Below the pieces are notes generated by a model. The model worked only from the letters and a program-made list of their open reading frames with translations, ran no database searches and was not told the origin of the DNA. This document shows positions 1-50,096 of a stretch of DNA of 50,096 nt, in pieces (the first letter of the stretch is position 1; the number at the start of each line of letters is the position of its first letter). The translations under genes were made by a program, and so were the position numbers. The stretch covers positions 1 to 50,096 of the forward strand of contig JAUHVL010000024.1 of NCBI GenBank assembly GCA_030425045.1, in the 5' to 3' direction. This DNA is from a bacterium (GTDB taxonomy: Bacteria; Bdellovibrionota; Bacteriovoracia; Bacteriovoracales; Bacteriovoracaceae).

Positions 1-1
1 T

Positions 2-595
2 CCACCTAAACAAGAAGGACAACTACGAGATTTAATGGCCCAGATAGATTCAATTGAAGGGTATAACCCCTTTGTTGTTATTTTTCAGGCGAGCTGGACT
101 AGCGAATATTTAAAAAGTCATTTTGGTTATGAGAGGATCATGGGAAATAAAGACCCTTTTTATCTCGATACACTATTAGATTTTTGTAAGGCCTATGAAG
201 AAAATGAGGGACGAAATAAATCTCATGCAAAGACAGCATCAAAAGATGTCGTTGAGAAAAGAGTTTATATCGATAAGTATTCTCCGATCTCTGATGTTGA
301 ATATGCTGTTGGTATCAATCTTCATAGTTTTACCGAGTCTTATTTTAAGTTTCAATGTAAAGAAACTCTGCCTCTTTGGTCTATTTATTTTCTAGATTGG
401 CCACTTGATGTCTGCCTAACCGTGGTAGAAGAGCTAAAAGAAAATGAGTGGAAATTAAAAGATCATCATCAATATATGGCCCTGATTCATCGTATTGGAG
501 AGAAAGAAAAAGCCGAGTTTCGTCGGCAAATTAACGATACGATTTATAAGGCCATGAAGGCCAAAGAAGAAGCCGCAAATAAAAAGAAGAGCTAA
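2..595 (+). CDS. Hypothetical protein, truncated by the left window edge
   Basis: The frame is open from base 2, well before the first internal ATG at 35, so the gene very probably starts outside the window and only its last about 197 codons are seen. I do not recognise the family. The visible part is soluble-looking, rich in aromatic residues in the middle (a stretch with several Trp, Tyr and Phe around codons 120-145) and ends in a Lys/Glu/Ala-rich, probably helical tail. No signal peptide or membrane segment is visible in the part present. Its TAA stop (593-595) directly abuts the stop codon of the convergent gene that begins at 596, leaving no room for a terminator. Confidence 0.7.
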   Translation, partial: PPKQEGQLRDLMAQIDSIEGYNPFVVIFQASWTSEYLKSHFGYERIMGNKDPFYLDTLLDFCKAYEENEGRNKSHAKTASKDVVEKRVYIDKYSPISDVEYAVGINLHSFTESYFKFQCKETLPLWSIYFLDWPLDVCLTVVEELKENEWKLKDHHQYMALIHRIGEKEKAEFRRQINDTIYKAMKAKEEAANKKKS

Positions 596-1141
596 TTAGA
601 GACCCTGTAGTCCTTTTTTGAGTCCCTCATCTTCTGCGTTGATAAACCATACTGATAAGAGCTTTTTAGCAAACCCTTTTTGAACGATAGGTTTTTGCAT
701 TATATTTTTAATTTTATATTCGAGACGATCATCGAAGAAGGTTAACTCAATGGAGTCATTTTTCTCCATATCTTGAATAGAGTTTTTAAAAGTATCAATC
801 GACTTTTGATGTTTTTTCAATTCTTCTTTAGAAAGAGATCTTGAAAACGCCTCTTGCCAGCCATCATTAAGTTTATTTTTGTCCACACTTCTTACAAAAT
901 GCATTTTTAAAAATTTTGGTGCAGGAATTGAGAGTATTTTTTTAATATCTGTTGATTTTTCAGTTAGATAAAGTGAGCCAACATAAACTTTAACTTTTAA
1001 CCAGGTTGCCTTTCTTATACCGGCGCCATTTAAAACGAGTTCTTTGTTTTGAACTGTCTTTGTCGGCGCAATATCGACATTGGCAAGTTTAAGTGCATAG
1101 GTATTAGTCATAAAAAATAAACATAAAAGAATTGTTTTCAT
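596..1141 (-). CDS. Secreted chalcone isomerase-like protein, fourth gene of the putative ceramide operon
   Basis: A 181-residue protein with a signal peptide (cleavage likely after TYA near residue 16) followed by one chalcone-isomerase-like domain. Visible family traits are the early NGAGIR stretch followed by a KVKVYVGSLYL strand, a central LKMHFVRSVD strand and the C-terminal SVWFINAEDEGLKKGLQG ending, the usual close of this family. Bacterial members are not chalcone isomerases; the fold also includes plant fatty-acid-binding proteins. It lies 13 bp downstream of the SDR gene in the same direction, so it is probably cotranscribed with the sphingolipid genes. Inference: a periplasmic lipid- or acyl-chain-binding protein serving that pathway. 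Family assignment is good; function is unknown. Confidence 0.82.
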   Translation of the reverse strand: MKTILLCLFFMTNTYALKLANVDIAPTKTVQNKELVLNGAGIRKATWLKVKVYVGSLYLTEKSTDIKKILSIPAPKFLKMHFVRSVDKNKLNDGWQEAFSRSLSKEELKKHQKSIDTFKNSIQDMEKNDSIELTFFDDRLEYKIKNIMQKPIVQKGFAKKLLSVWFINAEDEGLKKGLQGL

Positions 1142-1154
1142 CTTTTCACCTTTT

Positions 1155-2111
1155 TTAAATCCATTTTCGTTTTAAATAATCATCAAATGTGATTTTTATT
1201 GTTTCTTTCAAGTCCCATTCATAAGTTACTTTTAACTTTTCTATTGATTTATCGTTTTCACAAATCCAAGAGGGCTCAGCTAATTCATTAATTTTGTCAG
1301 GAGTGAGTCTAAAGTCAAAAGGTAACCACTTAAGAAGGTTGGCGATCATCTTTAAAAAGCCTAAGGGCATCGGCAAATAAAGGGGGAGGATACCCATACA
1401 AGAAGAGATCTCATCGATAATTTCTTCAAACGTGATTATGCGATGGTGACTGATAAAATAATCCTCAACTCCGCTCCTTCTTTTATTCATCGCTTTAATA
1501 ATGGCGTCCACCAAATCATAGACACAAACAAAACTATATCGATTGTGAAGAGCATTAGCTCCTGCTGTTAAAATAATTTTTGATTTGACCATTTTATAAA
1601 TATCTAAAATGGCAGGATCTCCAGGACCAATAATCATTGGCGGGCGAATGATGGTATTGGACCAAGTTTCATTTAATAAAGATTCTGCATCTTTTTTTGA
1701 TCTTCCGTAATCAGAGACTGGAGTGAGAGGCATTTTCTCATTTTTTACTCCGGGGCCCGCTGCCGCTAGTGATGAAATAAAAATAAAATTTAACTGGGTG
1801 TATTTTTTATTAAGATCATTAATCAGCTGTTTTGTTGCTAGCTTATTGATCTTAGTAAAATCATCCTCATTAAAGCTGTGAACAATACCGGCCACATGAA
1901 TGACACAGTCGAGATCAGTTGGAAGTTCATCTATCCAGTCATTTGACTGTGAATGGTTTAAACTGCCCTTGATTGAAATAAGTTCGAGACCTTCATCTTG
2001 TAATTTTTTATCGTTTCTTACTAGACCATAAACATCATGACCTAGTGTTTTTAATTTTCGACAGAGATGAGACCCAACAAAGCCAGTCGCCCCCGTGACA
2101 AAGACTTTCAT
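1155..2111 (-). CDS. cerR: Extended SDR, NAD-dependent epimerase/dehydratase family; candidate ceramide reductase (CerR)
   Basis: A 318-residue extended short-chain dehydrogenase. The N-terminal nucleotide-binding motif TGATGFVG lies at residues 6-13, an SS pair at 113-114 sits at the end of the fourth strand, and the catalytic Tyr135-x3-Lys139 lies in DYGRSKK. Its start overlaps the stop of the upstream acyltransferase gene by 4 bp (ATGA), which indicates translational coupling. In the bacterial ceramide pathway known from Caulobacter, an enzyme of this family (CerR) reduces oxo-ceramide to dihydroceramide. The order spt, GNAT acyltransferase, SDR makes that role likely here. By sequence alone it could also be a nucleotide-sugar or sterol-type SDR; the context is what decides. 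Confidence 0.8.
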   Translation of the reverse strand: MKVFVTGATGFVGSHLCRKLKTLGHDVYGLVRNDKKLQDEGLELISIKGSLNHSQSNDWIDELPTDLDCVIHVAGIVHSFNEDDFTKINKLATKQLINDLNKKYTQLNFIFISSLAAAGPGVKNEKMPLTPVSDYGRSKKDAESLLNETWSNTIIRPPMIIGPGDPAILDIYKMVKSKIILTAGANALHNRYSFVCVYDLVDAIIKAMNKRRSGVEDYFISHHRIITFEEIIDEISSCMGILPLYLPMPLGFLKMIANLLKWLPFDFRLTPDKINELAEPSWICENDKSIEKLKVTYEWDLKETIKITFDDYLKRKWI

Positions 2112-3220
2112 AACGTACCTTGGTACAAGCGATACTTCTTATAAACTTCACTACCATAGGTAAAAAGAGGTTTATTCATATTGTGATTATCTTCTAAAAT
2201 CCAACTACATTCACAATCTTTATAATGTGTTTTGACTGCTTCTTCTCTGATTTTTTGTAGTAAGAGACTTGAAAGACCAATTTTTTGGTATTTTTGCTTT
2301 ACTCCCATGATAGGGATTCTCATTCTATTGGTATATTTCTTATGATTTAGTAATTTAAAAATACCAAAGGGAAGCAGGTTACCTGAAGGGTTTTTTATAA
2401 GCACTTGATTGATATCGGGAAGGGCCACCAGCATACCAGCTGCTTCACCATTTACTTCAGCAATCAAAGCAAGGTTTTCCTGAGCAATCATTTTCAAATC
2501 ATTGGCCGTATGTCGAAATTCATTTTCTGTCATGGGGACAAATCCCCAGTTATTTTCCCAAGCATCATTATAGATATCGAGCATGATTTCGACTTCTCTG
2601 GCCCACATTTTTTTATTTAAATAACGGTAAGTAATGCTATGTCTTTTTTCAGCCCGCGCTGCAATTTTATTGATAATTTCAGGGACTTCACTATTGGTTG
2701 GGAGTCTGTGGGCAAAAAGATCTTTTGCCTTTTTTAATCCTTCATCTTCAAATTGTTTGAGATAGTATTTTGGATTATAGGTCATCATGACTTGAGGTGG
2801 ATCATCAAAACCTTCAATTAATAGACCTGCTTCATAATTGGTAGAGGGATTAGCCGGCCCTATCACTTCATTTAAATTTTGATTTCTTAGCCACGTCTTT
2901 GCTGTTTCAAATAAAAGGTGTGATACCTCGCTATCATCAATGCATTCATAAAAACCAAAAAAACCAACATTAACATTATGATATTTATTATAAGCATTAT
3001 TTTTTATAGCGCTAATACGACCGACAATCTCATTGTTTTTTAAAGCTATCCATGAACACATTTCTCCCGTTTCATAAAAAGGATGTTTCTTACTAAGGAT
3101 ATCTTTTTGAGCTATCTTTAACTGTGGAACCCAGTTCTTATCATTTTTATAAATCTTCCAGGAAAGATTTATAAAGTCATTTAAATCTTTTTTGCTTGTG
3201 ACTTCTTTAATTTGAATCAT
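2108..3220 (-). CDS. bcerS: GNAT-fold acyltransferase; candidate bacterial ceramide synthase (bCerS)
   Basis: A 370-residue soluble protein of the long GNAT-related family often labelled only as N-acetyltransferase. Typical features are an N-terminal half with the GPANPSTNYEAGLLIEGFD block (about residues 121-139) and MMTYNPKYYLKQFE just after it, then NWGFVPMTENEF and a C-terminal GNAT acyl-CoA-loop-like segment IMGVKQKYQKIGLSSLL. Enzymes of this type N-acylate 3-ketodihydrosphingosine in the bacterial ceramide pathway, an independent solution to eukaryotic ceramide synthase. The gene begins 3 bp after the spt stop and overlaps the SDR gene by 4 bp, so all three are one transcription unit. 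I am fairly sure of the family; the substrate is inferred from context. Confidence 0.78.
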   Translation of the reverse strand: MIQIKEVTSKKDLNDFINLSWKIYKNDKNWVPQLKIAQKDILSKKHPFYETGEMCSWIALKNNEIVGRISAIKNNAYNKYHNVNVGFFGFYECIDDSEVSHLLFETAKTWLRNQNLNEVIGPANPSTNYEAGLLIEGFDDPPQVMMTYNPKYYLKQFEDEGLKKAKDLFAHRLPTNSEVPEIINKIAARAEKRHSITYRYLNKKMWAREVEIMLDIYNDAWENNWGFVPMTENEFRHTANDLKMIAQENLALIAEVNGEAAGMLVALPDINQVLIKNPSGNLLPFGIFKLLNHKKYTNRMRIPIMGVKQKYQKIGLSSLLLQKIREEAVKTHYKDCECSWILEDNHNMNKPLFTYGSEVYKKYRLYQGTL

Positions 3221-3223
3221 GAT

Positions 3224-4423
3224 TTACATGGTTTCTGGAATTTCAAATTCTTTTTTTGCTTTTGCAAAGACTTCAAGAACTTTTGTGAGCTCGTCTTTTC
3301 TATGACTGGCCATATAACTTGTTCTTATGAGTGATTCACCTTTTGGTACGGCAGGAGGTAAAACAGGAGTTGCAAAAACACCATTTTCTTTCAAGTAGTT
3401 CGTCACTTGAAGTGATTTCATTTCATCACCAATAAAGATGGGGATGATCGGCGTTTCAGAGTTGTAGGTGTAAAAGCCTAAAGACTTAAAACCTTTTCTC
3501 ATATAATTAACATTTTCCCATAATCTTTCATGAATCGTATTATCGCTAGCGATAACATCAAGACACGCGCTTACAGTGGCAACAGCAGAAGGTGGCATAG
3601 CGGCAGAGAACATAAATGATCTTGCGGTATGCTTTATATAATCGATCAGCTCACTTTCACCTGAAATAACTCCACCGATTGAAGCAAAAGATTTAGAGAA
3701 CGTACCCATATTTAAATGAACATCTTTGGCCACTCCAAAATGGTTCATCGTTCCGGATCCTCTTTCTCCCATTACTCCAATTCCATGAGCATCGTCGAGA
3801 TAGATATGGGCCCCATATTTTTTAGATAGTTCAACAACTTCTGGTAACTTTAAGATTTCACCGGTCATAGAGAAAACACCATCGGCCACAATCCAAACAT
3901 TTTTGAACCGGCTAATATTTTCTTCGAGAACTTGTTCCAAGCTTTCCATATTATTATGCTTGTACTTAAAAGTTGGGCCTAGTGCTAATCTTGAAGCATC
4001 AACAATAGAAGCATGATTTTCACTATCAAAAACAAGACAATCTTTGGGACCACAGATTGAACTAATTGAACCAAGGTTTGTCTGCATACCTGTTGAGAAA
4101 ACTAATGCTTTTTCATGGCCTAAATATTTTGCAAGTTTTTCTTCAAGTTCTTCATGTAATGATAAGTTACCATTGAGAAATCTTGATCCGGTACAACCTG
4201 TTCCAAACTTTTCAATCGCTTTAATTGTTTTTTCTATAACGTAAGGATGATGAGTTAGACCTAAATAATTATTTGATCCAATCATAATCTGATCAATTCC
4301 ATCCACAGAAACCACTGTTCCCTCTGAGTCTTCAATTGATCTAAAAAAAGGATATAAATCCTGTTGGCGCAGAAAATTCGCTTTTTGGAGGTAGTGATAG
4401 CCTCTCAGTGTATCAACTTGCAT
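3224..4423 (-). CDS. spt: Alpha-oxoamine synthase; candidate serine palmitoyltransferase (Spt)
   Basis: A 399-residue PLP enzyme of the serine palmitoyltransferase / AONS / KBL family. The Schiff-base lysine is Lys244 in GTFSKSFASIGG. His137 (ENHASIVD) would stack on the PLP ring, and Asp211-Ala-His213 (LDDAHGIGVMG) would bind the pyridine nitrogen and O3. The FSKSFASIGG form resembles bacterial Spt. No bioA, bioB, bioD or tdh is nearby; instead the next two genes match the remaining steps of ceramide synthesis. Spt condenses L-serine with an acyl thioester to 3-ketodihydrosphingosine. It is the first gene of a four-gene minus-strand operon, with a candidate promoter and dyad at 4460-4490. 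An 8-amino-7-oxononanoate synthase is the main alternative. Confidence 0.85.
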   Translation of the reverse strand: MQVDTLRGYHYLQKANFLRQQDLYPFFRSIEDSEGTVVSVDGIDQIMIGSNNYLGLTHHPYVIEKTIKAIEKFGTGCTGSRFLNGNLSLHEELEEKLAKYLGHEKALVFSTGMQTNLGSISSICGPKDCLVFDSENHASIVDASRLALGPTFKYKHNNMESLEQVLEENISRFKNVWIVADGVFSMTGEILKLPEVVELSKKYGAHIYLDDAHGIGVMGERGSGTMNHFGVAKDVHLNMGTFSKSFASIGGVISGESELIDYIKHTARSFMFSAAMPPSAVATVSACLDVIASDNTIHERLWENVNYMRKGFKSLGFYTYNSETPIIPIFIGDEMKSLQVTNYLKENGVFATPVLPPAVPKGESLIRTSYMASHRKDELTKVLEVFAKAKKEFEIPETM

Positions 4424-4459
4424 AAATGGCCCTTAAGTTATTAAAAAAACTAGTTGGTT

Positions 4460-4490
4460 TTTGTAACTTCATTGACCAACTTAGTCAATG
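4460..4490 (-). promoter_or_regulatory. Candidate promoter with overlapping dyad upstream of the spt operon
   Basis: On the minus strand a TTGACT box (4488-4483) is followed after 17 bp by TACAAA (4465-4460), which would start transcription about 30 bp before the spt ATG. The -35 box lies inside a perfect inverted repeat, CATTGAC-N7-GTCAATG (4470-4490), of the kind bound by a dimeric repressor. The plus strand of the same dyad also carries TTGACC facing the divergent gene at 4550, so one protein could control both sides. Both reads are by eye. Confidence 0.42.
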
Positions 4491-4549
4491 TATCCAGTAT
4501 TTTTTACTCTAGCTATTAAGAGTTTTCAGTAACTTACCGATTAGTAAGG

Positions 4550-5218
4550 GTGAAAAGTCTTATAACTCTAATCATTTATCTTTGTGGTTTTTTACAGGCC
4601 CATGCTGGTGAGTCTTGTAGTTTTGTCATTAATGAAGTTTTTGGAATCAATAGCGATATTCGGCTGAGTAGAATTGTTTTAGAAGGTAGTGGAGCGGTAA
4701 AAGGAATTAAGTTAAGAGGTTTCGTTGAGAGCAAAATTGGTGAGCAGGAAGTTGGTTATTTAGACTACGAGATGATTGATGATTTTTCTTTGTCGATTAA
4801 TCATATTGAAGTTGAAGGTTATGCCAGGCAAAGGGGATTACAGCACCGACTTTTTGAAGAACTTATTGCAAGAAACCCTGAGGTCACACGTATTAAATCA
4901 TTTTTTGATGAAACAAATAGTATTATATTTCACCGTAAACTCATTGAACTCATTGATCCCGATTATCCTATTGAAAGAGACCATTCTGTTATTGCCATTG
5001 GAAATGAGCTCACGAAATGTTGTAGTGAGAAGTTTCATAAACTAAGTAAAAAAGAAAAAGATGACATTGTTGAAAAGGCGGTAAAAGTGACACCTGCTTA
5101 TAAATCTCGCATAAAGGTAGGTTTCGATTTATGCCCCGATGAGTGGGATTATGAGTTTCGTTCAAACTCTATTTTTCCGGGTATGAAGATTATACTTTGG
5201 TCTTGTAAAACTAAGTGA
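4550..5218 (+). CDS. Secreted protein with a GNAT-like core
   Basis: A 222-residue protein read from a GTG start directly behind an AAGG stretch, so the start is not certain. It begins with a clear signal peptide (MKS, a hydrophobic core, then AHA-G). Residues about 88-125 look like the core of a GNAT acetyltransferase: a beta strand, then EGYARQRGLQHRLFEELIAR (acyl-CoA loop and helix), a strand, and DETNSIIFHRKL, matching the N-x-x-x-x-x-x-Y/H region. Export would be odd for a CoA-dependent enzyme, so it may have lost that activity or the domain call may be wrong. It is divergent from spt and ends inside the convergent tpm gene (8 bp overlap). Confidence 0.65.
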   Translation: MKSLITLIIYLCGFLQAHAGESCSFVINEVFGINSDIRLSRIVLEGSGAVKGIKLRGFVESKIGEQEVGYLDYEMIDDFSLSINHIEVEGYARQRGLQHRLFEELIARNPEVTRIKSFFDETNSIIFHRKLIELIDPDYPIERDHSVIAIGNELTKCCSEKFHKLSKKEKDDIVEKAVKVTPAYKSRIKVGFDLCPDEWDYEFRSNSIFPGMKIILWSCKTK

Positions 5219-5846
5219 TTTTATAAATATTTTGAATGACTTCTATCCCGAGATCTTCCATTTTTTTAGGAACTTTCTCAGTTTTATGACCATCTAGAAG
5301 AGAAATATTTTTATTTTTAAAAAGTTCTTCCACTTCTTTTCTACTGACATTAAATGGTGGGCCATCGACTTTAGTTTGGTCGTACTCAATAGTGAGTAAC
5401 AGGGATTGAAATCCTGGGAATAAAGAATTTAATTTAGCGACATAGTCTCTTCTCATTTTCTCAGGTAAGGCAATTAAAGACGCTCTATCATAGATTGCCT
5501 GGCAATTTTCAAAGAGATTTTCATCTAGCTCGAAAAGATCTCCGCAGTAAATTGTACAGTTTTCTGCCGTAAAAACTTTGAAGTTTTTAATTTCACTAAT
5601 AGTATGCTGTATATTTTGTTCTTCAAAAAAAGAAAGTATGGCCTTTTCAGATAACTCAACACCATAAAGGTAAAATCCTTGTTCCATGAGCCAAACCATG
5701 TCTTTTGATTTCCCACAGAGAGGGAGAAAGATTCTTTCAAAGGGGGGTAATTTTTTTATATGATTGATGAGGTGTTGGTTATAGTTTTCTTGATGAAAGC
5801 CAATTTTGTTGTCTTTCCATCTTTCATGCCAAAATTCTGGATTCAT
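5211..5846 (-). CDS. tpm: Thiopurine S-methyltransferase family protein (Tpm)
   Basis: A 211-residue cytosolic class I SAM-dependent methyltransferase. It has the family signature near the N-terminus (FWHERWKDNKIGFHQENYN) and the SAM-binding segment RIFLPLCGKSKDMVWLMEQG followed by YGVELSEKAI. Later CQAIYDRASLIALPEKMR corresponds to the DRxxLxALP motif of bacterial Tpm. Bacterial members methylate thiopurines and can volatilise selenium or tellurium compounds; the natural substrate is unclear. Its start overlaps the stop of the upstream PilZ gene by 4 bp, so the two are probably cotranscribed. Its 3' end overlaps the convergent secreted-protein gene by 8 bp. Confidence 0.9.
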   Translation of the reverse strand: MNPEFWHERWKDNKIGFHQENYNQHLINHIKKLPPFERIFLPLCGKSKDMVWLMEQGFYLYGVELSEKAILSFFEEQNIQHTISEIKNFKVFTAENCTIYCGDLFELDENLFENCQAIYDRASLIALPEKMRRDYVAKLNSLFPGFQSLLLTIEYDQTKVDGPPFNVSRKEVEELFKNKNISLLDGHKTEKVPKKMEDLGIEVIQNIYKIT

Positions 5847-6634
5847 ACTTTTTTCTTTTTATCGTTTTTAAGCATAATTTTTCTGATTTCAACACCTTTT
5901 GCTTCAAGGTTTATGGCCTTACATAATTTAACATCGAGCACTTTATCGATATCTAAAAAGGCCATGCCAACTTTAACTTCATCATTATGCTTATTGTCTC
6001 TGTGAGACATAATTTTTACTTTTGGGATTTCAAAAATCTCACTATTTAACCTCAGGATACATTTTTTAAACTCTTTACCTTTGGGATAATTCTCTAATTC
6101 TTCTTTAGTGACACAAAAAGAAGAACCACCGGCTGATATATCATAACAATCGAGAACAACGTTTTCTGATACTTTTAGTTTGATTTTGGTAAAAGGCCCA
6201 GCATCGAGACGATAGTCTTTTCTTTGAACCGTTTGGTAAATGGTGAGCTGGGTAGGAATATAATAAAGGCTTTGTTCAGCTTCAAACTCTAAGGCCGCAT
6301 GGGTAAAAAAATTATTTTCACCATCACTAAATTTAGCAAATATCTTTTTACCTGTGAGTTTACTTTTAGAGATCAGTTTAAGCAGACCTTTTGACTTAAG
6401 ATAGATTCTTCCTTCGTCAGCGTTAAAACTTTCAAAATTATATTCTTCAAGTTTATTTTCGTTACCGCCCTCAGGCCAAATTTGAATCTGTCTCTTGTCT
6501 TTACAAACACTTTCTAAGATAGGCTTAGTATTAGCAGCAGATATCTGAGTGAAATAGTGTTTTTTATTAGGGTCATGTTGATTTTTTGCCATGAGACTAT
6601 TGTACTTTTTATTTAAAAAAAGCCAATGGTGCAT
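5843..6634 (-). CDS. PilZ-domain protein, putative c-di-GMP effector
   Basis: A 263-residue protein with a YcgR-like N-terminal half and a C-terminal PilZ domain. Both c-di-GMP-binding motifs are intact: Arg138-x3-Arg142 (QRKDYRLD) and Asp165-x-Ser167-x2-Gly170 (DISAGG). The tail is strongly basic (KNDKKKKV). It has no signal peptide or transmembrane segment, so it acts in the cytosol. The start is uncertain: ATG at 6634 gives the longest form, while the internal ATG at codon 15 would remove an aromatic-rich lead-in; neither has a clear ribosome site. It overlaps tpm by 4 bp and is divergent from pepN. Confidence 0.82.
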   Translation of the reverse strand: MHHWLFLNKKYNSLMAKNQHDPNKKHYFTQISAANTKPILESVCKDKRQIQIWPEGGNENKLEEYNFESFNADEGRIYLKSKGLLKLISKSKLTGKKIFAKFSDGENNFFTHAALEFEAEQSLYYIPTQLTIYQTVQRKDYRLDAGPFTKIKLKVSENVVLDCYDISAGGSSFCVTKEELENYPKGKEFKKCILRLNSEIFEIPKVKIMSHRDNKHNDEVKVGMAFLDIDKVLDVKLCKAINLEAKGVEIRKIMLKNDKKKKV

Positions 6635-6699
6635 ATAGTTATATTTTTAATATTAGGGAGTTTAGGGCATACTAGCACGCTAATTAAAAGGGAGTTATT

Positions 6700-9312
6700 T
6701 TGAAAGAGGGAACACCAGAGAAGATTCACTTAAGCGATTATAAGCCTTCAAATTATGACATTGAGACAGTTGATCTCTGTTTTAATTTAGATGAGCACAA
6801 AACAAGAGTTATCTGTAAAAGTTTTTTTCGTTATCAAGCAGGTGAAAAAGAAATTTTTCTTAACGGAAATAATCTAACGCTTATTGATTTAAAACTTAAT
6901 GGTGCCGAGTATGTCTATGAATTATCTGAAGAAGGTCTCCTCTTAAAAGATCTTCCAGACCAGTTTGAACTGGAGATAGAAACAGAACTGAACCCAACGG
7001 AAAATAAAACGCTAAGTGGTCTTTATAAGTCTGGTGATATTTTTTGTACTCAATGTGAGGCCGTAGGCTTTAGAAGAATAACTTACTATCTCGATCGTCC
7101 AGATGTAATGGCAACTTTTAAAACCAAAGTTATCGCCAACAAGGGAACTTATCCCACTTTACTTTCTAACGGAAACCCCATTGAAAAAGGTGATTTGGAA
7201 GATGGTAGGCATTATGTCTTATGGGAAGATCCTTTTCCAAAACCTTGTTACTTGTTTGCCCTCGTGGCCGGTGATCTTGGTCTTGTCACTGATGAGTTTA
7301 CGACAATGTCAGGGCGAAAAATAGCTCTAGAAATCTATTGTGATAAAGGAAATGAGTATAAATGTTCTCACGCCATGGAGTCTTTGAAAAAGTCGATGAA
7401 GTGGGATGAGGAAAAATTTGGTTTAGAGTACGACCTTGATATTTATATGATTGTGGCCGTTGACTCATTCAATATGGGGGCGATGGAAAATAAAGGTCTT
7501 AATATATTTAATAGTCAGTACGTTTTAGCTGATCCAAAAACAGCTACAGATAATGATTTTATTGGTGTTGAAAGTGTTATCGGACACGAATATTTTCACA
7601 ACTGGACAGGAAATAGAATTACTTGTCGAGACTGGTTTCAATTGACACTAAAAGAAGGATTAACAGTTTATCGAGACCAAGAGTTTTCAGCTGATATGAA
7701 TTCTAGAACGGTTCAAAGAATTGATGATGTTTCTAGGCTTAGAATTATGCAATTTTCTGAGGATGCTGGTCCCATGGCCCATCCTATTAGACCAGATAGT
7801 TATATAGAAATTGATAATTTTTATACCGCTACTATTTATGAGAAGGGAGCTGAGGTCATCAGAATGATTGAAACTCTTCTTGGTAAAGATGGTTTTAGAA
7901 AGGGAATGGATAAGTACTTCGAACTCTATGATGGTCAAGCGGTTACAACTGAAGACTTCCTTCATGCTATGAGCGTTGCCAATAATAATTTTGACTTTGG
8001 GCAGTTTAAAAAATGGTATTCTCAAGCTGGAACTCCAAGAGTTAAAGCATCTTGGAAATATGATAATGACTCTAAAAAAGTGAAATTAACATTAGAGCAA
8101 TCTTGTAGGGCCACCCCAGGACAAGAGACAAAAGAGGACTTTTTTATTCCTTTAAAGTCAGGCTTTATTCAAAAAAATAACTTAAAAGAAGTAAGTCTAC
8201 TTGATCATATTAAAAATAAAAGTGATCTCTATGGAGAAAATGTTCTTCTTTTAAAAGAGAAAAAACAAACATTTGAGTTTTCACATATTGAAAATGAAGT
8301 CATCCCTAGTCTCAATAGACATTTCGGTGCCCCAATAAATTTAGACGCCGAATATAGTGATGAAGAGTTATCTTTATTAATGGCCGGAGATAGTGATTTC
8401 TTTAACCGCTTTGAAGCGTGTCAAAGTTATGCGCGAAAAATTCTTAAAGAGGATCACCTTAATATTCCAGATACATTTTATAATGCTTACGCTGCTTTAT
8501 TATCAGATGTTGATCTCGATCCCTCATTAAAAGCAGGTATCATAAAACTTCCAGCAGAAGAGTTATTACATCAGGATCATGCCTTAATCGATTTTGAAGG
8601 CATTCATAAAAAAAGAGAAAGCTTTTATAGAGCTTTGGCCTTGAAATTCAAAGATCAACTTCTCGCAACATATGAAAATCAAAAAACTGATGGTGAATAT
8701 AAAATTGATCCTCTCTCAATTGGTAAGAGATCGCTGGCCAATACTTGTTTAGGAATTCTTGCCACTTTAAATGATAATGCTATTGAAGAGCTTATTTGGA
8801 ATCATTTTAATAATGCTTCAAATATGACAGATGAATTTTCTGCGCTCGCTCTTTTAAGACAGTACAGTGAACAATATAGCGAAAAGGCAAGTGCTCATTT
8901 TATTAACAAGTGGAAAGATGAAACCCTGGTGGTAAATAAGTGGTTTGCTGTTGAGGCGAGTACTTCGAAAGAAGAAATATTTGAAAGGTTAGAGACTCTT
9001 GAGAATCATGAACTTTACGATAAAACAGTTCCGAATATATTTAGATCTGTCTGGGGTGCTTTTTCGAGAAACTATCCTATGTTTCATCATAGCTCTGGGA
9101 AAGGCTACGAGCTCATTGCTAGTAGAACCTTAGAAATAGATCGACTTAATCCACAATTGGCAGCAAGAGTTGGGGGAGTTTTTAAAGACTATTCAAAACT
9201 TTCGACATCTAATCAGGCATTGATGAAAGGTCAGTTAGATAAAATTCTTGCAGATAAAAATATTTCTAAAAACTTATTTGAAATTGTTTCTAAAATAGCA
9301 TCGAGTAATTAG
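6700..9312 (+). CDS. pepN: Aminopeptidase N (M1 zinc metallopeptidase)
   Basis: 870 residues, the same length as E. coli PepN. Substrate-recognition motif GAMEN is at 260-264 and the zinc site HEYFH at 296-300, with the third ligand Glu319 in LKEGLTVYRDQEF; all are within a residue of the E. coli positions. The enzyme removes N-terminal amino acids from peptides in the cytosol, and there is no signal peptide. The start is a TTG at 6700 with a good AAAGGGAG ribosome site 5 bp upstream. It stands alone on the plus strand and its last 23 bp overlap the convergent gene. Confidence 0.97.
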   Translation: MKEGTPEKIHLSDYKPSNYDIETVDLCFNLDEHKTRVICKSFFRYQAGEKEIFLNGNNLTLIDLKLNGAEYVYELSEEGLLLKDLPDQFELEIETELNPTENKTLSGLYKSGDIFCTQCEAVGFRRITYYLDRPDVMATFKTKVIANKGTYPTLLSNGNPIEKGDLEDGRHYVLWEDPFPKPCYLFALVAGDLGLVTDEFTTMSGRKIALEIYCDKGNEYKCSHAMESLKKSMKWDEEKFGLEYDLDIYMIVAVDSFNMGAMENKGLNIFNSQYVLADPKTATDNDFIGVESVIGHEYFHNWTGNRITCRDWFQLTLKEGLTVYRDQEFSADMNSRTVQRIDDVSRLRIMQFSEDAGPMAHPIRPDSYIEIDNFYTATIYEKGAEVIRMIETLLGKDGFRKGMDKYFELYDGQAVTTEDFLHAMSVANNNFDFGQFKKWYSQAGTPRVKASWKYDNDSKKVKLTLEQSCRATPGQETKEDFFIPLKSGFIQKNNLKEVSLLDHIKNKSDLYGENVLLLKEKKQTFEFSHIENEVIPSLNRHFGAPINLDAEYSDEELSLLMAGDSDFFNRFEACQSYARKILKEDHLNIPDTFYNAYAALLSDVDLDPSLKAGIIKLPAEELLHQDHALIDFEGIHKKRESFYRALALKFKDQLLATYENQKTDGEYKIDPLSIGKRSLANTCLGILATLNDNAIEELIWNHFNNASNMTDEFSALALLRQYSEQYSEKASAHFINKWKDETLVVNKWFAVEASTSKEEIFERLETLENHELYDKTVPNIFRSVWGAFSRNYPMFHHSSGKGYELIASRTLEIDRLNPQLAARVGGVFKDYSKLSTSNQALMKGQLDKILADKNISKNLFEIVSKIASSN

Positions 9313-9928
9313 CAGATGGAGTGATGGCCTTAATCCTTAAGGGGAAATCGAGAAATGTCGCGATTCTATGGGCCGTCTCTTTGTCACTCTTACTTAATCC
9401 ATTAAAAATGAATTTACTCTCTCCGGAGTATTCGACAAGTACTTCAAGGCTAGGGTGGGTATGGGCCACTTCTATTTCTTCAATTGTTAAGCCTCTTTTT
9501 CGGGCCTTAAAACATAGTTTATTAATTTCGCTTCGAATATTTTCTTCTGATCGACACCAGTATTGTCCACCGTGATAAACTTCAGAACAAACTAACTCAT
9601 TTTGAGAGTTTTTTATTGAAATCAAAACCACTTCATGGGGAAAGAATTTAAGAGAACTCTTTTCTAAAAGACAGTTTTCTAGTGGACCATTTTCTTTAAT
9701 GATTTGACCATAGAAATAGGCCGTACCTTCTTGGATGACTTTTAAGCTATCGTGATCGAGATGATAAAGTGTAGCGTCTTCTGGAATATCCACATCTTTA
9801 AAAAGTTTTGCCACCAAGGCCATTCCTGGTCTTTCTCCTCGCCAAGTGGTCGAGAAGATTTTTTTAAAATCAAAATTTAGCCACTGTAGTGGATATAATA
9901 AAAAGTCTAGCAGGTATTGGGTGGTCAT
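9290..9928 (-). CDS. JAMM/MPN-like protein of unknown role
   Basis: I place the start at the ATG ending at 9928 because AGGAGAGG lies 5 bp before it; an ATG 18 bp further upstream lacks this. The 212-residue product carries what looks like a JAB1/MPN metalloprotease motif near its C-terminus: His156-x-His158-Pro (EVAHTHPS) and Ser179-x2-Asp182 (GLSKSD), followed by a helix and a strand ending in P-S-A-N-Y-S. The gap between HxHP and SxxD is about 20 residues, longer than in classic JAMM proteins but seen in loop-insertion forms. The N-terminal 100 residues are not recognisable. Its substrate is unknown. It overlaps the end of pepN by 23 bp. Confidence 0.6.
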   Translation of the reverse strand: MTTQYLLDFLLYPLQWLNFDFKKIFSTTWRGERPGMALVAKLFKDVDIPEDATLYHLDHDSLKVIQEGTAYFYGQIIKENGPLENCLLEKSSLKFFPHEVVLISIKNSQNELVCSEVYHGGQYWCRSEENIRSEINKLCFKARKRGLTIEEIEVAHTHPSLEVLVEYSGESKFIFNGLSKSDKETAHRIATFLDFPLRIKAITPSANYSMLF

Positions 9929-10011
9929 AAGTCCTCTCCTTACCATGCTTTTCGGCCTTTCTAAAATTAATAAGTAATTAAATTAGAATGTAAGCGATTT
10001 GTGGAAATGGT

Positions 10012-10040
10012 TGCCTCTAAAGTTTGCACATTTAGAGGCA
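10012..10040 (-). terminator. Hairpin directly after the FecR-domain gene
   Basis: A perfect 10-bp inverted repeat, TGCCTCTAAA and TTTAGAGGCA around a 9-nt loop, begins 7 bp after the stop codon of the FecR-domain gene. In the direction of that gene it is preceded by A-rich DNA but not followed by a clear T run, so it may be a 3'-protecting or weak termination structure rather than a canonical Rho-independent terminator. On the plus strand it is followed by TATTTTT, but no plus-strand gene reads into it. Confidence 0.5.
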
Positions 10041-10047
10041 TATTTTT

Positions 10048-11973
10048 CTACTGAACAGTAATATTAAAATCAACGGTGGTCTTTTGTAGCTGAATGGTCT
10101 GGTTTTGATCTTGTGTATTGTTAAAATCATCAACAACATCATCAACAATATCATCAGCTAAATCTGCAAAGCTCTCTGTATCGATTGGCGGTGGTTCATC
10201 ACCAGCAAATTCACCTTCAGGTCCAAAACCTCCGCCTTCATCAAGGGGAGCTCCTTCTTCACCTGGAGGGGGAGCGCCTTCTTCTCCTGGTGGTGGTTTT
10301 TGTCCATCATCAGCTACAGTTCCATCACTAGCAGGAGCTCTTCCATCTTCTGGTGGTGGCTGAGTACCATCTGGAGATGTCGTAGCTATATTATTATCTT
10401 CTGGTGGAGGTGCAACCTCGAGTTTTAAATCTGGTGGTGGCGGTGGGGGTGCAAGTTGATCTGCAATGGCCGCCATTTCAGATGGGTCTGCACCAATAGC
10501 CGCAACAACTTCAACTGGTGGCGGAGGCGGTGGAGGCGCATCTGCTGCAAATTCTCCTCCCGGAGGGGGAGCGCCAAACTCACCCGGAGGTGGAGCAGCT
10601 CCGATTGGTCCACCTTCAGATCCTGGAGGTGGAGCTCCATTAGGTCCTCCTGCGCCTTCTGGTCCAGGGGCACCTTTATTATCCGCTACAGGGCCATCGC
10701 CTTTAGGGGCATTCCCCTTAGGTCCTTTAGCTCCTTCTTCTCCCTCTGGTCCAGCCGCTCCATTTTCACCTTCAGAAGCAGGCCCTCTTTCATTTGGACC
10801 TCCGGCATCGGCTACAACTTCAACGGGTTTTGGAACGAATTTTCCATCAGGAGTTAAATCATAATGTTCATTTTTAAATCCACCTGTTTCAGGATCAACG
10901 GTCCCTAAGCTTGGTGGAGGAATAAAAACACCAGCGTTTGGATCAAATTGAGATCCCGGTGGTGGGGGGACGTATTGGGCCGTACCTAAGTCGATAAATC
11001 CTCCGGCAGGTGGGGCAATCTCACCGGTAGCGGGGTTTACCATTCCCTCTGGTGGGGGAGCATCGATGGTGGCCACTTCTCTTGCAATCTCTTGTTTAAC
11101 TTCTTGGACAACTGCTTTACCAACAGTCTCGGCCATCGCTCCTTCAATTTCTTTCGCTTCATTGGAGAAGGCCTTAGCGTCTACACCTGGTGGTATAACA
11201 TTTCTAAAGTTTTTCGGTGGTGGAGGAGGGGCATTTTTAGGACCTGCTTTAGATCCTTCGCCTTCTGAGTTTGCTTCAGCTGCGCTCACACCAGGAACTT
11301 CAGTTGCTTGAAGAGTATTTAATTGAACAGGAGAAATCTTAATGGGGACAGTTGCTCTTGGCGTTTTTGGTGAAGCACCTGAGTACTGACCTTTTTTAAC
11401 GGAAACGGCTTGGTCCGAAGAAACAACTTGCTCTAAGTTGTTTTGAGTAACGGCCATATCTCCCAAGTTTGTCAGCTGGGCCATCACAACATTACCTTCA
11501 AAGGTAACAAGTGAAGTCGCTTCGTTGATCGGGTTATAGTTTACTTGAAAGTCTGTACCCCTTACACCCATGGCCGCTGTTTTGGTTTTTATAAAGAGTT
11601 TTGATTTATTCTTATCTTTCATATTCATATAATCTTTGGTCACCTTTGATCGAATTTGACCTTTCATTAATTGAATAATTCCAGCATCTGATTTGGGGAA
11701 CTCTTTGATTTTCATCTCAGAGTTCGGGCCTACGTTCATTGATGATTTATCGATAAAAAGAAGTTTGGCGAAACTTTTTGCTTGGGTGACAACCACGGCC
11801 CCTTCTTTAAGCCACATCCCTTTTTTGAGTTTAACAGTGCTTCCATCATTATTAGTTGCTTGAACATTACCTTTTAAGATAATGACCTTGGCAACTCCAT
11901 CGGCAGCGTTGGTGGGCAATGCCATCAACATGATAAAAATAATACTTAAGGCCAATTTCAAAGCAGTGTTCAT
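10048..11973 (-). CDS. Secreted FecR-domain protein with proline-rich and collagen-like region
   Basis: 641 residues from the ATG ending at 11973; a longer reading from a TTG at 12000 would place nine residues before the signal peptide. The signal peptide (MNTALKLAL...TNA) is followed by a FecR-type domain (about residues 25-190) with KGxVQ/LKKGMWLKEG repeats, a KTKTAAMGVRGTDFQV core and FEGNVVMAQ. From about residue 250 to 590 the protein is extremely rich in Pro, Gly and Glu, with polyproline runs and short Gly-x-y collagen-like stretches (five perfect triplets around GAAGPEGEEGAKGPKG). The C-terminus is Asp/Asn/Thr-rich. No FecI or FecA gene is nearby. Probably a surface or periplasmic structural/ligand-binding protein; function unknown. 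Confidence 0.85.
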   Translation of the reverse strand: MNTALKLALSIIFIMLMALPTNAADGVAKVIILKGNVQATNNDGSTVKLKKGMWLKEGAVVVTQAKSFAKLLFIDKSSMNVGPNSEMKIKEFPKSDAGIIQLMKGQIRSKVTKDYMNMKDKNKSKLFIKTKTAAMGVRGTDFQVNYNPINEATSLVTFEGNVVMAQLTNLGDMAVTQNNLEQVVSSDQAVSVKKGQYSGASPKTPRATVPIKISPVQLNTLQATEVPGVSAAEANSEGEGSKAGPKNAPPPPPKNFRNVIPPGVDAKAFSNEAKEIEGAMAETVGKAVVQEVKQEIAREVATIDAPPPEGMVNPATGEIAPPAGGFIDLGTAQYVPPPPGSQFDPNAGVFIPPPSLGTVDPETGGFKNEHYDLTPDGKFVPKPVEVVADAGGPNERGPASEGENGAAGPEGEEGAKGPKGNAPKGDGPVADNKGAPGPEGAGGPNGAPPPGSEGGPIGAAPPPGEFGAPPPGGEFAADAPPPPPPPVEVVAAIGADPSEMAAIADQLAPPPPPPDLKLEVAPPPEDNNIATTSPDGTQPPPEDGRAPASDGTVADDGQKPPPGEEGAPPPGEEGAPLDEGGGFGPEGEFAGDEPPPIDTESFADLADDIVDDVVDDFNNTQDQNQTIQLQKTTVDFNITVQ

Positions 11974-12040
11974 CTTTTTTCCCACGGTGCTAAAGGCCAA
12001 TTAGTAGGCCCTATATAAATTCTCTTTAACCTCTTCGACT

Positions 12041-12046
12041 ATTATA
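12041..12046 (-). promoter_or_regulatory. Candidate -10 box for the FecR-domain gene
   Basis: On the minus strand TATAAT (12046-12041) is a perfect -10 hexamer about 68 bp before the ATG of the FecR-domain gene, inside a 170-bp gap. I see no good -35 box at the right distance, so this is weak. Nothing else was recognised in the gap 11974-12143. Confidence 0.25.
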
Positions 12047-12143
12047 AAAAGATTCTTAGTATAGGTGATATTAGCGCTCAAGTTCTTGATATCCATGAAA
12101 GGGAGAAAAGCTATTTGACAAAAATTTAGGGCAAAGTGAGTTT

Positions 12144-12821
12144 TTAGAAAAGAGTGATACCGATACTTATCATGTAAAAATGACCACTTAGGTCCTGTTT
12201 TGTTTCTTCAGTAGAAAGAATATTGGTTTCTATTGGATCATTACTATCAACTACCGAAAGGTTACGTGATTTTTTATACGAGTAAAGAAACTCTATATAA
12301 ACGGGGTGATATTCCTTGAAATCAACCTGCTCTTCTAACCCAAGAACTAAAAAGCCACCTCTAGACTCATAGGTGAGTTTTTGACGAGAGTTAAATGTTC
12401 CGTTGGTTTGAGGTTCATCCATCTTAATGGTCTGTAGTGACCAGGAAGGTCCTAACCCAAAATAGGGATGCCAGTTTTTATAAACAGGAAGAGATAAAAT
12501 AGTATAACGAAGTATAGGACCAAAACTAACATGCCTATAAGTGGCATCACCTTCAATATCATTTCCTTGCGCACGAAAACGCAGACCATCGGCATCTCCC
12601 CAAAAGATATAACTGGAAAGAGCGAACTCCCATGACGTCCATTTGTAGGCAACATGAGTATTAAAACCTGCACCCGTCATACTGTCTTCTCTTCCTTCGT
12701 TTCTATTTTGGAGAGTTTTAATATTGGCCCAACTATAACTAAGACCAGATTTTACGGCCAAGTCATTTGAGTAACCGAAACATTGAAGAGGTAAAAGAAT
12801 TAAGATGAAAAGTTTGATCAA
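12144..12821 (-). CDS. Outer-membrane beta-barrel protein
   Basis: 225 residues with a signal peptide (about residues 1-16, ending CFG) followed by alternating hydrophobic/polar strands typical of a small barrel: repeated aromatic-girdled segments such as GFNTHVAYKW, WEFALSSYIF, FGPILRYTIL, HPYFGLGPSWSL and a final strand HFYMISIGITLF that ends in Phe. It reads from a TTG start that overlaps the TGA of the upstream DUF3943 gene by 4 bp, so the pair is translationally coupled. I cannot assign it to a named porin family. It is likely an 8- to 10-stranded outer-membrane protein. Confidence 0.72.
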   Translation of the reverse strand: MIKLFILILLPLQCFGYSNDLAVKSGLSYSWANIKTLQNRNEGREDSMTGAGFNTHVAYKWTSWEFALSSYIFWGDADGLRFRAQGNDIEGDATYRHVSFGPILRYTILSLPVYKNWHPYFGLGPSWSLQTIKMDEPQTNGTFNSRQKLTYESRGGFLVLGLEEQVDFKEYHPVYIEFLYSYKKSRNLSVVDSNDPIETNILSTEETKQDLSGHFYMISIGITLF

Positions 12822-13510
12822 AATGTGGCCCTCAACGTTAGTGCACCTTTTTTCTTATTGAGGTCTACTTCGGGAGTAAGGATCACTTTTCCTTCGTAGA
12901 ACCAAAAAAGAGTTGAGGGGTTTAAAAAATGTCCCATCACACGGCCAAAGAGGTTTCCGGTGTTGAGAAGGTACATACTCATATTTTCTAGAGCAATTCC
13001 AAGAACTGCTCCAAGAGTTGGAGTTTGGTATAAGTCTTGAACACTGGCCGGTTCAGTATATATTTCTACAGTAAATTCAAAGAGTGTTGAAGATATGGCC
13101 GCGAGTGCAAAAGCACTGGTACGATCGTAACCATTGGCCCGGTAGTAGAGAAATAATTGTGAGCCAGAAATAGGGTGAACAAACCAATTCCAAAATGGTT
13201 CATCTCGATCAAAGACGAGTTTACCGAAATTGTTTTTATAATTATCCCAAGAGCCCCTATCTTTAACAACATCAGGTTGGCTTAGAGGATAAACAAGCCA
13301 TGTTACCCCATAGATACCGAGGAGGTGTCTTCCCGTCTCTCTCGCACTATGGGAACGATCGATATAACCCCAGGAGTACTTTCTTTCCCGTGTAATCTTA
13401 GACTGCTGCTCGAGTTTTTTTTCTAAAGATTGATCTGCGTCATTTTTATTTTCCTCTGCATAGGAGAAAGTAGAGGTGAGGAGAAAGTAAATAAAAATAA
13501 ATAGTTTCAC
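12818..13510 (-). CDS. DUF3943 family exported protein
   Basis: 230 residues from a GTG start, with a signal peptide ending near SYA and a charged linker after it. The core NWFVHPISGSQLFLYYRANG, followed by SAFALAAISSTLFEFTVEIY and QDLYQTPTLGAVLGIALE, is the hallmark of DUF3943, a family of periplasmic or outer-membrane-associated proteins in Gram-negative bacteria with no known function. The next gene encodes an outer-membrane barrel that starts within its stop codon, so the two may form a complex in the outer membrane. Confidence 0.82.
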   Translation of the reverse strand: MKLFIFIYFLLTSTFSYAEENKNDADQSLEKKLEQQSKITRERKYSWGYIDRSHSARETGRHLLGIYGVTWLVYPLSQPDVVKDRGSWDNYKNNFGKLVFDRDEPFWNWFVHPISGSQLFLYYRANGYDRTSAFALAAISSTLFEFTVEIYTEPASVQDLYQTPTLGAVLGIALENMSMYLLNTGNLFGRVMGHFLNPSTLFWFYEGKVILTPEVDLNKKKGALTLRATF

Positions 13511-13576
13511 TGCTTATCAATAATAAAGTTTGTAATGAATTGTCTATACCATGAATTTATTGACTTGAAATATAAA

Positions 13577-13594
13577 AGTTTGAGATTTCAAACT
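13577..13594. promoter_or_regulatory. Inverted repeat between divergent DUF3943 and HiPIP genes
   Basis: AGTTTGA-N4-TCAAACT is a perfect 7-bp dyad 55 bp upstream of the HiPIP start in the 138-bp divergent gap. A second small palindrome, ATTCTAGAAT, follows at 13626-13635 just before a consensus AGGAGG ribosome site (13638-13643). The dyad could be an operator; no clear sigma-70 promoter was matched to it. Confidence 0.3.
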
Positions 13595-13648
13595 GGTAGT
13601 TCCAAATCATGTTCTATGTTAAAACATTCTAGAATCTAGGAGGCATAT

Positions 13649-14032
13649 ATGAATACAAAGTCGAGAAGAAGTTTTTTTAAATGGGCATTCACCAGTTTAG
13701 GTGTTGCTGCTGTATTAAAATCAACAAGCTCTTATGCAAAACTTGCTTGTCCTCAAGCTGCACCCACTGCGGAAAAAGTAAAAAAGAAGTTACTTGATTA
13801 CACAGGAAAGACAGCTAAAAGGTTAGCATTCGTAGACAACGCCGCTACTGCAAAGGCCAACAAGGCCAAAAAGGTTAAAGGCTTTAATAAGTTTGTTGAT
13901 GGATCTAACTGCGCAAACTGTAAGTTTTATAAAGCACCAGTTGATAATTATGGTAAATGTGCCATGGTTGCCAACAAGTATGTTCCGTCTTGTGGATGGT
14001 GTAAGTCTTATAAGAAAAATAATAAAGCTTAA
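13649..14032 (+). CDS. High-potential iron-sulfur protein (HiPIP), Tat-exported
   Basis: 127 residues. The N-terminus SRRSFFKWAF is a twin-arginine signal, matching export of a folded Fe-S protein to the periplasm. The C-terminal domain has the HiPIP pattern for one [4Fe-4S] cluster: C-x2-C (NCANCKFY), a third Cys in YGKCAMV, then VPSCGWCKSY, where GWC supplies the usual fourth ligand and SC is an additional cysteine. HiPIPs carry single electrons in periplasmic respiratory chains. The ribosome site AGGAGG lies 5 bp before the ATG, the strongest in the window, suggesting high expression. The gene ends 4 bp before a strong terminator. Confidence 0.9.
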   Translation: MNTKSRRSFFKWAFTSLGVAAVLKSTSSYAKLACPQAAPTAEKVKKKLLDYTGKTAKRLAFVDNAATAKANKAKKVKGFNKFVDGSNCANCKFYKAPVDNYGKCAMVANKYVPSCGWCKSYKKNNKA

Positions 14033-14036
14033 TGAT

Positions 14037-14069
14037 ATTAAAGACCCATCTCTTGGGTGGGTCTTTAAT
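14037..14069. terminator. Rho-independent terminator after the HiPIP gene
   Basis: A 12-bp perfect inverted repeat, ATTAAAGACCCA and TGGGTCTTTAAT, with a 9-nt loop follows the HiPIP stop codon. A-rich DNA on one side and T-rich DNA on the other make it usable from both strands; it also covers the stop codon of the convergent coiled-coil gene. Confidence 0.8.
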
Positions 14070-14700
14070 TTAAATATTGCTGCTGCTCAAGTTCGTGATT
14101 CAATCTAAAAAGTTCATTTTCCATACTTTTATTGATTCTTAAATGCTGTTTGGCCTTACTTTTTTCTAATTTTAATTCTTCTTTTATTTCAAAAAGTGTT
14201 TCTTCTAAGAGAAAAATGTTAGCTTTGAGTTCGTTATTTTCTTTATCTGTTTCAAGGAGAGCTTTGTTAACCATGGAGAGTTGATTAGCGAGGGAGTCCT
14301 TTTGAGATTGCTCGTCGACTTTTTCACCATTGATTGAGTTTAAGGCAAACTCTAAACTTTTAGAATATTTTTTATACCTCTTAAACTCTGCTGCATTCAT
14401 TTTATTTTCCAGCATAAGACTCTTATGGTTTTCCTTCAGAGTTTTGAACTTATTTAAAAGTTCATTATATTTTTGCTTTAGAGTTTTTAAAGACTTTAAC
14501 CAAGCTAATCTTTCATGATTAGACTTTTCAACAGCGTTTAATCTCTCTTTGAGAAAGGAGACTTCATGATCGCGAGCACTCCAGATTGCTTTTATTAAAC
14601 CTGGGTTTTTACTTTTTCGAAAGAATTTGAATAAACCGCGGTTTTCTTTGATAAGCTCATCAAAATTATTAAAAATAATACGAATCTGATTTTCATCCAT
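14065..14700 (-). CDS. Coiled-coil protein of unknown function
   Basis: 211 residues, soluble, without signal peptide. After a short N-terminal part (MDENQIRIIFNNFDELI) nearly the whole protein from about residue 45 shows heptad spacing of Leu/Ile in Lys/Glu-rich helices, for example FLKERLNAVEKSNHERLAWL and KANIFLLEETLFEIKEELKL, so a long coiled coil is likely. No enzyme motif is visible. It lies 61 bp downstream of nfu in the same direction and could be the last gene of the SUF unit, but nothing shows a functional link. Could be a scaffold or cell-division-type filament protein; unassigned. Confidence 0.7.
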   Translation of the reverse strand: MDENQIRIIFNNFDELIKENRGLFKFFRKSKNPGLIKAIWSARDHEVSFLKERLNAVEKSNHERLAWLKSLKTLKQKYNELLNKFKTLKENHKSLMLENKMNAAEFKRYKKYSKSLEFALNSINGEKVDEQSQKDSLANQLSMVNKALLETDKENNELKANIFLLEETLFEIKEELKLEKSKAKQHLRINKSMENELFRLNHELEQQQYLN

Positions 14701-14761
14701 GAAAATACTCCCTAGTGGTTATAATATTATTCTAGTCGGCCTTAACTGATTTGAGAAGCTT

Positions 14762-15373
14762 TTAGTCCTCAAAAGACTCATATTCTCCGTATGCGGGGAA
14801 TTGGTCATATTCCGGAACGATATAAACATCAATTTCAGGATTATATTCGTCTTGTAAAATGGATTTTATAGCATAAAGAGTACCTGTGGTAGAACTCGGA
14901 CAAGTCCCACAAGCTCCTTGGTAACGAATCATGAGAATATTATCTTCGTAGCTTACAGCGTGAATATCACCACCATCAGCTTGAAGACCTGGTCTAATGG
15001 TACGATCAAAAATATTTTCTATTTCTTGCAGCTCTTTTGAAAGAGCATTTCTTCTTTCAGCTTCGGGATCTGGATCATAATAGTCGGGATTATGCTCATT
15101 AAAGTTTTGAGTGATAGTATCTATAATTTGCTGGTCGATATTATCCCAATCTTCATAACCAAACTTGGTTACGGTGATAGAGTTATCAAAGAAGTGGATC
15201 TGATCAATGCCTCTAATTTTAAAGATTTCAGTAGCAATTTTGTTTTCCCCACATTCATTAGGTGAGCGGTAAGTTGAATGACCATCTGTTTTGACAGGAG
15301 ATGATGTGAGAAACTTCAACGCATTTGGGTTTGGTGTTGGTTGAATTGAGACATTAATTTTTTCTTCTGACAT
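14762..15373 (-). CDS. nfu: Nfu-type Fe-S cluster carrier (Nfu N-terminal plus NifU C-terminal domain)
   Basis: Of three close in-frame ATGs the one ending at 15373 has the best spacing (9 bp) to AGAAGG and gives a normal Nfu start. The 203-residue product has the Nfu N-terminal domain (QPTPNPNALKFL, residues 11-22) and a NifU C-terminal domain with the cluster-binding Cys155-x2-Cys158 (GACGTCPSSTTG). Such proteins receive [4Fe-4S] clusters from SUF scaffolds and pass them to target enzymes. It is the last member of the Fe-S operon, 13 bp after sufS. The C-terminal tail is very acidic (YGEYESFED). Confidence 0.92.
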   Translation of the reverse strand: MSEEKINVSIQPTPNPNALKFLTSSPVKTDGHSTYRSPNECGENKIATEIFKIRGIDQIHFFDNSITVTKFGYEDWDNIDQQIIDTITQNFNEHNPDYYDPDPEAERRNALSKELQEIENIFDRTIRPGLQADGGDIHAVSYEDNILMIRYQGACGTCPSSTTGTLYAIKSILQDEYNPEIDVYIVPEYDQFPAYGEYESFED

Positions 15374-15386
15374 AGTCATCATCCTT

Positions 15387-16604
15387 CTAGTCCTTAAACA
15401 ATTTTAAGGCTTTTTCAATACCTGTAATGAGAGCATCAATATCGTTTTTATTATTATAAAGAGAAAAAGAGGCCCTGGTTGTGGCAGGAACATTAAAACG
15501 ACTCATGAGTGGTCCTGTGCAATGATGACCTGTTCTCACGGCAATTCCTTGTTGATCGAGAATCATACCCATATCATGAGGGTGAACACCATCAACACTC
15601 ATGGAAAAGACAGCGATTTTACTTTTAGCAGTTCCTATAATGTTGACGTCTTTTAATTCATTCAACCTTTCATTACCGTATTGAATGAGCTCATTTTCGT
15701 GTTCTGCTATGGCCTCAAATCCGATCGAGGTTATAAAATCTAAGGCCGTTTTTAAAACAATGGCTCCTGCGATATGTGGCGTTCCCGCTTCAAATCTTTC
15801 GGGAGCGTTTAAAAAAGTAGAGTTTGAAATTTCTACTTTTTCAATCATTCCGCCACCCGTTTGGTAAGGGGGGAGAGTGTTAAGTAAATCTAGTTTTCCA
15901 TAGAGAACTCCAATCCCAGTAGGGGCAAAGGCCTTATGTCCTGAAAAAACGAGAAAGTCGCAATCAAGGTTTTTTACATCAATTTGAGTATGAGCGATAC
16001 TTTGAGCTGCATCGACCACAAAATAAGCGTCATGATCATGGGCAAGTGAGATCATTTCACTAATTGGATTTATAGTTCCAAGAGTATTTGAGATATGGCA
16101 GATAGAGACAATCTTGGTTTTTTCGTTTAGCAGTTCTTTGTAGCGTTCGATTTCAATCTCACCGGAATCTGTAATAGGGCATTCAATTATTTTTGCTCCT
16201 GTCACTTTTGCAATTTCTTGCCAGGGAACGAGATTTGAATGATGTTCCATAGTCGATACGATTATTTCATCACCTTCATTTAAATACTGTTTACCAAAAC
16301 TATTTGCAATTAAATTAATTGATTCTGTGGTTCCTGAGGTAAAAATAATCTCTTGATCTGATTGTGCACCAATAAAGTTTTGAACAGTTCTTCTGGCGTC
16401 TTCAAAATAATCAGTTGCTTGAGAAGAGAGAAAGTGAATTCCTCGATGAACATTGGATACTTCATCAGAGTAATATTTTGTTAAACGATCAATCACGCAT
16501 TGAGGTTTTAATGTCGTTGCAGCACTATCGAGATAAACTAATTCCTTATCGTGAACTTTTTGTTTTAGGGTCGGGAATTGTTCTCTGATATGATTTAAAT
16601 TCAT
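15387..16604 (-). CDS. sufS: Cysteine desulfurase SufS
   Basis: 405 residues, a group II cysteine desulfurase. PLP lysine is Lys224 (SGHKAFAPTG), and the persulfide-bearing Cys362 lies in RTGHHCTGPLM; both match E. coli SufS (Lys226, Cys364) within two positions. It takes sulfur from L-cysteine and supplies it to the SufBCD scaffold. The start overlaps the sufD stop by 4 bp. Group II enzymes normally need SufE or SufU as sulfur acceptor, but neither is encoded in this operon; it may lie elsewhere in the genome. Confidence 0.96.
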   Translation of the reverse strand: MNLNHIREQFPTLKQKVHDKELVYLDSAATTLKPQCVIDRLTKYYSDEVSNVHRGIHFLSSQATDYFEDARRTVQNFIGAQSDQEIIFTSGTTESINLIANSFGKQYLNEGDEIIVSTMEHHSNLVPWQEIAKVTGAKIIECPITDSGEIEIERYKELLNEKTKIVSICHISNTLGTINPISEMISLAHDHDAYFVVDAAQSIAHTQIDVKNLDCDFLVFSGHKAFAPTGIGVLYGKLDLLNTLPPYQTGGGMIEKVEISNSTFLNAPERFEAGTPHIAGAIVLKTALDFITSIGFEAIAEHENELIQYGNERLNELKDVNIIGTAKSKIAVFSMSVDGVHPHDMGMILDQQGIAVRTGHHCTGPLMSRFNVPATTRASFSLYNNKNDIDALITGIEKALKLFKD

Positions 16605-17815
16605 TTTTTATTACTCTCAATCAACTCTTTGGCCATAGAGCTAAAGTCAAAATGTCCATAGAGTTTGTCGACAAAAAAACTTTTAAGATCAGAACAGTTA
16701 ATATTCATTAAAATTTCATTAGCATAGGCCTGGCAAAGTAGTTGAAAGGCCCGCTCTTTAGAAATTCCACGACTTTCTAAGTAGAAAATTTCCTCTTCGG
16801 ATAATTGTCCAACTGTTGCGCCATGTCCACACTTAACATCATCTGTATATACTTCTAACTGAGGCTCTGTTTGGACATGGGCCGTATTATCTAGAAGAAT
16901 ATTTTTATTTAGTTGTGAACTATTAACTAAGTTTGCTCCAGCATCGACGAGGACTTTTCCTGTAAATACGGCCCTAGATTTATCCTTAAGAATACCTTTA
17001 AAAAGCTGATTGCTTGTGGTTTCCGCGGCCTGATGATGAACATTGATAAAATTATCAGAAAATTGATTTTCTTTTAGTGCGTAAAGACCATAAAGATTTG
17101 TATTGGCGAATTTTTCTTGAAGTACAACTTCAATATCGTTTCTATTATGTCCAAGGCCACCGTCGAAGTTAATATTTTTATAGTCAGAACTTTCTTTTAA
17201 AAATACTTTTCTATTGTTGACAAGTGATACCTGCTCAGAGGCATTAGACATAGTAAAATGTTTCAAGCTAGCGTTTCTCTCGATATGAAAGAGAGAGAGC
17301 GTTGTAAAGAAAGCTTGATCCGTTCCCTTTAGCTGTGTATTTTCAAAAAGATTCACAGAAGAGTTTTCACCAATTTCCACATGAAAACAACAGGCATCAA
17401 AATTATTTTCTGATGATAAGTCACTGTAGTTTTCTATTTTAAGGTTTTCAATTTTAGTATTGGCCGGAACCGTAATTTTATAGAATTTACTTATTCTAAG
17501 GACGCTTAATGCTTCAAGTGCATTTTTAAACTCTAACTTGAATTGATCCTTATCAAGTTCTTCTACTTTGAAAAGTGTTGAATCAGATGAGGAAATAAGT
17601 TTTCCTCCACTAAATTTTATACTGATATCATTCCAAAGAGTTGAAGGAGTAAAGTCTTGATGAGTGGTTGAAAAAACAAGTTTTTCAGGCATCATTTTCT
17701 TCAAAGGGGTAAACCGAAACCCTTCAGTATTCTTCTTTGGAAAACCTTCTTTTCCTAGATATAGTTCTGCACCGTTGTGCTTAATATAATCTGATTGTAT
17801 TTGAGTTAGTGTCAT
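16601..17815 (-). CDS. sufD: Fe-S assembly protein SufD
   Basis: 404 residues. The central beta-helix typical of SufB/SufD is visible (repeated short strands between about residues 130 and 330), and the C-terminal region carries the family signature VKCGHGATVGQLSEEEIFYLESRGIS, including Cys and His residues conserved in SufD. SufD forms the SufBC2D complex and is needed for iron entry. It follows sufC with no gap (stop at 17816, start at 17815) and overlaps sufS by 4 bp, so the operon is tightly coupled. Confidence 0.94.
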   Translation of the reverse strand: MTLTQIQSDYIKHNGAELYLGKEGFPKKNTEGFRFTPLKKMMPEKLVFSTTHQDFTPSTLWNDISIKFSGGKLISSSDSTLFKVEELDKDQFKLEFKNALEALSVLRISKFYKITVPANTKIENLKIENYSDLSSENNFDACCFHVEIGENSSVNLFENTQLKGTDQAFFTTLSLFHIERNASLKHFTMSNASEQVSLVNNRKVFLKESSDYKNINFDGGLGHNRNDIEVVLQEKFANTNLYGLYALKENQFSDNFINVHHQAAETTSNQLFKGILKDKSRAVFTGKVLVDAGANLVNSSQLNKNILLDNTAHVQTEPQLEVYTDDVKCGHGATVGQLSEEEIFYLESRGISKERAFQLLCQAYANEILMNINCSDLKSFFVDKLYGHFDFSSMAKELIESNKK

Positions 17816-18586
17816 TTATTGATAATCCTTGATTAACCAGTCATAACCGCGCTCTTCTAATTCTTTAGCAAGAGACTTATCACCAGATTTTATGATTTGA
17901 CCTTTATAGATCACATGAACGAAGTCAGGCTCAATATAGTCGAGTAGTCTTTGATAGTGAGTGACTAATACAATGGCATTGAATTTACTTTTAAGTGAGT
18001 TCACTCCGTTGGCAACCACTTTTAAAGCGTCGATATCTAGCCCTGAGTCTGTTTCATCAAGAAGAGCAAGTCTTGGGTTTAAGGTGGCCATTTGAAGAAT
18101 TTCGTTTTTCTTTTTTTCACCACCAGAAAACCCACTATTAACATCACGGTCTAAAAAGCGACCATCCATTTCTAGTTTTTCAATTTTTGGACTCAAGAAG
18201 CGACGAAACTCTTCTTCTTCCATCGTTGCCGCACCTTGGTGAGTACAGACGGCATTATAACTTTCTCTTAAGAAGTTGATATTGGAGACACCGGGAATTT
18301 CTACCGGATATTGCATACCGAGGAAAATGCCTTCTTTTGTTCTTTCATCAGGTTCAAGATCAGCAATGTCTTTCATTTCCCCATTGATATTAAATTCGAC
18401 TGTTCCCTCAGAGACTTCATAGTCTGGATGTCCTGCAATGACTTTAGAGAGAGTTGATTTTCCCGAACCATTGGGGCCCATAATGGCATGGACCTCTCCA
18501 GGGTTAATTTGTAAGTTAATCCCTTTTAAAATGGCCTCGTTTGAATCTTCTGTTTTAGCGTGAATATTTTTTACATTAAGAATCAT
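17816..18586 (-). CDS. sufC: Fe-S assembly ATPase SufC
   Basis: 256 residues, a soluble ABC-type ATPase. Walker A GPNGSGKST is at about residues 37-45, and the ABC signature is the SufC form NSGFSGGEKKKNEILQM. Walker B is LALLDETDSGLDIDAL, followed by the H-loop LVTHYQRLLDYI. It powers the SufBC2D scaffold complex in the cytosol. It sits 10 bp downstream of sufB and directly abuts sufD. Confidence 0.97.
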   Translation of the reverse strand: MILNVKNIHAKTEDSNEAILKGINLQINPGEVHAIMGPNGSGKSTLSKVIAGHPDYEVSEGTVEFNINGEMKDIADLEPDERTKEGIFLGMQYPVEIPGVSNINFLRESYNAVCTHQGAATMEEEEFRRFLSPKIEKLEMDGRFLDRDVNSGFSGGEKKKNEILQMATLNPRLALLDETDSGLDIDALKVVANGVNSLKSKFNAIVLVTHYQRLLDYIEPDFVHVIYKGQIIKSGDKSLAKELEERGYDWLIKDYQ

Positions 18587-18596
18587 ATCTCTTCCT

Positions 18597-20030
18597 TTAA
18601 CCGATAGAATTTTCTAATTTCATTTCTAATAACTTTACTGCTTCTACTGAGAACTCTAGAGGAAGAGTTTTAAAAACTTCGTCACAGAACCCTCCCACAA
18701 TTAAAGAGATTGCTTTTTCCATATCAAGTCCTCTGGATTGAAGATAAAAAAGCTGCTCTTCACTTATTCTAGAAGTGGAAGCCTCATGTTCAACTGTTGC
18801 CGTTTTATTTTTTACATCAATTGTTGGGAAAGTATTGGCAGAACATTCACCTCCAACCAACATTGAATCACATTGAGAGTAGTTTCTAGCGTTGGTCGCA
18901 GAAGGCATCACTTTGACAAGGCCACGATAGTTATTCTCTGATTGTTCTGCTGAGATACCTTTAGAAATAATTGTTGATTTAGTATTTTTCCCAATATGGA
19001 TCATTTTTGTTCCGGTATCAGCTTGCATTTTATTATTTGTCAAAGCGACAGAATAAAAAGCGCCTTGGCTATTATCTCCTAATAAAACACATGAAGGATA
19101 TTTCCAGGTGATGGCCGAACCTGCTTCAACTTGTGTCCAAGATATTTTTGAGTTCACACCTCGGCACTGACCTCTTTTGGTAACAAAATTATAAATTCCG
19201 CCCATGCCTTCTTTATTTCCGGCATACCAATTTTGTACTGTTGAGTATTTAATTTCTGCATTATCTAAGGTTATGAGTTCAACAATAGCAGCATGTAATT
19301 GGTTTTCATCTCGTTGAGGAGCGGTACAACCTTCAAGGTAATTAACATAAGAGCCCTCATCGGCAACGACGAGAGTTCTTTCAAATTGTCCTGTCTCTTT
19401 TGCATTGATTCTAAAGTATGTTGAGAGATCGAGTGGGCAGGTAACACCTTTTGGAATATAGACAAATGAACCATCAGAAAAAACGGCCGAGTTAAGAGCA
19501 GCATAATAGTTATCAGCTGCGGGAACGACTGTTCCTAAATATTTTTTTACAATTTCAGGGTAGTCCTTAACGGCCTCTGAGATTGAACAAAAGATGACAC
19601 CAACTTTTTCTAATTCTTCTTTGTAAGTTGTTCCTAATGAAACAGAGTCAAAAACTGCATCTACGGCAACACCTGAAATTCTTTTTTGTTCTTGCAGTGG
19701 AATCCCTAGCTTTTCAAAAGTTTTTAATAACTCAGGGTCGAGATCATCAAGACTTTTTGGTTTTTCTGCTTGCTGCTTGGGAGCTGCATAGTAGTACAAG
19801 TCTTCAAAGTCGATGGGTGGAATATTGAGCTTGGCCCAATCGGGATGTTCCATTTTTTTCCATAGAGCAAACGACTTTAGTCGAAAGTCTAAAAGCCATT
19901 CAGGCTCTTCTTTTTTGGTGGATATTCTTCTGACAATGTCTTCACTGAGACCTTTTGGAAATTCTTCTACTTCGATGTCAGTGGTGAAGCCATATTTATA
20001 ATTATCTTGATGAAATTGAGTATCATCCAT
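18597..20030 (-). CDS. sufB: Fe-S assembly scaffold SufB
   Basis: 477 residues, the usual length. Typical blocks include [20 protein letters not shown], the central [38 protein letters not shown] and the C-terminal [21 protein letters not shown]. The Cys in the PSC and GCTAP stretches and the His in EHEAS correspond to residues proposed to receive sulfur and hold the cluster. SufB is the scaffold on which Fe-S clusters are built together with SufC and SufD. Its first base overlaps the last base of the rrf2 stop codon region. Confidence 0.97.
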
Positions 20031-20518
20031 TATGACGACCCTTTAGTTTGTCCTCTTTCTCGTTCCAGATTTTTCATGGCCTGAGGAAGAGGAAATGATA
20101 TTTTTTCTCTTAACAGTAATTCTTCTAACGTTAAACTTTGTAAAAATTGATTAATCTTATCGTTGAGCATTTCTATGGGCTCAATAATATTACAGGTAGA
20201 ATAGAGCTCACATGTTCCTTTTGTAGATTCACAAAAAGCACTATTCAGTGAGTTTTTTTTATTTTCGATCATCTGTACTAATTGAAGGTAAGTGATATCT
20301 CTTAGAGAAACAGATAATTGATAACCACCTTTAATACCCTTTACAGAACTAAGCATGCCATGGTTGTTCATAATCTGAAGAACTTTTGCCGTGGTATCAA
20401 AAGGTGTTTTGAAAATATCACAAATCTCACGAGCAGAAGTGAGTTCTTCTTCCTGTTTTAAGGCCATATGTTTGATGGCCACTAAGGCATATTCAACTTT
20501 TTTATTAATCTTAATCAT
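20030..20518 (-). CDS. Rrf2-family regulator (IscR/SufR-like)
   Basis: 162 residues with an N-terminal winged helix ([40 protein letters not shown]) and three cysteines in the loop that binds a cluster in IscR: Cys96-x6-Cys103-x5-Cys109. IscR uses Cys92, 98 and 104 with x5 spacing, so cluster sensing is likely with a one-residue longer first gap. As first gene of the suf operon it probably controls its own promoter in response to Fe-S status. A strong dyad sits 36-60 bp upstream of the start. Confidence 0.92.
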
Positions 20519-20547
20519 GTCATTTTCGTTTTTTCAGCTATTTATTT

Positions 20548-20578
20548 ACCTTAAAATAGGTCAAAAATAAACCTATTT
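20548..20578 (-). promoter_or_regulatory. Candidate Rrf2 operator and promoter region of the suf operon
   Basis: AAATAGGT-N9-ACCTATTT (20554-20578) is a perfect 8-bp dyad. It overlaps a second, smaller one, ACCT-N6-AGGT (20548-20561). On the minus strand a TTGACC box falls inside it, where a bound repressor would block RNA polymerase; the matching -10 is poor. Size and spacing fit an IscR-like dimer site, but I cannot align it to a known Rrf2 consensus with confidence. Confidence 0.45.
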
Positions 20579-20627
20579 CTAAGTACTCAATTTAACTTGG
20601 TTTTGGGTGCTGTGCAATGATGTTAAT

Positions 20628-20662
20628 TTGTCTAGAACAAGGTAGATTTTGTGTTAACACAA
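20628..20662. promoter_or_regulatory. Two TTGT...ACAA dyads two helical turns apart
   Basis: TTGT-N5-ACAA (20628-20640) and the perfect 14-bp palindrome TTGTGTTAACACAA (20649-20662) have centres about 21-22 bp apart, so dimers bound to them would face the same side of the helix. They lie about 60-90 bp before the lipoprotein gene at 20719 and about 110-140 bp from rrf2. This is the pattern of a cooperative two-site operator. Confidence 0.4.
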
Positions 20663-20718
20663 TGTGTTTGGACCGTGAAGTTATCAATGATTTACACTAT
20701 TAGTAAACAAGGAAGTTT

Positions 20719-21321
20719 ATGAAATATCTCGTTTTATTGGCGTATCTCTTTTTTAGTTCATGTGGTTACGATAAAAAGTCAGGTTATAGCACCGGTGATA
20801 TTCAAATATATCAATCGAGTTCATTATTAGATCTAAGATACCACCTCAATCAAAAAGGCATTGATGGGCTTTTTGTAACAAATATTAAATTAGAGCAGTT
20901 AAACGAAGTCTGGCGTAATGAGTATCCATGGAGTAGTGGAGACGCCACTCCCATGGAAAAAGTAGAACAATTGGTTTCAAAAAAATATCAAGAAGACTTT
21001 AAAGATCAAATTTCATTACAACTTGATGATTTAGAAGATGTTCATGGCCAAACAAGTTCTCTTAATAATTACGAGACAGAAAAAGATGGTGTGAAATATA
21101 AATTTGTAAGTAGAAATCAAATTCAAGAATATCATCTTGATTATGGTGTTTTCAAAGAAGGATTAATTCTCAATCAAGACTTGATTGTGAGTTATTTAAG
21201 GCAGTCGAATTTTTCACTTCTTATTGAATGGAAAGATGAAATGAATTGGCAACTTCAGTTTCAAGAGGGATCAGAGCTTCATAAAATCATAAGTATCGAT
21301 AATAATCTCGTTTCGCTTTGA
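20719..21321 (+). CDS. Putative lipoprotein
   Basis: 200 residues. A short signal peptide ends in the lipobox FSSC with Cys15 as the lipidated residue, so the protein should be anchored in a membrane facing the periplasm or outside. A good AAGGAAG ribosome site precedes the ATG. The mature part is acidic, rich in Gln, Leu and Asp and has no motif I recognise. It is divergent from the suf regulator and convergent, with a single-base gap, to the next lipoprotein. Confidence 0.75.
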   Translation: MKYLVLLAYLFFSSCGYDKKSGYSTGDIQIYQSSSLLDLRYHLNQKGIDGLFVTNIKLEQLNEVWRNEYPWSSGDATPMEKVEQLVSKKYQEDFKDQISLQLDDLEDVHGQTSSLNNYETEKDGVKYKFVSRNQIQEYHLDYGVFKEGLILNQDLIVSYLRQSNFSLLIEWKDEMNWQLQFQEGSELHKIISIDNNLVSL

Positions 21322-21322
21322 T

Positions 21323-22504
21323 TTAAGGGTTGGCCGAAGTTGTGACAGAAGTAAAAGTCATAGGACCGTTTTCGTAAAACCAAGTGGCAATTTCTGTTGA
21401 ACCAGCTTTGGTGGGGTTAACAGAACTAAGAAAGGCCACATCTCCAGCGTCGTCTAATTGAATTCCAGTATTTCCTGTACAGGCACCGAAATAACATGTT
21501 GAACTGGTAGTATATATACTATGATCGTAAACATCTGTTCCCGTTCCGGTATAGGAGTACTGAGTGTTATATCCGTCAGTAGGATTTCCCGATACGCTTT
21601 GAAACTTTGCACCTCCAGATTGAGTGCCATATTCTTCCCAAAGAAGAAATTGAAAATTTGTTATATCTGAGAAACTACCATCAGTTCCGACATTTCCTTG
21701 AGCAAGAACTCGTATATGCTGAACGCCATTATATCCATTTGGGTTATAACTTCTCGATTCGTAGCGAATGGCCCCTGCTGATCCAAATTCGAGTGCGATG
21801 GCGAAAGTCATATTGGTATCATCTTGAACGGCAGCATAGAGTGCAGAGCTGGTGAGTGTATAAATAATTTTATATGTTTTATCGATATCGGACATATAAA
21901 CATAAAGAGCTTTATTATAAGATGTATTTCCAAAAGAGCTTGGAACATTATTATAGGAAATAACATTTACATTGAGGCGATTTGTCCCAAGAGAGTCTTG
22001 TACATTTTCAACAAATACAGAATTAAAGCAACTGGTATCGACAATAAGAACTCCTGAGCGCTGAACTCCATCCTCTTTGATAAAATCAGTCAGAGCACAG
22101 AGGTAACCTTTGATCCTGTCCACGGCTCCTTGAAGTCGGTCAGGTCCTCGACTTGCCTTTCTCAAGTGGCAATAAGCATCGTGAAAGACATATTTCGTCG
22201 TATTGTCATGATTAGCTGTATAGGATGGGTGACCGGTTTTATCTCCAGAGGAGTTGCAGTTTACGTTATCTTCACGAGAGACAATGAGATCAGGGTCATC
22301 AACTGTTGGTGAAAAGGTTGGAAGCGAGGTAAAGGCCGTTGCTCCAGCTGAGTCAAGTGCAGAGGAGAGGGTAACCATAGAGCTGTAAAGAAGTGAGCTA
22401 GAAAAACCAAAGTTAACTTCAGTTGCTTCTTCGTAATCTTTACAAGAGTGAAAAAGTAAAAGTGATAATAAAATAAATATTCTTGTTTTCATATCAAGTG
22501 TCAT
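21323..22504 (-). CDS. Putative lipoprotein, large extracellular or periplasmic domain
   Basis: 393 residues from the first ATG; the ATG four codons later (ending at 22492) would begin exactly at the signal peptide MKTRIFILL and may be the true start. The lipobox is LFHSC, giving a lipidated Cys followed by Lys-Asp. The mature protein is rich in Ser, Thr, Asn, Tyr and Gly, with several Cys that could form disulfides (for example TSSTCYFGACTGN), as in secreted surface proteins. No catalytic motif is visible. It is divergent from the adenylate cyclase gene. Confidence 0.72.
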   Translation of the reverse strand: MTLDMKTRIFILLSLLLFHSCKDYEEATEVNFGFSSSLLYSSMVTLSSALDSAGATAFTSLPTFSPTVDDPDLIVSREDNVNCNSSGDKTGHPSYTANHDNTTKYVFHDAYCHLRKASRGPDRLQGAVDRIKGYLCALTDFIKEDGVQRSGVLIVDTSCFNSVFVENVQDSLGTNRLNVNVISYNNVPSSFGNTSYNKALYVYMSDIDKTYKIIYTLTSSALYAAVQDDTNMTFAIALEFGSAGAIRYESRSYNPNGYNGVQHIRVLAQGNVGTDGSFSDITNFQFLLWEEYGTQSGGAKFQSVSGNPTDGYNTQYSYTGTGTDVYDHSIYTTSSTCYFGACTGNTGIQLDDAGDVAFLSSVNPTKAGSTEIATWFYENGPMTFTSVTTSANP

Positions 22505-22548
22505 TATTTAAAGTTTTATTATATTTAGCTTAAAGAGTTTTTTTATTG

Positions 22549-24765
22549 ATGAAAAGATTATTTAAATCCAAGACATTATTTGTCTTTATTTTTGCTTTGT
22601 TATCAACGGGAATTCTTTATTCATTAAAGCATACTTCATTAGTCGGGCGTTTAGAGTTGGCCCTCTTAGATTCTAGAGCTAAGTCGTCAGGTACTTTCAA
22701 TCAGATACATCAAGATATTGTTTTAATCTTAGTTGATGATGCCTCAATTAAGGCCATGGAGGATCTTGTGGGTCGCTGGCCTTGGCCTCGATCACTCTGG
22801 GGAGACCTCGTAGATTATTTAACGGAAGCGGGGGCAAGCGCTATTCTATTTGATATTCTCTTTAGTGAACCAGAACAAGCTCGAAATAGTGAAGGGGAGC
22901 TTTCAGCTAGTGATCTTCGTCTTGTTGAAAGTACGGCGGCTAGTGGACTAGTTTATCATTCTTATCAATTTTCAAAAGACAGTGAAGATGAACTTAATAA
23001 ATCGTTACTTAATAGAGACCTTCCAGAGGTTTTAAAAAATAAATTTGAAAACAAAATTGAAGATCAATCTGCATTTACAAGCTCTTTTAAATTGAATCAG
23101 TTTATTGCTCCTCTCGATGAATTAATGGAATACTCACTTGGCCTTGGCGATGTTGCCTTCAAGTCTGATTTAGATGGTATTTATCGGCGAGTTCACCCTC
23201 TAAGAAAATATGGTGATCATTTTATTCCTTCGCTACCCGTTTCTTTTTTAGTGAATCATTTAAACACCAAAAGTATTAAACTTGATGATACATATCTTTA
23301 TCTTGATCAGCTTAAAATTCCTTTAGATGAAAAGGGAAATTATCTTATTGATATGAAAAAAAATTATAAATCATTTTCTGCAAGTGGTGTCTTTGCAAGT
23401 ATACAAAAGATCCAAAATGGAGAAATTGAAAACCTTTTAGTTCCACCAGAAGATCTAGAAAATAAAATTGTCATCATTGGAGTGTCAGCGGTTGGGCTGG
23501 AAGATATTAAAGCAACATCAGTGGGTCTAAAAAGTCCTGGGTCTTATCTTCATGCCTCTTTTATCAGTAATGTTTTAAATCAACGATTTATAAATAGGGT
23601 GAGTCATTCTCATGCAGCTTTTGTCTTACTGATAACTATTTTAATTCTGAATTTTCTTTTGATGAATCTTTCATCAATTTTTATTAAGAATACTTTTTAT
23701 TGGGGTAGTAGTGCTCTTTTTACTTTTTTGAGTTTTTATTTTTATGACAAAAGTAGGCTTCTTATTCCCTTAGCCTGGCCTTTGCTTGCCGTTGTGACGA
23801 ACTACCTAATGGTTTTATCCTATAAGATTTTTATCGAGGGAAAAGATAAAAGATTTCTCAAACAAGCTTTTGGAAATTATATCTCACCAGAATTAATTGA
23901 AATCATGCATGAAAGTGGTGAAGCGCCAAAGCTTGGAGGTGAAGCAGGTGTTAAAACAGCTTTTTTTACTGATATTCAAAGTTTTTCGACTTTCTCAGAA
24001 CAATTGAGTGCTTCTGTTTTGGTTGAACTATTAAATGAATACTTAACAGAAATGACTGATATTTTGCTCGCTAATAAAGGCACTCTTGATAAGTATGAAG
24101 GTGATGCCATTATTGCTTTTTATGGTGCTCCCATGAAATTAGAAAATCATGCTGAACTGGCCTGTAAAACGACAATTCAAATGCAAGAAAAGTTACTTGA
24201 GTTAAGAAAATACTGGGTTTCCCAAGGAGATAAATGGCCACTCATTGTTCATAATATGAGAATGAGAATTGGACTTAATTCGGGTGATATCGTCACGGGG
24301 AATATGGGCTCAAAGAATAGAATGAATTATACCATGATTGGTGATGCTGTGAACTTGGCCGCCAGGCTTGAAGAATCTGCTAAACAATATGGCATCTTTA
24401 ATCATGTCAGTCAGATGACTCAGTCTCTTTGTGCAGATAAATTTGTTTTTAGAGAACTAGATACCATTAAAGTTGTAGGAAAATCTCAGCCTGTTACAAC
24501 TTATGATTTAATGGGAGAGACAGGAAACACTGAAGACTATCTTTTGGAGTTAAAAGATAAGTTTGAAAAAGGACTTGAATATTATAAAAATCAAGATTGG
24601 AAAAGTGCCTTAAGTTTTTTTCAACAGTCTCTTGAATTAGAAATTAAGAGATATGATGATACGAAAACCAATCCTAGTGAAATTTATATTGATAGGGTTA
24701 AAAACTTTATGCTTTATCCTCCCCCAAGGGACTGGGATGGGGTTTATACACTGACAAAAAAATGA
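22549..24765 (+). CDS. CHASE2-domain class III adenylate cyclase
   Basis: The ATG at 22549 is preferred over an adjoining TTG. 738 residues: an N-terminal transmembrane segment (about 10-24), an extracytoplasmic CHASE2 sensor (about 30-345), then three predicted transmembrane segments (about 355-425) and a class III cyclase domain (about 465-640). The cyclase has both metal-binding Asp (475 and 519), substrate-selecting Lys515 and Thr595, and transition-state Asn602 and Arg606. The Lys/Thr pair marks a class IIIb adenylate, not guanylate, cyclase. The last 90 residues look like a TPR-type helical repeat. First gene of a four-gene overlapping operon; makes cAMP in response to an unknown periplasmic signal. 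Confidence 0.93.
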   Translation: MKRLFKSKTLFVFIFALLSTGILYSLKHTSLVGRLELALLDSRAKSSGTFNQIHQDIVLILVDDASIKAMEDLVGRWPWPRSLWGDLVDYLTEAGASAILFDILFSEPEQARNSEGELSASDLRLVESTAASGLVYHSYQFSKDSEDELNKSLLNRDLPEVLKNKFENKIEDQSAFTSSFKLNQFIAPLDELMEYSLGLGDVAFKSDLDGIYRRVHPLRKYGDHFIPSLPVSFLVNHLNTKSIKLDDTYLYLDQLKIPLDEKGNYLIDMKKNYKSFSASGVFASIQKIQNGEIENLLVPPEDLENKIVIIGVSAVGLEDIKATSVGLKSPGSYLHASFISNVLNQRFINRVSHSHAAFVLLITILILNFLLMNLSSIFIKNTFYWGSSALFTFLSFYFYDKSRLLIPLAWPLLAVVTNYLMVLSYKIFIEGKDKRFLKQAFGNYISPELIEIMHESGEAPKLGGEAGVKTAFFTDIQSFSTFSEQLSASVLVELLNEYLTEMTDILLANKGTLDKYEGDAIIAFYGAPMKLENHAELACKTTIQMQEKLLELRKYWVSQGDKWPLIVHNMRMRIGLNSGDIVTGNMGSKNRMNYTMIGDAVNLAARLEESAKQYGIFNHVSQMTQSLCADKFVFRELDTIKVVGKSQPVTTYDLMGETGNTEDYLLELKDKFEKGLEYYKNQDWKSALSFFQQSLELEIKRYDDTKTNPSEIYIDRVKNFMLYPPPRDWDGVYTLTKK

Positions 24766-25208
24766 AAATATTGTTTCTGTTTTTATATTCTTGTTTAGCA
24801 CAAGAGGTTTACTTTAAATCTCTTAAGGGAAAGCTTTTGGCCGAGCCAAAACCTAAATCAAATGTGATCAGTGAGTTAAAAAGAGGGGATAAGTTAAGTC
24901 TTGTTAGCAAAAAAGCGGGTTGGTTAAGTGTTGAGTACGATGGAAAGTCGGGTTGGGTAGCAAAAATTCTCACAAGTAAAAAGCCGCCAGGAAAGAAAGT
25001 TTCACTTCTTAATAAAAAGGTAGACCTTTCTAAAAAAGCGAGAAAGAGGGCCAGTAATTTTAGCTCTTCTGCGGCCGCAAGAGGATTAATGCCCTCAAAA
25101 GAAGAAATAGAGTACAAAATGCAAAGTGCAAATAAAAAAGCATTAAAAAAGATGAAAGAGTTTCAGATTAGTGAAGCTAAAGCGTTAAAATGGTTTTTAA
25201 AAGAGTAG
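24762..25208 (+). CDS. Exported SH3-domain protein
   Basis: 148 residues with a short signal peptide (MKILFLFLYSCLA) and a bacterial SH3 domain at about residues 17-72, ending in the usual GWLSVEYDGKSGWVAKIL. The remainder is Lys-rich and helical. Bacterial SH3 domains bind cell-wall peptides or partner proteins in the periplasm. Its start overlaps the cyclase stop by 4 bp and its end overlaps the M48 protease gene by 19 bp, so it belongs to the same transcription unit. Confidence 0.85.
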   Translation: MKILFLFLYSCLAQEVYFKSLKGKLLAEPKPKSNVISELKRGDKLSLVSKKAGWLSVEYDGKSGWVAKILTSKKPPGKKVSLLNKKVDLSKKARKRASNFSSSAAARGLMPSKEEIEYKMQSANKKALKKMKEFQISEAKALKWFLKE

Positions 25209-26008
25209 TTTTTTTATACATTTTATTTTCACTACCGATTTATTCTTTCGAGTTTAGAAAAAGAATAAATCAAGATCCCAATATTTACTCCGCTGATGAT
25301 ATTCGTGCGGAAGTCAAATTCGGTGAAACCATGGCCTCTAAAATGTTATCGAAATACCCTTTGTCTGAAAATAAGGTATGGCAAAGATATGTTAATGCCA
25401 TCGGTGCTTCATTGGCCGCGACTATTGGAAGAGCTGAGTTAAAATATTATTTTGCTGTAATTGAGTCTGAGGATAAAAATGCTTATGCCATTCCTGGTGG
25501 ATTTGTTTTTATCACCAGCTCTCTCATGAAATCGATGACAAATGAATCTCAGTTGGTTGGGGTTATCGCACACGAAATTGGACATATTAATCATCGTCAT
25601 ATCGTGAAAAAGTTAAATATTAGAGGTCAAGATAGTATGATGGCCCTTAGTTCCTCTCTTATCGGAGGTAATACTCAAAGTTTTCGCACTTTAATGAAGG
25701 TTGCGCTTAATCAAGGTATGAAAATTTTATTTGAAGATGGGTATGGTAAAAGAGCTGAGTTAGAAGCTGATGCCACTTCTTATTATTCACTGGTTAATAA
25801 TAATTATGCAGTTAGTGAGTACAGTATTTTATTAAAAGATCTTTATCAAGACTTAGAGAATGTTAAAGTTCTAAATAAAACCCATCCACCAGCAAAGAAA
25901 CGAATCCATTATTTAAATAAATTATTAAGAAGAGATAAGATAGAATCAACTTTTGGAAAAACCAATGAAAAACGTTTTAGTAAGTATTTTAACTCTTTTC
26001 GTAGTTAA
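25190..26008 (+). CDS. M48-family periplasmic zinc metalloprotease
   Basis: 272 residues with a signal peptide (about residues 1-19). The zinc motif is His128-Glu-Ile-Gly-His132 inside GVIAHEIGHINHRHIVK, and the third ligand lies in RAELEADATSYY; YAIPGGFVFITSSLM precedes the active site as in BepA/LoiP-type M48 enzymes. These proteases take part in outer-membrane protein quality control. Because the next gene in the operon encodes an outer-membrane barrel, a role in its assembly or turnover is plausible. The coding region overlaps its neighbours by 19 bp and 44 bp. Confidence 0.92.
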   Translation: MVFKRVVFLYILFSLPIYSFEFRKRINQDPNIYSADDIRAEVKFGETMASKMLSKYPLSENKVWQRYVNAIGASLAATIGRAELKYYFAVIESEDKNAYAIPGGFVFITSSLMKSMTNESQLVGVIAHEIGHINHRHIVKKLNIRGQDSMMALSSSLIGGNTQSFRTLMKVALNQGMKILFEDGYGKRAELEADATSYYSLVNNNYAVSEYSILLKDLYQDLENVKVLNKTHPPAKKRIHYLNKLLRRDKIESTFGKTNEKRFSKYFNSFRS

Positions 26009-27167
26009 GAGTTACGCAGACTTTGAATATCATAAAAACACTATTATTGGGGGAAGGGCCTCTGGATTAGGGGGGGCTTATGTCGCCGTTTCTGATGATG
26101 TCAGTGGTGCTTTTTATAATCCTGCTGGTATGACTTACGCTCAGAGTGATTCCCTTAGTGGAAGTGCCAACGTCTTTCAAATTAATAAATCAACTTATTC
26201 TCAGGCCATAGGTGATAGAGATTGGAACCGTGATTCTGGTGGTATAACTCCAAACTTTTTTGGTGTCTTAAAAAAACATAAGAAACATGCATTTGCTCTT
26301 GTTTATGGTGTCACCGATTATTATAAAGAAGATCAGGATGAAAGTTATCAAAATATCACTAATGTCTCGAGCCCCATAACTCTTTATAGTTTAAACTTAC
26401 ATACTGAAGATTCTGTTATGTTAATAGGTCCTTCTTATAGTTACCAAGTTAATGACAATCATTCGTTAGGTCTTTCACTTTTTTATCAAAAGAGAGATTA
26501 TCAACAAAGACAATATCAACATATAGAATTCAGTGATGCATCTGATGAATACACCTATAAAAATTTAATTAAAAAAGAAAAAGCAATTAGACCCAAGCTA
26601 GGCTGGCAATATAATTTAAATGATAAATGGGTTATGGGCCTAACTTTTGCCAAATCCATAGTTTTTACTGCGTTTAATGATATTCAACAAGGACAAAAAA
26701 GTGCATCGAGCACTGGGATAAGTTATGTCAGTAGTTCGAATATTGCTCAACGAGAAACACCTTACGAAACATCTCTTGGCTTTGGTTATTACAAAAGTGC
26801 CTATACACTCTTTTCGATGGATTTAGATTATTATTATGCAACTGATAATACAAAAGTTGATGTCATTAATTTATCTTTTGGTCTAGAGAGTTTTGTGAAT
26901 CAAAAAAGGGCCTGGCGTTTTGGTCTTTATAGCAACCGTTCCAACTCGATTGAACCATCTGAGTTAACAACCGCTCCTATAGAGCATGTTGATCTTTACG
27001 GGCTAACTCTTGGTCATGCTTTTTATACACCCACAAGTACAATCAGTGTTGGTGTTAATGCTAATTATGGTAGAGGTGAGGCGCAAATTTTCAGCTCTAG
27101 TTCTGGGACAACCACATTAGAAAAACTTAATATTGCTTTTGTTCTCTCTTCAGATTACGGGTTCTAA
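25965..27167 (+). CDS. Outer-membrane transport protein, OMPP1/FadL-like
   Basis: I choose the ATG at 25965 (GGAAAAACC just upstream) over a TTG at 25953; this gives 400 residues with a clean signal peptide ending SYA. The N-terminus of the mature part, GGRASGLGGAYVAVSDDVSGAFYNPAG, is typical for OMPP1/FadL/PorV-type barrels, whose N-terminal plug carries the NPAG motif. Alternating strands follow to a C-terminal Phe. Such proteins let hydrophobic compounds such as fatty acids cross the outer membrane. The gene overlaps the M48 protease gene by 44 bp and the convergent RND gene by 4 bp. Confidence 0.85.
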   Translation: MKNVLVSILTLFVVKSYADFEYHKNTIIGGRASGLGGAYVAVSDDVSGAFYNPAGMTYAQSDSLSGSANVFQINKSTYSQAIGDRDWNRDSGGITPNFFGVLKKHKKHAFALVYGVTDYYKEDQDESYQNITNVSSPITLYSLNLHTEDSVMLIGPSYSYQVNDNHSLGLSLFYQKRDYQQRQYQHIEFSDASDEYTYKNLIKKEKAIRPKLGWQYNLNDKWVMGLTFAKSIVFTAFNDIQQGQKSASSTGISYVSSSNIAQRETPYETSLGFGYYKSAYTLFSMDLDYYYATDNTKVDVINLSFGLESFVNQKRAWRFGLYSNRSNSIEPSELTTAPIEHVDLYGLTLGHAFYTPTSTISVGVNANYGRGEAQIFSSSSGTTTLEKLNIAFVLSSDYGF

Positions 27168-30100
27168 TGTAGACTTTTTTCATCTTGTCTCTTTGCCTTT
27201 TGAGAAACAAGAGCAGGTCTTTCAATTTCTTTTATAGCTGCGGAGGCATTTTTGATTTTCTTTAGTGATTTAAAGCGGCTAAATAAATTTAAAAGATCTC
27301 CTTGAATTTTTATAAAACAGGGAAGAAGAAAAAGAGTTAGTGCCGTAGCAAATAATATTCCCCAGCCCATACTCATGGCCATCATTTTTGTAAAACCTGC
27401 ATCTCCACCGATTGCATAGGCCATGGGAAAGACACCACCTAATGTCGTTAAACTTGTGAGAATAATCGGCCTTAGTCGTGATGTCGCACCTTCAATGATG
27501 ATTTTAGTGGTAAAAGATTTTTCATTTCGTTTTAAGAGATTAATGGTGTTTACCATGATAAGTGAATCATTGACCACAACACCGGCCATACCAATAATAC
27601 CAATAATCGCCATCATATTAATGGTGAGACCTTGTAAATGAAAGGCCCAAATAACTCCGATAACTCCAAAAGGTATGGCCAAACAAATGAGTATCGGCTG
27701 AATCAAACTTCTTAAGATAACCGCCAAAATAAAAAAGATGGCAATTATAGCGTAAAGCAGTTTGCTACTGATTGATTTTTTATTTTCTCTTGATTGCTCA
27801 TCAGCATCTTGAACAGTCATTTTTATGCCAGGCCAATGGTTACTTATTTCTTTTAAATTTTGTTTGATTTCTTTAATGAGGTTTTCTTTTTTGACGAGGT
27901 TTTTATCAAAAGGAATATCCATACTAATTTTTCTTTTTAGGTTAGCATGGCTAATTTTTTTATACTTTTTAACTTTTTTCCATTCGCCTAACTCTTTCAG
28001 AGCAACAACTTTACCATTTCCTAAGATAATCGTTTTATTTTGAAGACCTTGATAAGTTTGCTTTTTTCCTTCTTCAGTATAGGTATAAATATTTAAAACC
28101 TGACCTGTTGTTTTGTACTCATATGTTCGATGCTTTGCCACCATAGAACGTAATTGCAGGCTTAAGTCTGAAAGAGAAAGTCCGTATTGAAGAATTTTTT
28201 TATAATTAGGAGTAAACTGCCAAGACTCTATCAGTGATGAGTTTTCATTATCTATGGCCGTTACACCTTTCAACTCTTTCATTTTATCAATGATTTGTTG
28301 AGATAAGGCATAGTATTCAAAAGGTTTGTAGGATTCGATATTGATTTCAATTTGATCAGTTTTATCTGTATCTCTACCCTGAAAATTTCGTCTAATTTCT
28401 AACGTTTTAAAAAGACCAGATTTCTTAAGTTCTGGTAACATTGATCTCAGCTCTTTTTCTATTTTATCTTTGTGTTCATTAAGAAGAGGATCTCGTTGAG
28501 CAAAGATAACTCCAAAATAATTATATTCCGGTCCAATTTTTTCTTCACCGTACTGCCAAATTTTACCTATTCTACTTTCATAATGAGAGAATTGTGATTT
28601 ATCAAGTCTGGCGAGAGCATTATCTAGAATTTTTAATTGTTCTCTAGAGTCTTGAAGACTCTTTGTATTTTTGAGAACTGCTTTGATAGAGATTCTTTCA
28701 TTTGAAATATTTAAATTAAAATTCATGGGAATATTTTGTTGAGCAAAATAGATTGAATACCCCATAAAAGAGGCAAAGATCACAACAAAAGGATATCTCC
28801 ACTTGAGAAAGAAATTTAGTATTTTACTAAATTGATATTTAAAATAGACATTAAAATCAAATTTACTTTTTTTCGGTTCTTTAACCACATGAGCAAGGTG
28901 GTTAGGTAGAATGAAAAAACATTCAAATAAACTGATACAAAGAGCACCTATAATAACGATGGGTATCCCAATCATCATTTTAGAGCCTGGATCAGTTCCG
29001 ATTAATAAGGGAAAAAAAGCTGCTATCGTCGTTAAAGTCGCACCAAAAACAGGCATCCACATTTGTTTAACAGCATTGACCGCAGCATCAGATGGAGAAT
29101 CGCCTTTTTCTAAATTTTGTGAATACTGTTCAGCGATGATGATTGCGTCGTCAACAAGAATTCCTAGTACCAAAAGCATGCCCACAATACTAATAAGATC
29201 TACTTTGATTCCCGCAAAGTGAAGGACTGTAAAAGTAAACCCATAACACAGAGGAAGGCCTATTGTGGTCATGATAGCGTTTTTCCACCCTAAAAAGAAA
29301 AGTAAAACCATACAAACAAGAACGAGGCCGAATAGAGAGTTGGTTTTTAAAGCGTCTATTTGTCTTTCTAGAAAAGCAGGGCCATCTCCCGTGATAACGA
29401 GCTCAATACCTTTTGGAATTCTTTCGTTTTCAACTTCAAAAAACTTTGCTACTTCATTTTTTAAAATGAGCATATCTGTATCAAGTGAGCTAAAAAGTGT
29501 AAGCTCAACTGTTTTTTGGCCATTAACAAACCAGTAGAACTCTTTCGTTTTTAATTTTTTCTCAACTAGACCTAGGTTTTTTAAATAAATGGCATCTGTT
29601 GAGTTGGTAGCTCGAATGACAATGTTTCCGACATCCTCAGCTTCTAGTTGTTTTCCTTTTATTTCAACTAAAAATTCTTCTGAACCTTTATCAACGCTAC
29701 CAACGGGATAGATTGAAAATGCTTCTCTGATTTTTGATTGAACATCAGTGATTGAAATTTGATAGCGGGATAATTTTTTATTATCTAACTTAACAAAAAT
29801 TTGTTTTGTATTATTTGAGGTATAAATTCGATTTAGGCCATTGATTCTTCTCAATCTTTGTTTCAGATCAATTAGCCAGTTTTGATGAGAGTCATCATTT
29901 TCGTTGAAACCTAAAATGGAGTAGCTACTAAACCACTTATCAGAATCTTTTCTATATCTGACAACGACATCTTCAACTGATTTTGGAAGATCAGCTCTTA
30001 AGATCGTAATCTTATCTTTAATTTCTTGTTCAAGTCCTCTTATATCAGTGAGACCATCTTCAAGATGAACATAGATTCTTGCCCAACCTTGTCCAGAATC

Positions 30101-30349
30101 TGAGGTAATTCTTTTAATTCCACTAAGGTCTCTAATATTTTGTTCAATTGGAAAAGTGAGAAACTCTTCTACTTGAGAAGGACTGGCGCCATCAATATTG
30201 GCCCTGATTAGAATTTGTTTTCTTTCCCAAGGAGGGGCGAGACCTTTTTTTACAGAGAATAATGAAAGAGTTCCTACGGCAATAATGAGTGCCGTAATAA
30301 GATTGACGAGAAAAGAATTGTTAACGAAATATCTAGCGAGTCTAATCAT
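27164..30349 (-). CDS. RND-family efflux pump inner-membrane protein
   Basis: 1061 residues, the full size of a hydrophobe/amphiphile-type RND permease: a first transmembrane helix, a large periplasmic porter domain, a bundle of helices, then the repeat. The helix-4 motif GILVDDAIIIAEQ keeps the two proton-carrying Asp residues. In the helix-10 counterpart GVVVNDSLIMVNT the relay lysine known from AcrB is replaced by a small residue, as in some HAE and related subfamilies. No membrane-fusion protein or TolC gene is adjacent; instead it is coupled by an 8-bp overlap to a gene for a secreted HAD phosphatase. Substrate unknown. Confidence 0.9.
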   Translation of the reverse strand: MIRLARYFVNNSFLVNLITALIIAVGTLSLFSVKKGLAPPWERKQILIRANIDGASPSQVEEFLTFPIEQNIRDLSGIKRITSDSGQGWARIYVHLEDGLTDIRGLEQEIKDKITILRADLPKSVEDVVVRYRKDSDKWFSSYSILGFNENDDSHQNWLIDLKQRLRRINGLNRIYTSNNTKQIFVKLDNKKLSRYQISITDVQSKIREAFSIYPVGSVDKGSEEFLVEIKGKQLEAEDVGNIVIRATNSTDAIYLKNLGLVEKKLKTKEFYWFVNGQKTVELTLFSSLDTDMLILKNEVAKFFEVENERIPKGIELVITGDGPAFLERQIDALKTNSLFGLVLVCMVLLFFLGWKNAIMTTIGLPLCYGFTFTVLHFAGIKVDLISIVGMLLVLGILVDDAIIIAEQYSQNLEKGDSPSDAAVNAVKQMWMPVFGATLTTIAAFFPLLIGTDPGSKMMIGIPIVIIGALCISLFECFFILPNHLAHVVKEPKKSKFDFNVYFKYQFSKILNFFLKWRYPFVVIFASFMGYSIYFAQQNIPMNFNLNISNERISIKAVLKNTKSLQDSREQLKILDNALARLDKSQFSHYESRIGKIWQYGEEKIGPEYNYFGVIFAQRDPLLNEHKDKIEKELRSMLPELKKSGLFKTLEIRRNFQGRDTDKTDQIEINIESYKPFEYYALSQQIIDKMKELKGVTAIDNENSSLIESWQFTPNYKKILQYGLSLSDLSLQLRSMVAKHRTYEYKTTGQVLNIYTYTEEGKKQTYQGLQNKTIILGNGKVVALKELGEWKKVKKYKKISHANLKRKISMDIPFDKNLVKKENLIKEIKQNLKEISNHWPGIKMTVQDADEQSRENKKSISSKLLYAIIAIFFILAVILRSLIQPILICLAIPFGVIGVIWAFHLQGLTINMMAIIGIIGMAGVVVNDSLIMVNTINLLKRNEKSFTTKIIIEGATSRLRPIILTSLTTLGGVFPMAYAIGGDAGFTKMMAMSMGWGILFATALTLFLLPCFIKIQGDLLNLFSRFKSLKKIKNASAAIKEIERPALVSQKAKRQDEKSLH

Positions 30350-31019
30350 CGTATTTGCGATAGTGAATGATTAAAACGTCAGTTTGTGAGTCATTTTTAA
30401 ATGAGTTGTTCACAGACTTTATATTTTTAATATTATCATCGACAAAAACAATTCTTTTGTATGGTTTATTAAACCACTCATATTGAAATCTTGTAAGGGC
30501 CTTTCCTTTTGAAGTGCCACTCGCGTGAGCGAGAGCATTATCAAATTCTAAGTATTTTTTAGATGTCACTTTAGTTCGAAAGTTATCAGTTTTTGTAAAA
30601 GGAAAACCATAAAAGCTAATTCCAAGACCTGCTAGTTGTTCATGAGATTTCTCAATGAACTCTGGACCTCTCGCTGTTAGGGCCATGGTATCAAAGCCTG
30701 CACCTTGGTAGTTCTTGATAATATCAACAACTCTTTGTTCTGTTACGAAATAAGGACAATCGTTAATAATAACTTTCCATCTTTTAAAAGATGGAATGTT
30801 TTTTCCTTCTGCTGGGAGACAGTTTGGTATATGTACTAAAGTGTCATCAATATCAAAAACAAGAAGTGAGCCATCTGCTTTATTTCCTAAAAAACTCTTC
30901 ATTTCTGATTCGGCCGTAGCATAGTCAAATACAGTTACAACTTGAGCTGCTGCATGAACTTTGGCAATAAAAAGAGAAAGTAAGAGAACTGAAAGTAATA
31001 ACGAGTATGATTTTTTCAT
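30342..31019 (-). CDS. Secreted HAD-superfamily phosphatase, DUF2608-like
   Basis: 225 residues with a signal peptide ending VHA (about residue 23). HAD motifs: Asp56-x-Asp58 in LLVFDIDDTLV (nucleophile and acid/base), ALTARGPEF for motif II, a Lys in SGTSKGKAL for motif III and FVDDNIKNI for motif IV. The gap after DTLV containing paired cysteines resembles the DUF2608 family. It would act on phosphate esters in the periplasm or outside the cell. It overlaps the RND gene by 8 bp and the upstream secreted-protein gene by 4 bp. Confidence 0.85.
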   Translation of the reverse strand: MKKSYSLLLSVLLLSLFIAKVHAAAQVVTVFDYATAESEMKSFLGNKADGSLLVFDIDDTLVHIPNCLPAEGKNIPSFKRWKVIINDCPYFVTEQRVVDIIKNYQGAGFDTMALTARGPEFIEKSHEQLAGLGISFYGFPFTKTDNFRTKVTSKKYLEFDNALAHASGTSKGKALTRFQYEWFNKPYKRIVFVDDNIKNIKSVNNSFKNDSQTDVLIIHYRKYDD

Positions 31020-31420
31020 AGATTATCCAAATAGAATCGACATTCAGGCAAAAGGACCTCTTTAAAAGATCTTCTTACGTTGAGTTGAAACAAAATTGTG
31101 ACATCATTAAAAGCTCGAGCTGAAGAATAATAAGCGAAGCCGTCAAAGTGATAAAAATCGTTATTAATAAGACTCACGATTTCAGAGGATAGTCCCTCAT
31201 AACAAAGTGAATGACCAAAAACGATTGCATCACGACATTCTTTTTCATTTTGCTTTATATCAAAGAAGTCACCTTCTTTTTCACAGAGAATTCCGCTATA
31301 AACTCGATCCACGGCAGGGACGGTCACGGGTACAAATTGATCAAAATCTATCGCCAGCTGTTGTGCCGTTGAGATTTTGATGGCCAAAAATAAATTTAAT
31401 AAGAAGTTAAATATTTTCAT
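31016..31420 (-). CDS. Small secreted protein, unknown
   Basis: 134 residues with an N-terminal signal peptide (MKIFNFLLNLFLAIKISTA). The mature domain has four cysteines (CEKEGDFF, ECRD, LCYEG, ECRFYL) that could form two disulfides, and several aromatic strands. I recognise no family. It shares its first base with the last base of the upstream gene (TAATG-type junction) and overlaps the HAD gene by 4 bp, so it is tightly coupled to both. Confidence 0.7.
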   Translation of the reverse strand: MKIFNFLLNLFLAIKISTAQQLAIDFDQFVPVTVPAVDRVYSGILCEKEGDFFDIKQNEKECRDAIVFGHSLCYEGLSSEIVSLINNDFYHFDGFAYYSSARAFNDVTILFQLNVRRSFKEVLLPECRFYLDNL

Positions 31421-31926
31421 TACTCAACTACCACTTCATCAAAGCTACCTAAGTAGATATGGTCTGTAATACAATCACCCCAACTACAGTATTCACCGCG
31501 ATAATACATCTTTCCAAAGTCTTCGCTAACAAGACCAGTTCGTGTAATTTCATAAAGCCTTACATAAGTAATCCCACTTCCAATGGCGTTCGATGTTTTT
31601 CCTCTAATAGGAAGACTGTAACGAATCACGGCCGTCGCAGGGTTTTTACTATTGAGTCTGGTGCTTCCAACTAAAGTAACACTTGAAATATAATTAGTGT
31701 CATCATTATCAAGATAGGTACATTCGGCATTAGCGGCCCTTTGAAGAAAAAATTCACCACCAATTAAAGACTCTCTTTTAAAGAAGTTTTCATAAGCATC
31801 TATCGCATACCACTTTTCAACGCTGGGTGAGGCCAACATTACTTCAATCGTTTGTGGACAATTCTTAGTAACGACACCAAAAGCATTTAACGATAATAAA
31901 AGCATCAAGACTGAAATGAGTTTCAT
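31420..31926 (-). CDS. Secreted protein, unknown, first gene of the RND operon
   Basis: 168 residues with a signal peptide (MKLISVLMLLLSLNAFG). The mature part has four cysteines (NCPQ, ECTYL, YCSWGDC) and a strand-rich pattern such as SSVTLVGSTRL and AVIRYSLPI. No family recognised. A good GGGAGA ribosome site precedes the ATG. It opens a four-gene operon, with a small palindrome upstream at 31976. Confidence 0.7.
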   Translation of the reverse strand: MKLISVLMLLLSLNAFGVVTKNCPQTIEVMLASPSVEKWYAIDAYENFFKRESLIGGEFFLQRAANAECTYLDNDDTNYISSVTLVGSTRLNSKNPATAVIRYSLPIRGKTSNAIGSGITYVRLYEITRTGLVSEDFGKMYYRGEYCSWGDCITDHIYLGSFDEVVVE

Positions 31927-31975
31927 GAGTATCTCCCAAATGATTTTTTAAGATGAGCTTATGTATCGTGATTAA

Positions 31976-31985
31976 CGCATATGCG
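31976..31985. promoter_or_regulatory. Palindrome CGCATATGCG upstream of the secreted-protein/RND operon
   Basis: A perfect 10-bp palindrome in the 127-bp gap between the L-serine dehydratase stop and the operon that starts at 31926. It lies about 50 bp before the start codon, next to a weak -35-like TTGCGC on the minus strand. It may be an operator; a chance palindrome is possible at this length. Confidence 0.22.
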
Positions 31986-32053
31986 CAATGTATAAGAAAA
32001 GATGTAAGAAGTTTAAGTGTCTGAAATGACGATATTATTATGTTAGCTTTTGT

Positions 32054-33424
32054 TTAGCATTCGATAATATTTACAGCAAGACCACCTCGAGAGGTTTCTT
32101 TATAGCTCTCTTGCATATCTAGCCCTGTTTGCTTCATGGTCGCGATGACTTTATCGAGAGATATATGATGTTTGCCGTCACCTTGGAGGGCCAGTCGGCT
32201 AGCATTGATCGCTTTGACGGCACCCATAGCATTTCTTTCGATACAGGGAATCTGAACGAGTCCACCAACTGGATCACATGTCAGTCCTAGGTTATGCTCC
32301 ATCGCAATTTCAGCAGCATTTTCGACTTGTTCAGGACATCCCCCCAAGATTGCAGTTAAAGCTCCCGCGGCCATAGAGCAGGCAACACCAACTTCACCTT
32401 GGCATCCCACTTCCGCTCCCGAAATAGAGGCATTTTTTTGATAGAGGCTAGCAATCGCCGACGCCGTCATCAGAAATTCACGGACGATTTTTTTTCTTTT
32501 TTTCGTTTGTGTGGCCAGCCCGTAATGAAGAACTGCGGGGATAATACCAGCGGCACCATTTGTCGGTGCTGTCACCACTTGTCCGCCACTTGCGTTTTCT
32601 TCATTAACAGAAAGAGCGTAAAGATTTACCCAGTCGAGAAGCTTTAATGGATCAATGGGCTCGTTCATTTTAGTTCTGCCTTGAATAAGCCTTTGATATA
32701 TTTGGGGCGCTCTTTTGGGAACATAAAGAGGACCTGGTAAAAAACCTGAACTATGGCAACCTCGATCAATACATTTTTGCATGATTTTCCAAACGTCATT
32801 GAGGTGCTTTTTTGTTTCAGCTTCGGCCCTAAAACATTTTTCATTTTCCCAAACAACTTCTGCGATCGACATTTTTTTTGAAAGGCAGATCTCGAGTAGT
32901 TCTTTGCCATTTTTAAAAGGATATGTAACTTTTTTCTCTCTCGTTTTGAGCTTCTCTCCCTCTTTTAAAATATGGCCACCACCAATAGAAATATAAGTTT
33001 CGCTATGGAGTTCTTTTGGACCATGAAAACTTTTCAGGGTTAGAGTGTTGGGGTGTGGCAAATTTTTAAGAGACTTATTGAAGATAATATCTTTATTTAA
33101 ATCAATCTTTATTTCGTGTTTTCCATTTAACTTGATCAGAGATTTATCAATGACTGATTGCCATTGGGATTCGGCCTTTTTTAAAGGAATGGAAGCTGCT
33201 TTATGACCGAGTAATCCCCAGCAGAGTGCTCTATCTGTGCTGTGTCCTTTTCCCGTTTGTGCAAGAGAGCCGAATAATTCAATCTTTATTGACGTAATTT
33301 GTTCTAAGATTTTTTGATCGTTATGAAAGCCTACAAAGCGAGATGCCGCTTGCATCGGGCCCATTGTATGAGAGCTTGAAGGGCCAATGCCGACTTTAAA
33401 AATATCAAATACACTAACGTCCAT
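32054..33424 (-). CDS. sdaA: L-serine ammonia-lyase (iron-sulfur L-serine dehydratase)
   Basis: I start at the ATG ending at 33424 because GAGG lies 8 bp before it and the product then begins [24 protein letters not shown] as usual; 456 residues, close to E. coli SdaA (454). The SSSHTMGPM motif of the beta domain and the C-terminal alpha domain with [16 protein letters not shown] and [20 protein letters not shown] are visible; the cysteines hold the catalytic [4Fe-4S] cluster. It deaminates L-serine to pyruvate and ammonia. It is divergent from lysC. Serine is also the substrate of the putative Spt, but no shared regulation is visible. Confidence 0.96.
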
Positions 33425-33521
33425 TTCATTTGCCTCACTATTTTTACAAAGTATAATATTCATGTTTTACCAACCCGTCTATTTTTTGCTATGGTGGGCC
33501 AATTTTTAAAATGGAAAGAAT

Positions 33522-34739
33522 ATGAGCGAATATCAGATAATGGTTAAAAAATTTGGTGGTACTTCCGTGGGCTCAATTGAAAGAATTGAAGCCGTGGCAG
33601 ATCGTTTGGTAAGTGATTATCATAATGGTCAAAGGCCAGTGGTTGTGGCCTCTGCAATGTCAGGGGAAACCAATAGACTTGTGAACCTTGCTAATGACAT
33701 CAACCCACGCTACCGAGGACCTGCTTATGACATGCTTTTGGCCTCAGGAGAGCAAGTTTCAATATCTCTTTTAAGTATTGCTCTAGAAAAAAGAGGGGTT
33801 AAGGCCAGACCAATGTTGGCGTATCAGTTGGGTATTTTAACTGACTCACTTCATTCAAAAGCTAAAATTCATAGTATTAAAACAGATAAGCTAAGAGGTT
33901 TAGTAGATGAAGGTATCATTCCTATCATCGCTGGTTTTCAAGGAATGTCTGAAGAGCAGATGATCACGACTCTTGGAAGAGGGGGATCAGATACTTCTGC
34001 CGTCGCTATTGCGGCCGCAATGGAGCTTGATACATGTGAGATCTACACAGATGTACCAGCTGTTTGTTCGGCCGATCCAAGACTTGTCAAAAAGGCAAGT
34101 GAGTTAACTGAGTTATCATTTTCAGAAATGATGGAAATGGCCTCTCTCGGTTCGAGAGTACTCCATCACCGTTGTGTAGAGTTGGCCGCAAAATATAAAG
34201 TAAAATTACACGTAAGATCGACATTTGAAACGAGAGAAGGAACCTGGATTATGAGAGAAGAAGATAGATTAGAAAACCCTGTTGTCACGGCCGTCACCCA
34301 TGACGCCTCTACTGTTATTATTAGATTATTAAACCTTCCCTTAGGGACCGAAGTTCTTTCAACCATCTTTACGGCCCTCGCTGAGGGAGAGGTGATGATT
34401 GATATCATTGGACAAGGTCAAGCGAATGAATTCCAAAGGCTTTCTTTTTCCATTACGGAAGAAGACCTTCACCGTACACTTGATATTTGTAAAAACGTTT
34501 TAGGTAATGAAGTTGATGTTGCTTACGATAAAGATGTTGCTAAAATTGCCGTGGTTGGTGTTGGGATGAGAAATCACCCCGGTGTAGCGGCTAAATTCTT
34601 TCAGTCGATTCACGAGCATAAAATACCCATTCATCTTGTTACAACTTCTGATATTAGTATTTCAGCTGTGATTGGAAGAGAAAAACTTCAAGATGCGGCA
34701 ACTTCATTACATCAAAGTTTTGGATTGGATCAGGACTAA
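33522..34739 (+). CDS. lysC: Aspartate kinase (monofunctional)
   Basis: 405 residues. The kinase signature VKKFGGTSVGSIERI is at residues 8-22, GRGGSDTSAVA lies at about 152-162, and two C-terminal ACT domains bind feedback inhibitors. The start at 33522 has GGAAAG a few bases upstream; the ATG six codons later would still keep the signature. It phosphorylates L-aspartate, the first step to lysine/diaminopimelate, methionine and threonine. It shares its stop with the lysA start (TAATG), so the pair is coupled toward diaminopimelate and lysine. Confidence 0.97.
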   Translation: MSEYQIMVKKFGGTSVGSIERIEAVADRLVSDYHNGQRPVVVASAMSGETNRLVNLANDINPRYRGPAYDMLLASGEQVSISLLSIALEKRGVKARPMLAYQLGILTDSLHSKAKIHSIKTDKLRGLVDEGIIPIIAGFQGMSEEQMITTLGRGGSDTSAVAIAAAMELDTCEIYTDVPAVCSADPRLVKKASELTELSFSEMMEMASLGSRVLHHRCVELAAKYKVKLHVRSTFETREGTWIMREEDRLENPVVTAVTHDASTVIIRLLNLPLGTEVLSTIFTALAEGEVMIDIIGQGQANEFQRLSFSITEEDLHRTLDICKNVLGNEVDVAYDKDVAKIAVVGVGMRNHPGVAAKFFQSIHEHKIPIHLVTTSDISISAVIGREKLQDAATSLHQSFGLDQD

Positions 34740-35956
34740 TGGGTTTTCAAAAATTAAATGATCGATTTATTTTAGAGCAGTCAGATAATATCGTAGACTT
34801 AATTGAGTGTTATGATCTCGGTAATTGTCCGGTCTATGTCTATGATATCGATGGTCTTGATCAAAGAATTTCAGAGTTTAAAAACGTCGTACCTCCGAAT
34901 ACTGAAATACATTATGCTCTCAAGGCAAATTGTAATAAGCACGTTCTTCAGTCAATTAAGTCTCAAGGTGTTGGTCTTGATGTGGTTTCTGGAGGGGAGT
35001 TAAAGCAAGGACTCGAAGCTGGTTTTAAAGCGTCAGATATTGTTTTTTCTGGAGTGGGAAAAACAGTTAATGAAATAGAATTGGCCATCAATGAAGGGGT
35101 AAAACAAATCAATGTTGAGTCGGTTCAAGAGTTGGAAAGAATCTGCTTTCTCTCTCGTAAGCTTAATAAACCAATAAATGTAGCTTTTAGAATGAATCCC
35201 GATGTCGATGCGAAAACTCACCCTTATATCACCACTGGGTTTCGTGAAAATAAATTTGGAATGGATTTTCTTGAGATCTCTAACCTTGTTGAGATCTTAA
35301 AAAATAATAAGAATGTACACCTCTCTGGTCTTACCATGCATATTGGTTCTCAATTAAGAGATATCAAACCACTTGAGGACGCAACAAAGAGACTTCTTAG
35401 TTTATGGGACGAACTGATTTCGCAAGGCCATAAACTAGAAACTCTCGATCTCGGGGGAGGTCTTGGTATTGATTATAAAGACTCAACGGAGTCTGATTTA
35501 GCAAATATTCAACTTTATGGTGAAATGTTAAAAAGTCTTTTAAAAGATTTTAACGGTCGTATTATTCTCGAGCCGGGGAGAATTCTCGTTGCTAGATTTG
35601 GTGCTCTCATCACAAAGATTCAATATATAAAAGAAAATCGCTTCAAAAACTTTGCGATTGTCGATACGGGAATGCATCATTTGATGAGACCTTGTCTTTA
35701 CCAAGCCTATCATCGCATAATTCCTCTCAAATTTGATTCTTCTCATGCTTCTGATGAAAAACTTTACGATATTGTAGGACCAATTTGTGAGTCATCAGAT
35801 GTACTGGGTAAAGATCGATTGATGGGACATCTAAGACAAGATGATTATTTGGCCGTTTGTGATGTAGGAGCATACGGGCACGTTATGGCCAATAATTATA
35901 ATACTCATGGTCTTCCAATAGAGCTGGCCTATTCTAAAGGTCAGTTGTTAAAATAA
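34739..35956 (+). CDS. lysA: Diaminopimelate decarboxylase
   Basis: 405 residues, a fold type III PLP enzyme. The Schiff-base lysine is Lys62 in IHYALKANCN; HIGSQLRD and DLGGGLGIDY are conserved PLP-phosphate-binding blocks, EPGRILVA follows, and the C-terminal GPICESSDVLG holds the active-site Cys contributed across the dimer. It makes L-lysine from meso-diaminopimelate, the last step of the pathway. The start overlaps the lysC stop by one base. Confidence 0.97.
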   Translation: MGFQKLNDRFILEQSDNIVDLIECYDLGNCPVYVYDIDGLDQRISEFKNVVPPNTEIHYALKANCNKHVLQSIKSQGVGLDVVSGGELKQGLEAGFKASDIVFSGVGKTVNEIELAINEGVKQINVESVQELERICFLSRKLNKPINVAFRMNPDVDAKTHPYITTGFRENKFGMDFLEISNLVEILKNNKNVHLSGLTMHIGSQLRDIKPLEDATKRLLSLWDELISQGHKLETLDLGGGLGIDYKDSTESDLANIQLYGEMLKSLLKDFNGRIILEPGRILVARFGALITKIQYIKENRFKNFAIVDTGMHHLMRPCLYQAYHRIIPLKFDSSHASDEKLYDIVGPICESSDVLGKDRLMGHLRQDDYLAVCDVGAYGHVMANNYNTHGLPIELAYSKGQLLK

Positions 35957-35983
35957 GATAAATTTAAACATAGGAAGGAATCT

Positions 35984-36373
35984 ATGAAAGCTATGCAAGA
36001 AGACATTGCAAAACTTCTGTTACGATTATTTTTTGGTCTCTCCATGCTTTTCGCTCATGGAATGCCGAAACTTTTAAGTTTCTCTGAAAAAAAAGACGTT
36101 TTTCCTGATCCCTTAGGTTTGGGAAGCTCACTCTCTTTAGGATTGGCCATCTTTGCAGAAGTGCTTTGTGCCGGTCTTATTACTCTAGGTGTTTTCACAA
36201 GGTTTACAGTCATTCCTCTGGTTATCACGATGTTAGTTGCTGCTTTTATTGTTAAAGCAGGAGCACCTTTTGCAAAAAAGGAATTAGCGTTAGCATTTCT
36301 TTTTGGTTATGCCGCCATTGGGCTGTTGGGACCTGGGGCTTTTTCAATAGATAAATTTCTTAAAAGAACCTAA
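35984..36373 (+). CDS. DoxX-family integral membrane protein
   Basis: 129 residues with four predicted transmembrane helices (about 10-27, 47-67, 72-92, 100-122). Typical DoxX/YphA blocks are visible: LLLRLFFGLSMLFAHGMPKL at the N-terminus, then FAEVLCAGLITLGVFTRFT and a C-terminal GLLGPGAFSID. DoxX proteins sit in the inner membrane; some take part in thiosulfate or quinone-related redox chemistry or in stress resistance, but for most the role is unknown. The gene follows lysA by 27 bp with a strong AGGAAGGAA ribosome site and may be cotranscribed. It overlaps the convergent capA-like gene by 4 bp. Confidence 0.88.
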   Translation: MKAMQEDIAKLLLRLFFGLSMLFAHGMPKLLSFSEKKDVFPDPLGLGSSLSLGLAIFAEVLCAGLITLGVFTRFTVIPLVITMLVAAFIVKAGAPFAKKELALAFLFGYAAIGLLGPGAFSIDKFLKRT

Positions 36374-37524
36374 TAACATTCATAATTGGTACGAACACGT
36401 TGACCTCTCGTCAGTCGTCGTTCGTACCCCAGCATATTTCCAATATAGCTGAGAACTCTATCTTTAGTATCGTTAAGATCCATAAGACCATCGACTCTTA
36501 AAAAATGTTCATCTGTCCAGTTTCTCATATAGGCTGGCACGTATCGTACGCCATTAATCCATGTTTTTCCGTTTCTTTTAGTAAGGCCTAAAAAGAAAAT
36601 GATGGTCGCTCTTTTTTCAAAACCACTTTGGCTACTCACAAAATTTCCAAGAGAGTAAATCACCATAGTTTCTCTTCCATCTTTGGTGACGTATTTTTCC
36701 CAAGGCTGGAGTACATGAGGGTGTGAACCAATAATGGCCGTCGCTCCTGCATCAAGCCATTTCTTTGCGTAACGTTTCTGTCTTTGATTTGGACTTGTTT
36801 TATATTCGTTACCCCAATGAGGTGTTACGATAATAGCATCGGCATGTCCCTTTAAAGAGGTGACAAGGTTTTCAACAGAATTATCTCTGAAACAATAGAG
36901 GACTTGATTATACTTGTCTTTAAAGCCATTTGTTTCATAGGTACAGGCAATCCAAGCTATTTTGATTCCTTTTGATTCTGTAAAAGTATAAAAAGGCCGT
37001 GATTGGTTTTCTCTCTCTCTTGTTCCAAAAAAGGGGAGTCTTGCATCTTCAAGGGCCTCTATGGTGAGATCAATTCCTTTAGAGTAACGATCGATAGAAT
37101 GATTATTGGCCGTAGAGACGATATCAATATCACTATCGATAAGATCATCAATGAGCTGAGGATGATAATTAAACATGGGATAGCTGGTATAAACAGAAGT
37201 GTATTTTTCCCTGCAATCAGCACCTACATAATTTCGTTCGCTACTAGCGAGCTTACCATTACATTGCAAATTTCTAGCAACGGTTCCCTCTAAGTTGGCG
37301 TAGGCGATATCTGCTTCTTTGAAATAGGGGATGGCCTGCTCCCACAGAGACATAAATCCCGATCTCTTTTCAAATGCCTGTGCTTGCAATGGTCCATGGA
37401 GTAGGAGATCACCCACAGCGGAGATGGTGATTTTTTGTCCACGCTCACACGCATTAGAGAATTTTAAATTAGGATCATTAGAATAGGAAAATCCTATTAG
37501 GATAGAAAACAACAACTTCAACAT
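36370..37524 (-). CDS. CapA-family exported metallophosphatase-like protein
   Basis: 384 residues with a signal peptide (about 1-15). The CapA/PgsA fold is visible: ISAVGDLLLHGPL near the N-terminus, then YANLEGTVA, STANNHSIDR, VTPHWGNEY and IIGSHPHVLQPWE, which carry the Asp, Asn and His residues that form the metal site of calcineurin-like phosphoesterases, and VIYSLGNFVSSQ. Members function in poly-gamma-glutamate synthesis or as cell-envelope phosphoesterases. No capB or capC gene is nearby, so a general envelope role is more likely than polyglutamate synthesis. Confidence 0.9.
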   Translation of the reverse strand: MLKLLFSILIGFSYSNDPNLKFSNACERGQKITISAVGDLLLHGPLQAQAFEKRSGFMSLWEQAIPYFKEADIAYANLEGTVARNLQCNGKLASSERNYVGADCREKYTSVYTSYPMFNYHPQLIDDLIDSDIDIVSTANNHSIDRYSKGIDLTIEALEDARLPFFGTRERENQSRPFYTFTESKGIKIAWIACTYETNGFKDKYNQVLYCFRDNSVENLVTSLKGHADAIIVTPHWGNEYKTSPNQRQKRYAKKWLDAGATAIIGSHPHVLQPWEKYVTKDGRETMVIYSLGNFVSSQSGFEKRATIIFFLGLTKRNGKTWINGVRYVPAYMRNWTDEHFLRVDGLMDLNDTKDRVLSYIGNMLGYERRLTRGQRVRTNYECY

Positions 37525-37556
37525 AAAACAACTTCAACTTTTTTAACGTTTTCAAC

Positions 37557-37573
37557 AAAGACACGAGGTCTTT
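37557..37573 (-). terminator. Small hairpin after ribH
   Basis: AAAGAC-N5-GTCTTT is a perfect 6-bp inverted repeat 14 bp after the ribH stop codon. No long T run follows in the direction of ribH, so this is a weak terminator candidate at best. Confidence 0.3.
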
Positions 37574-37586
37574 AAAATATTTTTTT

Positions 37587-38060
37587 CTAATTATTATTTC
37601 TTAATCTATCAACCACAGCGGCCATTTCGATGGCGCCTAATGCTGACTCCCAGCCTTTATTCCCGGCTTTTGTACCTGCCCTTTCAATGGCCTGCTCAAT
37701 TGTGTCCGTAGTAAGAACACCAAAAATAATAGGAACTCTTGTTTGCATAGAAGCAGTGGCCACACCTTTAGCTACTTCAGAAGCAACGAGGTCGTAGTGT
37801 GAGGTATTTCCTCTAATGACAGCTCCAAGTGTAATAATGGCATCAAAGTTTTTTGTTTCGGCCATCTCTAATGCAGTCATAGGAATTTCATAACTTCCAG
37901 GTACCCATGTTAGGGTAATGTCAGACTCTTCTCCGTCATGTCTTTTAATACAATCAAGAGCACCTTCAACTAATTTTGAAGTAATAAAATCATTAAATCG
38001 CCCAGCGACGATTCCAAATCTTCTGCCTTTTGCGTTTAATTTACCTTCAATAATTTGCAT
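37587..38060 (-). CDS. ribH: 6,7-dimethyl-8-ribityllumazine synthase
   Basis: 157 residues, the usual length. The substrate-binding [14 protein letters not shown], the PGSYEIP motif and the catalytic region [20 protein letters not shown] with its active-site His are intact, and the C-terminus carries [20 protein letters not shown]. The enzyme condenses 5-amino-6-ribitylaminouracil with 3,4-dihydroxybutanone phosphate, usually as a large icosahedral or pentameric assembly. It overlaps ribBA by 14 bp as last gene of the riboflavin operon. Confidence 0.97.
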
Positions 38061-39273
38061 CTGGTCCTTCCTTTAAGCTGCGTAGTTCTAAAAAATGCCC
38101 CATTTTTTCTTGTTTGGCCAATAAGTAGTTAAAGTTAACAGCGTTTGGCCTAATTTGGAGTGGAACTCTTTCACATATCTCGATACCGAGTTTATCTAAT
38201 TGTTGAATTTTATTAGGGTTGTTTGTAATTAGCCTGATACTTTTCCAGTCGAGAGTATTGAGGATCTTAGCCGCTTTTTCATAACTTCTTAGGTCTGACT
38301 CAAGCCCGAGTTGGTGATTGGCCTCAATCGTATCAAGACCTTTGTCTTGCCATTGGTAAGCTTTTAGTTTGTTCGCAAGACCTATTCCTCTACCTTCTTG
38401 TCTTAAATAAATAACAGCACCTTTGCCGTAGTCACTAATAAGTTTCAGTGATTCCTCGAGTTGGTTTCCACAGTCACAGCGAAGGGAGCCAAAAATATCA
38501 CCGGTAAGACATTCACTATGCACTCTAATAAGAGGAGTTTTATCTTCTTTACTTTCTTTTACGAGTGCTAGATTTTCTTGTCCGTCATTATCAAATAATT
38601 GAATTTCAAATTCTCCAAACTTCGTCGGAAGTTTGGTGCGAACAATATGATCTTTTTTATATTGAATTAAATCTTTAATCGTGATGATTTTTAGATCCCA
38701 CTCATTTGCCATTTGAAAGAGTCGATCTCTTCTGGCCATGGTTCCATCATCGTCTAATATTTCACAGATCACGCCGACTGGTGATCTCCCTGCAAGAATA
38801 GAGAGGTCAACGGCAGCTTCAGTATGGCCTGGTCTTTCTAGTACTCCACCAGATTTTGCAATCAAAGGAAAGATATGTCCTGGTCTCATAAAATCATCTG
38901 CGGTAACACCTTGGCTTGCAAGAAGCTTGACTGTTAGTGCACGGTCTTCCGCAGAGATCCCTGTTCCACCTGATGCCGCATCTACTGAAATGGTAAAAGC
39001 TGTATGATGAGAAGAATTATTTTGATCGACCATCATAGGAAGATTGAGCTGTTCGGCCCTGGTTTGAGTGAGGGGAGTACAGATCAGTCCTCGCCCGTAT
39101 TTGGCCATAAAGTGAATGTCTTCAGCAGTGATAAGATCTGCCGCCATCATTAAATCGCCTTCATTTTCACGATCTTCATCATCTAAAATAATGACCATTT
39201 TGCCGGCCTTTAGGTCGTCTATGGCCTCAGCGATTGAATGAAATTTTACGGCTTCTGTATTTTGATCAGACAT
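38047..39273 (-). CDS. ribBA: Bifunctional 3,4-dihydroxy-2-butanone-4-phosphate synthase / GTP cyclohydrolase II
   Basis: 408 residues in two domains. The N-terminal synthase (about 1-205) has the acidic loop [15 protein letters not shown] and GHTEAAVDL. The C-terminal cyclohydrolase II (about 206-400) has the zinc cysteines of [18 protein letters not shown] and the [10 protein letters not shown] motif. It supplies both precursors of riboflavin: ribulose 5-phosphate to the four-carbon unit, and GTP to the pyrimidine. Its start shares a base with the ribE stop region. Confidence 0.97.
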
Positions 39274-39926
39274 TAATTAAAACCTTTCGATTTGATCCAG
39301 TTGATATCCAAATCTTCTTTATTATTAGCTTTTTTGCGTCCCATTAATAACATGCGTTCGATGTATTTAGCTACTAAATCTACTTCTATATTTACTTTTT
39401 TACCTACTTTTGCCCATTTTAGGGTCGTGCTATCCCAAGTATGGGGAATAACTGAGACCGTTAGCTCGTTTTGACTTAGATTTGCGATCGTTAGACTAAT
39501 TCCTTCTAAGGCAACAGAGCCTTCCTCAATAAAATATGCTGAAAGACTCTCTGGATACTGAACGCTTAGAAGGTAGTTCTTCCCCTGGTTAATGATTTTG
39601 GTGATCGTCCCTGTGCCGTTGACATGGCCTTGAACCAAATGTCCGCCTAGTCGATCAGATAACCTTAAGGCCAATTCCATATTTACAGGGTCGCCACTTT
39701 TAAGTTCAGACAAATTTGTTTTATCGAGAGTGCTTTCTACTGCTTGAGCAAAGAAAGTCTTCTCACTTTTCTTTATCACAGTCTGGCAAGCACCGTTTAT
39801 AGAGACAGAGTCATCAATTTCCATATCAGCTAATAAGTCATGAGACTCATATTCAAAGAGTCTTCCTTCTTTATTGGTCGTGATATTTTTTACAGTACCT
39901 ATTTCTTTAATGAGACCTGTGAACAT
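39273..39926 (-). CDS. ribE: Riboflavin synthase alpha chain
   Basis: 217 residues made of two similar lumazine-binding barrels, each beginning with a signature: MFTGLIKEIGTV at the N-terminus and LGGHLVQGHVNGTG at about residue 93. SINGACQTV and ALEGISLTI are the paired substrate-contact loops. The enzyme dismutates two lumazine molecules into riboflavin and the pyrimidine precursor. It overlaps ribD by 20 bp and ribBA by one base. Confidence 0.96.
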   Translation of the reverse strand: MFTGLIKEIGTVKNITTNKEGRLFEYESHDLLADMEIDDSVSINGACQTVIKKSEKTFFAQAVESTLDKTNLSELKSGDPVNMELALRLSDRLGGHLVQGHVNGTGTITKIINQGKNYLLSVQYPESLSAYFIEEGSVALEGISLTIANLSQNELTVSVIPHTWDSTTLKWAKVGKKVNIEVDLVAKYIERMLLMGRKKANNKEDLDINWIKSKGFN

Positions 39927-40998
39927 TATGTATCTCCAATACTGCTTGATTATTTAAAACTGACCACCGTGTTTCTCCAAACGAGAGGGCATCTTTAATC
40001 ATATGGTTATCTTCATTTTTATAGAGGGCATGACCGTTACCAAGAAGAATTGGATTTATATAGACGGTCATTAAGTCAAAGAGGTTTTGATCAATTATTG
40101 ATGTTAATAAAGTTGGTCCACCTTCTACTAAAATCGATGTAATCTTAAAGTCTCTATAGAGTGCTTTAAAGACTTCTTCGAGAGATAGGCCATTGATATC
40201 GATCCATTTTACATTTGTTTGTTCACTTACAGGTTTTGTTTTCGTCAGCACAATTGTTTTTTCTTTGAACTGATCCGTAAACAGATGTCCACGGTGATTC
40301 ATCTTATTAATATCTCCAAAAACAATACGATAAGGCGAACTTATTTCTTTTAGGCGAACAGTGAGTTTGGGGTTATCGGCAAGCTGAGTATTTCTTCCTA
40401 TAGCAACAGCATCGTAGTTTTGTCTTAAAAGATGGACTTGTTTTCTGGCATCTTGGTCGCTGATCCATTTGGAGTCATTTTCTAGACTCGCCATTTTTCC
40501 ATCAAGGGTTTGGGCCACTTTGATATGGATAAAAGGGAGGCCCCTTTGCATATTTTTAAAAAAGATACGATTAAGTTCAAGCCCTTCTTGTTCGCAAACA
40601 CCAGTCACCACTTCTATTCCAGACTCGCGCAGCATCTTTATGGCCTTACCTGAAACCATAGGGTTGGGATCGTAGTTAGCGATCACAATTTTTTTAATTT
40701 CAGCTTTGATAATTCTTTGAGCACAAGGAGGTGTTTGTTTATTGGTATGACAACAAGGCTCAAGGTTACAATAAAGTGTGGCCCCTTTTGCTAGTTTATC
40801 GTTGTCTAAGTTATTTAAAGCATGTGCTTCAGCATGAGCTCCACCATATTTTTGGTGGTAACCCTCTGATATGATGACGCCATCTTTGACAAGAACAGCT
40901 CCCACCAGTGGATTTGGAGAAACAAGACCTTGCCCTTTAGAAGCAAGTTCTAAGGTCTTCTTCATATAAAAAACATCTTCTTTATTGATATTTGTCAT
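39907..40998 (-). CDS. ribD: Bifunctional riboflavin deaminase/reductase
   Basis: 363 residues from the ATG ending at 40998 (GGAAG about 8 bp upstream); a GTG five codons earlier is possible. The N-terminal deaminase domain (about 1-145) has the zinc site GGAHAEAHAL with His55 and Glu57, and CNLEPCCHTNKQTPPC. The C-terminal reductase (about 150-360) has HIKVAQTLDGKMA and VEGGPTLLTS. It carries out the second and third steps from GTP. First gene of ribD-ribE-ribBA-ribH. I see no FMN riboswitch in the 130-bp gap upstream. Confidence 0.96.
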   Translation of the reverse strand: MTNINKEDVFYMKKTLELASKGQGLVSPNPLVGAVLVKDGVIISEGYHQKYGGAHAEAHALNNLDNDKLAKGATLYCNLEPCCHTNKQTPPCAQRIIKAEIKKIVIANYDPNPMVSGKAIKMLRESGIEVVTGVCEQEGLELNRIFFKNMQRGLPFIHIKVAQTLDGKMASLENDSKWISDQDARKQVHLLRQNYDAVAIGRNTQLADNPKLTVRLKEISSPYRIVFGDINKMNHRGHLFTDQFKEKTIVLTKTKPVSEQTNVKWIDINGLSLEEVFKALYRDFKITSILVEGGPTLLTSIIDQNLFDLMTVYINPILLGNGHALYKNEDNHMIKDALSFGETRWSVLNNQAVLEIHNVHRSH

Positions 40999-41129
40999 TT
41001 CCAGTACTTCCACTCCATGGCATTTTTACAACGCAATTGCCAAAAGGTCTATCAAGGAGCAAAAGTGATTGCAAGAAAGCTTGAAAAAATGTTATATCCA
41101 CCGGAATTTGCTTTTTAATAGGATAAGTT

Positions 41130-41534
41130 TTGCTTAAGAAGATATTGATATTACTTTTTATGATCTACGGTATGCATATTACCACAAGAGCAGAAGAAGG
41201 TCGTTTTAGTGTGGACACCATTGTTGAGTTTCCAAGGGAGACTTATATCTGTGGGCCATCAGTTATTTTAGGCCATGGCGAGAATGATCTTTTTATCTTT
41301 ATGAGTCCTACTTTTGAAGGCTGCAAAGATATTCACGAAATATGGGATAAAGACCTGCAGGATACACAAATCATTATTGAGCCTATAAAGGCATCGTTAG
41401 AAAATTTTGTCAGAATCAGACCTGGCGTAAATATGATTCCTGAAACATATGAATTTTTATGTGTTGATATTGTCGCCTATGATAAGCGAGAGTCTTCTAA
41501 ACTCTATGCTGTAGATTATTATATCTATAAATAA
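41130..41534 (+). CDS. Small secreted protein, unknown
   Basis: 134 residues from a TTG start with AGGA 6 bp upstream. A signal peptide (about residues 1-21) is followed by a strand-rich acidic domain with three cysteines (YICGPS, GCKDI, FLCVD). No family recognised. It is divergent from ribD and its last 38 bp overlap the 3' end of the radical SAM/aminotransferase gene on the other strand. Confidence 0.62.
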   Translation: MLKKILILLFMIYGMHITTRAEEGRFSVDTIVEFPRETYICGPSVILGHGENDLFIFMSPTFEGCKDIHEIWDKDLQDTQIIIEPIKASLENFVRIRPGVNMIPETYEFLCVDIVAYDKRESSKLYAVDYYIYK

Positions 41535-43455
41535 ACTCTTTTAAAATTCCCTTAATTTTAATGGCCATTAGTCTCGTCTGCTCAAGAGATAGAGTTGGGT
41601 CTATATCGAGTTTCAGTGTTGAGTTTAAAATTTGATAAGAGCTTAAAAAGTTAATCTTATGATATTTTTTAGTTGAAACATTCTTTAAAGGGTTAGTCTT
41701 TTCACTATAGGAAGCACGAGTGCCAAGAAAATCTCCCCACTTCCAAACGGCATGTGCTGGTCTCATGGAAACAGGCAAGCATTCAAATGAGTAGGCCATC
41801 ATTTTTTTACTGATAAAGGCAGCAAGTTTTGGGTTATCTAATGAAAAATGAAGAGCATGATGGCATTCGCCATTTTGATCATGTCCGCGTGGTATCATGA
41901 TTTCCTCTAACTCATGTAAAAAGATTTCTTTTCTCTCACGATAACAATTCATGATCATGTCGAGTTTTCCAAGCTGAACGTTGGCCAGGGCACCTGTAAT
42001 TTCAGAAACACGCATTGAGTGTCCTAAAAATGGAGTGATATGGTGAAACTTATCGTGATGAAGTTGATTGAATGAATATCCATGATCAGTACAGCAGAGA
42101 AGTCTTTCGTAGAGAATAGGGCATTTTGTGGCCACAATCCCGCCTTCGCCAGTGGTGATATTTTTATCAACATTTAAAGAGTAACAACCAATATCTCCAA
42201 AAGATCCTAAATACTGACCTTTGTATTTTCCTCCGATTGCTTGAGCAGTATCTTCGATAAGTTTAAGACTGTATTTCTCTTTTAAGGAAACGAGATCATC
42301 CATTGAGCACGGTAGGCCATCCATATGAACGGCAATGATTGCTTTTGTTTTTTCTGTAATAAGATTTTCACTTTCTTTTACGTTAATCGTTAAGGTTTCA
42401 TCGATATTAGCGATAACTGGTATGGCACCACGGTTGAGAATCGCGGCGGCTGTTGCGATATAAGTATAACTTGGAATGATGACTTCATCGCCTGGCCCAA
42501 TTTCTAAGGCCATGAGCGCAGCAATGAGAGCATTTGTTCCACTATTGATTAATACGGAACCATGAAAACCAAATTTTTCTGAAAAATTATTCTCAAACGT
42601 TTCACAGTGACTTTTTTCTTTTTGATAACGATAGAGTTTTTTACTTGTCAAAAGTTCAGTTAAGACCGTTACTTCCTTTTCATCGAGAAAGTGTTTGTTG
42701 GGTTTAATGACCTTTTGAGTGTCTGGTAAATCAGTGCGGTTGCATTTTGAGCAATTTGAGTATTTATGACGATGGCCTTTCGTGAGATCATTTCGAAAAT
42801 GAGTGTATTGATCGCTATTCCAAACTTCACTAAGAGAGTGTTCCTTTAGATTACCAAAGGTTAACTCTTGATGATAATCTTCAAAACAGCTTATGACATT
42901 TCCTTCAACTGAAATCGTCATGACGTAACTAGGGACGTGACAAGGTAAACGATTGTTAAAATGAATATTATCTTTAATGGGTAAGATTCCACCCCGATTG
43001 AAAAGATCGATCTCATCATATCTTCTAAAATTAACTTTTGCTTTTTGCTCTGGTGATAGATCTAAATAAACATCTTCAAAAGGATATTTCTTTTCTTGAT
43101 GATGTTTTGTGATAATAAATTGGTCAATAGAGCGATTGATACGATTAAATGTTTCAAGGTTATTAATTTTGCTTCCATTTGAATAGAGAACAAAGGTTGC
43201 CAAAGGAAGTTTTTCTCTCGCATATTCCGAAAACTGATAATAGTTTTTCGATAATAAGGGCTCATTGTAAAACATATAACTGAGTTTGCCTGTATAGTTA
43301 TGTTCAGAAAGCTCATCGATGATTTTTTTAAAAAGTTCAGGATCCATATCTCCCGTTTCAACTCTCTTAGAGATTGAATTTGGGCAGTACTCACAAGAAC
43401 GATTACAGTTGGTATTGATTTCAATTTCTATTTGTGAAGGTAGTTTACTACTCAT
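41497..43455 (-). CDS. Fusion of radical SAM/SPASM enzyme and DegT-type PLP aminotransferase
   Basis: 652 residues in one uninterrupted frame. N-terminal half (about 1-245): radical SAM cluster motif Cys17-x3-Cys21-x2-Cys24, the MFYNEP and YSNGSKI strands, and a SPASM-type auxiliary-cluster region with Cys172, Cys190, Cys235 and Cys238. C-terminal half (about 255-645): DegT/DnrJ/EryC1 aminotransferase with INSGTNAL, EVIIPSYTYIATAAA, IEDTAQAIGG (Asp402) and the PLP lysine Lys431 in CYSLNVDKNITTGEGG. Both active sites look complete. Members usually act on keto sugars or cyclitols. By analogy with BtrN and BtrS, the fusion may turn a secondary alcohol into an amine. It overlaps the upstream acyltransferase gene by 4 bp. 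Confidence 0.9.
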   Translation of the reverse strand: MSSKLPSQIEIEINTNCNRSCEYCPNSISKRVETGDMDPELFKKIIDELSEHNYTGKLSYMFYNEPLLSKNYYQFSEYAREKLPLATFVLYSNGSKINNLETFNRINRSIDQFIITKHHQEKKYPFEDVYLDLSPEQKAKVNFRRYDEIDLFNRGGILPIKDNIHFNNRLPCHVPSYVMTISVEGNVISCFEDYHQELTFGNLKEHSLSEVWNSDQYTHFRNDLTKGHRHKYSNCSKCNRTDLPDTQKVIKPNKHFLDEKEVTVLTELLTSKKLYRYQKEKSHCETFENNFSEKFGFHGSVLINSGTNALIAALMALEIGPGDEVIIPSYTYIATAAAILNRGAIPVIANIDETLTINVKESENLITEKTKAIIAVHMDGLPCSMDDLVSLKEKYSLKLIEDTAQAIGGKYKGQYLGSFGDIGCYSLNVDKNITTGEGGIVATKCPILYERLLCCTDHGYSFNQLHHDKFHHITPFLGHSMRVSEITGALANVQLGKLDMIMNCYRERKEIFLHELEEIMIPRGHDQNGECHHALHFSLDNPKLAAFISKKMMAYSFECLPVSMRPAHAVWKWGDFLGTRASYSEKTNPLKNVSTKKYHKINFLSSYQILNSTLKLDIDPTLSLEQTRLMAIKIKGILKEFIYRYNNLQHRV

Positions 43456-44474
43456 GAGGGTAAGTCCTGAAGCGTAACGTGAGGTAAGTCTCCGCTCATT
43501 TTAGTATTGGTGTAAATATTTTTAACCCAATTTTTCATGATTTTAAAAGTTGTTTCACAATCAACGTTTAAGGATGAATGTAAACGTAGTGAAAGAATAG
43601 TATGTCCATTCCAGTTTAGAACACCGGCAGCTACCGGGACAACTGCTGTAGCTAGTGAAATAGGAATCCATAAAAACTGATCGATTTCACTTTGGTTTTG
43701 GTGAGTGATATTTTTATTAGGCCATAGACCCAGGTTACTTAAAAAACCAAAAGCTTGATTCTTAGTTTTAGAAGCTAAGTAAAAGAGAAGTTTTTTAGGA
43801 ATATACTTTGGTAAAAGGGTGTATTGCCATGAGCCCCAGTGAAGATTTTCTCTGATAGCGTTATTTATTTCATCTTGAAGCTGACCCTCATGAATATCGT
43901 TTCCCGTATGAAGAACAAATGAAGAGGTAAAATTGCCAAAATCAAGTTTGTCTTTTTTCGTACGCATATTGATGGGAAGGATCCATTTTCTTCCATGATT
44001 ATTTTTAGTTAAATAGGGAAGACAAGCTTGATCGATTTGCGTTATGAGAAAACTAGAAAAATTTGTTTTTTTGGTTTCTGCTAGATGTGAGCTTTGTTCT
44101 TTTGTGAAGTAAGCATAGGCACATTCTTTATTTGCTCCTATATTTTGAAAGTTAATATCGTCTTTCCAAACATCATTCATTTTTCCCGCGTGAGAAAAAA
44201 AGCGGAACATGAGTTTTATTCGCTCCCATGGCCCTGGATCGCGACCAATAATTTGAAGAGGTAATCTTTTGATCTGGAATTGATTTTTCCTAAGAATATC
44301 GGCCAGCGCCCCGACCCCGTCAAAAGTACAATGTTTCCTTGTATGAATCGATATGGATTGATCTGTTAAGTTAAGTTTTAGATGATGAATATCTATCGAC
44401 TCACCAATGGCCTCAACGGCCTTGAATTTGAGACCAGACCATTCACATTCATGATTTTGAACAAGATCACTCAT
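43452..44474 (-). CDS. Short HxxxDG acyltransferase (CAT/condensation/PapA-like superfamily), copy 1
   Basis: 340 residues. The catalytic motif is His48-CTF-Asp52-Gly53 in RKHCTFDGVGAL, as in the CoA-dependent acyltransferase / condensation superfamily. RKWILPINMRTK, LHWGSWQYTLLP and AFGFLSNLGLWPN correspond to later conserved blocks; the last is the place of the DFGWG structural motif. In standard members the motif lies near residue 130, so this form lacks part of the N-terminal lobe. The copy at 44549 shares all these blocks. It should transfer an acyl group to an amine or alcohol. It ends 4 bp inside the radical SAM/aminotransferase gene, implying action on its product. Confidence 0.75.
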   Translation of the reverse strand: MSDLVQNHECEWSGLKFKAVEAIGESIDIHHLKLNLTDQSISIHTRKHCTFDGVGALADILRKNQFQIKRLPLQIIGRDPGPWERIKLMFRFFSHAGKMNDVWKDDINFQNIGANKECAYAYFTKEQSSHLAETKKTNFSSFLITQIDQACLPYLTKNNHGRKWILPINMRTKKDKLDFGNFTSSFVLHTGNDIHEGQLQDEINNAIRENLHWGSWQYTLLPKYIPKKLLFYLASKTKNQAFGFLSNLGLWPNKNITHQNQSEIDQFLWIPISLATAVVPVAAGVLNWNGHTILSLRLHSSLNVDCETTFKIMKNWVKNIYTNTKMSGDLPHVTLQDLPS

Positions 44475-44548
44475 AGTAAATTTATACCTTCGTAGATTTG
44501 TTTTGACGAGGAAACTTAGCTTATGGCATGATGCGTAGCGGAGAATTC

Positions 44549-45577
44549 ATGATCAATTTAGATAAACTTGGTGATCGCTTTAATGCTTTTAAAAAGCTTG
44601 GCGAGGAAACACGTATCCTTATTGGAAAAAGAAATGGAAATAAAACCGATGAGTGGAGTTTATACGAGCATCGTGATGTAGATGGAGTTGGGGTTCTGGT
44701 TAGTGAACTGGAAAAGTCTGTAAAAGTGACACATGTCCCTGAAATGAAAAACCCCATTAGACCATTGTGGCCTAAGTTACTTTATCTTTTTTTCAAATAT
44801 ATGAAATGGGCCTCTGGTGATAAACCCACATGGAATAAAAATTACAACTGGGATGTTGTTGGCCCACCTAAGACAAGCTCACTTTATTTTTTTTCTAAAG
44901 ATGTGACAGCTAAAATTCACCAATACTGTAAAGAGAATAAAGTATCTGTTACGTCCTTTTTTTTGGATGCTATTGATCACTCTTTAAGTGGGGAACTGCT
45001 TAATATCGATAAACGAAAATGGGTTGTTCCAATCAATATAAGAGGGTTTGTTGGTGAAAAAGTTGAGAAAAGAAATTTAAGTGTTGTCTGTCAAATATGG
45101 ATATCTGGTAATGAGTATAACGAGAGAAGAATTCAAGACAAATTGAAGAGCTTTTTAAAACAAGGCTTACACTGGGGAGGCTTTGTTAGTCTACTTATTC
45201 AAAGTAAATTATCCGAAAAAACTCTTATTAAAATATTAAAGAAACATAAAAATATTGCTCATGGACTTTTTACTAATATTGGGTCGTGGCCAAATAATTA
45301 TATAGAAGGAGATTTCCGTGACCATCTTGTTGTGGCCATACCAAGTTCACGTTTAATGCCCATCAGTTGTTTAATGTTAGAATTTCATGAGCAAATACAA
45401 CTGAATCTTTCTTTTCATCCCTGCTTAGGGATATCTGAGTTAGAACAGCAAAAATTGATGGAAAATTGGATAAACGTCAGTTATCAAAAATTGAATTTGG
45501 ACATTGAAGACGTTTTAATAGAGAATATAGCACTAAGAGATATTTTGAGTGGTAATGGATCCTTACAAACAAACTAA
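44549..45577 (+). CDS. Short HxxxDG acyltransferase (CAT/condensation/PapA-like superfamily), copy 2
   Basis: I choose the ATG at 44549 because GGAGA lies 5 bp before it; upstream ATGs at 44528 and 44531 lack a site. The 342-residue product has His41-RDV-Asp45-Gly46 (EHRDVDGVGVL), RKWVVPINIRGF, LHWGGFVSLL and AHGLFTNIGSWPN, which align with the divergent neighbour (HxxxDG, RKW-PIN-R, LHWG and G-N-G-WPN). The two are diverged paralogues and also share the short N-terminal lobe. It is coupled to the ceramidase gene, which begins 23 bp before its stop. Likely substrate type: a long-chain amine, alcohol or lipid; not shown by sequence. Confidence 0.75.
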   Translation: MINLDKLGDRFNAFKKLGEETRILIGKRNGNKTDEWSLYEHRDVDGVGVLVSELEKSVKVTHVPEMKNPIRPLWPKLLYLFFKYMKWASGDKPTWNKNYNWDVVGPPKTSSLYFFSKDVTAKIHQYCKENKVSVTSFFLDAIDHSLSGELLNIDKRKWVVPINIRGFVGEKVEKRNLSVVCQIWISGNEYNERRIQDKLKSFLKQGLHWGGFVSLLIQSKLSEKTLIKILKKHKNIAHGLFTNIGSWPNNYIEGDFRDHLVVAIPSSRLMPISCLMLEFHEQIQLNLSFHPCLGISELEQQKLMENWINVSYQKLNLDIEDVLIENIALRDILSGNGSLQTN

Positions 45578-46289
45578 TTCATATTCTATAGAGAAAGGTT
45601 GTCCTTGGTATGAAGCACAGCAAAGCTATGGGCCACCAAATATTGATTGGTGTGAGCCTTCTCATTGCTCTGTTTTTGATGAGCCTGCTAATACTTGGTC
45701 TAATTTGATATTTCTCATTGCTTTTTTTTATCTTTACAAGAAAATTAATGATTCTTTTATTCGCTTTTATGCAGTCACCTTATTTTTTGTAGGCCTATTC
45801 TCTGCTCTTTATCACGCCAGTAATAATGCCTTCTCTCAATTCTTTGATTTTGTCGGAATGTATTTAATGACAAGTATTATTTTGGCCTTTAATACCAATA
45901 GAACGAAGGCCCTTGGTACAAATATTTATAGTCAATTTTGGTTTTTTGCTTTTTTAAATATGGTCTTATTTATGTCTTTTGAATATATGGAAATACCGAT
46001 TCAATGGACAGTGGCACTTAATGTTTTTGCAACCATGTTTCTTGAGATTTTTAATGGCATCAAAGAGCAAAGTTTTAGACATTATAAGTATTTTTATTTT
46101 GGTTTTTTCTTTTTAGTCTTGGCACAGTCTTGTGCTATGATCGATTTAAATCGTATTTATTGTAATCCAAATAATCATGTTCTTCATGGACATGTGTTTT
46201 GGCATATTTTTAATGGAATATCATTAACATTTATCGGTCTTCATATGTTCTCAATCAGAAAGTTTCTTAATGAGAAAAAAACCTCTTAA
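45555..46289 (+). CDS. Alkaline ceramidase family membrane protein (CREST superfamily)
   Basis: 244 residues from the ATG at 45555, with seven predicted transmembrane helices. The complete catalytic set of alkaline ceramidases is present with the same spacing as in human ACER3: Ser83-x3-His87 (SALYHAS), Asp98 eleven residues later, and His213-x3-His217 (HGHVFWH), which would hold the zinc. The N-terminal DWCEP and FDEPANTWSN correspond to the calcium-binding DWCE and EFWNTVSN region, with a two-residue shorter gap. Family members hydrolyse the amide of ceramides to sphingoid base and fatty acid. It overlaps the acyltransferase gene by 23 bp. Fits the ceramide operon near the left end of the window. 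Confidence 0.88.
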   Translation: MDPYKQTNSYSIEKGCPWYEAQQSYGPPNIDWCEPSHCSVFDEPANTWSNLIFLIAFFYLYKKINDSFIRFYAVTLFFVGLFSALYHASNNAFSQFFDFVGMYLMTSIILAFNTNRTKALGTNIYSQFWFFAFLNMVLFMSFEYMEIPIQWTVALNVFATMFLEIFNGIKEQSFRHYKYFYFGFFFLVLAQSCAMIDLNRIYCNPNNHVLHGHVFWHIFNGISLTFIGLHMFSIRKFLNEKKTS

Positions 46290-46620
46290 TTAAAAAATAT
46301 AATTTATTAAAGGTGCCCATTTTGAAGTTTGTGACTTTCCCCAAATAAAATTCTTTTTTAATAGGATAATCATTACTTTCTGGGTTTTTAAAACTTGATG
46401 TTTGAATTGAATTCTTAAGATTGACGACAAAATGACAAGTTAAATGATCAAATTCGTAAAAGACGATAATATCAAATAATTTTAAATGTTCTGTTTGTTT
46501 TACTGTAATCAAGTCATTTATTTTTATAAGGGGGGACATAGAGTCAGAGGCAATATTGAAAGTTAATACTTTATCTTTTTTGAGTCTGTTTTTAAGTGCT
46601 AAAAATTGAATTTTATCCAA
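46267..46620 (-). CDS. Small S24/S26 signal-peptidase-like protein
   Basis: Read from TTG ending at 46620, with AAAGGA 6 bp upstream, this gives 117 residues; a TTG at 46635 is an alternative. It resembles the catalytic core of S26-type proteins: IASDSMSPLIKINDLITVK (Ser-Met with Pro), KLFDIIVFYEF for the GDIVVF strand and LTCHFVV, where His replaces the general-base Lys as in SipW/archaeal-type enzymes. No transmembrane helix is visible, unlike true signal peptidases. Small soluble proteins of this type occur next to biosynthetic gene clusters. It is convergent with the ceramidase gene (23 bp overlap). Function unclear. Confidence 0.65.
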   Translation of the reverse strand: MDKIQFLALKNRLKKDKVLTFNIASDSMSPLIKINDLITVKQTEHLKLFDIIVFYEFDHLTCHFVVNLKNSIQTSSFKNPESNDYPIKKEFYLGKVTNFKMGTFNKLYFLIKRFFSH

Positions 46621-46657
46621 AAAGTATCCTTTCAAAAATTATAACTTTTTAGATAGA

Positions 46658-47341
46658 TTATTCAATTAATTGTTTGATGATATCTCGTTGTAAATTTTTT
46701 TTGAATTGAAGACCGGCTTTGTAGACATTTTTTTCTTGGTCAAATTTCGTGATATGGACAACTTCAGACTCAAGCATACTCACATTGATATCAGAGAGGT
46801 TTTTAATTACAGCGAGACCACCTATTTGCAGTTTTCCCATTTGATGTGACTTAATCTCTATACCAATACCTGTTTCTGAAATATCAATAATACGGTATCG
46901 ATAGTATTTAAACTTACCACTGCCCGAAAGACCAACCTCTACCTCCATTCCTATTTCTCGGTTATCGGCTTCTTCCATATTAAATCTTTGAGCATTTCGC
47001 AGTTCCGAGAAAATTGTTTCGTGGTTACTAGGCAGAAATATCAAAAGGGCATTTCCTTTTTGCTGGTAAAGCTCACTTTTAAAGGTCAAATCTCTCGTTT
47101 TTGCGTGAAAATAAAGAGGTTTTTCACTATCAAGATCAAAATTTTCATCTGTGGATTTTGGTCTTACAATAAGGATGGACTTTTCAAAATTTAAACTAAT
47201 AATTTCAACATCTAAAACATTTCGTTTTATATCATCAATATTTTGCCATATTGATATGGTCTGATTTAATTCATGAATTTTATCTAAAAGGCCACAGAAC
47301 TCGTTTTTACTAAGGCCTTTTTTAAACTTAGATTCGTCCAT
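46658..47341 (-). CDS. PilZ-domain protein, putative c-di-GMP effector
   Basis: 227 residues, soluble. The N-terminal half resembles the YcgR-N beta domain and the C-terminal half is a PilZ domain with both ligand motifs: Arg115-x3-Arg119 (LRNAQRF) and Asp153-x-Ser155-x2-Gly158 (DISETGIGI). This is the same arrangement as the PilZ protein at 5843-6634. It lies upstream of the S26-like gene in the same direction (37 bp gap) and is divergent from the tandem-HTH regulator. Confidence 0.8.
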   Translation of the reverse strand: MDESKFKKGLSKNEFCGLLDKIHELNQTISIWQNIDDIKRNVLDVEIISLNFEKSILIVRPKSTDENFDLDSEKPLYFHAKTRDLTFKSELYQQKGNALLIFLPSNHETIFSELRNAQRFNMEEADNREIGMEVEVGLSGSGKFKYYRYRIIDISETGIGIEIKSHQMGKLQIGGLAVIKNLSDINVSMLESEVVHITKFDQEKNVYKAGLQFKKNLQRDIIKQLIE

Positions 47342-47484
47342 ATTTATAGTATCGACTGAATGCCAATATACTCAAATCATTTAATGTTTAAAACATGCTA
47401 AGTTGTTGAAAGTATGATGGAGTCATTGAGTAAAATCTCTTTCTCGCTTAAAATTAAGTGACACAAATTATTGCAGAGAAGATC

Positions 47485-48459
47485 ATGGACTTAGACAATG
47501 TACTTAGTGAATTATTGAAAATCGTCAGAGGGAGCAAGAGTCAAAATCAATTAAGCCAAGCACTTGGTTTTTCTGATAACCGCTATAATCGTTGGGAGAA
47601 TTTAAAAAAACCTTTGTATTGGTCTGATTTTGTAAGACTATGCCAACTTCAAAAAATAGATTTAAAATCCATTTTAAATGAGGTGTTTAATTATGAAGGG
47701 GAATTAACGACTTCAGAAATTGTTAACTTCTTTAGCTCATCTTGGAGTGGTAAGGAGCTTAATCATGTTATTTCTAGCGTTCATGAAAAAACGATTAACC
47801 GCTGGATCACAGGAGAGTCTGAACCAAAGCTCGTTGCCCTTTTTGAATTAATTGAAGTGACCCAACACATTCTCTATGAATTTTTAAATGAAATTATGTT
47901 ACATTGTGATGAAAGATCACATCTCATTGAACAAAAATATAACGAGCATATAAACTTGAAAAAAGTCTTTTATGGAAGGCCTGAATCAATTTATATTATT
48001 ATCTGTACAGAACTAGATCTCTATAAAAAGAATCATCATTCAGATCATTTTCATTTTTTCTCCGAGACTCTTAATTTTGAGTATGAGTTAGTAAAAGAGG
48101 TGTGTGAAGCAATGATGAACCTTGGTATTTTGATCAAAGATGATGAGCATTTTGTGTTTAATCCACTTTCAAAAGCAACAGCATCGAGAAAAAGTATTGA
48201 TGATGAGTTAACAAGAAAATCCCTTGAGACGAGGCTTGATCTTACAAAACAATATTTATACTTTAGAAAAAAAGAGAAAGATCTTTTCTTTGATAAAACA
48301 TTCGTTTCAAATGAAAAACTTGATCATCAAATTAATGAAGTGGTTAAAAAATGTATGCGTGATATTTCTAAGCTGATCAAAGACTCAAATACTAAGGGTG
48401 AGACGTTTGACAGGCTAAGAGTATTAAATTTACAAAGCTACGATCACTTAAGAGATTAG
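47485..48459 (+). CDS. Tandem-HTH transcriptional regulator, TIGR02147/DUF4423-like
   Basis: Start taken at the ATG 47485 with GAGAAG upstream; a GTG at 47458 is possible. 324 residues. The N-terminal third contains two XRE-like helix-turn-helix units in tandem: SQNQLSQALGFSDNRYNRWE followed by WSDFVRLCQ, and KELNHVISSVHEKTINRWI followed by PKLVALFELIE. The rest resembles the C-terminal domain of the TIGR02147 family, which is expanded in Bdellovibrio relatives and Fibrobacter, with a winged-helix-like LVKEVCEAMMNLGILIKDDEHFVFN. Probably a DNA-binding regulator. Its target is unknown; the 143-bp gap upstream shows no clear promoter. It ends 12 bp inside the convergent methyltransferase gene. 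Confidence 0.75.
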   Translation: MDLDNVLSELLKIVRGSKSQNQLSQALGFSDNRYNRWENLKKPLYWSDFVRLCQLQKIDLKSILNEVFNYEGELTTSEIVNFFSSSWSGKELNHVISSVHEKTINRWITGESEPKLVALFELIEVTQHILYEFLNEIMLHCDERSHLIEQKYNEHINLKKVFYGRPESIYIIICTELDLYKKNHHSDHFHFFSETLNFEYELVKEVCEAMMNLGILIKDDEHFVFNPLSKATASRKSIDDELTRKSLETRLDLTKQYLYFRKKEKDLFFDKTFVSNEKLDHQINEVVKKCMRDISKLIKDSNTKGETFDRLRVLNLQSYDHLRD

Positions 48460-50094
48460 TTTTTCATAAAGCGAACTTGGGACACAAAAATAATTTACAG
48501 AAATAGCTGGGTTGTATCCGTCTTTTTTAGGGTGTGGGTAAACTTTTCTTGTTCTTGTGGTGAACTTTTCTAGAATTTTATATCCACCAAGCTCTGCACA
48601 TTTTTTCCAACTAAATCTCGCACCAGGTTTTTCTTCATTATCAATAGCAGGCCTTAGTCCTTGTCCCGATAAATCATGTACGTATCTAAAACCAGCATGG
48701 TAGGTGTTCCACCCTGTCGCCAAGAGGTCTTCATTTGTTAGTCCAGACTCTTCAGTAAAAATTAAAATTAAGTTTGCTGAGACATAACCTTTAAACACTT
48801 TGACCATTTTCTCATTATCTTGATTTCTCACTTCATGAAAACCATTTCCAACGACCATGACCGCAGAGTCAAGATTGCCATTATGCGTTTTACAAATTCC
48901 TTGAATGAGTATTTCAGGTTTTCCAATATCGGCGTTATGAACAAACTTCATATTTCCAGGGAGCTTGTTTGCCTTTTGGTTTTCTTTTGCTTTTTCAATG
49001 GCAGAGTCTTCTAGATCAGCACCAAAGTATTGGATACTTTCTTCACCACTTCTTTCGAACCGTTGTCTTGTTGCCTCTCCTTGTCCAACAGCATGTTCAA
49101 TAAAGGTTGTGTATTGATAGCGGTATTCTTCACAAAAAGAGTCGAGAGCGTCGTTTATTTGTTTGAAACTTTTACTATTGGCATCTTGGCTAGCGGATAC
49201 ATTCTCTCCACGAGCGACCCAAATATCTTCAGTATTTCCTTTTAATAATTTGTCGTGATTACTGAGATAACCATGATAAGCATGAATAATCCCATAAGGA
49301 CCTGGTCCTCTCGTGAAAATTCTTTCACCAAGTTCAGAAATGGTTCTATCGTTTTCTGATAAAACACCCGCTTTTGATAGAAGAATTCTCATACTTTTTG
49401 ATAGCTTTATTGCAATGGAGCCTATCTCAACACCTTTTTTAAACTTATCTTGAACCTCTAAATATCTTGTCGCTAAAACGAGAGGAAGTATTCTAAAGCC
49501 AATCTGGATATCCTCGTATGTGGCCATCCAGTTGTGAGGATGTTCGTCAAGACTATTATAGGAAAAGAAGTTTTCTACTAAGTCTGGTTGATCACAGTTA
49601 CCAACAAAATATTCCACAATATGATAAATCATATTTCTCGGAGTAAATTCATCTAGGGAATTAAACTGAGTAAAAATCTTTTTATTGTTTACTGAGTATT
49701 GATCATTGTCTTTTGTTAAATAACCTCTTGAAGTTAGAAAATTGAGGTCATAGTTTAATACTTCACTTTCTACTTTTAAAAATGAGGCCAAATCGTCGCA
49801 ATTGAAATGGTTTTGTAGACTAAAAAATGACTCAATATTTAACTGACGGTAAGTCGAAAAAATTTGTCTCAATAACCAGAGATCTGATGGTGCTGTAACA
49901 GCAGCAGTTAATGTGACTCTTTTAAGGACGCTTATCGCTCTTTGTATATTGTTCTTTATCTCGCTTTCATTAGATTCATTGATATAAAATTCTATATCTG
50001 AAAGAGTTTCTAAAAGGAGTTCCCCGTTTTTAAAGAGGTGGGGAATATTATTTAAAAAACTTTGGTATGAGTTTTCAGCTAGGATAGGATAACC
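48448..50094 (-). CDS. Class I SAM methyltransferase-like protein, truncated by the right window edge
   Basis: The frame stays open from the stop at 48448 to the window edge (first full codon ends at 50094), so the gene starts outside; the TTG at 49872 is only internal. At least 549 codons are visible. The N-terminal part seen here is helical, with winged-helix-like segments (CDDLASFLKVESEVLNYDL, SRGYLTKDNDQYSV) as in multidomain methyltransferases. A Rossmann core follows: FIEHAVGQGEATRQRF (G-x-G motif I), FGADLEDSAIEKA (acidic motif II) and a C-terminal region with NGFHEVRN. No substrate can be assigned. It overlaps the convergent regulator by 12 bp. Confidence 0.72.
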   Translation of the reverse strand, partial: GYPILAENSYQSFLNNIPHLFKNGELLLETLSDIEFYINESNESEIKNNIQRAISVLKRVTLTAAVTAPSDLWLLRQIFSTYRQLNIESFFSLQNHFNCDDLASFLKVESEVLNYDLNFLTSRGYLTKDNDQYSVNNKKIFTQFNSLDEFTPRNMIYHIVEYFVGNCDQPDLVENFFSYNSLDEHPHNWMATYEDIQIGFRILPLVLATRYLEVQDKFKKGVEIGSIAIKLSKSMRILLSKAGVLSENDRTISELGERIFTRGPGPYGIIHAYHGYLSNHDKLLKGNTEDIWVARGENVSASQDANSKSFKQINDALDSFCEEYRYQYTTFIEHAVGQGEATRQRFERSGEESIQYFGADLEDSAIEKAKENQKANKLPGNMKFVHNADIGKPEILIQGICKTHNGNLDSAVMVVGNGFHEVRNQDNEKMVKVFKGYVSANLILIFTEESGLTNEDLLATGWNTYHAGFRYVHDLSGQGLRPAIDNEEKPGARFSWKKCAELGGYKILEKFTTRTRKVYPHPKKDGYNPAISVNYFCVPSSLYEKLIS

Positions 50095-50096
50095 AG

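Follow-up and report, generated by a model that had tools for sequence, protein, structure and literature searches.

The window, by which we mean the whole stretch of DNA analysed (50,096 nucleotides), carries on its reverse strand a gene whose product joins a radical SAM domain to a DegT-type aminotransferase. The features on which we draw are the following.

41497-43455, reverse strand: fusion gene, BtrN-type twitch radical SAM domain plus KdnA-clade DegT aminotransferase, 652 amino acids
42724-43446, reverse strand: AdoMet radical/twitch domain, residues 4-244, BtrN-like over its whole length (phmmer against 4m7s)
43384-43407, reverse strand: CxxxCxxC radical SAM cluster motif, Cys17/Cys21/Cys24, aligned to BtrN Cys16/20/23
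42994-42996, reverse strand: Arg154, at the position of BtrN Arg152, arginine without exception in the 8 fusions and the 22 stand-alone relatives
42742-42942, reverse strand: auxiliary [4Fe-4S] ligands Cys172, Cys190, Cys235 and Cys238, aligned to BtrN Cys169/187/232/235
41536-42696, reverse strand: DegT fold-type-I PLP aminotransferase, KdnA clade, residues ~254-640 (Pfam 2.2e-69)
42163-42252, reverse strand: PLP residues Asp402 (42250-42252) and Lys431 (42163-42165)
43452-44474, reverse strand: predicted HxxxDG acyltransferase (condensation/PapA5/BAHD fold), directly upstream of the fusion gene
44528-45577, forward strand: second, paralogous acyltransferase (25% identity to its neighbour), divergently transcribed, membership uncertain
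46267-46635, reverse strand: small S24/S26-like protein (Pfam Peptidase_S24), member of a family found in the relatives' cluster

The fusion gene starts with ATG and is intact, with 0 internal stops, and Pfam recognised both parts of its product (Radical_SAM, residues 12-106; SPASM, 172-239; DegT_DnrJ_EryC1, 258-536, E=2.2e-69). This bears out the description, in an earlier note on this DNA, of a single polypeptide that combines the two enzyme types. The earlier note had named a sequencing error hiding a stop between two genes as an alternative. We checked for such an artefact and rejected it, as the same architecture occurs in nine genomes. When 129 genomes of the family were searched, fusion-type frames of 646-654 amino acids were found in G092, G089, G110, G077, G002, G094 and G095 and a partial one at a contig end in G096, which together with the source genome (G000) gives nine genomes in six genera. 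The homologues share 42-52% identity over the whole length. A single origin of the fusion is supported by a tree of the N-terminal domain, in which the fusions form one clade (97/92) within a larger BtrN-like clade; the tree of the C-terminal domain allows a single origin and does not settle it.

Both kinds of component enzyme are already known; the fused architecture is new. Literature searches turned up no described or characterised radical SAM-DegT fusion, just as none had been known to the author of the earlier note. A scan of a genome collection with the full fusion protein returned no fusion and only two remote DegT relatives (Lentisphaeria and Bacteroidetes); beyond the phylum, genomes were scanned by short peptide patterns only, which limits the claim of novelty. 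A plasmid search gave partial matches, and no record in it covered 80% of the fusion.

We compared the N-terminal half with solved structures. BtrN, the radical SAM DOIA dehydrogenase of Bacillus circulans (PDB 4m7s/4m7t), matched residues 4-244 with E=8e-59 and was the only protein in the PDB that matched this half at E≤0.001. The analogy to BtrN that had been drawn from the sequence was thus well founded, and the full-length match makes it specific to BtrN rather than to radical SAM proteins at large. In an alignment of 8 fusions with 22 stand-alone and 6 distant relatives, Cys17/21/24 and the four auxiliary cysteines are invariant. All fusions, and most of the stand-alone relatives, retain BtrN positions F61, Y62, Y90, H117, R152, F188 and E189; the remote paralogues all have R152 but have mostly lost the other positions. 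BtrN Arg152 is a putative substrate or base position. The correspondence of the auxiliary cysteines to those of BtrN indicates a 'twitch' domain with one cluster and not a SPASM domain with two, as the auxiliary domain of BtrN is of the one-cluster type (PMC9012708). The likeness to BtrN therefore extends over the whole half and includes the CxxxCxxC motif, the four auxiliary cysteines, the Arg152 position and the type of auxiliary cluster. What sets the fusion apart is the aminotransferase to which this half is joined.

For the C-terminal half, the best match in the PDB was KdnA (5k8b; 2.4e-54), followed by other sugar aminotransferases (2e-42 and weaker). With a profile of ten stand-alone aminotransferase relatives, KdnA was again the best PDB match (7.7e-92 over the full length; next 5e-66), and the same was true of a fold comparison (Foldseek 3.5e-29). 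In a tree of this domain the fusions fall into a clade with KdnA (100/98 among the sampled sequences, with outgroups from the same phylum only). Lys431 aligns with the KdnA lysine and, like Asp402 and the cysteines of the other half, is invariant among the 8 aligned fusions, so that the earlier observation that both halves keep their catalytic residues holds. The earlier note had named BtrS as the counterpart of this half, and here the data point elsewhere. BtrS/BtrR (2c7t, 5w71), the butirosin aminotransferase, belongs to the DegT superfamily and shares a pathway with BtrN, but it is not fused and matches the C-terminal half more weakly than KdnA does (5e-38 vs 2e-54). By sequence, profile and tree, the DegT half is placed with KdnA, an enzyme of 8-amino-Kdo synthesis, and not with BtrS.

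In Shewanella oneidensis, KdnA works with KdnB, a separate, iron-dependent alcohol dehydrogenase; KdnB oxidizes an alcohol, and KdnA aminates the resulting carbonyl. KdnA is the closest solved DegT relative of the fusion, which would share with KdnA/KdnB the logic of hydroxyl oxidation followed by transamination but would use a fused radical SAM domain in place of a separate iron enzyme. The KdnA relationship is the best clue to the substrate; a Kdo-like higher sugar or a hexose is favoured over a cyclitol.

A narrower form of this explanation is that the fusion is an 8-amino-8-deoxy-Kdo synthase in which the radical domain replaces KdnB and the DegT domain is KdnA. The match to KdnA and the shared clade speak for it, as do cytidylyltransferase (CMP-Kdo-synthetase-like) genes near the fusion or aminotransferase in G002 and G014. 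In G089 the fusion comes after kdsB-pyrG-kdsA-kdsC-gpsA; we gave this adjacency little weight as proof of Kdo chemistry, since the same set is a housekeeping neighbourhood that occurs without the fusion in G000, G092, G094 and G027. Near most loci, however, there is no cytidylyltransferase gene; a long branch leads to KdnA, and the fusions have a different C-terminal motif (RPAH..WKW vs NNWHYLKNW in KdnA). We consider this narrower assignment rather unlikely.

Do the two halves belong to one pathway? Relatives that lack the fusion encode the halves in separate genes, which in some of them are neighbours. The BtrN-like gene of G352 (L113) is directly followed and overlapped by the aminotransferase gene. 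In G062 (L114) the BtrN-like, MDR dehydrogenase and aminotransferase genes all lie within 4 kb, and in G020 (L060) the same three stand in one row, the MDR gene in the middle, and are adjoined by rib genes as in the window. The aminotransferase is present in 28 of 124 family genomes, with one copy in each. A close BtrN-like gene occurs in 23 of the 124, all of them among these 28, and the MDR dehydrogenase likewise in 23, all among the 28 (Fisher p=1.6e-20 in each case, kinship ignored). The fusion, the operonic split homologues and this nested co-occurrence together place the two halves in one pathway. Genes at L059 and L068 that we had at first taken for adjacent aminotransferases were discarded, as a domain search gave no match to the DegT half.

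The MDR dehydrogenase raises the alternative that, within a shared pathway, each domain has a substrate molecule of its own or the two catalyse non-consecutive steps, the fusion securing stoichiometry and co-expression only; the aminotransferase would take a ketone made by the MDR enzyme while the radical domain oxidizes elsewhere. A parallel is 2-deoxystreptamine synthesis, in which one aminotransferase acts twice. The co-occurrence of MDR and aminotransferase genes and the position of MDR genes in G020 and beside several fusions agree with this alternative. Five genomes carry the aminotransferase without a close BtrN-like gene (three with the MDR dehydrogenase, two with neither), and there the aminotransferase needs another carbonyl source; most of the other aminotransferase genomes carry both oxidants, so that the dehydrogenase role could be split differently. 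In the source genome, however, no MDR homologue was found at E<1e-20, and the radical domain is the obvious source of a carbonyl. We regard this alternative as unlikely.

DegT aminotransferases, like radical SAM alcohol dehydrogenases, are found in the synthesis of aminoglycosides and amino sugars. The earlier proposal of a one-protein alcohol-to-amine converter is, on the sequence evidence, supported as the best reading, because the fusion, the split operons and the nested co-occurrence put the halves in a shared pathway. We consider it probable that the fusion is a bifunctional alcohol-to-amine enzyme and that its amino sugar enters a conserved pathway for an envelope or secreted glycoconjugate. 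The BtrN-type domain would abstract a hydrogen from a sugar at a carbinol carbon; with the second electron passing to the auxiliary [4Fe-4S] cluster, a ketone or aldehyde would result. The fused KdnA-clade domain would then transaminate this carbonyl with PLP, using glutamate or glutamine as donor, and the resulting amino sugar would feed a pathway with a carbamoyltransferase, GT4 glycosyltransferases, an ABC-2 exporter, a PqqD protein and twitch radical SAM enzymes. Radical oxidation is most likely judging by the homology to BtrN, and transamination by that to KdnA; from the fusion and the co-occurrence we infer that the two steps are coupled. An AlphaFold model of the fusion protein (pLDDT 73.9, pTM 0.57) is too weak to fix the domain arrangement or to judge whether the two sites face each other or share a channel. 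If the reading is right, a single polypeptide would convert an unactivated C-OH to C-NH2 with AdoMet and an amino donor, which would make it a compact biocatalyst, and the natural fusion removes the usual guess as to which aminotransferase serves which oxidant.

The order of the reactions could be the reverse, with the DegT domain aminating first and the radical domain then deaminating, epimerizing or oxidizing next to the amine, the last being what BtrN does to its aminocyclitol. The order of the domains is uninformative on this point. A precedent would be DesI/DesII of desosamine synthesis, a DegT aminotransferase and a radical SAM enzyme acting in consecutive steps on one sugar; this pair resembles the fusion in its two components but runs in the opposite order and ends in a deamination. 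The substrate of BtrN is already aminated (PMC9012708). Amination first needs a carbonyl source ahead of the DegT step, however, and no obvious one lies close to the gene in the source genome. We hold the reverse order to be improbable and retain oxidation followed by transamination.

A closer copy of the butirosin pathway, in which a diaminocyclitol is made from an inosose, can be judged by its cyclitol-forming enzymes. Among characterised proteins the N-terminal half has BtrN as its closest homologue, and on two predicted viral contigs a DegT gene, a gene for a DHQ-synthase-type cyclase and one for a remote relative of BtrN stand side by side. Against this, a single DHQ-synthase gene is present in 15 of the 16 bacterial genomes examined, among them each of the eight fusion genomes in this sample. 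The source genome has one match, presumably aroB, and no second DHQ-synthase-type cyclase or dedicated DOI synthase was found in it, in which respect it differs from the BtrN pathway. Inositol-1-phosphate synthase (Ino1) is absent from 24 of the 28 genomes searched, including G000, with inositol uptake as a possible alternative source. These searches, together with a DegT half nearer to KdnA than to BtrS/BtrR, make a butirosin-like cyclitol very improbable, and of the butirosin analogy in the earlier note the BtrS and cyclitol part is not supported.

The viral rows (IMG/VR; L150:4195-8430 and L151:4209-8443) consist of a cytidylyltransferase-like gene, the DegT gene, the cyclase, the remote BtrN relative (E=4e-10 to BtrN) and a SIS-domain gene. 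DHQ synthase is a closer match to the cyclase than DOI synthase is, and the row is possibly a virus-borne aminocyclitol-like set. As a separate observation, four of the family genomes searched have the aminotransferase but lack a close BtrN-like gene, and three of these four encode inositol-phosphate synthase, as does none of the BtrN-bearing family genomes searched (genomes listed: G065, G071, G075 and G337; small numbers, no baseline).

The surroundings of the fusion in relatives suggest where the amino sugar may go. The fusions of G094 and G095 are part of a cluster that also encodes a carbamoyltransferase, three GT4 glycosyltransferases, an ABC-2 transporter pair, a PqqD protein, twitch radical SAM proteins, an S74-domain protein and an S24-like protein. 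The nearest relatives of the carbamoyltransferase of G062 are decarbamoylnovobiocin carbamoyltransferase, GdmN and TobZ. The aminotransferase or fusion adjoins the carbamoyltransferase cluster at L073, L074, L064, L113, L114, L115, L145 and L146, the last six being stand-alone aminotransferases beside genes of the set. More than half of the fusions are not in the cluster and have other genes as neighbours (L058, L067, L069, L070, L072), and the fusion in the window neighbours rib genes and acyltransferases. In the source genome much of the cluster is on another contig, C9 (L142), with an S74 protein, a GT4 glycosyltransferase, a PqqD protein, the carbamoyltransferase, a twitch radical SAM protein and two divergent members. 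We infer that the fusion feeds this pathway from its separate contig. The S24-like gene at 46267-46635, 2.8 kb from the fusion, is the only copy in the source genome; its family was seen in nine loci of the set and in 26 of 28 aminotransferase genomes vs 29 of 96 others (p=1.7e-9).

The fused and split forms together point to a pathway for a carbamoylated amino-glycoconjugate that is conserved in this bacterial family and apparently undescribed. More tentatively, this widespread pathway might make a RiPP-like glycoconjugate: twitch radical SAM enzymes would modify a PqqD/S74-like peptide or protein, GT4 enzymes would attach to it a sugar that is carbamoylated and also aminated by the fused BtrN-KdnA enzyme, and the ABC-2 transporter would export the product. 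We consider this possible but doubtful. The S74-domain protein could be the modified precursor of such a product. It is a cluster protein of ~150 amino acids (L142:1818-2285, L074:1996-2442, L120:10866-11630 and others) in which a YLDVFAGSD segment is invariant (9 of 9 aligned) at the expected start of the S74 domain. In L120 a PqqD-like domain precedes it.

The gene directly upstream of the fusion (43452-44474) overlaps its start by 4 nt and is its probable co-transcribed partner. Its product had no Pfam match, and H48 and D52 of its HxxxDG motif are invariant in 17 homologues. An AF2 model (pLDDT 87.9) had NRPS E/Cy/C domains, PapA5 and TRI3 as its nearest Foldseek matches, and the product is probably an acyltransferase. 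As a guess, it might acylate the amine made by the fusion. A Ceramidase-family (PF05875) membrane protein is encoded near the acyltransferase pair (45549-46289), and this ceramidase-like gene and the two adjoining HxxxDG acyltransferases are no more than circumstantial evidence for a sphingoid substrate. At the end of the window, a 548-amino-acid ORF (48448-50094), open at the border, matched no known family apart from a weak methyltransferase hit. A further paralogue of the window acyltransferase is found on contig C35 of the source genome (L110:3830-13058), in an operon-like row with two KASIII genes, an AMP-ligase, an epimerase-type SDR and two short-chain dehydrogenases that resembles a lipid/olefin-type cluster.
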